DNA of 64,000 nt from Linderina pennispora (lineage: Eukaryota > Kickxellomycota > Kickxellomycetes > Kickxellales > Kickxellaceae). Location: assembly GCF_002104995.1 (NCBI RefSeq), contig NW_024468253.1, forward strand, positions 1,282,906-1,346,905. The letters are read 5' to 3'. A model generated the notes under the pieces. The model did no database searches. It was not told the origin of the DNA and worked only from the letters and a program-made list of their open reading frames with translations. Below are positions 1 through 64,000 of this stretch, in pieces; within the stretch, counting starts at the first letter, position 1, and every line of letters starts with the position of its first letter. The translations under genes and the position numbers were made by a program.

Positions 1-2
1 TG

Positions 3-3000
3 GCGTGGTTAAGGAGGAGCCCAGGGAGGGACTGGTTATGGAGCGGTTCCGGCAGTTTCCTGCCAGTGCGTGCGTGGGCGGCCAGGTATTATGCGAAAAT
101 GATGCTATTTGCCGAGTGTTTCGGCGACCGCGTTATCGCCATAAAATGCCTGTGGGTAGCATATACGAATCTGGCGGTGTTTGCCTGTGGGCTGGTTCAG
201 GGCAGATATGCAGGCGACGGGCGGGCGGCTGAGGGCGAGCTGTGGGAGAACGCCAAGGCGCTGCTGGAGGCTCTGAATGCGCGGCTGCTGCGATACTGGC
301 TGTACGGCCCGCCGCCGGCCACAGTGCGCATGCCTGGCACAGACATACCGGACCTGCCAGGCGACCCGCACATGTGGTGGCCGCTGGGCGGAGTGCTGGG
401 CGCCCAGCCAGACACCAGCCGCTCGGTGTGCCTGGCAAAGGCTGCGCGGCAGGCAAGCGAGCACTCGCGGCTCCTGCAAGACGGCTGGGCTGGGCGGCAG
501 TACGAGATCCAGGCGGTTCTGCACCAGGTGGCCGAGAAGAATGGCGTGCGGTTTGCGTCGCCGGATGTGTGGCCCGAGTCACCAGCCGTGCTGTTTTCGC
601 TGGCCGCGCGTGCCCGCCTGGAGCGCATGCAGGGGCAGGCGGCGCTGGAGTTGCTGGAGCAGGCGCTGCTGTGTCTGGACGGCAAAATCGATCTGTCAGC
701 CGAGCAGCTGGTGGTGGCAGCAGGGGCAAAGCGCAGCCATCTGTTCCTGATGCTGCTGAGCGAGGTCGGCCAGGCCCTTGTGATGCTAGACCGGCCAGCC
801 GACGCCCTGGGTATTTTTGTTGCAGTGGCAGCGCAGTTCCGCCGCCAGGGCTGGGCCGAGCTGACTTGCCATGCCCTGCGGTGGGTTGCAAAGTGCGCTG
901 AAACCACCAATGACGCCGAGCAGTGCGCGCGGGCTGCGCTGGAGCTGATGGTTTTGGACAAGGCCCAGTGCGGGCGGACAGCTGGTGGAGGCGGCCGGGC
1001 GGCTGGATCATCTGGTGAGTGTGGGGATGTGCCAGGTGTTCGCGCCCATCACCTGCCACGCCCATCTGCTCGCCTGCCAGACCGATTCCCGCACATTGCC
1101 CCTGAGATACCAGGTGGTCTTGGACTGCCACGGGCTGACCGAACCACTTGCAGCTGACGGAGCTGCGCGTCGAGTTCAGCTCCCATCACGTGCATGTGCG
1201 CCATGCTGCAGAGAACAAGCCCGCAGCAGTTCTAGCCAATGTAAGGTTTGCTGAGCTCGCGGGCACCGCAGCCGACTGCGACCTGCTGCTTGTGCCCGGC
1301 ACTACTGTGGTATTAGAGGGACAGGTAGAGATCGAGAGCGACACGCGGGATTCCCTGGTTTTGGAAGGCAGTCAGCGCAATGGTGGGCGAGAATCTGCGG
1401 CTGTTTTGGCAGACATCCTGCGAGCAGTCGCTGGTGGCAGCCGACGAGGCACTGACAGAGGTAGAGCGCCGGGTGCTGGAGAGCTCAGCGGCCGAAGCCA
1501 TGCTGGGCGTGCCCAAAAACCGCAGGTGGCTGCACGTGCAAAGCAGCCCCGCGCGCTGGCTGGCATTGCCCGAGTCCCCGACTAGCACTCTGTATAGCCG
1601 GTGCCGCCAGGTGCAGCTGCCGCCAGTCTCCACCGTCGGTGTCGCTGACCATTCCATCGGTGGCGCAGCTGGCGCCAGCGTATCAGGGCGAGAAAGTTTC
1701 CCGTGGACATCGTCATCCGTAACCTGCACAAAACCCAGTCGCTGCAGCATGCTCAAGTAACTGTCATGCTGGTCGACCAGCCCGAAGGCAATGCCGAGGC
1801 AAAGCTCATACATGCGCAAGAAGCAGGTATGCAATTGGAGTTTGAGGTCGCCGGTATTGCCCCCGCCCAGGAACATGTCGAGACTGTGTTTGTGGACTTC
1901 GCTGCGCACCAGTCTGATGCGTGCCTGGCAAGGGTCACCAGCTGCCGCCGTGCTGGTCCGGTGCAGCGCAGAATGTCTGTTTCAGGAGTCGGACCAGCCC
2001 CTGCAGGTGTCAGCGCAGGCAACGGTGCCTGTGACGCGCCCACTGCGTGCTCTGGTCGAGACCCAGCCAATGCAGCCGGCCAGCGTCGGGGAGCCCGGCG
2101 GGCGGTGCTTCCACCGCACCCTCCATGTGACGCTGGAGAACACCGGGCCCTGGGCCGTGCAGATCGACCGCATCTCGGTGCGGCCGCCGGGCATAGATTC
2201 GCCGGTGCGGGTTGCGCTGGCGGCCACGAGCAGCGTGAGCAATGTGGAGGTGCCAGGGAATGGACAGATCACATGCCTGGTCCACCTCGATCTATTTGCC
2301 AAAGACCTGGTGCGTGTGCCCGAGCTAATCTGTCCCGGCATCCTGGAGGTGGAGTGGCGCCGGACTTTGCCGGCGGGCCTTTCCCCGCAGACGACGCTCC
2401 TGTGGCTGCGGCCCCTGGCGCTGGTGCAGCGCCGGGTGCAGCTCGAGTCCCAGTGCAGTGCTTCGGTGGCGCGGGTCGGCCAGCCTCTGCAGATCACTTA
2501 CCAAGTGGTGAACATGACCCGTGCGCTGGCAATGCTGGAGCTGTCCATGCATGCCTCCGAGGGCTTTGTGTTTGCCGGCCCGCGCCGCACCACCCTGAAT
2601 GTGATGCCGGGCGATACTGCCGCGGTTGCTTATACCGTGATGCCGATTTCTGCGATCATGCAGGGCCAGGGCCAGGGCCAGGCGCCAGGCCAGGCGGCCA
2701 TTTCCGAGGACATGGGGCGGGTTGGCTGCGGCTGGATGCAGCTGCCGCGGCTGGACGTCAAGATGCTGGGAGCGTCCGTGCGCACATCGACGGATAATGT
2801 GGATAGTGAGGTGGCGAGGCGCATGCTGTTAGAAATGGCCAAGGGCGTGGAGAGCGGCCGGGTGTCGCCGGGGCTTCTGGATCAGTGCCAGGTGGCCGTG
2901 CCGTACGCTGATGCCGAGGATGAGTCGGATTTCGAGGATGATGTGTCTGTGGCCGATCCATGCGAGGTCCTGCGACTGGATCAAACCACCATCTTCTGCG

Positions 3001-3011
3001 AGCCCGAGTAG
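3..3011 (+). CDS. TRAPPC11: TRAPP complex subunit 11 (TRAPPC11) homologue, 5' end outside window, frame-broken
   Basis: C-terminal part of a large TRAPP tethering-complex subunit acting in ER-Golgi and Golgi traffic. The open frame runs in from the left edge. The first ~300 residues are helical-repeat sequence like the TRAPPC11 'foie gras' region (RRQGWAELTCHALRWVAKCA). The end resembles the beta-rich 'gryzun' domain: RVGQPLQITYQVVNMTRALA, then FAGPRRTTLNVMPGDTAAVA and MQLPRLDVKMLG. Homology moves through successive frames, with changes near 975, 1147, 1361, about 1600, 1697 and about 1935. Each has the sign of one extra base, which points to sequence errors rather than introns. A Q/G-rich micro-repeat lies at about 2665-2695. 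Family assignment is from remembered motif similarity. TRAPPC9/10-type subunits are the alternative, but the gryzun-like end favours TRAPPC11. Confidence 0.7.
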
Positions 3012-3446
3012 AGAGAGATATTCTAGCCGCTTCATCCGCTACTCCTGCGTGCATAGAAAGCTCTTTTGACAAGGCTGTTTCTAGGCACTGTATAAATAGA
3101 TCTGGCTGTCTTGGCAGGCACTTGCGCAGCTTACATTAGGTTGGGTATAATCAACGCTGCCAATCACCCGTGGTTTCCCTTTTTGGGGGATGAGAGGTTT
3201 AGTAGGGAAAACAAAAATAAATCGCTCTTCGCGGATGACTGGGTTTCTTCTTTCCTGAAGGCACGCCTCGCTTTTCTTTTCTCCTTTCTCCCTTTAGCTT
3301 TTTATATTTTATTTCGCGTTCATAGGCCTTTCTTGTACAGTTTCTATATTCCCCTTTGTGCATATTCTAGCTTGCCAGCAGCATCTGCCGCCCTTTCCAC
3401 CCTCTTGGATTTTTCATCTCGAAAAAACAAAAAAAAAAGATAGACC
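3012..3446. other. Intergenic region with TATA-like box
   Basis: No gene recognised between TRAPPC11 and the mannosyltransferase. A TATA-like TATAAATA lies at 3091-3098. From about 3260 the sequence becomes T/C-rich and ends in an A-rich run just before the ATG at 3447, as expected for a promoter and 5' leader. Confidence 0.5.
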
Positions 3447-5120
3447 ATGCAGACCAAGGTACTTTATCAAACATAGCTTGGACAACGGTCCGAGCCCAGT
3501 AAGGAGACGAGAATCTCTCCCGTGCCCCCCTCCAATCAACTGGTTACTCAAAATTTTTTCTCTCGTTCATAGGGGTTCCGGAGACTGTCGGTTCCATCGG
3601 CCGTGATGCTGGCCATAGCGCTATTCTACATGTTCTGCATAGTGCTGATATCCAAGAGCGCCATCCAGCAGCGCATTCCTAGCAAAACCACTATGCCGCA
3701 GCCTACGCAGGAAAGCGACGACTTTGCGTGGAAACGGCCGGCGCCCACGGCCGCTTCTGGCGGGCTGAATCCAAGCGAAAAGGACCGCCAGCGGCCGCTG
3801 CCCAAGCTCCCGCTGACGCGGCTCCCCGGCTGGCCGACCGAGTTCCCCGAAAACCTGACTGAGCACCGGGAGCAGGTCCTGCAGAGACACTGGCCGACGC
3901 TGCACGACAAGCATGTGGCGGAAATCGCGCCATTCGTGTGGCACCACCGGGGCATCGCCGAGGAGCTGCAGGAAAAGGCGCAGTCGCCGGACCGCGAGGA
4001 GTCAGAGTGGGCATACCGGGAGATGGCGAGGCTGGGCGTGGTGCCGTATTACGGGGAGCGGGCGAACGCGAGCTTTGTGGTGCTGATACGGAACCGGGAG
4101 CTGGACGAGTTCCGCACGTCAATGCGCCAGCTGGAGGACCGGTTCAACCGCAAGTACCACTACCCGTATCTGTTCCTGAACGACGAGCCGTTTTCGGACG
4201 AGTTCATGCAAATGGTGGCGGCGTCGACGACCAGCAATGTGACGTTTGCGCTGATTCCGCGCGACCACTGGAGCCTGCCCGACTTCATCGACGAGCAGCG
4301 GGCGGAGCGCGCGCGCAAACAGATGGCGGCGAATAACGTGATTTACGGCGGCAGCTTGAGCTACCGGCACATGTGCCGGTTCAACAGCGGGTTTTTCTAC
4401 AAGCACCCGCTGCTGCGCAATGTGGACTGGTACTGGCGCGTAGAGCCCGGGGTGGATTTCTACTGCGACATCGACTACGATCCGTTCAAGTACATGGCCG
4501 AGAACGGCAAGCTGTATTCGTTTGTCATAGCGCTGAAGGAGCTGGAGGCGACGGTGCCGACATTGTGGGAGCACACGCTAAAGTACATGAAGGAGCGCAA
4601 TGTGACGTCGGAGCTGCTGCAGTATTTCGTGGGGCGGACGGGCAACTACAACCTGTGCCATTTCTGGTCCAACTTTGAGATTGCGTCTTTGAACTGGCTG
4701 CGGACGCCCGAGTACCAGTCGTATTTCGAGTACCTGGACCAGGCGCAGGGCTTTTTCATGGAGCGGTGGGGCGACGCACCGGTGCATTCTCTGGCGGCCG
4801 GCCTTTTGCTGCGGCGCGACCAGGTGCATTTCTTTGATGATATCGCGTATCGGCATGCGGAGATCACGCATTGCCCGGACACCACGAGTAGCGTGGAGCT
4901 GGGGCTCAAGTGCCAGTGCCCGCTGGGTGTCGATAACTTTGATAACCACTCCGATAGCTGCTTGCCGGCATGGAAGTCGTATGAGCCGAATACGTGGTCA
5001 TTGAAGGATACCGAAGAGGCGCTCAGGCTGATGCGCTTGAGGAAGATCCGATTCATGAACCAGGAGCCGCGTATTGTCGCCGACCGCCGCCGCTGGTACG
5101 ACGTCTTTGCTGGAATCTAA
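3447..5120 (+). CDS. KRE2: Alpha-1,2-mannosyltransferase, KRE2/MNT1 family (GT15)
   Basis: Golgi type II membrane enzyme that transfers mannose from GDP-mannose to O- and N-linked glycans. Family motifs are clear: WRVEPGVDFYCDIDYDPF (metal/GDP-mannose site), NLCHFWSNFEI (its Glu is the proposed catalytic residue) and FFDDIAYRHAEITHCP near the end. I propose a 12-nt first exon (ATG at 3447, encoding MQTK), a 114-nt intron 3459-3572 (GTACTT...TTCATAG) and a second exon in frame from 3573. This gives a basic cytosolic tail (MQTKGFRRLS) before the membrane anchor LAIALFYMFCIVLI, about 519 residues in all. The fallback is the first ATG inside exon 2 (3606), which would leave no basic cytosolic tail. 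The lumenal stem is proline-rich (residues about 35-95). Which KRE2/KTR paralogue it is cannot be told. Confidence 0.9.
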
Positions 5121-5802
5121 TCCCCCTTTCCATCCTATGCATGTCTCTCTCTCTCTTTCTTTTTGTTATTCCCTCTTTTCGATTCCGAAATTTTAAATAC
5201 AGACCTTTTGTGCTTATTACTCCTTTTGGATGTGCGCAGTATCATTTAATATACAGCGCTTTGGTATAGTGTGGCTGATATTACTAGTCCTAGCCTTTCC
5301 TTGCTTGGCCAATGGCAGATACAGCCCTGGCTAGCGCAATTTATATATTGCATTAGGCGGGAAAACTGCTATGTTTATGAGACATAAAAAAGCACACAAG
5401 AAAAATTCCAGATTGTCGCTTTTGTGCATGATATGGTGGCGAAATATCCCTTGCGCATACATTTCATCTACTGCATATCCACGTATGGACGTAATGCTCA
5501 CTTTTACCCTACTTTTCTATCATAATGAATGTCCTTTTTATTCTTCAGCATCAGGCCTACTAAGGGAGGAAAATTGCATGTCTTGGCAGTTAAAGTTTAT
5601 CCAAAGGCAATAAAGGTTGGCTGATAGCAAAAAGAGTTTTTGGAAACATATCCTCCCCACTGGGCCATATATCCACGCAACCACTTTATTTATACCCCGG
5701 AATTTTCCCTTCTTTTTTTCTTTTTTTTTTTTCTTTCTTCCGTGGAACATACCCCCTCTATCCTTTACACAATATTATCTCCACCTATTTTCTCCCCAAA
5801 CC
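5121..5802. other. Intergenic region
   Basis: No gene recognised. AT-rich downstream of the mannosyltransferase, then a long T/C tract at about 5700-5760 and an AT-rich leader directly before the desaturase ATG at 5803. This is probably the desaturase promoter. Confidence 0.5.
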
Positions 5803-7145
5803 ATGATACCAACAGTGCTGAGCAACTACATCCCCACAATCAATGGCGTGAAGGAGTACCTTAGGGAGGTCTTCCCTAGCGAGATGGATGCCGAACGGCG
5901 ATGACCCGTTCCTGAGCGAGGTCATCGACGAGAAGCAGGTCCTAAAAAAGCCCACCTACAAGTCCAAGGCCGTGCCTAAGGTCCGGAAGTCGTACCACGA
6001 GAGATGGCACTGGCCGTTCGCCATCGGCATCATGACCGCCGAGGCAGTCGCAATATGCGCGGTGTTTTTCGTGAAGCTGCAGCGCAACACCGCCTGGTTC
6101 ATGATCCTGTACGGGATTCTCTCGGGCCTGTGCATTACCGCTGGCTATCATAGGCTGTGGGCGCACCGCGCCTACAAGGCGTCGTATCCGCTGGAGCTAT
6201 TCCTGGCTGTGTTCGGCGCGTCGTCAATCCAGGGCTCGATTATCTGGTGGGTGCAGAACCACCGGCTGCACCACCGGTACACGGACACGGAGCGCGACCC
6301 GTACAATATCAAGCGCGGGTTCTGGTACGCGCACCATGGCTGGATTATTTTCCGCCGGAAGGAGTCCGAGCTGGGCTATGCGGAAATGTCCGATCTGTAT
6401 GCGAACAAGATCGTCAACTGGCAGTACAACTACTATTTCTACATCTGCGGCATGACTTCGCTCGTCCTGCCGACGTGCATCTGCGGGTATTTCTTCAATG
6501 ACTGGGTAGGCGGCTTTCTTCTGGGGCGCCTGTCGCCCGCCTCGTCGGCGTCCAGCAGGTCACCTTCTGCTGTCAACTCGGTTGCGCACACCTTCGGTAC
6601 CCAGCCGTACAGCGACGAGCAGACCCCGCGCGACAACTTCCTCACCGGCATTATCACATTAGGCGAGGGCTACCACAACTTCCACCATGCGTTCCCCAAC
6701 GACTACCGCAATGGCGTGCGCTGGTACGATGTCGACCTGACAAAGTGGATCCTGTGGGTGTGCGAGCAGCTCGGCCTCGCCAAGGACCTGAAGCGCTTCC
6801 CGCGCAATGAGATCATGAAGGGCCGCGCCACCATGAAGCTCAAGAACGCTGAAAAGTTCGCCAAGAAAATCGACTACGGCAAGCCCATCGACGAGCTGCC
6901 CATGTTCACCGAGTCTGAGTTTGTCGGCCTGAGGTCAAGGAGCGTGGCAAGAGGTGGATCGTCATCGAGGGCTTCATCTACAATGTCGAGGAGTTCATCA
7001 AAATGCACCCTGGCTGGCCCCAAGCTCATCAAGAGCGGTATTGGCAAGGACATGACCCATGGCATTCAACGGCGGTGTCTACAACCACCACTACTCGGCC
7101 CGCAACCTCATGAACTCTACCATGCGCGTGGGCAGAATCGTCTAA
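5803..7145 (+). CDS. OLE1: Delta-9 (stearoyl-CoA) fatty acid desaturase with C-terminal cytochrome b5 domain
   Basis: ER membrane di-iron enzyme that introduces the delta-9 double bond into palmitoyl- and stearoyl-CoA. The three histidine boxes are visible: HRLWAH, HRLHHR (in WWVQNHRLHHRYTDTERDPY) and HNFHH (in GEGYHNFHHAFPNDYRNG). The tail is a cytochrome-b5-like domain (RWIVIEGFIYNVEEFIKMHP, later SARNLMNSTMRVGRIV). I place the start at ATG 5803 rather than 5888. Translation from 5803 (MIPTVLSNYIPTINGVKEYL) joins the main frame if one extra base near 5891 is ignored. Further one-base frame changes lie at about 6517-6570 (three that cancel), 7013 and 7062. One change of opposite sign (one base missing, or two extra) is near 6930. 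The true stop is therefore TAA 7143-7145. Confidence 0.88.
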
Positions 7146-7341
7146 AACCAAGGCAATATCCTTTTTCCTCCAGTTTCTTTTGCAGTCCCAAGTAAAACTT
7201 CAACCCGCAAAAAGAACAAGGAAAAAAAGCTGTGGCCTGTGGCAAGATCGCCGGTTATCGACCTTCCAATACTACCCAGTCCCGTTGCTTCTTTCTTCCT
7301 CTCTTTGCCTTCTGTTGTCCACAAATTCCACCGCGTATGCA

Positions 7342-7675
7342 ATGTCAGCTTCCCAGGAGAAACCAACCAGCACACCAGCGGCGGACTGCCACCACCAGCG
7401 AGTTTGACAAGAAGCTCGACCAGGAGGTCGCTCAGATGCAGTTGCTACTGAAACACTTGGCAGACAAGGTCGAGGAGGCCGAGCGCGAGGCCGAGGAGGA
7501 CGCCCAGCCCAGTGGCACCCAGCAGCACAAGGTTGCCGATGCACTAAAGGACATGATGCAGGCCGAGCAGGCAATGGGGTCGTTCGAAGCCCGGCTGGAC
7601 CAGCTGCTGGGGAACCTTGACAAAATGCTGGAGGAAAGCCAAGACCAGTCTCAAGCTGGAGCAAAAGCGACCTAA
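7342..7675 (+). CDS. Small coiled-coil protein, unknown function
   Basis: From ATG 7342 (MSASQEKPTSTPAAD) the frame reaches a stop after about 20 codons. With one extra base near 7400 it joins a frame encoding EFDKKLDQEVAQMQLLLKHL and a second helical segment (VADALKDMMQAEQAMGSFEA) up to TAA at 7673. The product would be about 110 residues, acidic, mostly helical, with heptad-like leucines. It lies about 200 bp after OLE1 and about 60 bp before SEC20 on the same strand. I do not recognise the family. The size and helix-loop-helix look would suit a small complex subunit such as a BLOC-type or kinetochore/SNARE-associated protein, but nothing proves this. Confidence 0.5.
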
Positions 7676-7738
7676 GCATCTTTTTTTCTTTCTCCCACCA
7701 CTCTTCGATTACATAGCAGTTTATTATTTTCCCTTGCC

Positions 7739-8951
7739 ATGCCAGACAATTCGTTCGACGCATTGGGGCTTTCTTTGAGCCAGCTGTCAAAGGAGCTCGA
7801 CCAGGTAGAAAAGGACACTAAGCTGCTTGCGCAGTTTGGCGGGTCGCAGGATGAGCACCGGCAATTTCGCCGACTCGATTCGTGAGCAGCAGCTGGCAGC
7901 CAGGCGCACGGCCGAGCAGCTCCGCCTCGAAGTCGAGTACAGCACAGACGCGCCCAAGGACGAGCATACCGCGCGACTAAACCTGATCGAGTCGCAGATG
8001 CGCAAGCAGCAGCGCGAGTTCCGCGCAGCACTGCTCAAATACAAGGGCAACTCAGCCTCGGCTGCCAAGAAGGAGCGCGAGCTGCTGCTGAGCGGGGCCG
8101 CAACGCCGTCGGAGCTGCGCAAGCGCAAGGCGCGCACGGGCAATGCGGTGCTGAATGCGGCGACCGATGTGACCACGGCGCTGCAGGAGACCTGTGAGCT
8201 TGATGAACGAGGAGATTGAGAAGAGCGCGCGGAACATCACTGCGCTGCAGGACTCAGTCGGATACACTGCGGAAGACCAAGGAGCAGCACCTGACGCTGG
8301 ACAGTGTCATGAAGACGTCAGCCAATCTGATCAAATCGCTGGAGCAGGCGGATGCGATGGACCGCTGGATGATGCTGGGCGGGCTGGTGCTGTTCGGCAT
8401 GGTCGTGTTTAATATCTTGCGCAAGCGTATCTGGATCCCGGGCCTATCGACGCTGTTCTCGTTGCTGAGATATGTGCTTCTTGGTGGCTCATCAAAGACT
8501 GCAGTTGCTGTCACTTCACCGATGGTCATGGCTACCACCAGCAGCGCCGACGTGGTGTCAACAACATCCGGATGCACTTACCGGTGTTACCCGGGCACTG
8601 CTAACAACTATAGCAGCAATTGTCGCCAAGGAGACTCTAGTAGTGACCACCACAGTGCCTGTTGCTGCTTCACATAAAGAGGAGCAAGGTCCTCTAGAGG
8701 AAGATACTGCATCGGTCGAGTATGCCCTGTCTACTGAAGGCATTACCGCAAGCTCTCACGGCTTGCCTCTCGAAGATGAGGCTGTTGCCACTGGTGGCCT
8801 GAATGATGAGCCTGAGCAGACTGATGAGCCTGTGACGACCACATCACAACACCAACAGCAGCACCAGCATCAACAACAACCAGTCGAAAACTTCCGCCGC
8901 AAGAACATCTACACCATGCCCGTTGAGCGGCCTGTTCACGAGGAGCTGTAG
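7739..8951 (+). CDS. SEC20: SEC20/BNIP1-type ER Q-SNARE with C-terminal HEEL retrieval signal, frame-broken
   Basis: ER-localised Qb-SNARE for Golgi-to-ER retrograde vesicle fusion (partners UFE1, USE1, SEC22 in yeast). From ATG 7739 the protein begins MPDNSFDALGLSLSQLSKEL. The SNARE-like helix (EIEKSARNITALQD, then SDTLRKTKEQHLTLDSVMKT) and LIKSLEQADAMDRWMMLGG lead into a membrane segment (GGLVLFGMVVFNIL), exactly as in Sec20. A Thr/Val-rich and His/Gln-rich lumenal tail follows and ends in HEEL. S. cerevisiae Sec20 ends in HDEL, which strongly supports the call and the reconstructed frame. Four frame changes (about 7861, 8192, 8254, 8575) all have the sign of one extra base. Confidence 0.85.
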
Positions 8952-9067
8952 AAAATCCCAAGTTGCCATATTTCACAATATATCTGCTCGACTGATTTAT
9001 TCCGTGCAGTATATGTGGACCACACAAGAAAAGGCGTCATTTCCCTGATATTTCTATTTCTCCCACC

Positions 9068-10486
9068 ATGCCGTTTGACCCTAACGAGGAACTCTTTACC
9101 GATGCCGACCCTGGCTACCGCAACACTAGGCTCGAGTCGACAGTCCCGCCACCATCTTTATCAGCACTGTCGCGGTCGATCCGCAGTGTTAGAGGCGGCA
9201 CTCGGGCACCGAACCGCGGTGACCACAGCAATACCAGCAGCAGCCAACGCTCTATGGCTCCTGGCCTCCGCCAGCCGCCACAGCCAGCTCCTGTCCGGCC
9301 TGAAATCGACGTCAAGGGCAGCAGCTGCATTGTGATCACCAACTCGTATCCGCCATCCTTCGCCGAACAGCACCTGTGCTCGCCTGACTGGATACGTATG
9401 ATGAGTGACAGAGACGATGCTCGCGGCCGACGTGGTGATGCACGGCTCGGAGATGTAGCCATGATGCAGTCGATCCAGGCGTGCAAGCAGGCTCTAGCAG
9501 AGGTGGACAGTGTTGCAACAACAGAGGATAAGCTCAATGTGTACAGCTGCCTGAAGGTTATCAGTCCGTTTGTGGATATCTCCGCGCTGAAGCTTGCGCA
9601 CTTGGACTACCCGCTGGGTGTTGTCAGAGAGTACTTGCAGCCAGGCAGGGAGCTCAGATTTGTTGATCTGTGCAGCGGGTGCGGCGGATTCACCGAGTAC
9701 ATCTTGTGGCGGGCGAGCAAGCAGTTGGTGGAGTGCAATGGATGGTACTTTGCTGACAAGTCTTCCAAGCAGCCTTTGGATGTGGACAGGATGCTGCCCG
9801 AGTGCCATGCCGCGCAAAACACTACTGTTTTCCAAGCGGATATCCTGGATCCGGCCAATGTCGACGCGTTCATTCAAAAGGTCAGAGGCGACATCCGCGC
9901 CAGCCATGCAGTGGATCTAGTTGTCGCTGAGGGCTGCGCCGGCTCACCCAGCTTTGACATGGACCAGGAGCGCCAGCAGTATGCATACCTGATCGCCCAG
10001 GCGGCTGTTGGTCTGAAGCTGCTGCGCAAGAAAGGCACCTTTGTGTTCAAAGCCTTTGACACATTCACGCCGCTCAGTGCCGAGATCCTGTTCATTTTAC
10101 ACACTTTCTTTGAGCGCACAGCCATTGTGCGCTCGCTAGCCAGCCCGCCGTCCAGCGCAGAGCGCTTTGTGGTATGCAACCGGCTGATCACAGAAGACAC
10201 CTCGCGGATCGTGGCACATTTGATGTCGGCTCTGCATAGAATGCATCACAACCAGCTCAAGCTGGCGCATCTGGTGAGCTGGACACGCGTTTCGGGCGAC
10301 AAAAAATTCATGGCCCCGCTGTACGATGCCAACATGAAGCATGCGGCGTCGCAGCTGCAAGCACTGAACGCTATACTCGCGCACATGAAGCACCCGGACA
10401 TGGTCATCAATTGGGCACATAGCCCGCAGGAGGTGGCTGATGTATGCTTTGAGAAGTGGGGGATTCCAAAGAGACATGCTGAGTAG
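9068..10486 (+). CDS. FtsJ/RrmJ-fold methyltransferase, CMTR1-like (mRNA cap-1 2'-O-ribose)
   Basis: Intact 472-residue protein. The Rossmann/FtsJ domain shows a SAM loop FVDLCSGCGGFTEYILWR, the signature of CMTR1-type cap-1 methyltransferases, which methylate the 2'-O of the first transcribed nucleotide. Aligning the K-D-K-E catalytic tetrad by eye gives Lys in ISALKLAHLDYP, Lys in FVFKAFDTFTP and Glu in SSAERFVVC. The expected Asp (ADGG in CMTR1) is replaced by Glu (VVAEGCAG). The C-terminal block ending FEKWGIPKRHAE also matches CMTR1 (…LWGIP). The G-patch and WW modules of animal CMTR1 are absent; the first ~90 residues are Ser/Pro/Arg-rich and probably disordered. The gene converges on prefoldin 1 with an 18-bp gap. 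Confidence 0.8.
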   Translation: MPFDPNEELFTDADPGYRNTRLESTVPPPSLSALSRSIRSVRGGTRAPNRGDHSNTSSSQRSMAPGLRQPPQPAPVRPEIDVKGSSCIVITNSYPPSFAEQHLCSPDWIRMMSDRDDARGRRGDARLGDVAMMQSIQACKQALAEVDSVATTEDKLNVYSCLKVISPFVDISALKLAHLDYPLGVVREYLQPGRELRFVDLCSGCGGFTEYILWRASKQLVECNGWYFADKSSKQPLDVDRMLPECHAAQNTTVFQADILDPANVDAFIQKVRGDIRASHAVDLVVAEGCAGSPSFDMDQERQQYAYLIAQAAVGLKLLRKKGTFVFKAFDTFTPLSAEILFILHTFFERTAIVRSLASPPSSAERFVVCNRLITEDTSRIVAHLMSALHRMHHNQLKLAHLVSWTRVSGDKKFMAPLYDANMKHAASQLQALNAILAHMKHPDMVINWAHSPQEVADVCFEKWGIPKRHAE

Positions 10487-10504
10487 GAAATAAAACCAAG
10501 ACAT

Positions 10505-10879
10505 TTACTTTGCCCTGGCGGCGGCGGCCTGCGACGACATGACAATATCACGCAGGTTGCCTGTAGCGTCGTCGAGCTCGCGCTTGACAAACTTTTGCTT
10601 CTTTTCGAGCGCTGTCAGCATCGTGGCCGACTCCGTCGTGGTCTTCTCGAGGTCCGCGAGCAGGTCCGCCTTGGTCTCCTGCACAAACATCTTGCCCATC
10701 GACTTGTACATGGGCACGGAGTTGCCCAGGCCCTCAAGCTCGCGCTTAGTCAGGCCGGCCAGGCGTGTCTCGCGCTGGTGCAGGCTGATCTGGGCCTCGA
10801 TCTGGGCGAGCTGCTTCTGCTTCTCCTGAATTCTGCTTGTGATGCGCTGGTACACCTGCTGGAGCGAGTCGTCGGCCAT
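10505..10879 (-). CDS. PFD1: Prefoldin subunit 1
   Basis: Beta-type prefoldin subunit of the hexameric co-chaperone that delivers nascent actin and tubulin to the CCT chaperonin. The protein has 124 residues starting MADDSLQQVYQ. It has the family layout: N-terminal coiled coil, a central hairpin around SVPMYKSMGKMFV (human PFD1 has a matching MYEGVGRMF), and a C-terminal coiled coil (EKKQKFVKRELDDATGNLRD). The start at 10879 is the first true ATG; the frame continues two codons upstream only through a TTG. Length fits the family. It is tail-to-tail with the CMTR1-like gene. Confidence 0.93.
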   Translation of the reverse strand: MADDSLQQVYQRITSRIQEKQKQLAQIEAQISLHQRETRLAGLTKRELEGLGNSVPMYKSMGKMFVQETKADLLADLEKTTTESATMLTALEKKQKFVKRELDDATGNLRDIVMSSQAAAARAK

Positions 10880-11145
10880 GGTCAATGTAGTAGCGGAAAA
10901 GCGTAAAGAGTATTATTATCACTGCCGGTCCGCGGAGCCAGCCAGAGCCGTTTTCTCGACGAGACCGATCGCCCAGTTTGCACTTCAGGTTATGGAGCCC
11001 CCTAGGAGTTTGAAAGTTTACAATTTGAAATTCAAATTTTGAAGCGTCATATTTTTGGGACCGGCAAAAGCTCTTGTTGGACACAACAAAAGACCCAAAC
11101 CAGAGTACACAAAGAGTAAGACTACGAAAGATGGACGACTGCTGC

Positions 11146-11761
11146 TTAGGCCTTGACGGCGTACTGGCGGCGGGGGAAGTTGGCCAGCTTCTTCTGCAGA
11201 CGCACGGTCTTGCGCGAGCGCTCCTCCGGGGTCAGAGCACGGCGCAGAGCGCGGGTAAGCTTGGGGCGGAGGTCCTTGGGGATGTGCTTCTTGCCCTCGT
11301 ACTGGGCACGGACCTCAGCGCGCGACTGCTGGGTGATGACAGTCAGAACGCGAGCGACGTTCTTGCGAACCTCACGGATCTTGGTGCCCTTGGCCGAAGC
11401 GGCACCAGCGACCTGCTGGACCTTGAGGTCCAGGAGCTCGCGCCTGTAGTTCTCGAGGGTCTGAGTCAGCTCGGCCTTCGACTTCTCCCGGAGCTCGGTA
11501 ACCTTAACCTTAGCCTACGTTGAAAGAGTTGTGTAAAGAGCGCATTAGCAATATGGTCCATTCCAGAAGCCAGCTCCAATCGGCCAAATGGACGCGTCGC
11601 CGAATTCCAAATTTCGCGATGCCCCCAATCAGCATCTCTCCCATTCACGAAAATCGGACTCTGGTTCTGCAGTCGTCCAGCACGTATCCGCCCTGATTTA
11701 CGCGGCGCATCCACTGAGTAATTTGGGCGCATCCATCATTCAGCTCAACGATAGGTACCAT
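11146..11761 (-). CDS. RPL35: 60S ribosomal protein L35 (uL29), ATG-only first exon
   Basis: Large-subunit protein next to the exit tunnel. Exon 2 (11514 down to 11146) encodes AKVKVTELREKSKAELTQTL and ends RRQYAVKA, the conserved L35 terminus; about 123 residues in total. Exon 2 has no start codon. An AG acceptor directly precedes GCT at 11514. A good branch site (TGCTAATGC, about 11541-11549) lies upstream, and an ATG at 11761-11759 is followed at once by GTACCT. I therefore propose a 3-nt coding first exon and a 244-nt intron 11758-11515. An ATG-only first exon is also known for S. cerevisiae RPL35, which supports this model. Confidence 0.88.
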
Positions 11762-13016
11762 TGCGATTATTCTGTTTGTTCTTAGATATGACAGAAAGTT
11801 GAAAGAGAGAATCCAGCACTTCGCATCAACACCTTCGATATGCCATCGTGCCCCAAAACTGAGGGAATTGCTGGTTCTGATCAGCGATCTGATCCGTTAA
11901 TCTATTCTTCATACTGAGGCTGACAGCCGAGCGGGTTTGGCTGGTACGCTTGGCAGCCATGATGAACGTTGTGCCCGCATGCAATGGACAGCATCCGTCT
12001 GTTGAGGGCAATTTTTTGAGGGTGGAAGCGATCTCCAAGTTGCAGGCTGAAGTGACCAGTACGGGATGGGCAGCCTGTGTATATCCAGTGAGTGGGCTAT
12101 GCTCACCAAACAGGCAGACATGTTCTATTTGTGGGCGGGAGTAGCAATAAATAATACTGACGATTTTAAAGATTTTGCGACAGATATGATGCGAAGAGGA
12201 CTTGAGAAGTGTTAGAGAAGACGGCATGTTTTAATTAGGTGAGACTATTCAAATCCTAAGCTAATCAAAATATGAAATGTGCATATATCTACATAGCTCT
12301 GGTCAGTTCAACAAAGATATATGTAGAGGGCAGACATATTTACATAGTGAGGCATATGAAAGATACGTAAGAAAAGTCAGATACGCCAGATATATCGCAC
12401 ACAACAGGTATATATATGGATCTTAGGTGGAATGGCGCAACAGTATAAAAATGATGGCGCTCGTTTACCTAAGCCCTATACTAAGGCTCGTTCTCCCAAT
12501 AGCACTGTGCTCAATAATTTAAAAGATCTGCCTGTTTCCGAACAATAGCGCTGTAGAGTGCGAATGTCCCAAGGCCACCCAGTTTGGAATATAAGTATGA
12601 ATTGCGTTTACCCATGATTAAACATGGAGATATGTCGCTAGTCGCCCATCTTAATAACAGCAGCAAGTCAGGGCCTCGAGCAATTCAATTATCGCCACTT
12701 TCCACAAGACTAAAGGCCAATGGCATAGAGTCCCACCAGCACCTGGTTTTACGGAAACAGCCACTTGCGGTCAGTAGATAGCACCTGTTTGACTGCGGAT
12801 TTTATCCACGGTCTATCACTGGTCGAGATATAAGGTTCAAGGACTTGTAAATTCCTATTCGATACTAGAATTGCTCTGCTCGCGATGCGAGCAGAGCTGC
12901 TAGTCAGCATGGGTTGACACGTCGATAAGAGCATCACGGCGAACCGGTCATTTGAACGTGTCGGATGGTTGTTGGTGCAATGTCGATCATGGACATCTCC
13001 CATCTTGGTGGTCTGC
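11762..13016. other. Gene-poor AT-rich region between RPL35 and the Fanzor gene
   Basis: No complete gene. On the minus strand an ATG at about 11960 begins MAAKRTSQT, which loosely recalls the start of ribosomal protein L30, but similarity fades within 20 codons and no downstream exon is seen. From 12230 to 12560 the sequence is AT-rich with repeated ATATAT/TACATA words. A strong hairpin lies at 12873-12897 (listed separately). Confidence 0.4.
12873..12897 (-). repeat. Perfect 11-bp inverted repeat with 3-nt loop, 120 nt downstream of Fanzor stop
   Basis: Arms GCTCTGCTCGC and GCGAGCAGAGC are perfectly complementary around a 3-nt loop. It lies about 120 nt past the stop of the minus-strand Fanzor gene, inside what would be its 3' untranslated region. 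TnpB and Fanzor guide (omega) RNAs are derived from the 3' end of, or just beyond, the nuclease gene and are strongly structured, so this is a candidate omega-RNA stem. A terminator or a transposon-end hairpin is also possible. Confidence 0.6.
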
Positions 13017-14763
13017 TCAGCGTAGGCGCTTCAGCGCTGGCTCGCTGCTGCTGGCAGCAGAACCGCCTGCTGCTGCACCCCTCTTGCGCGGCCTCTTTGT
13101 TGCAGGGGTGGTGCCAGAAGCATCGGCAGAAATGGCCGTAGAGCGACGGAACCGTTCAGGGATACTGCCTGAATCACAGAGTGACTGGAAAATGAGTCTG
13201 AAGTTTAGAACTGCTGCGAGATCGCGGTTCAAGATCCAAGACGAATAGGCTCGCCTGTATTGTGCCATGGCCCGCTTACATGACTCGCTTGTACAGCGGA
13301 GAAGGCCATGGCACTTCACAGCTGGGTTCTTCGATCTCTGGTAGGGCCGCGGGTTGGGAACATGCCGGAATGTCTGCAGCGACCTTTCGCAGCAGAACGG
13401 GCACATAGACGATGTCCGGAATTCGTCGATCAGATAGACCTCAAAGCTATGGTGCTTGAACTTGTCGCGCCATCCCTTGCCACGAATCGGCGCATGGTGT
13501 CGGGCCATCGGCGCACTCCAATTGCCCATGATCAGCACTGGGTCTGGACCGAACTTGCTCCGGAGTTTCGCGGCAAGCCTGTGGTCTGCACGGGCCTGGT
13601 TCATGAATGAATCAAGGCGCAGCTTGCGGTGAAGCGGGTACACCTTGGGACTGGTCCTGACACCTGGACGGGCCTTCCAGCGCCTCTGGTGCTGCTTGTT
13701 TGACTTAGTGGGCTGCTGCTCTGGTAACCTTCGCGCTGTCATCGTGTTGGCATAAAACGGTGCTAGGACACACCGCACAGATGCACGGGCAGCAACGTAG
13801 GCACGGAATTTTGCTGGGCTAAGGGTCCGGCAGCAGTGCTTGGAAAGCTCTGCCTCTGCTCTGCGGACAGCATCTTCTGGGACTTGATCCTTTGTAGCCC
13901 AGTGAATCCTGTCATAGTCGTGCAGCTTGAGCTCCTTATTGCGCTGCTGTCGTGTGTAGCGGTAGAGCATCTTTTCACCCTCTTTCCCATTGCTGCTATT
14001 TTCGTGCATCATGTATAGCAAATCGCCACGACCTGGATCGATGAATACACAGCGGCCTTTCAGATTCTGCAGCTCTGGCTGTGGGATCTGGTGGATATAG
14101 CGACAGTCAGTTATAGTATTGCCTCCCACAGCACCACCTCCTGCAACATCGCCTCCCACAGCATCAGCATCTACTGTACCATCAGCCTTAGATACCTTGT
14201 CTTATAACAAAATGCATATCGTTACACCATCTGTTGTCACCATTATGTAGAATTTTCTATCACCATGCGCCTTAAATGGCTTTGATGTTAGATCTGCAAC
14301 CCGGCTCCACACATCCCACACAGATTGTGTGATCCCTTGGACACATTGCTCATTGTACTGTGCAGTGTGTTTTGCGGCTGCGAATATCAATCAATTTGGC
14401 CAGAATCCGCTGTAGGCAAGTGCCATAGTGCAACACAATGCTGTTCTTGTATGCTGTCATCAACTCGGTATCCACGTATGTTGCTACTTGATTCATGTTG
14501 TGTACGCCATGTAGCTCGATATCGCCATTATGCAATAGATAATCATAAATGTGATATCTAACTACATCACCGAAATCTGCGCTCAACAGTTCTGACATGT
14601 CTTTCCGGTTGACAAAATCCTTGGCAGACATGGCCGTCTTCGCCTTCAGGTTGTGATAAATAAATAAATAAATGGAATGAAAGAATCCCTTTTTCACAAA
14701 TGTTGCAGGGTCAAAGGCATCATTGTCAGCTAGTTGATGGAGTAGTATCCATCGTGCAAGCAT
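13017..14763 (-). pseudogene. Fanzor (eukaryotic TnpB-like RNA-guided nuclease), degraded
   Basis: Homologue of OMEGA-family nucleases carried by eukaryotic transposons. N-terminal part (14763-14350): helical segment TAYKNSIVLHYGTCLQRILA, typical of fungal Fanzors. Middle part: TDGVTICILL, resembling the 'TDGVSVS' block. C-terminal part: RuvC-I Asp in CVFIDPGRGD (about 14030-14045), LIMGNWSAP, then IDEFRTSSMCPFC with CPFC...CTSESC forming a zinc-binding TNB-like module, and RuvC-III NRDLAAVLNF (about 13205-13235). The tail KRPRKR...KRLR looks like a nuclear localisation signal. Total about 590 residues. Two breaks: a one-base frame change at about 14375-14395, and an in-frame TAA at 14204-14202 between ICILL and DKVSKADG, which no plausible intron removes. 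It is a single copy here with no transposase beside it. It is probably inactive unless the breaks are sequence errors. Confidence 0.85.
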
Positions 14764-15999
14764 GTATGTATGCTCTTTGATGATATTGACACTGTATACA
14801 AATCACTCTAGGCGGGGCAACATAGAATCACAGAAGCCAATACCACCAAGTGATGCCTTTATGACAGTAGTGCTGCGGGTAATATTCATTTGAGAAATTC
14901 AATAGGCAAGTAAGAGAAATGATGCTGTTCAGTTTTGCTTTATTGCGTATGCATAGCATTAAGAATTTTTTATTAAAAATGATCTGGCTTGCATGGTTCT
15001 TGGGGCCCTTAGCACTGATACAGTCTCTTGAATCAGTCTATACAGACTGGGTCCATTGTGGCCCAAATACTACTGCTTACGCATGTTCATAAGACAAATT
15101 AATTTATAAAACAAACCCACAAATATTGCATGACCGCTAGAAGAGCTATATGGCCTCATTCAATAGGTGCTCATAAACAAATATCCTAAGAGTGTTGCGC
15201 AGCCGGTGATGACTACCATGATGACACCATGGAAGTTATTAGGCTGACCGACAATGAGAGCAGCTCTTGCGCTGAACCAATGGAGATATCCAGTGGAGAC
15301 CTGTGACCACTACAATAGCAACTTGTCACCCTGGTTTCACCGATGAGGTCAGATGCCGCACAAGATCAAAAAGTGTTTACAGAGCAAGTCACTCAAACCC
15401 GTGTTGAAGCTTAAGAGTTTTGTTTTTTAACCAATTAAATAATTTCTAGCGGACAGTCGGATACGTTTAAACTGTAAAATCTTATATATAGGTAAAGATC
15501 CTTCAGGAACAATGGCCACATTCGAGTGATTCCGGCAAGGTGCGATATTTATCCACAGTCCTCTATCTTCTGCCCCCTCTCCCAAATTCCCACACTATTT
15601 TCTTAATTATTTTGTAGTTCTAACAGTATTTATTTTATTCAAGCATGCACTGGCGTTTTTGGGTTTTGGCATTTTGGACTCTTATTGTAACTTGTGTGGC
15701 ACTTTTCTCTGATTCCGCCACAACACCCGTGGGCTTTAAATCATAGCGTATGGCTACTGAACCCCTATAGTTATAAATTTAAGGGATCCTATATGTCTTT
15801 GACTACATGCTTGCTAATAATAGGTGGTACTTTGAAAAAGCCTAACATTTTGCAACCACACATTTTCCATCCTTGGCCAGCCTACTGATTCGCGATTATC
15901 TAAGCCAGCACAATAGCCAGCTGATAAGATTCTTTGCACTCACACTCAGTGAGCTAGTGATTTGCATTGATACTTGAGCACGGCTTGTATGGAAACAGT
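14764..15999. other. Gene-poor region upstream of the Fanzor gene
   Basis: No convincing gene on either strand; only short open frames with no recognisable motif. It may contain the left end of the Fanzor-bearing element, but I could not see terminal inverted repeats or a target-site duplication. Confidence 0.4.
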
Positions 16000-16473
16000 T
16001 CGTTGACAATGATACGGATACGATCGAGTCTAAAGACCTGACAATATTGAAAATAGCCGTGATAGTTATGCACAGCACGCCTTTGCCACCTTCCCTTCGC
16101 CTTTCAACCTTCTATGGATCCCAGAAGCTTCTCTTCCCGAAGCTCTGCACCTTGCAGGCATGTGGCACATTCAATGTGCACATTGACTTTGAGGGCTTGT
16201 TCGATAACATCGCGCTAGGATCGTTGAAGGTAACCGAGTTACCTGACCACATTCCATCCATAAACCCATTGCTTCTGCGGAATGTCGAAGAGCTGTATAT
16301 CTCCCTGCCGTTCACTTTCCAACGCGGCGACATGGGTCAACTGATGGGCACCATCATTCATGGCCATTAGGGCACACGATGAGTCACTCGAGGGCGTTTT
16401 AGCATTTGGTGAGAGCCGAGGCATTGAGTTCAGAAGTTTGCAGAAACAGTTTATTGGTGATAGGCTGGTTTAG
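16000..16473 (+). pseudogene. Remnant of the F-box/LRR-like family gene
   Basis: An open stretch from about 16000 encodes KLLFPKLCTLQACG, ALGSLKVTELPDHIPSINP and LLLRNVEELYIS. It aligns with SIGSLVIFDDANKLQHLNPK and LVRNIREFCI of the intact gene at 16923-18446. After LMGTIIHGH a stop intervenes, and a second frame continues (FGESRGIEFRSLQ, then FIGDRLV, stop at 16471). There is no start codon, no F-box and only about 150 codons, so this is a C-terminal fragment. It lies on the opposite strand to, and next to, its relative, which suggests local duplication and decay. Confidence 0.6.
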
Positions 16474-16922
16474 TCATTTTCGTCAATATATTGTGTTGGC
16501 ATTTGGGGTCCGGAATCCCCCTACGCCACAGTAGACAAGGCCGAAACGCATACGTACAAATGCCCAGACAGACGACCAGCCTTCCTTCTTCCCCTCAGTC
16601 ATTTTTGAGAAGTTATTTTTTTTTCCATATATTCGATATCCACTCATTCCCCAAGTTAACATATTGCCTTAACGGTATAGCAGGTATGTTCGAATGCTAG
16701 TACGTTAGCACTATAGACAGTGTTGATAATCAAAAACCTCGCTGAATTGCAGTAACATCAGTTTAACCATTGCTTCCTTTTCGCTCGGTTTACTTGTGCT
16801 CAGAACTAGATGCCTATGTTATGAATATCAGGATCGAAAATGGAAGGAGACGAGAAAAGAAAGAAAAAATAATACACTACCTATAGCTAGGACAAAACTA
16901 CAAATGGTAGAAACCATAAAGC

Positions 16923-18446
16923 CTAGACAAATGCTAGACCATTCTTGTACACCCGTCTCAAGGCTGCCTTGTCCACCTCAAAGCTCTTCGATAGAACTAG
17001 CTTGTAAAGCTCTGGCAGCCGCCGGGTTGCCATCAGTAGCCAGGTCTTGGCTCGCATCATCGGGAATGCGATTTTGAGACCAAATACCAGGACTGATGTG
17101 CTTAGTGGGGTCCTCCTGCTGCACACAACCTCATCATTGGCTTGCTGATCCGAGTGGGACATGGAGAGATCTAGCGTGTGCATCCAGGGCAGCTGCGTCA
17201 TGAACATCTCAATGCTCTGCAGCGAAATTGAGCGAGCTATAAGGCGCAGACTCCTAAGCATTGGCCATTTTGCGTCCTTGATGGGCGGGAAGTCGGCTTG
17301 TGGCAGAGACAGCGTGACTTTGTTCAGCTTGGCCGGGATATCAAAGATCTTGATAAAGAAGCTGTTCTTGTCGAGTACAGGGATCTGAGTTCTCTGCGAA
17401 TCGCCTATGCAGAACTCGCGTATATTGCGGACCAGCTTTGGGTTAAGGTGCTGCAGCTTGTTTGCATCATCGAAGATAACAAGCGACCCAATGCTAGAGA
17501 TCTTTATCAAGTCCAGCGCGTCCGTGTATGAGTCCAACGCCTCCATCAGGCAGAGGCTCCAGAGTCTGGGGAACTGCAGCTTGAACCGACCAATCTGGGT
17601 CGCCGGGTAAACATGGCGATTTTGGAATGTGCGCATTATCAGCTGCTCGACATTCGGGAACACGATTGGGTTGCTGGCGTCGCCAAACATGCCCCACGGG
17701 AAGTTGCTCGAGCTGTTGACAATTTCGATTGTCTTGAGAGTGTTAGGATTGACGCGCATAGTCCGGGATGCCGTGCCCTCTGATGGGTCTATAATGCGGA
17801 TATTGGTCAGGTTCTGGAAATGCACATGTGGGATATTGCCAAGAATGATGCCATTGACCGTGACCTCGTGAATAGACGCAGCCAGCATCACGATGAGATT
17901 GTAGTAGATGTTGGCAGGCACAGTCGATAGGCTGCCAGACGTGATAGGAGTGACAGAGGTGACATGCGGGAACAGTTGCAGCAAGTAGCTGGAGATGAGC
18001 TTACAAACATCATGAAGCTGAGAAAGCTCTACATGTCCATCACATGCCATTATCAGAATAGAGTGTAGTTTAGGGAACCTGTGATGGTGCACGCCGAGCC
18101 CTCGGATAATGTCGATGAGGGTAGCATGCTCCGTGATCAGGGGTCCGCCGAGACAAAGGTGGATGACCCTGTGCTGCATGCCGGCGGCGACAATTGACGG
18201 CAAATTTGAGCGCCATGTGACATGGTCTGACATGGGTTTCTTGGGCTCAATGACCAGGCTCTTGTAGAGTTCGTGCTTGACAATGGAGTACCAGGAGTGA
18301 CAGACCAGAGCCAGATTGACGAAGCGCTCCTGGTGGCCCATATCGGGCTCGTCTTGATATGCGATGTAGTTGGTATAGCAGACTATGTTTTCGACTATAT
18401 CACCGTTCGTCAAGGCGCTGATGTTGGCAGAGGAACGTACATGCAT
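16923..18446 (-). CDS. F-box/LRR-like family protein, unknown function
   Basis: Single-exon gene of 507 residues. The N-terminus (MHVRSSANISALTNGDIVEN, then QERFVNLALVCHSWYSIV) resembles an F-box helix pair, which would bind SKP1 in an SCF ubiquitin ligase. The rest is leucine-rich with irregular repeats (FPNVEQLIM, FPRLWSLCL, LRSLRLIA), as in substrate-binding LRR regions. The open frame continues upstream to 18662, but I choose ATG 18446: a TATA box lies about 100 nt before it and the extra 72 codons look like leader sequence. The F-box assignment is from pattern only. A truncated relative lies at about 16000-16473. Confidence 0.65.
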   Translation of the reverse strand: MHVRSSANISALTNGDIVENIVCYTNYIAYQDEPDMGHQERFVNLALVCHSWYSIVKHELYKSLVIEPKKPMSDHVTWRSNLPSIVAAGMQHRVIHLCLGGPLITEHATLIDIIRGLGVHHHRFPKLHSILIMACDGHVELSQLHDVCKLISSYLLQLFPHVTSVTPITSGSLSTVPANIYYNLIVMLAASIHEVTVNGIILGNIPHVHFQNLTNIRIIDPSEGTASRTMRVNPNTLKTIEIVNSSSNFPWGMFGDASNPIVFPNVEQLIMRTFQNRHVYPATQIGRFKLQFPRLWSLCLMEALDSYTDALDLIKISSIGSLVIFDDANKLQHLNPKLVRNIREFCIGDSQRTQIPVLDKNSFFIKIFDIPAKLNKVTLSLPQADFPPIKDAKWPMLRSLRLIARSISLQSIEMFMTQLPWMHTLDLSMSHSDQQANDEVVCSRRTPLSTSVLVFGLKIAFPMMRAKTWLLMATRRLPELYKLVLSKSFEVDKAALRRVYKNGLAFV

Positions 18447-18542
18447 AGCTGGTGTTCTGGGAAAGATGGATATGAATATGGAAATGGAAGTGTGAAGAGC
18501 AGTTGGGTGATGGAGAGGGGAAGGAGTGAGCGGGAGTCGTGC

Positions 18543-18548
18543 TTTATA
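18543..18548 (-). promoter_or_regulatory. TATA box of the F-box/LRR-like gene
   Basis: TATAAA on the minus strand, in CTATAAAGC, about 100 nt upstream of the chosen ATG at 18446. Similar spacing is seen before the gene at 56443-56961, which helps select the start codon here. Confidence 0.5.
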
Positions 18549-19367
18549 GATATTCGAGAGGAAGGCGGCCAGCGGTGCGTGCGTGACAACCGAAGCAGAC
18601 AAGTGTCTGCAATATGCAGGCGCATCTCCGAGTGAGAAAGACTTCCTCGTATAGAGATCCATGGTGAAGGGTGCCAGATGGGGTTTATGCGGCTTAGTAC
18701 ACCTGCAAGCACTTTAAGCAAGCTTATCGATTGCTTTCAAGATAAGGTCATGCGTGTTTATGAGCATCCGGCTGGACAGGTTCTCAGGAACAGTCTTGCA
18801 GGTATCTGAATGGACAAGGTGCCGAAAACAGAAACCGAAGGATGTCCACATGTCCGGAAAGTATGCAGCTCAGTGCACCATATGTGATGGTTTGCCGATA
18901 TAAGCGAGCCGCCAGAGTCCCATGGGTGTTCGGATGGAGCCAGCTGGAGCCAACAAGTACCTGGTTAGTGGTTCAAAAGAATAATGGTGTGTTTCTGAAT
19001 CAATGTAACCCTTGGTGCGTGGTAATTACTCACCTTTGTTATGAAGTATCCAAGGATGCGGGTCCACCGTGAGCTATCAACTAAAACAACTCAGAACACA
19101 CCGTAGTCACATTCTAGTTGGCCACGGTGGGCTTATTTCACACCAGTTCTCTGCCATGCCGCTCAATAACGCTAGCACTGCCAGTTCTGCTCAGTGATTT
19201 GATCGACTAATCAGGACTGTCCAGTGTCAGTTGCTGCCCGTCTGAAGCGCGTCTGGTGTCGACGTGGTCTACTTGCCATCCTCTTCAGTTTACAGCCAGC
19301 GCCTTATTCTAGCAGTCCTAATTTCTATACTTCACATCTATCTCTGCATTTACTCTAATCCTTACCA
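18549..19367. other. Intergenic region upstream of MON2
   Basis: Divergent promoter region between the F-box-like gene and MON2. I see no further gene. The last ~80 bp before the MON2 ATG are pyrimidine-rich. Confidence 0.4.
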
Positions 19368-22300
19368 ATGTCAGCTACTGCAGGCATAAGCAATCTGCTG
19401 CTCTCGGAGTTGCAGAGTCTGTCCACTGAAGCACGACGGAAGCACCCGGAAATAAAGGAGGCAAGTACACTGTGCAGGCTTTAGCATGCACGCCTGTAGA
19501 CCGTATTTCAGCACCTTGCTGAGCTAAAGCTACTATACTCTACCATTCTAGGCAGCAGAGCGTGTTATTGTCATCCTTCGCAGCATCAAGGCGACATCAT
19601 CTGCACAGGTTGCCACGGAGCTGGCAAAGTCCGACGAGGTGGTAAAGCCATTTGCACTTGCATGCAAAACAGGCAACCACAAGCTGACAACAATATCGGT
19701 GCAGTGTCTACAGCAGCTCATTTCGCACCAGGCGCTGTCGCCAGACTCGATCCGTGTGACGCTGGGAATGCTCACGTCGGTGCTGAGCCAGGGAATGGAC
19801 ATCCAGGTCAAGATCCTGCAGATGATCTTGCCGCTGGTCAGTGCATACGATGCAGTCTCGGGGGAGACCCTGGTGGAGGCTATTCACATTTGCTTTGTGC
19901 TACAGCAGTCGCGCGATCCGATTGTGAACAACACTGCGGCGGCTATCCTGCGCCAGCTTGTCGTGGCCGTCTTTGATCGGGTTGTCAGCGAGGACAAGCT
20001 GATGAACAGCACACAGGTTGATGCCGAGGCCGACCTAACACGAAAGTGCGCGAAAGATGCGTACTACGTACTGCAGGATCTGTGCCTGCTGCTGACCGAC
20101 AGCGAGACCGTGTTTATTCGTGCAGATACGATTGATAAGGGGCTAGTTCTGGAGCTCGTAGAGTCCATTCTGACAAACCATGCCAAAGTTGTTGCGCGGC
20201 ATGCGGCTATGGCGCAGCTGCTGCGTGAGCGACTATCCCCGTATATCGTCCATTTCTTTGCTGAAAAGTCGACGTTCCCGCTCGCTGTGCGCTGCATTCG
20301 GGTCGTCTGGCTCTTTATCCGCGACCTGCACGCAGAGTTCAACACCGAATGTGAGATATTTTTGTCGATATTGACCCGCCTAATGGATCCGAGCACGAGT
20401 AGCAGCTCTCACAGCCAGGCAGCGCCCGGGCGGCGGCGGCCTAGCTTTGTATTGCCCGGAGGTGTGGGAGTTGGAAATCCAAGCACCTTGTTCCCGCCGT
20501 TCTATCGCGTATTGGCCCTTGAGCTCGTCAAGAAGACAGTCGAAGACCCGGGCCTGCTGCAGGAGCTGTACGCACAGTTTGATGGGCAAATGGGCAGCGG
20601 CGAGGACTGCCATGTCATCCTGGACATTATCACCGCCGTTGGCAAAGTTGTATCCGAGCGTCCGACGATCCGGTCCAGCAACTCCGACGGTATCCCCAGT
20701 GCGCAACCTGAAAATAGCGCTACTGGCGCTGATACCCAGCTGCGCCGCCACGCAATTGATGCCGATGCAGGCGGTGATAGGGACCAGATCAGTGCACGAT
20801 CATGCCGTATGCGATCTGAGATGCACAAGCTGCTTGACAAGCAGGAGCCGCCTGCGATCCCTGATACGTACCTGTTCTTTTTGGCACTATCATCGACATT
20901 ATCGCTGGTCGACGGAATGGCAAGCGTCGTACTGCCTGCCCATACAGCGCCTCTGACAGCATTGATAAAGGGCAAGGAGGTAACGAAGAGCGTGCTTTCA
21001 GTGCCTGATGCTAGCGACCAGCAGGTACAGGTTGTCAGCAGCTTTGCCACCAAGATATGGCCAATCCTGCTGACAGCATACTCGTTCTTCCTCAACGTGC
21101 GCTTCGATAACTCGCTGTTTAACCAGGTCATGGAAAGCTCGCAAAAGATGGTCCTGGTGTTCGGCGCACTAGGTGTTCGCGATGCGCGCGATGCAGTGCT
21201 ATCGCTGCTCTGCCGACATTGCCTGCCGCACGCAGCGATCTCAGAGCATGAGAGACTGCTGCAGCAGAGCCAGGTTGCCAAAACACAGAGCCTGGCAACT
21301 GTGCGCGAAGACGAAGCCAATGGCACTGATGGTCGGCCACCTGCCACTGCTCCGCTGGTTACATCTTCCCTTATCGGTGCCCAGTTCTCGATGCATTCAC
21401 GCCAGATCCAGTGCCTACGCGCAGTTATCTCCTGTGCGCAGTTCCTGGCCAATACGCTTGGCCCAGCCTGGTATCCGATCATGGTCACGCTGCAGCAGGC
21501 TGACGAGCTACTTTACCAGAGTCGTGGTTCATTACCAACACCAGCAGCTCTGGGGGCTAACAGCAATGCCTCTCACGGACAGATGCCGGGTCGCAGCGCA
21601 GGAGGGCGCCAGCGGAGCATGTCGACGGCGTCATCGCAGGTGCCTAGTAGCGATGACGATCTCAGCCGGGCAACCGAGTTCCAGGCAGTTCGCGAAGAGT
21701 ACGCCCAGCTGTTCTCCCTTGTGCGTGCGCACGGCAGCGATGCCTTTATCTGGGTTATCCGCTCATTATGCGCGCTTGGGTCTGACCTGACCAGTGTGCC
21801 AGCACGACACGAATTTAGCGACATTTCGAGCCAGATGCGGTCGGCTCTCGGTATCGTCAATCGTCGCATGAGCGCACTAATGGACCGCCCAACATTTGCA
21901 GTCGAGGAATTGCGGCTGTTGGCCGTGGAAAATGTCGATCTGTTGATGGGGTCGCGTGCCTTGGCCGACACTGCCGCTGACACCGACAGTGTCGGATCCG
22001 AGGCGTGGTCGCTGATCATGCACCACCTTCTTGATACGACGACATACGCGCATACTCCGTCACCTATCCGAACTCAGGCTTGCGAGGCTGTTTCGGATGT
22101 TGTGCTGGCAGCTATGGAGCTGGTGACTCGCGCAGATGGACTGACGGAAGACGACGATCTGGCCAGTGAAGGAATCAACTCACACTTTGTCGCCATGGTT
22201 GCCAACGGTGACGCCCAGCTGCGCATTCTGACACCACTCTCGCAAATGATGGCTGGGATTCGCTCATCTACTGGTGCCGAAGACAGCAAGGGCTTTGGCC

Positions 22301-25300
22301 AGTTTGTCGAGGTACGCAAACTGACGCTTGATACGCTCAGCAAGCTACTTCAGGCCTCGGGACACTCGATCATGCGTGCTTGGGACGTTGTCTTTGACAT
22401 TATCCAGAGCGTTGTTGCCGCCGAGTCTGCGGGGTCCACCCATGGTGTAGGCGGGACGAATGCCGAGTCACGGCAGCCTGGATATTTGGTCAGGTTTGCA
22501 TTCCCATGCCTGCAGCTCATATGCACTGACTACCTGGCCGATCTTCCGGCAAACTGCATGCGGCGCTGCATCCAGTCACTTGTCGAATACGGGCAGCAGA
22601 CTGAGGACTTGAACATCTCGCTGACCGCCATTGGGCAGGCATGGAGCCTGAGCGACTTTTTCCAGCGCGCAAGCCCAAAGTCGGATGAAGTGAATCTGGC
22701 GGAGCTAAGCGAGCTGATCAGCAGCAGCCTGGTCGCCCATAGCGACGATAGCAAACCGGCAATTGCACACATCGTCGATGGCTGGTGGCGGGAGGAGCTA
22801 GTGTCGCTGGAAGATACGCATACTCGCCAACTGCTGTGGCTCCTGCTCCTGCACTCACTTTCTGATCTCGGCCGCGATGTCCGCCACGAAGTCCGACACG
22901 GCGCACTGCAGACGCTGTTCCGCACGCTGGATATGCATGGTGGGATCTTTGACATCTGGACATGGGATAGTATCATCTGGACTGTTTTGGCACCAGTGCT
23001 CGATCGCGTGCTGGCTGAACGTGCTCGCGTGTTCGATCTGATCCGACAAGGACGCGTGGAGATGCTGTTGTCCGAGCTTGAGGCTGAGCAGATGGCATCC
23101 AAAAGTGGAGTAGTTATCGAAGACCCGAGCCGCCTGCACAAGAAGCAGTGGGATGAAACGGCAGCCACAGCGGTGCTCGGTGCTGCTAAAGTGTGGCGAG
23201 ACAACCTGCAGCGGTCGATCCGGCACGTCGGCTATGTGGGACAGGCTTGGCAGGTTATGTGGAAGCTGGCCATTGATTTTTTGGCTGGTAGACAGTCCAG
23301 CGAGGGCGTGCAGTTGCTACCAGTTGCTGACAAAACGATCGAGGTAGATGTGCCCGACAACTTCATCGACTCAGCCGCAGTCGAGGTGAGTGATAGCCAG
23401 CTGTACCAGCGCACTCGTGAGAGTGTTGCCGCTGCGATCGAATGCGTGGCGGCGCTGGTGGGCATTGCCGACCTGGAAGGAGGGCCAGAGGACCAGATGA
23501 TCACGCAGCACTGGCGCACGGTGTGGAGGGCATGGCTGACGATTGGCAGCCAGATGACGAACCTGCCGATAGACCGGGGGTCGCTGCTTGACATCAACCA
23601 GACAGTAGACGGAAATGTAGTCTACACTCAGGAGGTGCTGCTCTCATATCTGCAAATGTTCTCGCAGATCTTTGACCAGCTGCGATCATGCAGGTGGTTC
23701 AGCGAAGGCGATTGTACCACGCTGCTGCGAATTGCTCGCCGGATCTTGCTGTTCGTTGATGCACCGCTTTACTCGCCAGATGTCTTGGAGATCTCAACGT
23801 TGCAGGCGCAGATCATGGATACGATCTGCTCGCTGCAGATGCTTGCTCAGTGCAAGACCGATCATGGGGATAACCTGGTATCGCCTGACACTGTGCTGTC
23901 ACTTTCTCTTGGCGAGCTGGCGGTGTATGCTGTCATGCCGTATATCATTCATCCTGAGCAGGGCGGCGCCGGCACGCTCTACCGCGACAGCCAGGTCATT
24001 GGTCGGGGTCGGGGCCTGTTTTCAGTGCAGCTGCAAAGACTTGCCGCACACTCTTCTGCGGCTAATGAGGTCAAGAAGCCGCGCAGTGGCAAGGCTAAGT
24101 ACACACGGCGTGCGATTATGCCGACGCTGGTGTCTCTGGCGGTTGCGGCTCTGATAAAGCTTGGCGAGGCGCTTTGCTCTGATCAGATCCTGGGCGAGAG
24201 CCAGACCAGCAACCAGGCTCTTGCCAACTCCAAACGAATCCTTGCCGATGGAGTGCTGGCAGATTCACTGGTTGCCATTGGGCTGCACCTGGTGCTGCCA
24301 CTTGGGGCTGAGCGCCCACCGGGCGATTTGAGCGACACAGCAGCAATGCCTGCTTTTGAGTGGGCCAAGCAACACCAGGCAGAGGCTGTAGACTGGCTGA
24401 TTCGTGTTGTGACGCTGGGAATGTCGCGGCTGCGCGGCTGCACCGATGGAGATGCGCGGTCGGCGCTGGCAGATACATGGGTGACTATTGGCATCGTTCT
24501 GGGGTCGGCAGTTGGGGTGCCGGATCATATACTCACGCGGGATCAGTCAGTATCGCTGGATGAAACCGCCACCGAGCGGTCTGCGGTGGGGTTGGATACT
24601 GCCGGCAATGGTCTTGCACTTTCCGCGGAGTGTCAAAACCAGGTGCTCGATGCTATTATGCACGCCAGCACTGGATACATTTCTCAATATGGTGGCGGCA
24701 GCGGTGGTGGCGACGACAGCACAATAGCTCAGGTGCAGCCAGCCGAGGTTGGAGAGTACTGGGGGCTGCTTGTGAGGATTCTCGAGTGGGGGGCTCTAAT
24801 GGCTGCCGAGCCCGTTGTGCTGCTTTGTGTGGAGCAAGACGACAACATCGGCATGTTGTTCTCGGCAGCCACCGCCCCGCCTTCCTCCAGTGTTAGTAGT
24901 ATGGCGCAAATGCAGCAGGCAAACCGGCAGGCACTGACAATGGAGTGCTTCCAATGGCTGTTCAGAATGTCGTCGAATGCCGCCGCCGACACATCCTTGC
25001 CGTTGTGGGCCAGCCAGCGTGCCGCCCCGACGCTTGTGCGTCGATGCCAGACGGTGCTCGAGGCATTTGTCCGAGATAAAGCACTGCTGGGGAAAAGCCC
25101 GATGCCATTTGCCCGCGTTGTGCTGCTCAACATGGTGCTGGACAACATGGCTCGCTTGCAGTGCCGAGCCAGCGCGCTGGCGACAGGATCAAGCAAGACT
25201 GCGACCAGCCCGGCAGCCCACCTCCTCCTGCTATGCGACAATCTCATCGATCTGCTGTCGGCTCCAGATCCTGCGGTCCTGGGCTCGATCCAGCGTTGTC

Positions 25301-25332
25301 TGCGGCGGATTGCTGGCGAGATAAAGCAGTAG
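19368..25332 (+). CDS. MON2: MON2, Sec7-related endosome-Golgi trafficking protein
   Basis: Large scaffold related to BIG/Sec7 Arf-GEFs but lacking a Sec7 domain. It acts with DOP1 and the flippase NEO1 at the trans-Golgi/endosome. Exon 1 (ATG 19368) encodes MSATAGISNLLLSELQSLST, ending near HPEIKE; exon 2 continues with an uninterrupted frame of more than 1,900 codons. The N-terminal DCB-like region matches MON2 (VVKPFALACKTGNHKLTTIS; NNTAAAILRQLVVAVFDRV). The intron is 91 nt in either of two readings. One is GC-AG, 19461-19551, giving EAAERV. The other is GT-AG with GTACAC, 19465-19555, giving EATERV. Total about 1,958 residues, slightly longer than human MON2 (about 1,700). Ser/Gly-rich linkers lie near 20400-20460 and 21560-21660. 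Confidence 0.92.
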
Positions 25333-25852
25333 AAAACACCGTCGTTTGTGTGTATGTATGTGTGTGGACGGGCCAGAGGTGGGAACAACCGGCTGGCGCG
25401 CCATAGCCTTTGTAACTGTCAGGAAAACAAACGAATAAATCAGTTGTTGAGCCGAATGAATCCTCCAAGACGTGGCCCCGCTGACATTGTTGCACTTGTT
25501 GTTGCATGTCGTCGCAGGCATCCCAGAAATAGGTCTGTGGTCCGAGAAAATACGCCCAGTGCTGTTTATGCCATGTCAGGTGTGATGTACTGTGTCCAAT
25601 TTTCCACTCCCCTTGCATAAAGTTCGTCAGGCGGCGTTGTCAGACTTTCCTGTTTCAAAGACATTGCAGATTCTAGCGAAGCCATCCTCGCATATTTCCC
25701 CTTCTTTCCTCTGCAGCCTATTTTTTTTCCTCTCTCCTTTCTTGCACTTTTTAACCGCATTCTGTCTAATTTGCCTGGACAGGCGCTTTCCCCCCTCTTT
25801 TTATTTACCGCGGTGTATCCGTTTATTTATTCATAACAGCCAGTATCCGGCG
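25333..25852. other. Intergenic region
   Basis: No gene recognised. The second half (25680-25850) is strongly T/C-rich and probably forms the promoter and leader of the following regulator; the open frame extends through it but the composition is non-coding. Confidence 0.45.
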
Positions 25853-28800
25853 ATGTCTGCGGGCGGCCACTACCATCGACATTACCAGCAGGCATCCCCG
25901 CTTCCCCCCAAGCGACAGCGCGAGGATTCGGAGGAAAAGGTATCGAACATTCGGTCGCTGCTTAACGACACTGACAGCGATGCCATGCTGCCTGCCACAA
26001 ACAGCAGCATGTCCATCAACGTGTTGACGGCACAGCATCCACAGCAGCACAAGCGCAGCGAGGCGAGAATGGCCCAGTACGTTAAGCCCGTGTATCGGCC
26101 AAGCCACTATAACGAGAGCCGTCAACAGATTGCTATGCGTTCCGGGTGCCTTCATCAGCAGCAGCCACTTGTGGTCCAGCCCATCGCCTCGGGTAGCTTC
26201 AGGGTCCAATCAGGATCTGATGCATCGGTCCAGCAGCAGCAGCGGCAACAGCGCCTGTCCCAAGGCATTATGCCTGCGACTGCCAATGGCACCGGGCAAT
26301 CAGCAGCACCTGTCGGTTTTGTCGGTCACCCACGAGCCGAACCCGACCCATCGTCGGATAAACTGGCGACTGGAGATTTGCCGCCAGCGATTCGTGAACC
26401 AACAGACCCAATAGATCGCCCGCGTCACCCAATTCCGACGCTGGTCACAAAAGTGGACTCCGCAAACCAGCAGCCCCAATTACACGAACCCGGTTCCGCG
26501 GTTGATCACTTTACAACTCATGGCGGAGTTGGTGGGGAGACCCAGTCACCGGAGCCAATTGCAGCTAATGGAAAGGGGGCTACGAGGGGCGACCCTGGCG
26601 TCACTGCTTTCACGCAGGGTGTTGCGCGAACTGATGTCGGCCAGTCGTCGAGTGATGCACGGTTCAGGCCATACCCGGAAATCGGTAGCAGCTCGCTGCC
26701 GGACTCGGCCTCGCATGTTGATGACGAGCAATCAGCGGACAGACTGCCCCAGGCTGCAGCCGAGCCCGGCCGCCAGGACGACTCCCAGGCACAGCGGCGG
26801 CGGCGGCGAACACAGGCGTGCGAGTACTGCCACCAGAAGAAGATTAAGTGTGAGGGTGAGGGTACCCGCTGCATCAACTGCATCAAAAACGACATCCAGT
26901 GCATTTGGGGCCAGAAGCGCAAGCGTGGGCCCAAGCCGAAGCCGCTGTCGGCGGTGCTCAGCAAGACTCGCTCCCGAGGGTCGCGTGCGCAGAGGGCAGC
27001 CAAGGGGGGCAAGGGCAAGCCGTCAATTACCGTGGTTACTGGCGCTCCTGCGCAGGCGCTCGCACCATCAGCAGAGTCTGATGCTCGGTCACTAACGCCG
27101 GCGACGCCTATACGCGATGACCAAGTGTCTGAGTCGCCCGAGTACGCGGATATGGATGCTGTGCCGGAGGGGCTGAAGGCGCCGTCGATGCATCGTGAGC
27201 TGCAGGAGTTCTTCTCGGGCAAGGTCGACCTTGAGACACGCGAGGCAGTGACCATGTACTTTGACTACTTCTACCCGCTGTGTCCGATATTCCACCCGTC
27301 AATGTTTATCCGAAGGGTAGTGGAGAACGACGTCGACCCAATTCTGATTGACGCGATGAAGGCGACGACGGCCCGGATGCTCTCGGCGAAGACAGGGAGG
27401 TTTATTGATGGCGATGCGCTGGCAGAGAGCGTAAAAGCGAGAATGATTTCACATTTGGAGACGCCGTCGATCGACTACGTGCGTACAGTTGTCATCATGA
27501 CACTGCTTGCCGGCTGTCGGGGCGAGCACTGGTCCTACAACTCGCTTATCGTGCTGGCCGCCAGCCTGGTTACTCGCTGCGGGTGGCACCAGATCGACCT
27601 GTATCGCCGCCCGCCCCCGGCGACGTGGGAGGAATGGGTCAACCTGCAGATAAAGCGCCGTATCTTTTGGATAGTCTATCAGACGGACAGCTACCAGTCG
27701 ATGCTGACTGGCCGGGGAACAACTATGAACGAGTCCAGCGTCTATGTGAGAACCCCGTGCTCGGACTATGAGTGGGACGTTGTTCTCAAGCAGGGCACTG
27801 ACGGGCCGTCGCTGGCCACCCATGTCAACACATCTGATGCCCTGACTCGCGTCAAACACCGGCCGTCGCTGTCCTCGTCCGGCTCGTCGTCGTCTCTGAT
27901 GCAGTCGATGCGCGTCGACCAGGACATAATTGTAGCAACTGGTGCCTTTTCATACTCGTTCATGGCGCTGAGCGAGCTGACATCCATCATCTCCAACACC
28001 AACATGTTCCTGTGCGATGCCAAGGCCAGCCGCGACTCCCTGGGCGTGTTGTCCGGCTCGTCCTGGCCGAGCCTATCGCCGTTCCGTGACAGCCCATTTC
28101 CTGCGCTGAATTTCCTCAACCAGACGCCAGGCACTGGTCGGCTCGCATACCGGCCCAAGCGCACTGTCAGACTTGTGTCCGACTACCCGCGGTTTGGCGA
28201 GCTCGACTACAAGCTGCAGGACTGGAAGCGCAACCTGGTGCTTCCAGAGGAGCTGCGCGACGAGTCAATGCCAGCAGGGGATATCTCATACTTTGGGCAG
28301 GCCGACCACCGCCGGTTCATGATGCGGGTGAGGTACTTTTGCCTGCACTGCTACTATGTGCCCATTGCAATATTCTTGCACCAATCCAACCGTCCCTCGT
28401 TCTTCACCGAGTACGAGGAGCCGCCAGAGCTCCGGGGCAGCGATCTGGACGCCGATGGCAGTGCAGAGTCCGGCTATGATGCGGCAGCGGGCGACAGGGC
28501 TCTGCGCGAAATGCTCAACATGGCCTTTGCCAATACGTGGAATGCGGGTTTAGTAGCGAATGATATCGAGCCGAAATCCTGGCAAGTGTGCCTTGATGCT
28601 GCGCACGGGCTGTCTGAACACTTGGAGCGCAACCAGGACATGCCGCTAGAGCGCTTCGACCAGGTCATTCCCTTTTGCATTTTCATGTCGTCATCTGTGC
28701 TCCTGCGACAAACAAAAAAGTGCCGGAGGATCTTGGCCGAGCGCCCACCAGGCCAGAACCTGGACAAGGTCAGAGCAGAAATTGCCCTGTGCACACGCCA

Positions 28801-28936
28801 TCTTCAGCACCAGTGGACGACACTGAAGGGGCTGGGCGAGCTGTGGAACGTTGCGGGCATGGAGATGCTGCTGAAGTCGATGCAGATTGATGAGGTGACC
28901 AATGCTGCTGACCTTTTCTCGTCCCTGTCGCTGTGA
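25853..28936 (+). CDS. Zn2Cys6 transcription factor with fungal-specific TF domain (copy 1)
   Basis: Intact 1,027-residue nuclear regulator. The binuclear zinc cluster at about residues 321-350 has C-x2-C-x6-C-x6-C-x2-C-x6-C spacing (ACEYCHQKKIKCEG...CINCIKNDIQC), followed by the basic linker QKRKRGPKPKP. The N-terminal 320 residues are Gln/Ser/Pro-rich and probably disordered. The middle-homology domain begins near residue 440 (TREAVTMYFDYFYPLCPIFH) and includes RRIFWIVYQTDSYQSML, typical of Fungal_trans. ATG 25853 is chosen because the upstream part of the frame is pyrimidine-rich leader. The target genes are unknown. The gene at 29659-32633 is its tandem paralogue. Confidence 0.9.
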   Translation: MSAGGHYHRHYQQASPLPPKRQREDSEEKVSNIRSLLNDTDSDAMLPATNSSMSINVLTAQHPQQHKRSEARMAQYVKPVYRPSHYNESRQQIAMRSGCLHQQQPLVVQPIASGSFRVQSGSDASVQQQQRQQRLSQGIMPATANGTGQSAAPVGFVGHPRAEPDPSSDKLATGDLPPAIREPTDPIDRPRHPIPTLVTKVDSANQQPQLHEPGSAVDHFTTHGGVGGETQSPEPIAANGKGATRGDPGVTAFTQGVARTDVGQSSSDARFRPYPEIGSSSLPDSASHVDDEQSADRLPQAAAEPGRQDDSQAQRRRRRTQACEYCHQKKIKCEGEGTRCINCIKNDIQCIWGQKRKRGPKPKPLSAVLSKTRSRGSRAQRAAKGGKGKPSITVVTGAPAQALAPSAESDARSLTPATPIRDDQVSESPEYADMDAVPEGLKAPSMHRELQEFFSGKVDLETREAVTMYFDYFYPLCPIFHPSMFIRRVVENDVDPILIDAMKATTARMLSAKTGRFIDGDALAESVKARMISHLETPSIDYVRTVVIMTLLAGCRGEHWSYNSLIVLAASLVTRCGWHQIDLYRRPPPATWEEWVNLQIKRRIFWIVYQTDSYQSMLTGRGTTMNESSVYVRTPCSDYEWDVVLKQGTDGPSLATHVNTSDALTRVKHRPSLSSSGSSSSLMQSMRVDQDIIVATGAFSYSFMALSELTSIISNTNMFLCDAKASRDSLGVLSGSSWPSLSPFRDSPFPALNFLNQTPGTGRLAYRPKRTVRLVSDYPRFGELDYKLQDWKRNLVLPEELRDESMPAGDISYFGQADHRRFMMRVRYFCLHCYYVPIAIFLHQSNRPSFFTEYEEPPELRGSDLDADGSAESGYDAAAGDRALREMLNMAFANTWNAGLVANDIEPKSWQVCLDAAHGLSEHLERNQDMPLERFDQVIPFCIFMSSSVLLRQTKKCRRILAERPPGQNLDKVRAEIALCTRHLQHQWTTLKGLGELWNVAGMEMLLKSMQIDEVTNAADLFSSLSL

Positions 28937-29658
28937 GCTTTACCACATATTGAAAGGTGATTGTCTTACGCTATTTTATTGATCACTGTAATGTATATTG
29001 GACATATATTTCATCCCCCCCCACGAATGGTGTGCGATGGATACATTACTGTCCCATGTTGCGCCGTGATTTTTTTTTTTGCAGACGGCTGAATCTGTGA
29101 GATGCCGAGCTACTGACTTGCTTCTGCTTTTGGCCGACATCGCAAGCTGCATGGTTATTCACGGCAAGGATTGCTCCAGGGAATCCATGCCGGCAACAGA
29201 AATCCCGGCGTCTGAAATTTTTCTTCCCCAAAACCACACGGACCGGCATGTGGTTGCCTGAGAAATCATAGAAAGCGGATGTTTGTGTCTTTGGTGGAAT
29301 CGCAGAGTCCCTCCCAGTAGTCCTGCGAGCTGCAGCCGTCTCAGCCGCATATTGGACATGCAAACACCTTTGCTGCTCGCAGCCTAGCTGCGTGTTGACA
29401 AACATCGAAGGCAGCGCCCAGCAGATGTGCACTATGAAGCCGACTGGGGCTGGACTAGTCCTGGGCTAGGATGCGATAGCCTGGGTTGCACACATGCGAT
29501 CTCGGTGATTTCCCCTGCCAGCACTAGGCCTACACAATACCTGGCCAGCATCCCTACTTTGGACCCTTGTGCTTTTTCCTTTCCCTTGCCAGTTTCACAA
29601 TCCTTTCCCTTTTTCGTCTTTTTTTCTTCATATCTTTTAAGGATATTTCATAGCAGCA
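28937..29658. other. Intergenic region between the paired regulators
   Basis: About 720 bp with no recognised gene; T-tracts near 29070 and 29590-29640. Probably the promoter of the second regulator. Confidence 0.4.
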
Positions 29659-32633
29659 ATGGCACAGCAGCAACCGGGCCGTAGCCACTCGCAGGCAGGT
29701 GGTGGACAGGTGCGTGGCCCAACGCTACCGCCTATAAGAAACTTGGTTTCAAACATCCCGCCCACCTACAGGGCTCAGCGCGGGCTACCGCCCATGATTC
29801 CCAGGGAGCCAGGCAACAGTCGACCTCACAATGAGCCAGAAACTCAGCCAGCGTACAACTTCGTCCTACAGCCACCACCACCACCCCCACCACCACAGCC
29901 AGGCATACCTGGGGCTGTGCACCCGCACCACCCGCACCACCTTCCGCCATTTAATGGCCACTCGCCACTCGGGGCAATTCGCCATCACCAGGAGGCACCC
30001 TTGGTGCACCATCGACATCACCCTTACAGCCCAGCGATGATGGTGGGTTTCGATTTTGCACATGGCCAGCCCCCACGCACTCCCGGACCCTGGCCAGCAC
30101 CGGCCTACATATCTGGCCCTCCGGTGATGGGGCCGCCAATACCTGGGTATCCCGCATGGCCTGCCGCCGCCGCCGCCGGTAGATTATGCGGCTTATCATC
30201 AGCATGATTTTGTCTTCGGACGGCGGAATCGGCGCACGCAGGCGTGCAAGTACTGCAACAAGAAAAAGGTGCGGTGCGAGGGCGGCAATGGCGACAAGGG
30301 AGCGCCCTGTGATATGTGCGTGCGGCTGGACATTCGGTGTGAGTGGGGAGAGAGGAGGAAGCGCGGGCCCAAGCCGAGGAACAGACGACAAGCCAGCACA
30401 CCGTCCCCGTGCCGTTTATCCATCCAGCCAATATACCGCAGGGCGATGCACGGGGTGGCCACAGTGTCGCGGCGCTATCTGCATCTGCATATGCAGACAG
30501 GCGTGCGGTGGAAGCGTCAGGGTCACGGGATGCTGACACCGCAGGCTCGCCATCGGCAGCGACTGGGAAGAGCACTGGTGCTGCGGGTGGATCCAGCAGC
30601 CAGACAGCCGGACAGCAGAGCGCGAAGGGGATCATGGAGTCACCTGGCCGACTCGCTAGTCCAGGGGCTGGGGGCAGAAGGACCACAGCAGGCACAATGG
30701 CGAGGCTGATGGGTCAAAGCTCGAGCATGACCCCGTGTACCTGAACTCGGAGCCCCGGCAGATTGCCAAGACCGACTCGATGAACAGCCGCACCGAGCAC
30801 ACGCCCTCCTCGGTCGGCGGAATCAGCACCAGCGACTTCATCGCGCCATCAGTTGAGAATTTGATGCAGCAAGTAAACTCGAGCAAGGTCGATGCAGATA
30901 CACGCGAGGCCGTGATGGCATACTTTGACTATTTCTACGCGTTCTCGCCGACGCTTCACCCGTCGACATTCCTACGACAGCTCGTGGACGGGAACGTCGA
31001 CCAGCTGCTGATTGATGCGATAAAGGCGATGACGGCGCGGTTTATCACGGCCAAGACGGGTCGCAAAATCGACCCCACGCCGTACATCGGACAATGTCAA
31101 GCGCAACATGATTATGCACATCGAGGAGCCGTCGCTGGATATCATACGCGCTATCCAGATCATTGCCATGAATGAGGCGTGTGTGGGGCACTTCATGTCG
31201 TACAATACGCTGATGTGCACTGTCGCCAGCATGATAGTGCGGCTCGGCTGGCATGAGATGGACTTGTACCGGACGCTGAAGCCAAAGACGTGGGAGGGGT
31301 GGGTGGAGGCAGAGACCAAGCGCCGTGTGTTCTGGCTTGTATACCAATCGGACTACTATCTGGCGCTCATGTCGGGCAGGCCGGCCATGATCCCTGAGAA
31401 CATGGTGTACGTGCGTGCTCCATGCGCTGACTCCGAGTGGGATGAGTTCAACTTTTCGCTGGTTACCAAGACGCCGGAGTCGAGAGACCCGCCGATGGCC
31501 AGCACCGAGCCACGAGCAGCGTCAGCACCCACAGCCGGCGCCACGGCTCGTGATCGCGATAGCGACAACGATGATAGTGGCAGCGACATCGGCGAATTCA
31601 CATTTGAGCAGCAGTGGATCTGGAGCAACTCCGACGACAGCTCATCGCCGCAAACAGTCCGCCGCATAGTGGTGTCTGGGGCTGTCTCGCAGTCATTCAC
31701 GCTCCTGAACGGCCTGGCAACAATCAACGGGCGCGTTGGCAGGTTCCTCTGCGATGCCAAAGCTGCGCGCTACGACCAGCAGGAACTCGGCGCCCTGAAC
31801 CGGCCGTTCCCCGCAGTCGACTTTTTCGAGACCACAGACACGGGGCATCTCGTGTACTCGGTCCAGCGCCGCGTCAAGGTTATCTCCGAGTACGCTGAGT
31901 TCCACAAGTATGCGGCAGAGCTGCAAAAGTGGCTCGATAGCTTGCAGCCAGCGGAGAAGTTCCGCGACGGCTCGCTCAAGGCCGACGACGTGCAGTACTT
32001 TGGCAACGCAAACCACCGGGCATTTGTCCTCCGGGTGCGCTACTTTTGCCTGCGCTGCTACGCATACTCGTCGATGATCATCCTGCACTCGTCGAACCGT
32101 CGGTCATTCTTTGCAGAGTTTGAGGTGCCGCTGGAGGTCTGCCAAGAAGCAGTCGAGGCTGGCGAGCTGGAGATGGATGCAACGGAGCTGCTGCTGAGGC
32201 AGATCATGTCGTCCGCATTCGGCAGGGTCTGGAGCCAGGGGCTGCTGGCATACGACATCGAGCCAGAGTCGTGGAAAGTATGCGTTGAGTGCGCCCATGG
32301 GCTCTCGGACCATCTGAGACGCAACGACGACATGCCATTTACTCGCTTCGACCTCGTTTTGCCGTTTGCTGTGTTTACGCTGACCACCGTGCTGCTGCGC
32401 CAGATCCGTCTGTGTAAGATTGCCATTGGGAAGCGCGACGAGAGCCAAATGTCGCTGAGCGAGTGGCAGGCGGAGCTGGAATCGCTCGACCCTGGATGTC
32501 GAGCACCAATGGAAGGTCATGCAGGGGCTGGGCACCGTGTGGAATGTCGAGGGCATGGTCGACTCTGCTCAAGTTTATGAACGTCGACGAGGTAGCCAAG
32601 GCGGCTGAGCAGCTCTCGTCAATGGCACTTTGA
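29659..32633 (+). CDS. Zn2Cys6 transcription factor with fungal-specific TF domain (copy 2), frame-broken
   Basis: Paralogue of the gene at 25853-28936. The N-terminus (MAQQQPGRSHSQAGGGQVRG) is Pro/His-rich with a run of eight prolines. The zinc cluster is ACKYCNKKKVRCEG...CDMCVRLDIRC with 10 residues in the middle loop, then ERRKRGPKPR. The TF domain is closely related to copy 1 (TREAVMAYFDYFYAFSPTLH; RRVFWLVYQSDYYLALMSGR). Reading homology through requires frame changes near 30190, 30380, about 30670, 31089, 32493 and 32558. At least four have the sign of one extra base. The end is then FMNVDEVAKAAEQLSSMAL with TGA at 32631, parallel to the end of copy 1 (DEVTNAADLFSSLSL). Function and targets are unknown. 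Confidence 0.82.
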
Positions 32634-32673
32634 AAAATAATTGCTTTTAGAAAAACAACAAAACGACAATTAC

Positions 32674-33501
32674 TTAGGAGAGGGCGATAAGCAGGATAAC
32701 AATGAGGAAAATGACAGCAAACATCAGGATGCAGCACTTGGTCCTGTTGGACCGCCGCTGGTACTCGCTAGCCGTGGTGAGCTCCTCGGACGCCGCATGC
32801 ACATTGACAGCGACGCTCTGCACGTTCGTCTCGATGTTGTCCAGCAGCGACTGCTGCTCGGTGACAATAGTCCCCAGGTCGCGGAAGATCTCGTTCAGCT
32901 CCACGATGCCCTGCTCAATCTCGTTGATTTCCGATTCGCGCTCGTTGATAAGCGCTTCGTTGTACTCTACCTCGTTGTCCAGAACACGCAGCTGCACATG
33001 CCGCTGCTCGCCCAGCAGAGGGTTGGACTCGTCCACCTCGTCGTCCTGCGCGGCTGTGTCGTGCTGCACCTCGATGGCGTGCCTGGCCCGGTCTACGTAC
33101 TCGCGCGACGCTTCGGCAGACACTCGCTGGATGGCCTGGTACTGCTCTACTGTTTTTTGGAAGTCTGATGTCAGCTTCTGCTGCTCCAGCCGGCGCTGCT
33201 TGCGCTTGGACGGCTCCTTCTGGAACTCGGACAGAGACTTGAGCTCGCTGGCCGTGCTCTTTACCAGCTCGCGCGTGTTCTCCATCTTGTTGTGGATGTC
33301 CTGCCGCAGACGGGCCGTGTCGCGCGACGTGCCCAGCTGCCCGACAAGCTGGCGTATGTTGGCTACGCTGGCGTTTATTCTGAATATCTTCTGCGACAGG
33401 CCCTGCACCGTCTTCTTGTACAGCTGCTCCTCGTCCGACAGGCCCGACCCCTGCTGCTGCTGCTGGCCGTAATTGCCCCGCTCTAAATCGTTGAAGGACA
33501 T
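32674..33501 (-). CDS. PEP12: Qa-SNARE, PEP12/syntaxin-7 family
   Basis: Endosomal/vacuolar t-SNARE of 275 residues. N-terminus MSFNDLERG, then a Habc-type three-helix region (residues about 25-130). The SNARE motif at about residues 185-240 includes IVELNEIFRDLGTIVTEQQS, with a zero-layer Gln in VTEQQSLLDNI. A C-terminal membrane anchor (CCILMFAVIFLIVILLIAL) ends the protein. Length and layout match PEP12/STX7; a vacuolar VAM3-like role cannot be excluded. It is tail-to-tail with the second regulator (about 40 bp apart) and head-to-head with the golgin gene about 300 bp away. Confidence 0.88.
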   Translation of the reverse strand: MSFNDLERGNYGQQQQQGSGLSDEEQLYKKTVQGLSQKIFRINASVANIRQLVGQLGTSRDTARLRQDIHNKMENTRELVKSTASELKSLSEFQKEPSKRKQRRLEQQKLTSDFQKTVEQYQAIQRVSAEASREYVDRARHAIEVQHDTAAQDDEVDESNPLLGEQRHVQLRVLDNEVEYNEALINERESEINEIEQGIVELNEIFRDLGTIVTEQQSLLDNIETNVQSVAVNVHAASEELTTASEYQRRSNRTKCCILMFAVIFLIVILLIALS

Positions 33502-33802
33502 TATTAGAATATGGAAATGGCGGTAGGCTGTTTATATACAGAGACAAAGAAGGGCTGCCAGGACCATCGTCCGCTGACGTGCGAGACCAGAGGAGCCTTG
33601 GCAAAGTGTCATGTGGGGATTGTCGCAGCGAATCAAACCACGGAAAGTCCGCTTCACCAGCTCACGTGTGCACCTCCGGATGAGAATGCACCAAGCCTGC
33701 ATGTTCCTGTGCCCTCCGCTCGTCGCACCTCCTTGTAACTTAATCTGCGCTCATCAGCTTTACTTCATTTCCCTTTCCTTGCATTCTACCTACTTGCAGA
33801 AC

Positions 33803-36800
33803 ATGGGCGATTCAACACCACCGCCGCCAGACGCATCGGCAGCCGACACCCAGAAACCGCCAGGCACTGGCTCCACCAACGGCGATGCCTCCGCGCCAGC
33901 AGCGAAGCTGACGTCTGACACACTGAAGCCCGGCGACGTGGTTACTGAGCAGTTTCTTATGCGCCTAGCCAAGCTGGAGAAGTACGAGCACAAGCTGGCC
34001 GAAGGTTGCACGCGTTTATCGCAACCTGAACACTGCGCGCAAGGCCATTGAGGTGGTGCTGAAGAAGCTGACGCCTGTCCAGAGCATCGCTGACGTCGAC
34101 GAGCTCGAGGCGCATCTATCTAACCTGAACATGAAATCCCAGTACGCTGGGGAGCAGATTGGTGCCCTGACAGAACTCGACAAAGGTAAGCGAACTGGTG
34201 GTCGATGGGTCTGGCGAGGGTCAGAGTACCAGCACACGACTAACACACGGCCCCTGCGACTGTAGTCAACCGGACAAAGATCAGCGACCTCGAGTCCAAG
34301 TTGGCCAGCCTGCAGAGTGCTGACGAATGAGCGACAGAGGCTGGCTAAGGAGCTCGACCAGATCACAAAGGAGCGCAAGGTTGTCGAAGGTCAGCTCGAG
34401 CGTAGCAACCAGAAGCTCAAGATCGACATTCGAGGCTCTTAAATCCAAGCAGGCTGAGCTAGAGACCCAAGGGCAGACCGCTGATGCCTTGGCAGAGAAG
34501 CTGTGTGGCCTGATTGGTAATGAAGCTGAAGACCTGACCGCAAACGAGAATCTGGCAACGCTGCGGGCACTGCTTGTTGAAAAGTGCGGCCTACCTGAGG
34601 GATTTGCCAGTGCTAGCGAGCTTGAAGCGGCCAAGAAGGATGCTGAAGAAATCGGTGCCCGACTGGAAGAGGCCAAGAAAACGCAGGATTCGCTCGAGCT
34701 GGATCTGGCCAAGGCCAAAGAGCAGTACCACCAGCTTGGCGAGGAGAAGGACAAGGCAGTCAGCGACCTGAATGCTACCCTCCAGGCCAAGGATGATGCG
34801 GTCCAGGCAGGCCGAATCCAAAGCAAACGAATTGTCAGGCCAGATTGAGTCTCTGAAGAGCGATCACGACACAAAGGCGAAGGCTGTGGAGGAGCTGAGC
34901 CAAAAGCTTGAAGCCGAAGCTCGGGCGAAGCATGAGGCTGAGGAGCAGGCCGCAAAGCTGTCTGGCGAGATTGCGGCACTTGAGGCAAAGGCCGATGCGC
35001 CGCCGCCATCACCTCCGGTGGCTGACGCATCTGCTACCACCGATCCCCTGACAATAGAACGCGTGGAGAGCATCATTAATGCGGCATTGGCGCATAACCT
35101 TGCGGCCAAGGCGTCTCATGGCGCTGATCCGAACCATTCTCCTCATCACCAGCCGCAACAGCAGCAAGGTGGGGGTGGCAGCAAGAAGAAGGGCAAGGGC
35201 AAGAGAAAGGCCAGCAAGAGCGTGTCGGTGGTCCCTTCGGCGGCTACAGCCGAGCCCAGTGGGAGCACCGGACCCTGTCCTGGTCACCAAGGAGGAGATC
35301 GACCGGCTGATAGGGCTTGTTGAATCTGCTGGCATCAAGGCGCAGCCCAGAGAGGCTTCAGCTGCAGAACCAGCGGTGGTCCATGACGATACCAAGCTGG
35401 TGGAGCTGCAGAAGACAATCGACGACCTCTCATTGCAACTCGACGAGGCTCGCAAGGCGGAAAAGGCTGCCAACGACGCAAGCATTGCACAGGCGGAAAA
35501 GCTCCAGACGGAAATAAACCACCTCGAAGAGTCGCTCAAGGCAGCTGAGATCGAGCGCAATGGTCTGCAGGAGCAGCTGAGTGCGAAAGGAGACCGAGAT
35601 GCGCCAGTTGGTGGGCAAGCTGGAGAAGCAGCTGACCTGATGTCGAAGGGCAGGCACAGGCAGCCAAGGAAAAGCAGGCGGCAAGGATCGATGAAGCTAA
35701 ACACGGCGCTGAATGATGCGCAGGCGAATATGGATGCTCTGTCAAAGAAGCATACAGACGAGGCCGAGCTGCAGACCAAGGGAGGCCTGAGGCCATGACA
35801 AGCAAGCTGGAAGCTGGCAGGAGAAGCTGGCCAGCGAGGTTCCTACGCTGAAAACCAAATGCGATGAGGTTCGTGCCGCAGCGACAAAGCTTGAAGGCGA
35901 GCTACGCGAACACAAGGCGAAGGCTGGAGGAGGCTGAGTCGGCGCTGAAGAAGGCGAACAGCAACTTCAAGGACGAGCGGTCTCGTTTAGCATCGAGCTT
36001 GGCTAAGGCGCAGGGCAACAACGCTCGGCTTGAGGGCCAGCAGCAGGATCTGCAGTCCAAACTGGCCAAGGCAGTCTGGTGAACGCGCCCAGGAGAAGCA
36101 GCGTGCGGATTCTGCCTGAGTCATCGCTAGAGCAGGCGCGCACCAGCATGGCCAAGGCCCGCCAGGACGCCAGTACTGCCGCCCGCCAGATCGCCGACAA
36201 GGACAAGCAGATTGCTGAGATCCAAGGCAAGCTGGCCGAGCTCGAAGAGCATGTGCGTACTGTTGACGATGATCTGGCCAACAGCCGCGAGCTGTTCAGC
36301 GAGAAGAGCCGTGTGTTGGCGCAGACCACCTCGCAGCTGCAGGAAGCACAGTATGCGCTGGAGAAGGCGAAGGCGTGCGAACAAGGCAGCTGCTGGAGAA
36401 TGCAGCAAAGGAGCTTGAGTCTGCTGCGCGAAGCATTGGCTGAGGCGCGCCAGCAGGCCAAGGAACAGGCGTCGAGAGACCAGGCGGAGATCGGCAAGCT
36501 GCGCGCTCAGCTGGGCACATTCGACCAGCAGGCCAAGCAGGCCAGCCAGGTAGAGCGCCTGGAGGCAGAACAGGCTGAGCGCATGGCCGAGTTGGAGACG
36601 CTGCGCAGCAACCTCCAGCGTTCTGATGAGCAGCAGGCTGCGACTCCAGGTCGAAGTGGACCGGCTACGTGACATTGAAAAGGATCTCAAATCGTCCAAG
36701 GAGCAGCTCGAGCGGGTCACCGACGAGCGCAAGCTGTCGGAGCAGCGCTGGAAGCGGGTCCATCCGTGATCTGAAGGAGGAGGTGCGCCGGCTGCACCGG

Positions 36801-37427
36801 GAGCGCCAACTGCTTGTTGCTCAGTCGTCGCCGGGTGCGTCCACTGCCACTTCGCCGATGCCCCCGAACTTCGCCGCAGAAGCAGGGTGTCAATGCGAGC
36901 TCGTCGTCACCGGGTAGCCGGTCCAACTCACTGACCATGGCTTCGGTGTCGTCGCTGCTGCGGGCGGCCACGGGCAATGCTGCTGCCTCCGGAAACAGCC
37001 CCTTGCCCGGCATTCCTCGGCGTGCCTCAGCCCAGACTGCGACACCAGCAGCGACTCAGCAAGACCCACGCAAGGCAATTAGCCCCCATTTGGATGTCGA
37101 GGCGGCGCCGGTGGATTCACATCCGCCAGGAGCAGCCGCTGCATGTATCCGAGTCAGCCCCGCCGCCAAACATGGCTAACCACAGGACTCGAGCCAAACA
37201 TCAGGCGAGAAGCCCACATCCGCTCAGCCAGCACGGCTGGCAGCTCGTCAGGCTATAGCGATGATAGCCAGATGGAGTCGACTGTCAACACTGAGTATTT
37301 GCGCAATGTGCTGTTCCGGTTCTTCAACGACAAGGACCGGCGGTCGCAGCTGGTGCCTGTTCTGTCGATGCTTCTCAACTGTAGCACTGAGGACATCAGG
37401 CACATACAGTCACTATTGCTCAAGTAA
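33803..37427 (+). CDS. GRIP-domain golgin, long coiled coil, frame-broken
   Basis: Peripheral trans-Golgi tether. The start MGDSTPPPPDASAADTQKPP leads into about 1,000 residues of coiled coil (for example KLEKYEHKLA, ARKAIEVVLKKLTPVQSIAD). It ends in a GRIP domain, NTEYLRNVLFRFFNDKDRRS followed by QLVPVLSMLLNCS, which in other golgins binds ARL1-GTP. One standard intron is visible, 34186-34265 (GTAAGC...CTGTAG), joining DK to VNRTK. Elsewhere about fifteen one-base frame changes are needed (for example near 34003, 34329, 34433, 34812, 35274, 35590), nearly all with the sign of one extra base. A Ser/Pro-rich linker lies before the GRIP domain. It is closest in layout to yeast IMH1 or animal golgin-245, but orthology is not established. 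Confidence 0.82.
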
Positions 37428-37598
37428 TCTGCGATATTCCCAATCACCCTAGACGTAATTTTGCCCAAATTGACCTTCCTTTTAACTACATGCTACGCTG
37501 TTCCTGCTTCTATTCGCTGGAGTGCGATGTATTCAAACGGCAGATAGGCATAATGCTGTAAGATTGTATTTGCCGAATGGAACCCTCTAATCGGCCTT

Positions 37599-38063
37599 TC
37601 ACATACATTTGGCACTGCTTCCAACATTAACGCACGTCTCCCCTTCGTAGCAGTCCACCACATTGGTATCAACTATGCTTTCCGGCACAGGAAGCGGCAC
37701 ACCACGACATGTTAGTTTCCAGACCATGGCTGCCACCTCCGAGGGTATAGCTGTGTATAGCAGTGCACATGGCACGTTGGTGGAATGGTCGACAGCTTGT
37801 TTGCTGGAACCAATGCCGTACATGTTACTGAAGCCGAGGTTGCAGGGCGTACAAGCATGGATCTCAGCCCTGTTAGCATGCAAATCGATTTGCTCAGCAT
37901 GCATCGGTGAACCAGGGCACAGGCTGGCCTTCGAGGGGAATTGCTGGCCAGGTGCGTTCTTCATGCCGCAGCCTCTGCTGTGCACAAGGCAGACGAGCTA
38001 GTAGGTGCTAACCTGAGACACTGCTAACGAGCCCAAGCAGAAGTAAACTGCAATGCCTGTCAT
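37599..38063 (-). pseudogene. Possible small secreted cysteine-containing protein, interrupted
   Basis: From ATG 38063 the minus strand encodes a signal-peptide-like MTGIAVYFCLGSLAVSQ. An in-frame TAG follows about four codons later, then the same frame is open for about 125 codons. This part has spaced cysteines and ends DCYEGETCVNVGSSAKCM. The Cys pattern at the end recalls small chitin-binding modules (CBM19-like), but the match is weak. It could be a broken gene, a gene with an unseen intron around 37995-38015, or chance. Confidence 0.3.
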
Positions 38064-38227
38064 ATTAGCGACGCTCAGAAAACCAAACGCGTTCGCAGAT
38101 GACCAGCGGATTTGCGAATGACGTGACAACCTAACCTGCTTCCCCAGTAAATTGTTCTCTCTGCCAGGCATCATCTTCTCCTTCGCTATCCACGTAATTT
38201 TCCAGCCTCTTATTTTCGCAAACTACC

Positions 38228-39032
38228 ATGGCAGAACTGGCTACGCGGCAGGCGGCGTTTCTTCGCAAAGCAGTACCTATCGGGTCGTTCACACAATGCC
38301 GGACTCCTCCGCACGCAAGCCCGGCTGGGCAGCACATACTTTGAGCTGTTTGATGAGGGCCCCGAGGGGCTGGTAAACGGGCCCGGCGATACACTGGGTG
38401 GCCAGGTAATGTGCGCTTACAAGTACAAGTCACTCTCAAAAGCCTACTACAACATGCATCTGCCGGCAGCCCCCGGCGGCGAGGCCAGCCACGGCCATCG
38501 CGGCAAGCTGATCGGCCGCGTAGCGTCGAACCTAAAGGGAACAGCGTTTTCGATCATGGAGCGCGTCAACATCGACAACTGGGATATCCCCGAGGAGCAG
38601 ATAGAATGGCGCGAGGTGTGCTGCGTCCTGTACGAGACTAACATCTTGGGCCAGCGTGGGCCGCGCAAAATGACTATACTGCTACGCGCTGTCGACGAGC
38701 ACGGCACAGCCATCGAGCCGTTGAAGGAGAGTGTGCCGCTAGTTGATCGGCATAAGGCTGGGCTAGATGAGAACCTGGCAGTGCTGTGCAACAGAGCGCC
38801 CAAGTGGAACCCAGAGACCAGCAGTTTCATTTTGGAATTCGGTGGACGTGTGCGCGAGTCCAGCGTCAAGAACTTCCAGCTGGTGCATCCGGAGGATGAG
38901 GACTATGTGGTTATGCAGTTCGGCAGGGTCGGTCCAGACTCGTTCACGCTCGATATGCGGTTCCCAACGACACCGGTCATGGCACTGGGCATTGCGATAA
39001 CGTCGCTGGACCGAAAGCTCGCTTGCTCATGA
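38228..39032 (+). CDS. Tubby-like protein
   Basis: C-terminal Tubby beta-barrel/helix domain protein of about 268 residues; in animals such domains bind PI(4,5)P2. The diagnostic end is clear: VKNFQLVHPEDEDYVVMQFG, then RVGPDSFTLDMRFP and ALGIAITSLDRKLAC. Compare the animal TUB signature NFQ...DYIVMQFGRV...FAIALSSFDSKLAC. LIGRVASNLKGTAFSIME matches the strand before it. From ATG 38228 (MAELATRQAAFLRKAVPIGS) a one-base frame change near 38302 (extra base) is needed to enter the main frame. The protein is almost only the Tubby domain, with no long N-terminal arm. Confidence 0.85.
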
Positions 39033-39166
39033 CATCACTTTCAGCGACCCATTACGTTTCAGGATTTGGATCGGATGGGTAGGCTGTGTTAAGCCGGTTT
39101 TTTGGTCGTGTATTCCTCGTGTATCTTTTTAAACTCTGGCCCTCTTCTCACAATCAGCCCTGCAGC

Positions 39167-39883
39167 ATGTCGGTCCAGGATAGCGGGATATACGCAAAGC
39201 TGTCAGAGACCATCAAAGGTCGCAGCGGCGCGCCCACAGATGTGCCTGTGGATCCAGTGACAAAGCAGTTCACGCCCGGCTTCGTCGAGCGGTCAATGGG
39301 CCCCAGCGTGCGCGAAACACCGACGCACGTGTACAACGACCGCGTAAACGGCCGCGCCCTTCTTCTCACCAACCCATTCAAAGAGAGCCCGAGCGACAAG
39401 GGCCGCGTAGGCGATGCAAAGCTCAAGCGGCGGGCTAACCGCAAGACCATCACAGCGAAGGAGAAGCGGGCGCTAAGGATATACGACATCCCGGAAGCGG
39501 CACGGAAGTACGAGCTGTTTCTGCCATTGCATGAGATGTGGAACCAGTACATGAGCGGGCTTCTCGGCAATGCGCAGGGGAAGCCAGCGACCATGCTGAA
39601 CAAGATTGTCAAGGCGGATATGCATGGAGCAGAGATGACGGTTGTCAAAGCACGGTGCCCAAACTTTGTCGGGGTGTCGGGAATCGTTGCGCAGGAGACC
39701 AAGAACACATTCAAGTTCATCACCAAGAGCGACCGCCAGGCGGTGGTTCCCAAGGCGCACTGCGTGTTCATGCTGAAGCTGCCAACAGGCCAGACATGCA
39801 AGCTGTTTGGCGACCAGTTTGTATTCAGGGCCAGCGAGCGCGCGACACGAAAGTTCAAGCCCAAGCCGTCTGTAGACCTGTAA
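39167..39883 (+). CDS. POP4: RNase P/MRP subunit p29
   Basis: Protein subunit of the nuclear RNase P and RNase MRP ribonucleoproteins (tRNA 5' and rRNA processing). 238 residues from ATG 39167 (MSVQDSGIYAKLSETIKG). A basic N-terminal half (KLKRRANRKTITAKEKRALR) precedes the Sm-like Rpp29 barrel: LNKIVKADMHGAEMTVVKAR, then FVGVSGIVAQETKNTFKFIT and CVFMLKLPTGQTCKLFGDQF. The order and strand pattern match eukaryotic Rpp29. It is tail-to-tail with the armadillo gene, with stops 27 bp apart. Confidence 0.92.
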   Translation: MSVQDSGIYAKLSETIKGRSGAPTDVPVDPVTKQFTPGFVERSMGPSVRETPTHVYNDRVNGRALLLTNPFKESPSDKGRVGDAKLKRRANRKTITAKEKRALRIYDIPEAARKYELFLPLHEMWNQYMSGLLGNAQGKPATMLNKIVKADMHGAEMTVVKARCPNFVGVSGIVAQETKNTFKFITKSDRQAVVPKAHCVFMLKLPTGQTCKLFGDQFVFRASERATRKFKPKPSVDL

Positions 39884-39910
39884 AGGAATATTATTGCAAT
39901 GTGGATTTTT

Positions 39911-41950
39911 TTATTCGAGAAGCGGCACCAGCTCTGTCTCCAGCACCGCCAGACCATCAGCATCTACATTGCTGGCAGCGCGGTGCCTGGCATTGCTGTG
40001 CAGCTGCTTGACCAGGCTCTTTGCCTGCAGGGTTGTCTGTGCCCAGGTGTTGCCCTCCTGCTTCATCAGCCTCTGCAGCGTGCTGGTGAAGCTGGGTGGC
40101 GGTGTGCTGACGCTGTCGTCCTCGGGCGTGGGCAGCAACGACGACAGCTGAGCATCGGTGAGCAGCTTGATAATGTCGTACAGGTGGCGCGAGCTGTTGG
40201 CATCGGTGGCAGCCAGCACAGTCAGCGCAACCAGGCTCTCTTGCTGGAGCAGCGGATGGCGCTGGCCGTCCAGCATAATCAGCCTGACCAGCGGCGTAGC
40301 TAGATCGAGCCTCTCCGTGTCCAGCACATCCTTGGCCTCCTGCAGCTCATCCTGCAGATATGCGCGCTTGGCAACCAGCGCCAGCAGCCGGGTTCCCTCG
40401 CACCGAATTCCGTCAATGTCTGTCTGCTTGACCACCTGCAGCAGCTCTTTCAGCGCACTCTCCTTTCCACCGCGTACAAGTTCCAGGATCGTGCTGAAAG
40501 CCGGCTCGCCTGTCGACAGATGGCGGAGAATGCCAATGGCGTTGGCTTGAACGGGAATCACTGCCGTGCCAATGCTCTTTGCAGCCACCTTGGCCAGCCC
40601 AAGGTCCGCCATCGTCTGCTTGTTGGCAGCAGGGAGGCAGAGGTTCTTCAGTAGCCCGCTGGCTGCATGGCGGGTACGCACATTCACCTCAGCCGAGAAC
40701 CACTGGTGCACCAGCTTCTCGATTAGCACCGGGTGCTTAGAGACCAGCTTGATGCAGTGAGCGTCGGTACGGGCCAGATTGCCCAGGCAGAGGGCTGCGG
40801 TGGCGGCCATTGCGTCGAGCTGCTTCGTGGATTCGTCGTCGGCTGTGCCGCGCTCGGTTGCCAGGATGGTGAATAGGCGGGTGATCAAGGAACTGCTGCC
40901 AAACAGAGCCTCCAGCACATCGTCCTCGCCTGAAATGCCGACAATAGCCTGTGTGACAGCGTCCGCATAGCGGTTTGCCTGTGGAATCGGCTTGCTTGGG
41001 GGCTGCGGCTGATCTTCCTTCTCACCATTGCCGTCGCCTTCATCCTCATCTTCATCCTCATCTTCCTCGGGAGTCTCGGCCTGGGCAAGGTAGTACTCCA
41101 GAACACCAAACAGCGGCAAAACAGACTCGGGGGTGCCCAGCTGCACCCGCACCTTTGCACTCTTTTCCAGCGTCTCACACAGGATCCACAGCAACGTCCT
41201 CTGCACCCGCTTTGCCTCACTGCTATCCAGTTCATTCTGCGTCAGCATCGATAGGATGTACAGAATTGTCAGCGCCAGATCCGGATTGTCCTCAAACTGC
41301 CCCTTGGCCTTTTCATCCCCGCACATGTTGTCGATGCTCATACACACGATCAGCCACAACGCATGAACGTCATGAGAAGCATCGGGCTGTAGCGCCTTTA
41401 GGTGATCTGCCAACGTCCCAGTCGCGACTAGCGCCTTGGTGCAATCGCTGTTGCCTAGAGAAACATTCAGGATTGCACCGAAAGCCGCCTGTCCGACAGG
41501 TAATGGCTGGGTCCACACCTCACCTACATTCCGGACCACCTCGGCCAGCTGCTTGATGCCTCCCAGCGCCAATATCTGCGCACGACACTCGTCGTTATCG
41601 GCAGAGATATTGCAGATGCACCGCAGGAGCTGCACCAACAGAAGCACCCGCTCAGCGCGGTCGCTCTCGCCACTCTCGCCCAGTTTCACAATGGCCCGTT
41701 CCAACAACATGCATGAAGCCTTGGCCGCATCTGTCTGGGTAAACGCCTGGCGCACTTCGGGGTCGCGCGCCATATCAGCGATCGCCTTGAACACCTTGGC
41801 CACCGTCAGCAGGTCGCCGTCATTTGTCGCGCTGTCGTCCATGGCTTCGTTCAGAACCGGCGCCAGACCCGCTACCGCAGTGGCTGTGGGTACCGCTGGC
41901 TGCTGTGCAAGCCAATTGCTGGCCAGCTTGTTTTGCGATGTAAGCGTCAT
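39911..41950 (-). CDS. Armadillo-repeat protein, RAP1GDS1/SmgGDS-like
   Basis: Intact 679-residue all-helical protein built of armadillo repeats. LRCICNISADNDECRAQILA and GGIKQLAEVV near residue 130, and RHAASGLLKNLCLPAANKQT near residue 425, resemble SmgGDS. SmgGDS binds small GTPases with C-terminal polybasic regions and acts as chaperone/exchange factor. A strongly acidic linker (EEDEDEDEDEG, DNA at about 41035-41075) splits the repeats. Length is close to human RAP1GDS1 (about 600 residues). The alternative is another ARM-repeat family; the LLKNL...AANK block favours SmgGDS. Confidence 0.72.
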   Translation of the reverse strand: MTLTSQNKLASNWLAQQPAVPTATAVAGLAPVLNEAMDDSATNDGDLLTVAKVFKAIADMARDPEVRQAFTQTDAAKASCMLLERAIVKLGESGESDRAERVLLLVQLLRCICNISADNDECRAQILALGGIKQLAEVVRNVGEVWTQPLPVGQAAFGAILNVSLGNSDCTKALVATGTLADHLKALQPDASHDVHALWLIVCMSIDNMCGDEKAKGQFEDNPDLALTILYILSMLTQNELDSSEAKRVQRTLLWILCETLEKSAKVRVQLGTPESVLPLFGVLEYYLAQAETPEEDEDEDEDEGDGNGEKEDQPQPPSKPIPQANRYADAVTQAIVGISGEDDVLEALFGSSSLITRLFTILATERGTADDESTKQLDAMAATAALCLGNLARTDAHCIKLVSKHPVLIEKLVHQWFSAEVNVRTRHAASGLLKNLCLPAANKQTMADLGLAKVAAKSIGTAVIPVQANAIGILRHLSTGEPAFSTILELVRGGKESALKELLQVVKQTDIDGIRCEGTRLLALVAKRAYLQDELQEAKDVLDTERLDLATPLVRLIMLDGQRHPLLQQESLVALTVLAATDANSSRHLYDIIKLLTDAQLSSLLPTPEDDSVSTPPPSFTSTLQRLMKQEGNTWAQTTLQAKSLVKQLHSNARHRAASNVDADGLAVLETELVPLLE

Positions 41951-42142
41951 TTAGCACGAAATTTGAAGTATTAGCAGAAGGAAAGTGGGGGCCAAACAAC
42001 ACGCTTGCGGATCGGCCCTTTCAGAACATCCTGGCCCGATTTGCGGGCTAGGGTTAATCAGCTCCACTAGCAAGCGCGTGAATTTGTCATGCTCTAGCGC
42101 CTTTTGCCTCTGCTTTATCTCTAAAATCGCATTGTTGTAAGA

Positions 42143-42559
42143 ATGGCTTCTGGTTTCTTTGGCTCCAAGGTCTACGCCGTCGTTGGTGCATCCGCTGACC
42201 CCTCAAAGTTTGGCAACCGCGTCCTGCGCTGGTACATTGACCACAATCTGCCGGTCATCCCAATCAACCCAAAGGCGACCGAAATCGAGGGCATCAAGTG
42301 CGCCAAGTCGCTCAGCGACATGGACATCGACCACTCGTCGGTTAGTGTCTCTGTCATCACGCCGCCCAGGATCACCGAGAGCATCTTGAAGGAGGCTTCT
42401 GAGCTTGGCATCAAGAACCTGTGGCTGCAGCCGGGCAGTGAGCCTGCAGGCTACGACCAGCTGGCCAAGGAGCTTAACGTCGATGCCATCGGCGGTGGCG
42501 CTTGCATTTTGGTCGAGGGTCCTGACATGGTGGCTGCGGCACGCAGTAGCAAGCTCTAG
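42143..42559 (+). CDS. CoA-binding domain protein (YccU-like)
   Basis: 138-residue Rossmann-fold protein of the stand-alone CoA_binding family, related to the nucleotide-binding part of succinyl-CoA ligase alpha. Glycine-rich start YAVVGASADPSKFGNRVLRW, the block VIPINPKATEIEGI, SVSVITPPRITESILKEA, LWLQPGSE and the end GGGACILVEGP are as in the family. The cellular role is unknown. The start at 42143 gives the family's usual length. It is divergent from the armadillo gene, with a shared promoter of about 190 bp. Confidence 0.88.
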   Translation: MASGFFGSKVYAVVGASADPSKFGNRVLRWYIDHNLPVIPINPKATEIEGIKCAKSLSDMDIDHSSVSVSVITPPRITESILKEASELGIKNLWLQPGSEPAGYDQLAKELNVDAIGGGACILVEGPDMVAAARSSKL

Positions 42560-43433
42560 ACGGGCTGCTTAATGATCTCTTCTTTCCAGAGTTTGTTGAT
42601 ACTCTGAAATACAACTTCAGGTTTATACAGGTACAACTCTTTGCTGAGATAGGACCGAGGGAGGCTCCCTGTTCACTGCAATTCGCAGGCATGAACAACC
42701 AAACACATGCCAAAACAACCAACTAAATGTTCAGCGGTTAACTAATCGACATCCAGTGAATAGGACAAAAGCAGTGTACTGAGTGGCGGCGAAACACGAA
42801 GTTGAAGATACATCTAGCACTCTAATTGCTATGGTGATATAGACAACACCATATGCATATGGTGGCTAGTATCATGACAGCACATTTGAACTTGACAACC
42901 GAATTATATCATTTATAGGCTGTAGTTCAAATTGAACATATGCTGCAGAGCTGTCAAATAATTGCGATTGTTGTCACGCAGGATGTGCCACTACCATTAA
43001 CGCTTGGCCACTGTCTCGGGTCCATGTACTAAGCAGTGTATCTCGGATGTCTTTGTTGCGTTTGTGGCCGAGCAATCCCCGCTGTTGCTAGACCCTGCTG
43101 AAGCCGAATTGGCTGGCAGCTGAGCATTAGCTCCGGCACTTCTCCGGTGCACAATGGCGCATCACATGAAGTGTATCTTGATTCTGCCATTAGTGGGTGG
43201 CTACCTCAAGAGCTGGGAGGCCATTCAACTGTCTTTTCTGGCCTATACGCCTCATTTGCATAATGTACGGTGTAGTGCGTAGCATTGTATCCAGCACCCA
43301 GCGTGTGATTCCTGCGCATGCCTGAAGTGCATTGGCTATTTAAACACCCTTCCACGGTAGACACAACCACACCCTTGCCTTCCAACATTACTGATTTTTT
43401 ACACATTATTGGTATACCATTTCATACTCTACT
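42560..43433. other. Intergenic region upstream of the P450-reductase gene
   Basis: About 870 bp without a gene. An 18-bp perfect palindrome lies at 42847-42864 (listed separately), and a near-palindrome GTTCAAATTGAAC near 42927. A TATA-like TATTTAAA lies about 100 nt before the ATG at 43434, at about 43338. Confidence 0.45.
42847..42864. promoter_or_regulatory. 18-bp perfect palindrome, possible regulator site
   Basis: CACCATATGCATATGGTG reads the same on both strands. It lies about 570 bp upstream of the P450-reductase ATG in otherwise unstructured AT-rich sequence. Symmetry of this length suits a dimeric DNA-binding protein, but chance is not excluded. Confidence 0.3.
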
Positions 43434-46400
43434 ATGCTCTCATCGTGCCCTGTTAGCCATGAGCTGTCGTCTTTATGCAACGGCAAGGATGGCAATTCCA
43501 AAGTCGGGTGCCACTTTGTCATCGTTGTTGAGAAAGGACAACAGCCAGACAAGGACGGGTTTATCGTCTCAGTCTCTCCAGGTGATACGAATTTAGCGAT
43601 GCTCCGCGCCAATATTGCCCAACGCTCAACCGGAATTACCATGCTTCCCGAGGCGGTTGCATTTGAGGACGAGGAAGGCAACGAAGTCGTGTCAATCGGC
43701 CAGGTTCAACGAGCGAGAGTTTTGTATCTCACCACACCTATTGCGGGATACGAGGCTCCAATGGCTAGAGGTTACCCTGTTTTGGGTATTACACCCATGG
43801 TTATGAGTGACCCGCGCCAGCAGTTCGCTGCTCTTTTCGACAAGTATGGCGATACATTTTCTTACTACCTACTTGGAGTGAAAGCGTGTGTCACTTGCGA
43901 TCTGGCGGTCACCAATGCGGCTATCAATGACAGTGAATATTTCATCAAATCGATGGGCTATCCATCGTCTGAGCTGAAGGAGCTGGGTGGTAATGGGCTG
44001 ATTACTTCGTCGTCGGATGACCCGGACTGGAAACTGGCACACCGTCTGCTTGTTCCTGCCTTCTCGGCTAGCGCTATGAAGGTTTACGGCCACAAGATGA
44101 CAGAGATCTCTGAGCAGGCATGCGAGTGGCTCGACAGCCATATTGGCGAGCCAATTGAGATATTCAACTTTGCTACCAGCGTTACATTCCAGATGATTGC
44201 CAGGACTGGGTTTGGCTTTGACTTCAACCTGCTCGACCCAGCTGGCACTGGTCAGCACCCGTTCACGGAGGGCATGGACTATTGTCTGAAGCAGATAAGC
44301 GCTCGTTTTTTCCGTACTCCGCTCTGGAAATATCTGCCCATCGCTGCCAACCGCATGTTTACCGAGCACATGCGCAACATGCGGGCCACGGTACAACAGG
44401 TTATCGATGAGCGCCGCACCTCGCCAGATGCTGCTAGTATGAAGAAAGACCTGCTTGGGTTTATGCTTAATGCTCGTGCACCAGACGAAGACGGCAACCT
44501 AGTTGGACTCAGCGACCGACTTATCCAGGAGGAGATTATCACATTTGGAATAGCAGGCACGGAAACCAGCAGCTCGACTATATCTTTCGCTTTGCAGCTC
44601 CTGGACAAGCACCGCGATGTTCAGCATCGGGCGCTACAGGAGCTCGCTGCCGCCGGGATCACCGCTGACACGTCGCCGACAATCCAGCAGACTAACAAGC
44701 TGGCCTACTTGACGCAGATTATCAACGAGACACTCCGCCTGTTTCCACCAGTGCCAGGGTTACTGCGCGAGTGTCAGAAAGACTGTATCCTGCCTGGCGG
44801 CTTCATTATCCGCAAAGGTGACCACCTACGCATTAACATATGGAGTCTTCAGAGGAACCCCAAACTATTCCCGAATCCGACCGTGTTTGACCCAGACCGC
44901 TTTTCGCCTGAGAATATCAAGAACATCAAGCCCGGCTCGTGGGTCCCGTTTGTCTCTGGTAGTCGTGCCTGTATTGGCCGCCAATTTGCTATGATGGAGC
45001 TGCGGGCTGTGCTAGCTCGCTTGTTGTCGAGGTACGAGTTTCATGTTGTGGGAGACAGTGAACTCCAGTATTGGCCTACCAAGCCTACTACAAGTCCGAT
45101 GGATCTCTTCATGACTGTCCAGAAGCGCACAAGCCTTCCAGATGCCGACACTCTGATGGCGACAGGCGCTCCTGGTCCCAATGATAATCACGCCGTCGAG
45201 AATCTCGTTCTGCGTCCGCTTACTCACACGGTCTCTGCTGACAAGCTGCCGCGTACGTTCATCGTGTATGGATCGAACATGGGCACCAGCGAGGACTATG
45301 CGACGCAGATGACCGAGCAGCTGAAGCGCATGGGATTTGCTGACATTACTCTTGTGTCGCTGAATGACTGGGACTTTGGTTCAATGAAGTCTGCGGATGG
45401 CAGACGCTCTCTGGTTGTGGCTATTACCAGTACGTACAACGGAATGCCACCCGACAACGCCAGAAACTTTGCCAAGCTGCTCGACAAGGAGACCCGCGCT
45501 GACATCCTCAAGGACGTCGATTTTGTACTGTTTGGCTGCGGAAACTCGCTCTGGCATACGTTCCTGAAGTTCCCGCGCCATCTGTACCAGCGTCTTGATG
45601 AGCTTGGTGCCACGCCGCTGACTGAGTTTACGGCAGGAGATTCCAACGACGAACTCGACGACGAGTTCATGAAGTGGTCACTCCAGGTCGGAATGATTCT
45701 GACTGATCACTACGGCTCCAGTGTTGATGCCTACATTGATGCTGTCACGGACAAGTCGCTGCCGTACTCGCTAAAGTACGTTGACAACACCCCTGCTGCC
45801 CCGTTCAGACTGTCGCCGGAGAACGCATCAGTCAAAGTCAACCGCGAGTTGCAGGACGTCGAAAGGAGCGGTCGCAGCACTCGGCATATCGAGATCACTC
45901 TGGATGACACATCAGATATCTCGTACATGACTGGCGACCACCTCAATATCTACCCAGTCAACGCGCCAGATGTTGTGCGTGAGGTTTCTGCGATCCTAGA
46001 GCTCGATCTGGATGTGGTATTCGAGCTAGAGCAGGTTTCGGACGCTTCGCGCTTTGCCCATTCTGCTGCAGCAGTTATCCATGGCCGCGCATGCACCGTC
46101 GCTGATGCCCTCCAATATGTCTGTGACTGGAAGGAAGCACCTTCACGCGAGCTGGTTGTTGCGTTGAGCGAGACTTCCGGCAATAAGCCTGCCTATGATT
46201 TGCTGCGCAAGGCTGCTGAAGACGCCAACACGCTAGGAAAGCAGTCGGCTGGCTGGAGTGCATTCACAGCACAGAACCGCACTGTTCTGGATGTGCTGCG
46301 CACGTATGCACCCCTGGTGCGCCAGATTCCATTTGCAACGCTGCTTCACTTTGTGTCGGCCATGGATCCCCGGCGGTACTCGATCGCCAGCTGCCAGTCG

Positions 46401-47012
46401 GTTGTTGGCAATGAAGTCCACATCTCAGCTGCCATTGTCAACGATACCGTCAATGGCCGCTCCTACGGTGGTCTGGCAACCGAGTATCTGGCATCGTTGG
46501 AGGCGGGTGCTCGTGTGTCTGTGTCGCATCTCCCAGCGCAAGAAGCCTTCCACCTGCCACCTCCATCGGATGTACCTGTGGTGTTTGTCGGCGCCGGTAC
46601 TGGAATTGCTCCGTTCCGCGGATTCCTGCAGGAGATGAAACATGCCGGCATTGGTGGTGCAACGATGTACTTTGGCTGCCGCAGCCCCGAGTACGACTAC
46701 CTATACAAGGATGAACTCGAGCAGTATATCCAAGACGGCATGCTGTCCAAGCTGCAGACAGCATTCTCGCGGGTCGGTGATGAGCGCAAGTATGTGCAGC
46801 ACCACGTTTCCCAGGACAGTGCGAAGATCTGGTCGCATCTGCAGAATAGCGGTCGCATCTACGTCTGTGGATCGGCTGATAAACTGGGCAAGAGTATGAC
46901 CACCGCCATGGTTCGGATCTTTGAAGAGCATGGCGGCCTATCTGCCGACGAGGCAAGCACGTACCTTTCCAACCTGATCTCTGATGGTCGCTACGCCCAG
47001 GATATCTGGTAA
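43434..47012 (+). CDS. Self-sufficient cytochrome P450-reductase fusion, CYP505/P450-BM3 type, with N-terminal extension
   Basis: Intact 1,192-residue fusion of a P450 heme domain and a diflavin reductase. Relatives hydroxylate fatty acids at subterminal carbons using NADPH. P450 part (about 110-570): I-helix GIAGTETSSSTISFAL, ExxR as ETLR, heme loop FVSGSRACIG (Cys about 513). FMN domain from about 605 (FIVYGSNMGTSEDYA); FAD motif RRYSIASC near 980; NADPH motif VGAGTGIAPFRGF near 1050; the terminal GRYAQDIW matches the GRYAKDVW end of P450-BM3. No membrane anchor, so probably soluble. The first ~105 residues are extra compared with BM3-type enzymes. They include a possible beta-grasp module (VGCHFVIVVEKG; FIVSVSPGDTNLAMLRANIA; VAFEDEEGNEV; RARVLYLTTP). 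Confidence 0.93.
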   Translation: MLSSCPVSHELSSLCNGKDGNSKVGCHFVIVVEKGQQPDKDGFIVSVSPGDTNLAMLRANIAQRSTGITMLPEAVAFEDEEGNEVVSIGQVQRARVLYLTTPIAGYEAPMARGYPVLGITPMVMSDPRQQFAALFDKYGDTFSYYLLGVKACVTCDLAVTNAAINDSEYFIKSMGYPSSELKELGGNGLITSSSDDPDWKLAHRLLVPAFSASAMKVYGHKMTEISEQACEWLDSHIGEPIEIFNFATSVTFQMIARTGFGFDFNLLDPAGTGQHPFTEGMDYCLKQISARFFRTPLWKYLPIAANRMFTEHMRNMRATVQQVIDERRTSPDAASMKKDLLGFMLNARAPDEDGNLVGLSDRLIQEEIITFGIAGTETSSSTISFALQLLDKHRDVQHRALQELAAAGITADTSPTIQQTNKLAYLTQIINETLRLFPPVPGLLRECQKDCILPGGFIIRKGDHLRINIWSLQRNPKLFPNPTVFDPDRFSPENIKNIKPGSWVPFVSGSRACIGRQFAMMELRAVLARLLSRYEFHVVGDSELQYWPTKPTTSPMDLFMTVQKRTSLPDADTLMATGAPGPNDNHAVENLVLRPLTHTVSADKLPRTFIVYGSNMGTSEDYATQMTEQLKRMGFADITLVSLNDWDFGSMKSADGRRSLVVAITSTYNGMPPDNARNFAKLLDKETRADILKDVDFVLFGCGNSLWHTFLKFPRHLYQRLDELGATPLTEFTAGDSNDELDDEFMKWSLQVGMILTDHYGSSVDAYIDAVTDKSLPYSLKYVDNTPAAPFRLSPENASVKVNRELQDVERSGRSTRHIEITLDDTSDISYMTGDHLNIYPVNAPDVVREVSAILELDLDVVFELEQVSDASRFAHSAAAVIHGRACTVADALQYVCDWKEAPSRELVVALSETSGNKPAYDLLRKAAEDANTLGKQSAGWSAFTAQNRTVLDVLRTYAPLVRQIPFATLLHFVSAMDPRRYSIASCQSVVGNEVHISAAIVNDTVNGRSYGGLATEYLASLEAGARVSVSHLPAQEAFHLPPPSDVPVVFVGAGTGIAPFRGFLQEMKHAGIGGATMYFGCRSPEYDYLYKDELEQYIQDGMLSKLQTAFSRVGDERKYVQHHVSQDSAKIWSHLQNSGRIYVCGSADKLGKSMTTAMVRIFEEHGGLSADEASTYLSNLISDGRYAQDIW

Positions 47013-47222
47013 CACTGTCACTATATTTAGGAAGTTGTCGCAAACACTATAAAAGCACTGTCAGTACCGGACTGCATACTGAACAAAAAGTTCTATGAAA
47101 AATGCTGCTATTCAAGTTTAACTGAAATAGACATACCAGGTGCAATACCTCCTATATATAAAGGCATATGCACTATCTCTGTGATATGCGTCAGTGCTTG
47201 GCATGGTGACAGGTTATTGTGC

Positions 47223-48130
47223 ACCTGCTGCGGCTGTCCCTGACGTCGACATGTCAGCCAAATCAGGTGGCGGCAAGCCAGGCACCAACGAGAGCCCCGC
47301 TACAGCCTATACTGTAGAGGTAGTATCTAGCTTCTGATAGCTTGTATAGATGGCCATATTGAAAATACCCCTATGCAACCCGTCTATTCCCTTTTCTCTC
47401 TTTTCTTCAGTATTAAAAATAACCTTTAAAATCCCCACACATCCAACTAGTACAACCTATTTAATACTCAACTATATTCTTTATATAAAATGTCAGAAAA
47501 CGATAATGCGCAGGGCATGGGTATACGGTCGGATACGTTTAACGCAGACCCACTACCAAGTACCTCATATGGCATCCTCGCAGATAGCCATACTGCAGGG
47601 GAAAATAGTATGGGCCAGGGTGGATCTGCCAATACCACTATAAGAGTGCTTAACCCAGCCACGATCCAGACCTAGGCTACAATTCAGATCAGTATACAGA
47701 AGAATATTTCTGGTAAAGAGGCATTCTCTAGTGACCCTGCTAGGCCTACCACAGTGATGTGGCTATCCGCAAGGACATCATATAGGGTATTTGGCAGTAG
47801 GCCAGTGTTAAACGTATCTAACCATAAACCTATGTCCTATTCATTGTCGTTCTCTAACATTTTATATAAAGAATGTAGCTGAGTATTAAATAAGTTGTTG
47901 TACTAGTTGGATGTGTGGGGATTTTAAAGGTTATTTTTAATACTGAAGAAAAGAGAGAAAAGGGAATAGACGGGTTGCATAGGGGTATTTTCAATATGGC
48001 CATCTATACAAGCTATCAGAAGCTAGATACTACCTCTACAGTATAGGCTGTAGCGGGGCTCTCGTTGGTGCCTGGCTTGCCGCCACCTGATTCGGCTGAC
48101 ATGTCAGCGTCAGGGACAGCCGTAGCAGGT
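47223..48130. mobile_element. 0.9-kb inverted-repeat element (two convergent arms of a degraded transposable element)
   Basis: The left arm starting ACCTGCTGCGGCTGTCCCTG at 47223 is repeated in inverse orientation ending at 48130. About 250 bp are nearly identical (47259-47490 against 48089-47870). The arms then become more diverged inward, to about 47600 and 47755. Each arm has a pyrimidine tract, a TATATAAA box and an ATG that opens a short related frame. On the left this is MSENDNAQGMGIRSDTFNAD; on the right a stop-containing MLENDNE...LDTFNTGLLP. So two copies of the 5' part of one element, possibly LTR plus first codons, face each other. No clear target-site duplication or transposase was seen. 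Confidence 0.75.
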
Positions 48131-48218
48131 ATGTAGCATTTATTTGATCAGAGACGAAATATAGTCTTCAACTGTTGGCAAAGAGAAACAACGCAGTAGC
48201 TGTAGTGAGCATATGCTA

Positions 48219-48395
48219 CTCCTGGTCAGCGGGGGCCTCACGCAAGATGAGAGCCTCGCGCTTGGCAGTAGCGCGCTAGGCACAGCGCTCAGGGGCAGCC
48301 TTGTTGCAGAGACGGTGGGCCTCAGCCTGGTCGGCAATGAGCTTAGCATGGGCCTTCTCGGCCTTGTGGATGTGCTCCATCAGGGTGAACAATTC
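48219..48395 (-). pseudogene. Ribosomal protein L19 (eL19) C-terminal fragment
   Basis: The minus strand encodes LMEHIHKAEKAHAKLIADQA, then EAHRLCNKAAPERCA, a TAG stop (48278-48276), and RATAKREALIL. This follows the eL19 C-terminal helix (MEHIHK...KLLADQAEARR.. NKAARERR...KREAL). No start codon, no globular domain and an in-frame stop, so a decayed fragment. It lies about 90 bp from the inverted-repeat element, which may have brought or disrupted it. Confidence 0.7.
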
Positions 48396-48446
48396 TTGAG
48401 ATAATGATACAATATATGCATAAGGAGAGCTAGCTGATAAAAGCGC

Positions 48447-48995
48447 CTACGTCTCTGTCGACTGCAAGCTGCTCCGCTGGCTGACCGGGTGTTTGTTTAC
48501 AAGACCGCGGAGCACGAGCTTGGCAGTTACCAGCACCATGGCCAGCATCCAGTCAGAAATGTCGGGTGACACACTCAGCAGGCCCTCGGTCTTCAGATGG
48601 AGCAGCGGCCTGCGGAACGTCGCCAGGACACTCTTATTATGATCCTTCAATGTCATGATGTCATCCTCCAGCGCCGTGTGGTACCAATTGTACCAATTGC
48701 CAAGCCCGTCCGTGAACGCCCATCGTTTGCCGAACGGAATGCGTTCGGCTTTAAACTTGCCTCCGTAACCTTTGAGCGTCACATGCCGGTGCGTGAACCC
48801 GGTGTACTTGCCGCTCAGCAAGATGATGCCATCAGACAGGGGGTTATTGATCAGGAAAATGTGGTTGTGGCGGATCTCGATGCTGAAGTTGGGATTGTGG
48901 TGCTCCGAGTCTCTCAGGCTGTACTCGAGCTCACCGCGGTACACCAGCGTGTTGGGGTCCGATAGAGCCGTTTCTGAAACAAATGTGTAGTTCAT
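48447..48995 (-). CDS. Orphan protein, possible Tubby/LURP-one-like fold
   Basis: 182-residue open frame from ATG 48995 (MNYTFVSETALSDPNTLVYR). The frame extends upstream only to a TTG. The sequence alternates short beta-like stretches (FSIEIRHNHIFLI; GIILLSGKYTGFTHRHVTLK; RWAFTDGLGNWYNWYHTAL) and ends in a hydrophobic helix (DWMLAMVLVTAKLVLRGLV). This strand-rich pattern with a closing helix recalls Tubby/LURP-one-like barrels, but I do not recognise the family. It may be lineage-specific. Confidence 0.55.
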   Translation of the reverse strand: MNYTFVSETALSDPNTLVYRGELEYSLRDSEHHNPNFSIEIRHNHIFLINNPLSDGIILLSGKYTGFTHRHVTLKGYGGKFKAERIPFGKRWAFTDGLGNWYNWYHTALEDDIMTLKDHNKSVLATFRRPLLHLKTEGLLSVSPDISDWMLAMVLVTAKLVLRGLVNKHPVSQRSSLQSTET

Positions 48996-49444
48996 GTGCG
49001 GGAAAATATCGCGTTTGTAGGGAATAAAGAGTGTATTTGTGTTCCAGAAGAAAAAAGTGGTCAAGGCGGCGGCAGCGGCGGTCTAGAGCCCCTTCCATAT
49101 TTATGTCTGACATAGGCACACCAACAAATTGCCGCAGTTGCTTGCATTGGTGCAGGATGGTTCCCCCCGTGCCAGACCCTCTGATCAACGCTGCCACATG
49201 ACTTTTTCCCTTTGACCGACTTGAAACTCAAAGAGCAAGGTTGGTGGTGGGATTCAGCATCCTGGCAGGGGAAAGTCGAAAATACTAGCTGCATTCAGTG
49301 AGCGCAAGAAGCGTCTGGGCTGAGGGGGCTATTCCATGCATCTGGCCAATGCCAATGGGACACCGCTGCATAATCAATGGTGCATCTATTGGAGGCAGCT
49401 CCTCCGCACGGAATTGTTCCATCTGGCCGTCTGATAAAAAATAA

Positions 49445-50275
49445 TCAGCTCATCTGCAGCCGATCCCACAGGTACAGAGCCGCAGTAGCCTTGAGATCGC
49501 GTGTCTCGCGCCACAGCTCACTGAGCCTGACCAGCCGCAGCGTGATCAGCTCGCCCTGGTCCCTGAGGCCGCTGAGTTTGCCCCTTAGTTCCGCCAGCTC
49601 CTGCGGCGAGACGATTTTCTCGGCGGCAAACAGCCTGACAAACTCATCACAGCCGCCCGCGCTTGGGTACATGCCGAGATCGCTGGTACCCTGGACCACT
49701 TCCTGTGTCAGATCGACCAGATCCCCGGGCCGAATGACCAGCCCTGTCTCTTCGCGGATTTCCTTGGCAGCCGTGCCTGCAAACTCGCCGGTCTCGCCAT
49801 CCAGCATGCCGGCAGGCAGTTCGCGCATCTGGAAATTGGCCACCGGCATGCGCGCCTGCTCCGTCAACAGCACATACGACGAGTGGTCCTGGAAACTGGG
49901 CACGCGTGGTCCCTTCTCAGTCCGCAGTATGATCAGCATTGAGACGGAGCCGCCGCGCATAAACACTATTCCAGGCACACGCTGGCCGGTCGCGTGCTGC
50001 GCATCGGCTACGAACTTGATGAAGCCGATCTTGCCTGATCCAAACAGATCGATGCCCTGTATTCTGACCTTGCTGACAGATATGGTGCTCGAGCAGAGCT
50101 GGTCGTCGAGGCTCTTGAGCCAGCTCTGGAACGGTGGGAACTGCTGGATCGCGCTGACTGGCGTGTTAAACTGCGAGCTGCACTCGACCAGGATGCTTTT
50201 GCGACTCTTTGGCAGGACAACGGCCTTTGACAGGATTTCGATGGGCTTTGACATGGAGGAAGCAAGACGGTTCAT
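49445..50275 (-). CDS. Nudix hydrolase, ADP-sugar diphosphatase type
   Basis: 276-residue enzyme that probably hydrolyses nucleoside-diphosphate sugars (ADP-ribose/ADP-glucose) to the nucleotide and sugar phosphate. The Nudix box is GETGEFAGTAAKEIREETGL, with Lys in place of the usual first Arg. The preceding FQMRELPAGMLD and the spacing resemble plant NUDX14-type ADP-sugar diphosphatases. The N-terminal ~100 residues form the extra domain seen in that group. True substrate not determinable. Start at ATG 50275 (MNRLASSMSKPIEILSKAVV). Confidence 0.87.
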   Translation of the reverse strand: MNRLASSMSKPIEILSKAVVLPKSRKSILVECSSQFNTPVSAIQQFPPFQSWLKSLDDQLCSSTISVSKVRIQGIDLFGSGKIGFIKFVADAQHATGQRVPGIVFMRGGSVSMLIILRTEKGPRVPSFQDHSSYVLLTEQARMPVANFQMRELPAGMLDGETGEFAGTAAKEIREETGLVIRPGDLVDLTQEVVQGTSDLGMYPSAGGCDEFVRLFAAEKIVSPQELAELRGKLSGLRDQGELITLRLVRLSELWRETRDLKATAALYLWDRLQMS

Positions 50276-50371
50276 GTAAGGTAATCAAAGGAGTTTGGAT
50301 ATATTCGAATTTGGCTAAACAGAGGAAAAATGAAAGTTAGGCGTGTAGCGCCGCCATGTCAAGAATATGGT

Positions 50372-51325
50372 TTACTTGCGGGCCTTGGTCGCGACACCGT
50401 AAATCAGGGGCGCAAACTTGTCAAAGAACTCCAGGCCGCCCTTGGTGGTCTTGTACTGGATGCTCTCCCAGTTTCCAAACTGGTCCAGTGCCTTTCCGGT
50501 CTCGCGATCGAGATGGCAGTTGCCAGCAATCACCGACCACACCGGCGTCAGCCAGTCCTGGATTGTGCGCCAGGTGCTGATATCGTATGCCTCGACCTGC
50601 GGATCGTGGTCGCCGTGACGGACATGCTCGATGAACACAAACTTGCCTCCAGGCGCCAGCAGAAAGTCGATGTTTTCAATGTTGGCCTCGATGTCGGTCA
50701 CCGAGCACAGCACCAGCGAGCTGGCAATGTAGTCGTACGGGGCGTTCTTCAGGACGTACTCGGGGATCTCGCCGTCCAGGGTTCCGTTGACCACGGTCAG
50801 CAGTGGCTTCGCCACATCCTCCGCAATATCAGTGGCCATTTGCGCCATGGGACAGGTCCCCAGGTCGTACTGCACGAAGAATCCGCTGTCGCGCGCGTTT
50901 GCCACCAGGTGCTCGTGCATGAACTTGTTGGGCTCCATTGCGATATACGACGTGACCTGCTTCTTGTTGACGTACTTTAGTGGATCGCCAAAGCCAGGAC
51001 CAATCTCGAGAACCTTGCCGGTCATCTGACGCCACAGCTCTTGGCGGTATGGGTGGATTCGCTCCGCATTGCCGGGGCTCATGCGCTCCCACATCTTGTT
51101 GAACGACCAGTCCTGGATTCGGCGCAGCTGCGCATCCACCTCGGCAGAGTATTCGCGATAGTATCCGGCAAAGACAGTAATCATAAGCAGCGTGATGCTC
51201 ACCAGCACGCGCTTCCACGGGTATGGCTCGTGGGGCGGCTGCGGTGGACGCACAGCAGCTGACGTAGACGGCGCCTTCTTGGGCTCTTTCTTTGAGGACT
51301 TTTTCGGCATAGATGGCGGTGACAT
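50372..51325 (-). CDS. SAM-dependent methyltransferase, METTL7-like, membrane-anchored
   Basis: 317 residues. A basic N-terminus (MPKKSSKKEPKKAP) precedes one membrane segment (VLVSITLLMITVFAGYY). A class I methyltransferase fold follows: motif I GKVLEIGPGFGDPLKYV, an acidic loop AMEPNKFMHEHLV, and LLAPGGKFVFIEHVRHGDHD. The anchored layout and the end GLEFFDKFAPLIYGVATKAR are like METTL7/TMT1 proteins of ER and lipid droplets, some of which methylate small thiols. Substrate unknown here. It lies about 100 bp from the Nudix gene on the same strand. Confidence 0.82.
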   Translation of the reverse strand: MSPPSMPKKSSKKEPKKAPSTSAAVRPPQPPHEPYPWKRVLVSITLLMITVFAGYYREYSAEVDAQLRRIQDWSFNKMWERMSPGNAERIHPYRQELWRQMTGKVLEIGPGFGDPLKYVNKKQVTSYIAMEPNKFMHEHLVANARDSGFFVQYDLGTCPMAQMATDIAEDVAKPLLTVVNGTLDGEIPEYVLKNAPYDYIASSLVLCSVTDIEANIENIDFLLAPGGKFVFIEHVRHGDHDPQVEAYDISTWRTIQDWLTPVWSVIAGNCHLDRETGKALDQFGNWESIQYKTTKGGLEFFDKFAPLIYGVATKARK

Positions 51326-51753
51326 GGCTATACAAATAATAAAATATAATTGTGCTAAGCGGAGGAGAAAAAGGAGGGAAGAGAAGCCTGTACGAGCGGT
51401 TCAGTGCATGCCACGCGAGGAGAGCTGGGCTCCACGTCCAACACGTACGATGTGCCTCTTGGCCGGACAAGGGGCAAGCGAAATCAGATCAGGAAATCGC
51501 TGTGGCCAACCGCCTTGGCGAGTGGCTTGGCATACTCGGTGGGCTGCGGCTCTACATGTACTGTCAGCCTGCGTACCAATGAGCTGGGTCGGACTGGATA
51601 CAGGTTACAAGCCAGGAGCTGAGCAATCCGGCGCGTCTTTGGGCAATCAGCAGGGTCAAACACGCAGCGGGTACAGTTGTCATGACAGCAATAGCGACTT
51701 GAGTATATTAGGGAGTATCATCACGAAATGTTTAACTGGTGGGAGTGTCTAGT

Positions 51754-52404
51754 TCAGTAGCCGTTTGGCCGTAGCGACGACTGGCCAACAGCGACGTTCT
51801 CGGGTGTGGCCACATACTGGCTATTATACAGCGGGCCGTCGCCCAGCCCAAAGATCTTTTCAATGCTGGATGCATGCAGGTGCGCGTGAGCAACCTCGGG
51901 ATTGCTTTCATTGCCCTGGATATCAGAGGTGTATGAGCTGAACAGCGGCATGCCGAGCTTCGCCTGCAGCCGAGCAATCAGCCCGACCGTCACCGTGCAC
52001 CCAAACATGGCGAAAAAGGTCAGCCATGAGAACGCAGTCGCTGCGCGTACCCGGTGACACTGTCGCCGCGACAGACACCATTTTTCGCCGGACTTTGTAG
52101 CCATGGCGATGCTAGCTATGAACCAGAACAGAGTGAGCACTGCCAGTGCTGAGAGCTCAATGCCCGTCCGGTTGACGTGCTTCTGCAGGCGCGTCGGCAG
52201 GGCGATTATCGGGATAGCGATAATCCCAACCACGGTCACAAACATGGTCCATCCAGACGACCCCTTGACGCCGTGCATGGGCAGTGCATTCTTCCTCTGG
52301 AAGGACAGGCTGATGGAGTTGGCGATGAGCACGCCCAGCGTCAGCACAAACGACGCACCCAGCAGCGCCTTTCGCCCAATGCGTAGACCGTATGTGTACC
52401 CCAT
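51754..52404 (-). CDS. Four-pass membrane protein, MARVEL-like (copy 1)
   Basis: 216 residues with four predicted membrane helices (ALLGASFVLTLGVLIANSI; WTMFVTVVGIIAIPIIAL; LSALAVLTLFWFIASIAM; ATAFSWLTFFAMFGCTV) and a cytosolic C-terminal tail, the MARVEL-domain arrangement. It shares GWTMFVT, the NRTGIEL and FW(F/L) helix 3, and the RAATAF helix 4 with the gene at 52919-53572, so the two are tandem paralogues. Function unknown; MARVEL proteins often organise plasma-membrane or vesicle domains. Confidence 0.75.
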   Translation of the reverse strand: MGYTYGLRIGRKALLGASFVLTLGVLIANSISLSFQRKNALPMHGVKGSSGWTMFVTVVGIIAIPIIALPTRLQKHVNRTGIELSALAVLTLFWFIASIAMATKSGEKWCLSRRQCHRVRAATAFSWLTFFAMFGCTVTVGLIARLQAKLGMPLFSSYTSDIQGNESNPEVAHAHLHASSIEKIFGLGDGPLYNSQYVATPENVAVGQSSLRPNGY

Positions 52405-52918
52405 GGTGGAATGAAGTGGAAATTAGACAACAAAAAGTATAAAAAACGAGTTTTGGGAAGAAGACAGCGGAACAAGCGAGGTATTATTGTGTTTTGCACC
52501 CCTTCCCAGTGGTGGGCCACTGATCTCTTTTGAGTATTTGCCATCTGCCGCCGCAGCAGCTCCTTGTTTGTTGAGCGAATCCACTGTACGACCCTCGGGC
52601 CTAACTTGTCCAGGCAACTCGGCCCGCCTTTGAACCACGGTTCCTGACTTGCGGGAAGGAGGCAGGGGCCGCTCCTTTGGCCGCTGAGGATGAACACCAC
52701 GGGCAACCTGCCCTCCGGCCAAAAAGGCAAGTCTTGCACCGAAGCTTCTGGTGATGTCATTGTTAGCAAATGCTCCGGTGACAACCAAAGTCACCTGGGT
52801 CGGCCGATTCTTTTTTCTTTTTCGTCCACAAAGGGCAGGCTGGTATTAAACAAAAGCAAATACATTCGAGTAGCAAAAATGGTTGATAGTTTCGCCAAGC
52901 GCAGGTTGTTTTTCGCGC
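52405..52918. other. Intergenic region between the MARVEL-like genes
   Basis: Open frames exist here on the minus strand but lack recognisable domains and have non-coding composition. I see only the promoter of copy 1 and the 3' end of copy 2. Confidence 0.4.
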
Positions 52919-53572
52919 TCAGGGCTGCGGCATCTGCATGGTGCCCTGTGTCTGGTACTCGGGGCCCTTGTCGCCAGCCTGGTTTGCATATGTGACCGGG
53001 TACGGCAAGCCGGTGCCCTCACCCTGGTGGTCCACGGTGTACACAACCATCAGGTTGGCACCGGCCTTCTTCTGCCGCACAGCTGTGATGATCAGGAACC
53101 CGAGGGCCGCAGCCAGGTCGAAGAAAATAAGCCAGGCAAAAGCCGTCGCCGCGCGGAACTTTGAGCACAAGCTGCTGCCGTAGCAGCCGCCACTGCCCGC
53201 ATAGTTGGCCATGACGGCGCCCGCAACCAGCCAAAACACCGTCAGCGTGGCAGTGATGGCCAGCTCAATGCCGGTCTTGTTGGTGTGGTGCGCAAAGCCG
53301 ACACCGCGCGACACCAGGAAGCGCGCAAACAGCACTGTGGGGATGAGGAACAGGGTGATGATGGTCACAAACATTGTCCAGCCAGCAGCTCCCTTCTCCT
53401 CGGAGAAGCCGCCGCTGCCGCTGTATATGACGCCGTTGAAGGCGTACGTGTACTTCTTGTTCAGCGCACCCAGAGCAACGCCGTCGAGAATGAGCTCCAG
53501 CGCTGCCAGGCCCGATGCGGTAGCGTAGAGCCAAAAGCGCAGAATGGTGAGAAGCGTGTCAGTAATAGCCAT
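52919..53572 (-). CDS. Four-pass membrane protein, MARVEL-like (copy 2)
   Basis: 217 residues from ATG 53572 (MAITDTLLTILRFWLYATAS). The frame extends to 53671 but the extra segment is His/Pro-rich leader. Four membrane helices: LYATASGLAALELILDGVAL; WTMFVTIITLFLIPTVLFAR; LAITATLTVFWLVAGAVMAN; RAATAFAWLIFFDLAAALGF. A small lumenal pair CYGSSLC lies between helices 3 and 4; copy 1 has a matching CLSRRQC. The C-terminal tail is Gln/Pro-rich. It has the same fold and order as copy 1, in tandem. Confidence 0.78.
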   Translation of the reverse strand: MAITDTLLTILRFWLYATASGLAALELILDGVALGALNKKYTYAFNGVIYSGSGGFSEEKGAAGWTMFVTIITLFLIPTVLFARFLVSRGVGFAHHTNKTGIELAITATLTVFWLVAGAVMANYAGSGGCYGSSLCSKFRAATAFAWLIFFDLAAALGFLIITAVRQKKAGANLMVVYTVDHQGEGTGLPYPVTYANQAGDKGPEYQTQGTMQMPQP

Positions 53573-54203
53573 CGCTGCTAGTAGCAAATACAGGTGGGAA
53601 AGTCGTCGATGGAGAGGAGATTGATGATGAAGACGAAAGAAAAAATACGCGGCCGTTGGCGGCGGGAGCACCGCATTCGTTTTATACGCTATCCTCCGGT
53701 GTCAGGGCCGCTTGTTCCCTTTGCTCTTTGGCAGTATGACGCAAATACGGCGTATTGTCTCTGACACGCTCCCCAAATAGTGGTGGCAGGTTAACAGCAG
53801 GTCTGCATCCCCAAGCCCTCCACCCAGAGCGAAAACTGAGTCGTCCGCCAGAACACATATGCACATATACAGCGATCGTCCGCGGCGTGTTGGGTTGCCA
53901 AGCACAGAGAGCAAAGTATAGTGAAATCCGGAGCAGAAATCAAGGCAAACCCCAGTTGCCCTCAAGTCATATGGCTGTCCACTGGTGTTAAAAATAGCTC
54001 CAAAAAATCGCCGAGTCAAAAAACAAAAAGAATTCAGGGCAAATTTCAAAAGGCTTGCTGCAAGCCCCAGCAGGCCAGTCTTATCAAATTACGGAGCTTA
54101 CGCACCCGGAATATCTGTGCAGATATTGCAGCCCGCTTGTTGCTTGCGATCTGCCGTGCTTCTTTGTTTCCACTTTCATCCTATTCAGAAAAACGTGCTG
54201 CTG
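53573..54203. other. Divergent intergenic region
   Basis: Shared upstream region of MARVEL-like copy 2 and the acetyltransferase. No gene recognised; an open frame continues upstream of the acetyltransferase ATG without any family similarity. Confidence 0.4.
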
Positions 54204-54704
54204 ATGTCTGTCAAAGTTCGCATTGCGCCAGCCACCGAATCAGACGTCGGACTGATCCTCTGGTTCATCACGCAGCTTGCAATCTACGAGAAGGCGCCCA
54301 ACGAGGTTACGGCCACCGAGGACCTGCTGCGCAGGAATCTGTTTGGCCCGCACCCGTACGCCAGGGTCATCCTCGCCTATGTTGCCAAGGACGGCGAGCC
54401 CGAGAAGCCCGCCGGATTCGCCCTCTACTTCCACAACTTTTCGACGTGGGTCGGCAAGCCCGGGCTCTATCTCGAGGACCTGTTTGTGTGCTCCGAGTAC
54501 CGCGGCCTCGGCCTGGGCAAGAAGCTGCTGGCGCAGCTTGCGATCACTGCCAAGGAGCTCGACTGCGGCCGCATGGAGTGGGTGGTGCTGGACTGGAACG
54601 AGCCGTCGATCCAGTTCTATCTGGGGCTGGGGGCCAAGCAGATGAACGAGTGGATCATTAACCGTGTCACCGGGAAGGCGCTGGACGATTTGGCGATGAT
54701 GTGA
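54204..54704 (+). CDS. GNAT acetyltransferase, SSAT/thialysine-acetyltransferase type
   Basis: 166-residue GNAT-fold enzyme that uses acetyl-CoA. SVKVRIAPATESDVGLILWF is the beta-1/alpha-1 region, LYLEDLFVCSEYRGLGLGKK contains the acetyl-CoA pyrophosphate loop (R-G-x-G-x-G/K), and WNEPSIQFYLGLGA is the typical C-terminal block of SSAT1/SSAT2. Relatives acetylate diamines or thialysine. Substrate uncertain. ATG 54204 gives the usual family length, so the long upstream open frame is leader. Confidence 0.88.
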   Translation: MSVKVRIAPATESDVGLILWFITQLAIYEKAPNEVTATEDLLRRNLFGPHPYARVILAYVAKDGEPEKPAGFALYFHNFSTWVGKPGLYLEDLFVCSEYRGLGLGKKLLAQLAITAKELDCGRMEWVVLDWNEPSIQFYLGLGAKQMNEWIINRVTGKALDDLAMM

Positions 54705-54916
54705 CCAGAGCAATGGCGAATGAGACCAGGAGGATGCCGCTAGCGATCGATCCCAGCGATATCTGCAGACATAGAAACATGGGTGTCGATATCATACTGT
54801 TGATGGTTAGAAATAGAACTATTGCTTGAGCAGAGGAAGGAGAGGGAGGAGCGTGCTGCCAAGGGTGTGCTGCTGTACCCCTTGCCTTGCTCTAATCCTG
54901 GAAAATGCTATTTGTG

Positions 54917-55828
54917 TTACGCATGGCGCTTTTCGTTTGTCCAGTACTTGTCCCGGATCGGGTACAGATGCACATTCAGCTTGGGCGTAATCACCAGCAG
55001 CGTGTTCGTCGGCATGGCCATCCAGTCTGATCTCTCGTACGTCAGCGGCTCCGATGCAACGACCACCACGTCCTCGCGCTTGTTTGCCTTCACCATGCGG
55101 TACTGGCCCGTCTCGGGATCCGATCTGAACTCTGACCCGGACGAGTAGAACAGCGACGCGCCCTCATACTCTGCGCTGGTGATGTACCGCGTGCACACCA
55201 CCGACTGCCCGTCGGTCACGGCAAAGTTCATCAGCGATGTCTCCTCCACGCCCGCCTCATCCAGCCACTGGTTCAGCTGCGCAATCGTCCGCAACATCGC
55301 CTGCCGCAGCTCGGCGTGCGAAAACTCATCCCTGTGCTCGGGGTCATCCAGCATATTCAGAAACAGCGCAAACGCATGCTCCGAGTCCGTTGTGCCCTGC
55401 AGCGACAGGTAGACCTCCTCCCGCAGCGAGTTCTGCAGCCGCCGCTTGATCCGATCGAAGCCGCCAATGTTGCCGTTGTGCATCCACATCAGATTGCCAA
55501 ACTGCCACGGGTGGCAGTTGGACTCGCTGGTCGCCGTGTCGCCGGTTGTCGCGCGCACGTGTGCAAACACCAGCGCGCTCTTGATTTTCTCGGCCAGCCG
55601 CTGCAGATTGATGTTGCTCCAGGCCGGCAGAGTCGAGGTGAAGATGCAGCCGTTGGTGCGCGGCTCGTCGTACCACCCGATGCCGAACCCGTCGCCGTTC
55701 ATGGGCCGCCGCCGGTCGATACGCAGTTTGCAGTTGAACGACTGCATAATTATTGAATGCGCCGGGCGCGTCAGCAAATCGGCCAGCAAAATGGGCGAAT
55801 TACTCTTGTACAGCAAAAAGCGGCACAT
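54917..55828 (-). CDS. DUG3: Class II glutamine amidotransferase, DUG3 (glutathione degradation)
   Basis: 304-residue Ntn-type amidotransferase. In yeast DUG3 pairs with DUG2 to cleave the gamma-glutamyl bond of glutathione. I set the start at 55828 because the protein then begins MCRFLLYKSNSPI, placing the catalytic Cys at position 2 as required after Met removal; the seven extra upstream codons would block this. Family motifs: RRPMNGDGFGIGWY, FAHVRATTGD, NCHPWQFGNLMWMHNGNIGG and TTDSEHAFALFL. It converges on the acetyltransferase gene (about 210 bp apart). Confidence 0.92.
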   Translation of the reverse strand: MCRFLLYKSNSPILLADLLTRPAHSIIMQSFNCKLRIDRRRPMNGDGFGIGWYDEPRTNGCIFTSTLPAWSNINLQRLAEKIKSALVFAHVRATTGDTATSESNCHPWQFGNLMWMHNGNIGGFDRIKRRLQNSLREEVYLSLQGTTDSEHAFALFLNMLDDPEHRDEFSHAELRQAMLRTIAQLNQWLDEAGVEETSLMNFAVTDGQSVVCTRYITSAEYEGASLFYSSGSEFRSDPETGQYRMVKANKREDVVVVASEPLTYERSDWMAMPTNTLLVITPKLNVHLYPIRDKYWTNEKRHA

Positions 55829-56442
55829 AGTATTTGTATTTACGAGCAAGAGTGTGAGGAGAAGAAAGGCGTGTTTCAGTGGGCTCTCACTCTTTGCAGC
55901 ACAGCCGCCAACTTTAAATACAAAATGAACCTGGTGGGGGTGAAAGGTGCCACCGCTTCAAATTTTAATGACCAGTCTCCACAACATTCCCCTCCCATGG
56001 CGACGTGAATCGCATCATCGGCATCCCCAATGTCGTTATAGCCCTCGCCTCTCCATATCGGAGTATGCCGATATTGTTGCGCCACGAATCAGCAATGTGC
56101 TGGCGCCAATATAGACATAGTCGCTGGTGCGGTCTCTGCCTGCCCCGACCGGCTGCTGTGTGTCTATCAAATGGCATCGGCCAATGCCAGCAGGCAGCCT
56201 AACGCCGATTCATCGTCGCTGAGATCAATGGCGAAGATGTCAGCGCTTCCTCCCTATGTATTCAAGTTCAAGCACTGCCCCTCTTTTCACTTCCCTCTCC
56301 ATCTCCTCAAGCTTTGAGATAAAGTAAAAATTGCTTTCCATCTTACACACACCACAAACGCAGCAACATGTCAGATTGTTGACTTGCCCTTTTACTAACA
56401 CAAAACATTACAAATTTGGACGCAGTGGTGGCGGAAACGAGC
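55829..56442. other. Intergenic region
   Basis: No gene recognised between DUG3 and the first lumazine-synthase-like gene. Pyrimidine-rich stretch near 56240-56320. Confidence 0.4.
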
Positions 56443-56961
56443 TTAAATGGCTGGCTTGGACAGCACATTGAAGGCATCAATCGCTCGGCTGGCCCAGATT
56501 TTGCCAAACCCCGAGCCACCGCTCTTTAGCAGCTTTACGTGCTCCTCCAGCTGCACACGGCTCTGCCTGACCAGAATGCAGTCAAAGACAGGTATCCGTG
56601 ATATGATCGTGCCCGACAGCCTTTGCGTCAGTGCGGTCACCAGCCGGGGCTCGTAGTCGGGTGCATTCCTGTACACAACGCCCAGCGCCAGGACAATATC
56701 GCAGCGGCTGTTCAGATGGCTGATGAACAAGGGCAGGTCGTAAATGCTCTCGGCTTGTGTGGTCTTTAACTGGATAGGCGAGATGTTGTAGGTGTCGGTC
56801 AGCTCGTACCGCAGGTCATTGACCAGAGCCTCCATGTCATCCCAGTTTTCGGACGAGTACACTAGCCCGATGCGTGGTGGTCGCGAGTAGTCGATTTTGG
56901 ATACTTCGCGGCGAATAAGAGGCACATGCACCGGACTGTCGCCGTGAGCGTCAAATGTCAT
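56443..56961 (-). CDS. Lumazine-synthase-fold protein lacking the catalytic His (paralogue A)
   Basis: 172 residues. The layout follows lumazine synthase: strand 1 RIGLVYSSENWDDMEALVND, the 'ELP'-like element SIYDLPLFISHL, DIVLALGVVYRNAPDYEPRL in place of the catalytic loop, FDCILVRQSR in place of 'FGVLT', and a closing helix GKIWASRAIDAFNVLS. The catalytic His of the genuine enzyme (GSTMHFEY in the neighbour) is missing; the segment reads RNAPDYEP. It is therefore probably not a riboflavin enzyme. It may be a structural or ligand-binding relative. A TATA box lies about 103 nt upstream. RIB4 is about 430 bp away on the same strand. Confidence 0.7.
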   Translation of the reverse strand: MTFDAHGDSPVHVPLIRREVSKIDYSRPPRIGLVYSSENWDDMEALVNDLRYELTDTYNISPIQLKTTQAESIYDLPLFISHLNSRCDIVLALGVVYRNAPDYEPRLVTALTQRLSGTIISRIPVFDCILVRQSRVQLEEHVKLLKSGGSGFGKIWASRAIDAFNVLSKPAI

Positions 56962-57063
56962 ATGGGATACCTGGCTTTAGAGGGCGAATGGTGAGGTGAT
57001 GCAGAAAAAAGATGGGAGGCACGAGGGCTGTCGTGCCCCATGGTAGTGGTCCATTGGCTTCTT

Positions 57064-57071
57064 TTTATATA
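57064..57071 (-). promoter_or_regulatory. TATA box of paralogue A
   Basis: TATATAAA on the minus strand, about 103 nt before the ATG at 56961. The spacing matches that seen for the F-box-like gene. Confidence 0.5.
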
Positions 57072-57390
57072 TGGTCACCCCTACCCAGCTGCCGTTGCGA
57101 GCCACACCGAAAAGAAAGAGGTGGCGGCTAGCGGCAGCCATCTGGCAAAGCACAAGCCTCAGCAAGACTCGCGCCCTATTTATGTTGTGCTTGCCGGAAC
57201 CCGATTGTCAGTATTGGCGAGAATGGTGATATCGGCATGTGCACTTTTAATCGCCATTCTGCTCCACACATAATCTGCGTTTTAAAACTGGCCGAAAAAG
57301 GCACATGCTGCAGAAAGGCTCCTGTTGTTGTTTCTGAAATGCTCAAGGCTGGAAGTTTTAAGAAAAATGGCAGGCGTCGGCAGAAGCGAC

Positions 57391-57987
57391 CTAAAGCTTG
57401 AGCAGGGCCATCTCGACGGCCGCCGTTCCCCAGTCAAGACCGTGGTTGTGCCCCTTGTCCTCGCCCCTGCCGGTTCCTGCCCGCTGCATCGCCTGCTCAT
57501 CAGTCAGACACGTCAGCACGCCAAACACCGCCGGCACGCCGGTGTCAAGCCCCACGCGCATGATCCCATGGCTCACGGCGTCGGCAATGTACTCAAAGTG
57601 CATCGTGCTGCCCTTGATCAGGACGCCAATGCAGATAACCGCATCAAACGGTCCGCTCTTGGCGCTCTCGGCTGCAGTCTGGCTTGAGGGCGTCTGCGTC
57701 GAGAGAAGATCGTCGACGATGCTGCTGACGAGGTTGGTCGACTCTTGCTGCGACTGGCGGATCAGCTTCATGGCGGCACCTGGAAGCTCGTAGGCGCCAG
57801 GGACATCGCGCACGACGATGTTCTCGGACTTGACGCCGTACTTGGCCAGCGACGTCTTGGCTCCGTCCACCAGCGGGTTGACGATCTCCGAGTTCCACCG
57901 CGTGTGCACGATGAGAATCTTTAGGTTGCCGCCGTCAAGCTTGTTGCTGGACTCCTTTACGCCCTTGTGGAAGTCGTCGCCGCCCAT
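57391..57987 (-). CDS. RIB4: 6,7-dimethyl-8-ribityllumazine synthase
   Basis: Penultimate enzyme of riboflavin synthesis: condenses 5-amino-6-ribitylaminouracil with 3,4-dihydroxy-2-butanone 4-phosphate. 198 residues. Motifs: ILIVHTRWNSEIVNPLVDGA, VVRDVPGAYELPGAAMKLIR, DAVICIGVLIKGSTMHFEYI with the catalytic His, VPAVFGVLTCLTDEQAMQRA and HNHGLDWGTAAVEMALLKL. A Ser/Thr-rich insert (TQTPSSQTAAESAKSG) between helix 2 and strand 3 is of a type seen in fungal enzymes. Intact start and end; flanked by two non-catalytic paralogues. Confidence 0.95.
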   Translation of the reverse strand: MGGDDFHKGVKESSNKLDGGNLKILIVHTRWNSEIVNPLVDGAKTSLAKYGVKSENIVVRDVPGAYELPGAAMKLIRQSQQESTNLVSSIVDDLLSTQTPSSQTAAESAKSGPFDAVICIGVLIKGSTMHFEYIADAVSHGIMRVGLDTGVPAVFGVLTCLTDEQAMQRAGTGRGEDKGHNHGLDWGTAAVEMALLKL

Positions 57988-58161
57988 GGTTTAGTAGAAT
58001 GTAAATGGAAAAAGCGTGTTGTAGACAGAAAAAGTTGGAGAGAAGATAAGGGACGCAAGCGGCACACACGGAGCGTGGGCTGGCGTTTTAATAAAGGTCC
58101 ACCGCATGGATTAGTCAACCCCTCATCCGGCGAGTCGGCTTACCAATCGTGCCTTCAGCTG

Positions 58162-59894
58162 TCAAAAGGTCAGCTCGTCATTGTGGCGGTCGGCGGCGGC
58201 GGCCTGTTCAATCGCAGCTCCTTCCGCGGACTGGTCGTGCGAGCTGCGGTTGCTGCGCCTGCTCAGGTACGCAATGAGCTCATCTACCCGGCTCTGGCGG
58301 TATGACCCCAGGGCAAAATTGGTGACGTATATCGTGCCCAGGAACATGATCATGAAGAACGCCATGGTTTTGAACGAGATCGGCTCAATGAACCCATTGA
58401 TGATGCCCGCCAGTGTCTCTGCAGCTATCTTGGCCCTGCCGATCGAGGCAGGGTTCTGATTCATGCACAATTTCCCACTCTGCGCAGGGAATTTTCAACT
58501 TGGGCGCAGCCATTGGAGTACCACAGTGGTTCTCGTTGTAATCTTTGCTACATATGTCGATCTGTTGCTTCCGCTCTACTATGGACTGGTCCATATTGTT
58601 CGACATTTCACTGCTGACCGCAAGTATTGCCTGGAGAACCAGGTACCCAAAGAGGGTGATCACTGCCGTATTGACAGTCACCTGGAGGTATCCGGAGACG
58701 ACATACGGGATGTCGCGGTGCATCTGCAGCCGGTCGTTTGCCGTTGGCACATTGGTTTTGCTGCCCATCAGCGCCAGCACCTTGTCCACGCCCCGCGACA
58801 GCACCTCGCTTGTGCCTCGGCGCTTTGCCCGGCGCCTCCTGACCTCTCTGGCCTCCTGTTTTCTCCTGCTTTCTGTTGACATCCGTGCCTGGCCCTCAGA
58901 GTCAGAGTTAGAATTAAAGTCAGAGCCAGACTCTGACGAGAAGTGTCCGTCCCTATCCTCCTCCACGCTCCTCCGCTGCTGCAGCCTCTCTTTGCGAATA
59001 GCACTGCGCTGTCTCTTTTCGGCAGCAGAGTTCTTCCGCCGAGAGTATATCCTTCGTACAGCATTTGGCGATATCGGCTGGTTGTCCTGATTGCGTCCTT
59101 GGTGTCTCTGTCGTGTGCGTCCAGTCCACGTCCATAGGCTCAGGGTCCACTGGCGGCATGCTGAATGTGAATGGCACATTGCCAAACACTGGCTCCCGCA
59201 CACCTGCGTTACTGCTGTCCTTGTTTTCAGTGTCTGTGTCGCCTCGCCTCCTCTTGGACCGGTCGTCCAGAGCCGCGCTGCTCTGTGACAGTGTGGTCAG
59301 CCAGGACGTGTCGTTTTCGTGAGTGTCAACATCCATTGGCCCGGCGCGCGACCGGTACTGCCGATTCCGCCCAAACACGGCGCCTGCAGACGTAAAATTC
59401 ATTAGCGACTGGAATAAATACAGAATAAATTGAGGCAGGCGAAAGGGAAGGCAGGCAGCAGTGCGTAGGTTTTTGCATCCGATGATTTGTTTACCTATGA
59501 AATTTCCGAGTCGCTTGTGGCTCAGCGCGCGCTCGTTGAGGAATATCGGCTCGTCATAGTCGCTGCCGGCCGCAGCTCGCTGCCCCATTTCCTCAATCTC
59601 GCTGTCTGGCTCGTCGCTGCTGTCTGCGCTATGTTCCTCTTTGTGTCCGCCAAGAGTCCGTGTCCAGGTATCAGCAGTACTGGCCAGCTGGCCGTGCGAG
59701 CGAATGTGCAGAATGCTTGATGACAGCGAGTTCTCCGATGAGTCAATGACCACCACCGGCGGCGAGCAGTGCTCCCACGATATCTGGCTGTACACTGACA
59801 CAATCGACTGGTTGGTGTCGTTGGTGTTGCTGCGGCGCTTCTTGCGCGGCGAGCCTTGGGCGTCGCTGTCGCTACTGTCTGAAATATATATCAT
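58162..59894 (-). CDS. BRR6/BRL1-type nuclear envelope protein, frame-broken
   Basis: Integral inner-nuclear-membrane/ER protein needed for nuclear pore assembly and lipid homeostasis in yeasts. The conserved C-terminal domain is clear: a first membrane helix (VNTAVITLFGYLVLQAILAV), the cysteine block IDICSKDYNENHCG...IPCAEWEICMNQNP, then GRAKIAAETLAGIINGFIEP and ISFKTMAFFMIMFLGTIYVT. The start at 59894 (MIYISDSSDSDAQGSPRKKR) is supported by a TATA-like box about 75 nt upstream. One intron, 59494-59384 (GTAAAC, branch GCTAATG, CTGCAG), joins LGNFIG to AVFGRN. Two one-base frame changes, near 59108 and 58471, have the sign of an extra base. The acidic/basic N-terminal 350 residues are probably disordered. 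Confidence 0.85.
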
Positions 59895-60186
59895 CCTTGT
59901 CGAAAAAGTTGCAACGGGAAATGAACATGAACAAAATGGCCAATGGGTGTTGGAAGTGCTCGCCCATTTATACACATACCAGGTGTTCATTAATTTCCAC
60001 ACGATGTAGACATGTGCCGCGCTGCATTATATCCGCAGCCATCAATTGCAACGGGCGTGCCGCACCCCACGGGACCGCAGGCTACAAACAGCGGTCCACC
60101 TACCATGGCCACCAGATGCACTGCTGATGATGGCGACGATGGCGATGATTTCTGTAAAATTATATTGCTTTGCTGCAACTGCACCC

Positions 60187-61023
60187 TCACCATCCACGGT
60201 GCTCAAAATAAAACATCTCCATTGCCCGGTGCGCCAGGTAATGCCCAAACATGTAGTCACCCGATATGCCATCCACCGCGTCTTTTGAGGATATGCTTGA
60301 CTGATCATTGCTCCTCCTCACCGCAGTACCCGCTTCCTCGGAATCCGTAAACGCGCTCTGGTCAAGGGGCTCGAGCACGCTGGTCGGAAAGTTCATGGTG
60401 CCGATTTCGTCCGACGCCCTCACGTTCCACTGGGGGCTCGCAATCCGGCCCTCGAGCTGGGCTACATTCTCGTCCACCAGGATGCCGTCAATCAGCGGGA
60501 TGCCGTTCTGCTGCGACCATGCCAGCAGAAAGTCGCGCACCCGCGACACCTGGCTCTCGTCGAACCACGGCTTGTCGCGGGTGAGCAGGCCTACCACGAC
60601 AATAACCTGCTTGCCCTTGCCCATCTTGCGCACAGCGTTGGGCAAGTCAAACGCCGTGGGAACGTCAGTCACCTTGATGTCCTTGGAATCGACGCCGTAT
60701 GCAGACACCAGCGTGTCGTACAGCCTGTCCATGGCTTGGGTAATCAGCTCTGGATTCTCACGCACATAGACAATCATCGGCGCCGGGTGCAGCCCACGGA
60801 GCTTCCGCGGGACCACGGCCCACGCTCGCTTCTTTGGGGACGCGATGCCTGCAAGTGTTGGGGAAATCAGCGACGCCTGTGCTGCTGCTGCTGCTGCTGC
60901 TGAGCCGTCGGCGCCGGTGCCTCCTGCTGCCAGTGTTCTGACAGCGGACGATGGCGGCGACGACGACGACGAATTGCCGCTGCCTGTCCGAATTCGCGAG
61001 CGAAAGCTGTTGACTGCCTTCAT
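60187..61023 (-). CDS. Lumazine-synthase-like protein lacking the catalytic His (paralogue B)
   Basis: 278 residues from ATG 61023 (MKAVNSFRSRIRTGSGNSSS). The frame upstream reaches only a TTG. A Ser/Gly/Ala-rich leader with an eight-Ala run (CTG repeat at about 60880-60903) precedes a lumazine-synthase-like core: MIVYVRENPELITQAMDRLY, KVTDVPTAFDLPNAVRKMGK (compare VPGAYELP in RIB4), QVIVVVGLLTRDKPWFDESQ where Trp replaces the catalytic His, and IPLIDGILVDENVAQLEGRI. The final helix GHYLAHRAMEMFYF resembles GLDWGTAAVEM. An insert of about 45 residues with acidic/Ser-rich content precedes that helix. Probably non-catalytic; the leader could be a targeting sequence. Confidence 0.68.
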   Translation of the reverse strand: MKAVNSFRSRIRTGSGNSSSSSPPSSAVRTLAAGGTGADGSAAAAAAAQASLISPTLAGIASPKKRAWAVVPRKLRGLHPAPMIVYVRENPELITQAMDRLYDTLVSAYGVDSKDIKVTDVPTAFDLPNAVRKMGKGKQVIVVVGLLTRDKPWFDESQVSRVRDFLLAWSQQNGIPLIDGILVDENVAQLEGRIASPQWNVRASDEIGTMNFPTSVLEPLDQSAFTDSEEAGTAVRRSNDQSSISSKDAVDGISGDYMFGHYLAHRAMEMFYFEHRGW

Positions 61024-61225
61024 GTTTACTAGTGGGAAAAGGTGTGTAGAGGAGGAGGAGGGGATACAGTCCAAAACCGGGACAATCGCAGACTTTTACC
61101 TTCGTCCAAACGGGCCGGCAATGTTTGCATAGTCCCTGGCCCATGCGTGATAACGGGTGCCCTTCCCCGCACACCCTACACCTCCGATTCAACAATGTTC
61201 TAAATATACATATGCGTAAACACAA

Positions 61226-61425
61226 CTACCGAAAAGGCAGGTCATTGGGCTCTGCCTCGATAGACGGAACCTTGAACTGTGGCTTCAGATTCGTTCCCAA
61301 TCGCCCAGCCTTCTTAATGAGAGATTTTCGAATTTGCCGTGTACGTCTTCAAGACTTCCTGCTGCTTTTCTCCACTTTCACCGCCGCGTCAATCTCAGAA
61401 CAAAAAGGCAGCTAGGCTTTGCCAT
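61226..61425 (-). other. Possible short basic protein, interrupted
   Basis: From ATG 61425 (MAKPSCLFV) a frame change and an in-frame TGA precede a coherent-looking basic end: QIRKSLIKKAGRLGTNLKPQ, then FKVPSIEAEPNDLPFR and TAG at 61228-61226. The end looks coding, but I do not recognise the protein and the join is uncertain. It may be a real small gene damaged by sequence errors, or chance. Confidence 0.25.
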
Positions 61426-61592
61426 GCAGCCTGCGGTCCGCTTTACAATGGATCTTCTCTCCTCTCTTCTGTTCTGCCCCTCCTTTTTCTCTCTCTCCAC
61501 CGGATTTCTTGCAGAGCCCTACTTTTCACGCTTTCACCTATTGCCCGATATAGCTCGTAAAAGGAAAGCCTGCTCCGTGCCTTACCATACCC

Positions 61593-63422
61593 ATGGGCAA
61601 CGTGATTGGAAAGCACGATGGCGAGCAAAGTCTGGGGCTACACAAGTTTGGTCTGCTGCGTGTCATTGGCCGCGGGTCGTTTGGCAAGGTCAGAATCGTC
61701 GAGCATACCGAGACACGCAAGACCTTTGCCCTAAAGTACATCAGCAAGGCGGAGTGCATCAAAATGAAGGCGCAGCAGAACATCTTGCGCGAACGAGATA
61801 TTCTAGAGGAAATCGACCACCCGTTCGTGGTCAACCTGCGCTTCTCGTTCCAGGACGACGCCGACATGTTTATGGTCATGGACCTGATGATGGGCGGCGA
61901 TTTGCGGTTCCACATGCAGCGCCGGCGGTTCGTGGAGAGCGTCATTCGCTTCTGGGTTGCTGAGGTCGCCTGTGCGCTAGACTACCTGCACACGAACCAT
62001 TCGGTTGTCCACCGCGACATCAAGCCAGACAACATTCTGATGGACGACAAGGGCCATGTCGCGCTAACCGACTTCAACATTGCCGCACGGATCCGCGACG
62101 GCAAACCGCACTACTCGGTTGCAGGGACGGCAAACTACATGGCGCCCGAGCTGATCAGCGGGAAGGGGTATACGTTTTCGATTGACTGGTGGTCGCTGGG
62201 TGTCGTCATGTACGAGTGCATCTACGGAAAACGACCGTTCCGCCAGGGCAACAACATCGACAAGCTTAAGCGGGCCATTGTCGAGGATGAGATCCAGTTC
62301 CCCATGATTGCCGATGTGCAGGTCAGCTACGACTGCATCTCGGCCATGCGCGAGCTGCTGCAAAAGGACCCGTCAAAACGCCTGGGCGCCAACGGCTACG
62401 AGAACTTTAAACGCCATCCGTTTTTTGCTGCACTCGACTGGGACCGGCTCGAATCCAGGCAGCTGCCACCGCTGTTTGTGCCTGACGCAAACCAGCCCAA
62501 CTTTGACATTGCGTACGACTTGGAGGAGATGCTGCTTGAGCATGAGCCGCTCGAGCTCAAGGCCAAAAAGCCGCGCAAGCTGCGGCTCGGATCTGAGGCC
62601 GAAACGCCTGAGCAACAGCTGATTTCACGTGGATTTTCCGCCTTTGACTATATCGAGTATGAGCGCTTCAAGCGCTACATTGATGCAAACGGACTGATCG
62701 ACTCGGCGGCTGTTGAGACTGCGCGCCTGTCGCGGCCCACCAGCGACAGCAGCATAGAAAGCATTTCTGTTCCCCTGTCTCACCTCAAGCTCGATGGCCG
62801 CCCCATTATTAACTTTGCGCTGCAGGGAGACGAGCCTGCTTCTCCCAGCCCGCCGCGCTCAGCTAGCAGCAGGAAAAGTGTAAACGTTGCCCGAACCAGC
62901 GGCCAGCGCCGGCCAACAATGTCCTCCAGCCAGTTCCAGCCTGTATCTCCTGTTGAGGCATATGAAAACCGGCGACCCCCGGTGTCGGACTCGGCACAGC
63001 TGGCTGCATTGGCAATTGGCGGCGGCCTGTTCACAAACAGAACCAGCGAAAAATACCGCCAGCGGACAGCATCGCAGCGTCGGTTGACAGAGACCGCGAC
63101 CTCGCACAGCTCTGTCAGCAACAACAGCCAGCCCCCCATATCACTAGCGACACCCGCCTACCTAGCCTTGCCCGGGACGCTGGAGCCACCAAAGATTGTG
63201 CCCATCGACATCCTGACATGGAATCAGATGCTACCAGATCAGCGCTCATTGGCATATCGTTTCTCGGTTAAGATGGCACACGATCGGCAGCGCGATTTGA
63301 AGTGGCAGCAGCACCGCGAACACCAGCAGAAGCAGCGTCTGGAAAATGCAGAGGACTCATTCCGTAACGAGCACTCCAGGTATTCGGCGCGCCATGGATC
63401 TGTATCCTGTCCCATTGACTGA
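61593..63422 (+). CDS. Serine/threonine kinase, YANK/STK32 family, N-myristoylated
   Basis: 609-residue AGC-group kinase. MGNVIGKH is a likely N-myristoylation site, so probably membrane-associated. The kinase domain (about 18-285) has the glycine loop VIGRGSFGKV, catalytic Lys in FALKYISK, HRDIKPDN and an activation loop TDFNIAARI. The metal-binding motif is DFN instead of DFG, a hallmark of YANK/STK32. GTANYMAPELISGKGYTFSI, then DWWSLGV, follow. The block FDIAYDLEEMLLEHEPLELK also matches the STK32 tail. The remaining ~230 residues are Ser/Pro/Arg-rich and end in a Gln/His/Arg-rich helix. Uninterrupted frame. Confidence 0.92.
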   Translation: MGNVIGKHDGEQSLGLHKFGLLRVIGRGSFGKVRIVEHTETRKTFALKYISKAECIKMKAQQNILRERDILEEIDHPFVVNLRFSFQDDADMFMVMDLMMGGDLRFHMQRRRFVESVIRFWVAEVACALDYLHTNHSVVHRDIKPDNILMDDKGHVALTDFNIAARIRDGKPHYSVAGTANYMAPELISGKGYTFSIDWWSLGVVMYECIYGKRPFRQGNNIDKLKRAIVEDEIQFPMIADVQVSYDCISAMRELLQKDPSKRLGANGYENFKRHPFFAALDWDRLESRQLPPLFVPDANQPNFDIAYDLEEMLLEHEPLELKAKKPRKLRLGSEAETPEQQLISRGFSAFDYIEYERFKRYIDANGLIDSAAVETARLSRPTSDSSIESISVPLSHLKLDGRPIINFALQGDEPASPSPPRSASSRKSVNVARTSGQRRPTMSSSQFQPVSPVEAYENRRPPVSDSAQLAALAIGGGLFTNRTSEKYRQRTASQRRLTETATSHSSVSNNSQPPISLATPAYLALPGTLEPPKIVPIDILTWNQMLPDQRSLAYRFSVKMAHDRQRDLKWQQHREHQQKQRLENAEDSFRNEHSRYSARHGSVSCPID

Positions 63423-64000
63423 AGTGCATCATAAAAGCGAGGGCATGCATCGTAAAGCACTGTCCAATGTTGGACATCGCGACCAGCATGGTCCAGCTAC
63501 GCCCCCGCCTCTTCCAGCTACACCTATCCCCCCTCCCCTTTACGACTAGACTTGATTATCCTGTTAACCTATCCATACATATTATTACATTTCACACTTT
63601 CCATACGACGCTGTTTACTGGGTTCTAACGGCCAATGCATCCTCACCTCATCTGGTACTGGTAATATGTCAGAATGTGATAAAGGTAACCACCAGTATTT
63701 TCATACTCGGCACCGCAAACCCGGCAGACAACCGTATTGCTTGATGGAAGAACCAAAGAGGGATGTGTAGGTAGCTTTTATGTCACCACCATGAATGGGT
63801 ATTGGAAGTATCAAGTGAGTAGCAGTCAAGAGGTACGCGTCAATGAACCAAACACCATCAGTTCCTCATTCATCTTCACGTTCTAGGCAGACAGTTACAT
63901 GAGCAGGATAGTAATTGTCCTTTTTGAATCGCTCCAGCGCCACAAGAGAAAAGATTATGTGCTATTTATCACTAGCGAGTGAGAGGCACCCATCACTGCT
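63423..64000. other. Intergenic region to the right edge
   Basis: No gene recognised. The only frames are short and lack motifs. Confidence 0.4.

Follow-up and report, generated by a model that had tools for sequence, protein, structure and literature searches.

The fungus Linderina pennispora carries, in the window analysed here (64,000 nucleotides of contig NW_024468253.1), a dead copy of a high-copy Helitron that bears a Fanzor1 gene. We propose that this family is mobilised by a Rep-helicase, in trans or as part of a joint unit, and that its Fanzor would perform guided cutting of A-TA sites; the probability of this reading as a whole is about 0.75. The coordinates of the relevant features are collected in Table 1.

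Table 1. Features of the Fanzor-bearing element in the window.
Feature	Positions	Strand	Basis
Whole Fanzor-bearing Helitron, 5'-TCTTTACC...TTCTAG-3'	12865..15498	-	Ends in common with 29 other loci; end sequences
5' terminus, first ~75 bp shared with the Rep-helicase Helitron	15399..15498	-	40 scored genome matches; L071 sequence
First 28 codons of the Fanzor gene, then in-frame TGA (14803-14805)	14803..14889	-	Translation; start common to intact sisters
Fanzor N-terminal part, 150 codons	14350..14802	-	Open frame; PpFz1 match
Joint of the ~0.6-kb internal deletion; frame shifted	14335..14342	-	Blastn blocks overlap in comparisons with most sister loci
Middle part, 62 codons with TTDGVT, ending at in-frame TAA (14202-14204)	14202..14390	-	Open frame
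C-terminal part, 394 codons, RuvC core and zinc ribbon, TGA end	13017..14201	-	Open frame; PpFz1/SpuFz1 match
RuvC-I Asp of FIDPGRGD	14037..14039	-	Position; aligned to SpuFz1 D383
RuvC-II Glu, alternative position, in IDEFRTS	13422..13424	-	Position; Ealt spacing; aligned to SpuFz1 E541
Zinc ribbon, Cys codons 13401, 13392, 13293, 13278 (lowest base of each)	13278..13403	-	Positions; weak Pfam TNB match
RuvC-III Asp of NRDLAAV	13221..13223	-	Position; aligned to SpuFz1 D606
85-nt non-coding block, candidate omega-RNA scaffold	12878..12962	-	Diversity among copies
Helitron 3' subterminal hairpin	12873..12897	-	Fold of the window end

The sequence-only reading had placed three minus-strand pieces of a degraded Fanzor gene at positions 13017-14763. 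The pieces are there, and their matches to the Fanzors PpFz1 and SpuFz1 rule chance far out; the start of the gene, an ATG at 14887-14889, lies upstream of the range first given. The in-frame TAA and the frame change that had been described were both recovered, and the count of two breaks rises to three with a further in-frame TGA behind the first 28 codons. The frame change was left by a ~0.6-kb deletion, whose size was derived by hand from coordinates relative to sister copies including L018, which has the same downstream flank as the window copy. In sister copies, the 8 bp at the deletion joint can be aligned to either side of the gap, which corresponds to microhomology. The gene had been taken for either a recent fossil or an active gene with sequence errors. 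The window copy is dead; sequence errors are unlikely because the breaks include the ~0.6-kb deletion and a second stop.

Sequence comparison with solved structures matched the 394-codon piece to PpFz1 (E 1.6e-53) and SpuFz1 (E 2.6e-27) and the 150-codon piece to PpFz1 (E 1.9e-4). Alone, the 62-codon piece gave no significant match to the sequences of the Fanzor structures (best E 0.4). The stretch of the intact sister copy L010 that matches this piece aligns to PpFz1, and the TDG in the piece is a motif described for Fanzor1. The sequences FIDPGRGD, IDEFRTSSMCPFC, and NRDLAAVLNF can be read directly in the window, as reported from the letters, and the four Cys codons of the CxxC zinc module were located and aligned to PpFz1 and SpuFz1, the Pfam TNB match remaining below the cut-off. 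The relocation proposed for the RuvC-II Glu was borne out: the Glu of IDEFRTS lies six residues before the first CxxC (E-FRTSSM-CPFC), which is the published Fanzor Ealt position, and DPG at RuvC-I occurs together with Ealt in the window Fanzor. The SpuFz1 residue numbers D383, E541, and D606 in Table 1 are from PMC10432273, with the alignment offset counted by hand.

A profile search had been suggested as a check, and its outcome was divided. Generic Pfam and NCBIfam TnpB models scored below their curated cut-offs, and an intact sister copy had no Pfam match at E 0.01. Since the generic models were below cut-off, the solved Fanzor1 structures were used for comparison, and these were matched by sequence. 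The second check, on the fold, was positive, as most of a model of the intact sister L010 could be matched to the PpFz1 and SpuFz1 structures, with the overall REC-WED-RuvC-TNB arrangement. The sequence-only reading was to be abandoned if TnpB/Fanzor matches or a RuvC core were lacking; both are present, and the Fanzor reading is supported. Judged from homology and predicted fold, the window gene is a Fanzor1. A protein databank search returned 135 relatives at E ≤ 0.001; the closest among the matches listed is from Dichotomocladium (46% identity), and most of those listed are from Coemansia.

The gene had also been described as standing alone. This is wrong at the level of the element because the Fanzor gene lies inside a Helitron: sharp ends near 15499 and 12863 are common to 30 loci (the window and 29 others) and delimit in the window an element of 2.63 kb, between a host A at 15499 and a host TA at 12864-12863 (A-element-TA). 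No Rep-helicase is present in the window element, which makes it a non-autonomous Helitron with the Fanzor gene as cargo. We consider it extremely improbable that a stand-alone single Fanzor gene, fossil or active with sequencing errors, accounts for the locus. The scan of window frames, covering 9 of the 34 long ones, detected no transposase next to the gene, as such a gene would have it, but the ends common to 30 loci already refute this explanation, and the ~0.6-kb deletion, the two stops, and the existence of intact sister copies also speak against it.

Both ends of the element are of the canonical Helitron1 type, and its host neighbours are A on one side and TA on the other. Helitron ends have been defined by 5'-TC, a 3' hairpin, and CTRR-3' (PMC3627910), and the window element and its copies show all three, starting with TCTTTACC and ending in a hairpin and CTAG. 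The 3'-end pattern, with at most one mismatch, had 188 matches in the genome versus 2 for a reversed control, and 98 of the 100 exact places listed remained exact when TA was added.

Helitrons insert between A and T (A^T) without target duplication. This was also found here, for 40 left flanks, 55 right flanks, and 6 loci with an empty counterpart. TA opens 54 of the 55 distinct 25-bp right flanks, with T on the right in 54 of 55, and A ends 33 of the 40 distinct left flanks; in these counts differing allelic copies count twice, the exceptions include joints with an abutting Rep-helicase element, and the left-flank figure is without 10 loci whose 5' tip failed to align from base 1. As a background, the base after AT is an A in 19% of cases in the window and in 30% of cases in the flanks.

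Several further observations were made around the ends. Arrays of the hexamer TCTTTA, of up to at least 7 units, directly precede the 5' tip at L017, L032, L037, L047, L051, L054, L074, L075, and other loci, and ATCTTTA or TTCTTTA ends 10 of the 40 distinct left flanks; the arrays look like slippage or re-use of the 5' tip. The right flanks of L006 and L026 are the 5' end of another copy, corresponding to insertion into TATATA of a sister element. L016 comprises two element 3' ends in opposite orientation ~2.5 kb apart, and the left flank of L035 is an inverted element 3' end. A minus-strand frame at window positions 16483-16668, with GWSSVWAFVRMRFGL, recurs in the flanks of L098 and L047 and represents another dispersed repeat near the element. 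Elsewhere in the window, positions 34001-37000 display a strong AT skew (~0.27-0.30), unlike the remainder, and positions 43395-47012 (plus strand) encode a cytochrome P450 fused in a single frame with its own flavin reductase.

The Helitron_like_N domain was detected at 13 places in the genome, 7 of them with a longer C-terminal domain part. One element, L071, has Rep-domain and PIF1-helicase frames, and its 5' end is, as compared by eye, the same ~75 bp as in the Fanzor element. The 3' end of the L071 element was found 8 times, and the 5' end of a Fanzor element directly adjoins it in all 8 cases, with CTAG immediately followed by TCTTTACC at five joints and a tip shorter by a few bases at three. 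Thus, the Rep-helicase and Fanzor parts travel together or descend from one tandem. Given either origin, Fanzor-only copies would start at the inner 5' end. An intact Rep-helicase gene was not demonstrated in the genome, the L071 copy containing one TGA. On contig C68 (198243-198650), a lower-scoring Helitron_like_N domain within a 1989-codon frame probably belongs to a second Helitron family.

In keeping with the source species, one window protein is 96% identical, over 82% of its length, to a Linderina pennispora protein, the next match having 53% identity. The C-terminal piece was searched against the genome (26,172,285 bases in 222 contigs), yielding at least 108 match rows, most at 85-93% identity, with 105 of 338 candidates scored and some loci split over several rows. 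Intact copies, which the sequence-only reading had proposed to look for, do exist: 12 of 30 loci keep frames of 798-887 codons, and 9 of these 12 also keep the N-terminal start. The dN/dS ratio was ~0.34 over 66 pairs, as compared to 0.73 in a neutral simulation, for which the lowest of 100 runs was 0.40. The intact sister Fanzor genes are under purifying selection. Copies at 62% protein identity, for which conservation of only the 3' ends was considered, are actually frame-shifted and have ~91-94% DNA identity. A 5'-end profile was set aside because some of its rows diverge inside. The flanks of copies located on large contigs recur on several small contigs, diverging by a few per cent, as would be expected of alternative haplotypes. 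Of six 3' ends that have no Fanzor match nearby, four (L141, L144, L145, and L146) belong to internally deleted elements. The deletion joint is identical in L141, L144, and L145, so that one deletion derivative has multiplied.

Downstream of the gene, the 85-nt non-coding block has a diversity of 0.045 versus 0.108 in the 67 columns upstream (47 distinct 3' ends; column permutation p 0.00025), one row, L035, 50% identical to the majority, having been dropped to leave 47. The lengths reported for omega-RNAs are 75 nt for PpFz1, 90 nt for SpuFz1, and 150 nt for GtFz1 (PMC11423790). On the basis of its conservation, the block is a candidate omega-RNA scaffold. It might instead serve Helitron replication or termination, an explanation that we regard as doubtful. 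The block does extend into the Helitron 3' hairpin; covariation analysis found zero compensatory pairs in the three stems tried, a 7-bp stem having 10 broken cells, and Rfam gave no match. Against a role confined to the Helitron, conservation is also seen when just the 54 columns preceding the hairpin region are considered (column permutation p 0.0027), the last bases up to CTAG-TA are variable (diversity 0.116), and the length of the block is near the 75-90 nt of the PpFz1 and SpuFz1 omega-RNAs. RNAalifold proposed a fold different from the stems tried. The window copy ends fold better than shuffles (z -3.9 and -3.4); neither of the L009 ends does so (z -0.5 for the 145-nt end, and z -1.1).

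Empty counterparts of the insertions were sought in the same genome with the joined flanks of 30 copies and 25 single flanks. The best 40 candidates were scored for each, so that missing empty sites mean little. An element-free counterpart with both flanks readable was obtained at 6 loci; the counterparts of L067, L068, L105, L106, and L133 look allelic, and L107-L110 form a paralogous set. None of the 6 loci displays a target duplication. At the right joint, the host sequence continues with TA at five of them and with TC in L106. The joint triplet reads ATA in L067, L068, L105, L133, L108, and L109, GTA in L107 and L110, and ATC in L106; the empty site is simply ATA at 4 of the 6 loci, the exceptions being L106 and the L107-L110 set. 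The left joints do not all show the precise insertion expected of a Helitron: with these joints placed by hand, 2-11 bp of the empty site are gone from the filled allele at 4 of the 6 loci (7 in L067, 11 in L068, 8 in L105, and 2 in L107) and none at L106 and L133. This difference may instead reflect later change of the empty allele. Excision footprints are not favoured as a cause of the joint differences since variation at this spot is also seen among the four paralogous empty sites (L107-L110). Two candidates, L132 as the empty site for L118 and the L134 left-flank matches for L034, were not counted, the second flank being absent, and the flank of L095 is a dispersed repeat. Comparison of L140 with L133 revealed that the 37 aligned bases directly to the right of the insertion are inverted between the filled and empty alleles.

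The bases next to the insertion provided a lead rather than a result, as the following test was conceived after seeing the data and the joints were placed by hand. Among the first eight target bases, 8 of 40 are changed between empty and filled alleles (5 allelic loci) versus 2 of 48 in 6 filled-filled pairs (p 0.02, or p 0.09 minus two fully identical control pairs). When empty alleles were compared to the filled flank at four loci, 7 of 32 positions were changed in the first eight bases versus 13 of 368 further out (p 0.0004). These counts do not include the L107-L110 set (0, 1, 1, and 1 changes). Since the cut made by Fanzor1 enzymes lies ~14-21 bases away from the motif (PMC10432273), simple scars of cutting do not account for the changes, which may have arisen as escape changes or as by-products of insertion.

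In the mechanism that we propose, the Rep-helicase would mobilise the Fanzor elements, either in trans or with both parts joined in one unit. Each copy would transcribe an omega-RNA from its own 3' end, with flanking host DNA as the guide. The scaffold would take in the two fixed flank bases TA, and the guide would start after them. The Fanzor would then recognise the empty A-TA site, with ATA as the target motif, and cut it, and the cut would favour copying of the element into the empty allele. The window copy has lost its protein, yet its 3' end could still supply a guide. Cut-driven conversion of the empty allele is a published proposal for TnpB, and an analogous role of Fanzors carried by Helitrons has been suggested (PMC10432273). 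Inclusion of a fixed flank base has a precedent in ISXfa1, an IS607 element whose TnpB takes a fixed right-flank base into the guide-RNA scaffold (PMC10711439), as our model requires of TA. ISXfa1 differs in being a bacterial serine-recombinase element, and its extension to Helitrons, made here by analogy, is conditional. If the scaffold includes the fixed TA in the way that the ISXfa1 TnpB takes one base, the guide sequence follows ATA in an empty A-TA site. The target motif of PpFz1 is 5'-ATN-3' next to the target (PMC11423790); by analogy with this enzyme, the A-TA insertion site and the ATA of the empty sites fit the ATN motif. We tentatively suggest that the Helitron target and the Fanzor motif might be one and the same, insertion at A^TA leaving a re-formed ATA to mark the empty allele, and the Fanzor driving the Helitron into such alleles. 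The changed first eight bases of the empty alleles are in keeping with a shared target.

Alternatively, the Fanzor could be a passenger, useless at the insertion site, with the Rep-helicase alone moving the Helitron and TA reflecting a plain target preference. We hold this to be a real possibility while leaning against it. Deletion derivatives that lack most of the Fanzor gene have spread too (L141, L144, and L145, with one common internal deletion), although these copies retain the 3' end and could use a Fanzor in trans. The target preference was determined on the Fanzor elements themselves and may be a trait of Helitrons, but its A-TA agrees with the ATN motif of PpFz1, and a useless protein is at odds with purifying selection (dN/dS below the neutral simulation).

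Helitrons carrying a Fanzor1 as cargo were published in 2013, for Chlamydomonas Helitron2 elements (PMC3627910). Like the Linderina element, CRe-1, 2, and 3 of Chlamydomonas reinhardtii are non-autonomous Helitrons with a Fanzor1, have termini in common with an autonomous Helitron, and include many truncated or internally deleted copies (PMC3627910). They differ in being Helitron2 elements: they have a 5' hairpin, insert behind TTTT, are often flanked by 7-19 bp target duplications, and carry genes of 5 or 10 exons, whereas the Linderina element has Helitron1-type ends, an A^TA site, no duplication seen, and one open frame. Neither TTTT insertion nor 7-19 bp duplications occurred in the flanks read. 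Spu-1 of Spizellomyces punctatus (PMC10432273) resembles the Linderina family by its many Fanzor1 copies, its gene-less 'ghost' elements that keep the 3' end, and its 80-90 nt RNA region downstream of the stop. It differs by its inverted repeats and by the lack of a transposase in the published description, in contrast to the Helitron ends and Rep-helicase relative in Linderina. The closest characterised enzyme is PpFz1 (Fanzor1 of Parasitella parasitica; PDB 9cf0-9cf3; PMC11423790), in comparison to which the Linderina protein, known here from its gene, has long low-complexity inserts.

In the passages of the literature covered, we met neither a detailed account of a Helitron1-type Fanzor carrier nor any connection of a Fanzor motif with the target of a Helitron, and novelty is to that extent provisional. 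The name Linderina is absent from the texts of PMC3627910, PMC10432273, and PMC10711439, and none of the titles listed for Linderina pennispora papers mentions Fanzor. The 2023 Nature paper (PMC10432273) states that the biological role of Fanzors is unknown and, in its passages on Helitrons, only draws a parallel with the cut-and-copy model of TnpB. The Linderina elements form a family that is young and includes intact genes. It has a Rep-helicase partner, its filled and empty alleles can be compared within one assembly, and its target fits the motif of the closest characterised enzyme. The homing idea is therefore directly testable in one non-pathogenic fungus, and the sister copies, some of them intact, could reveal what Fanzors do for the elements that carry them.
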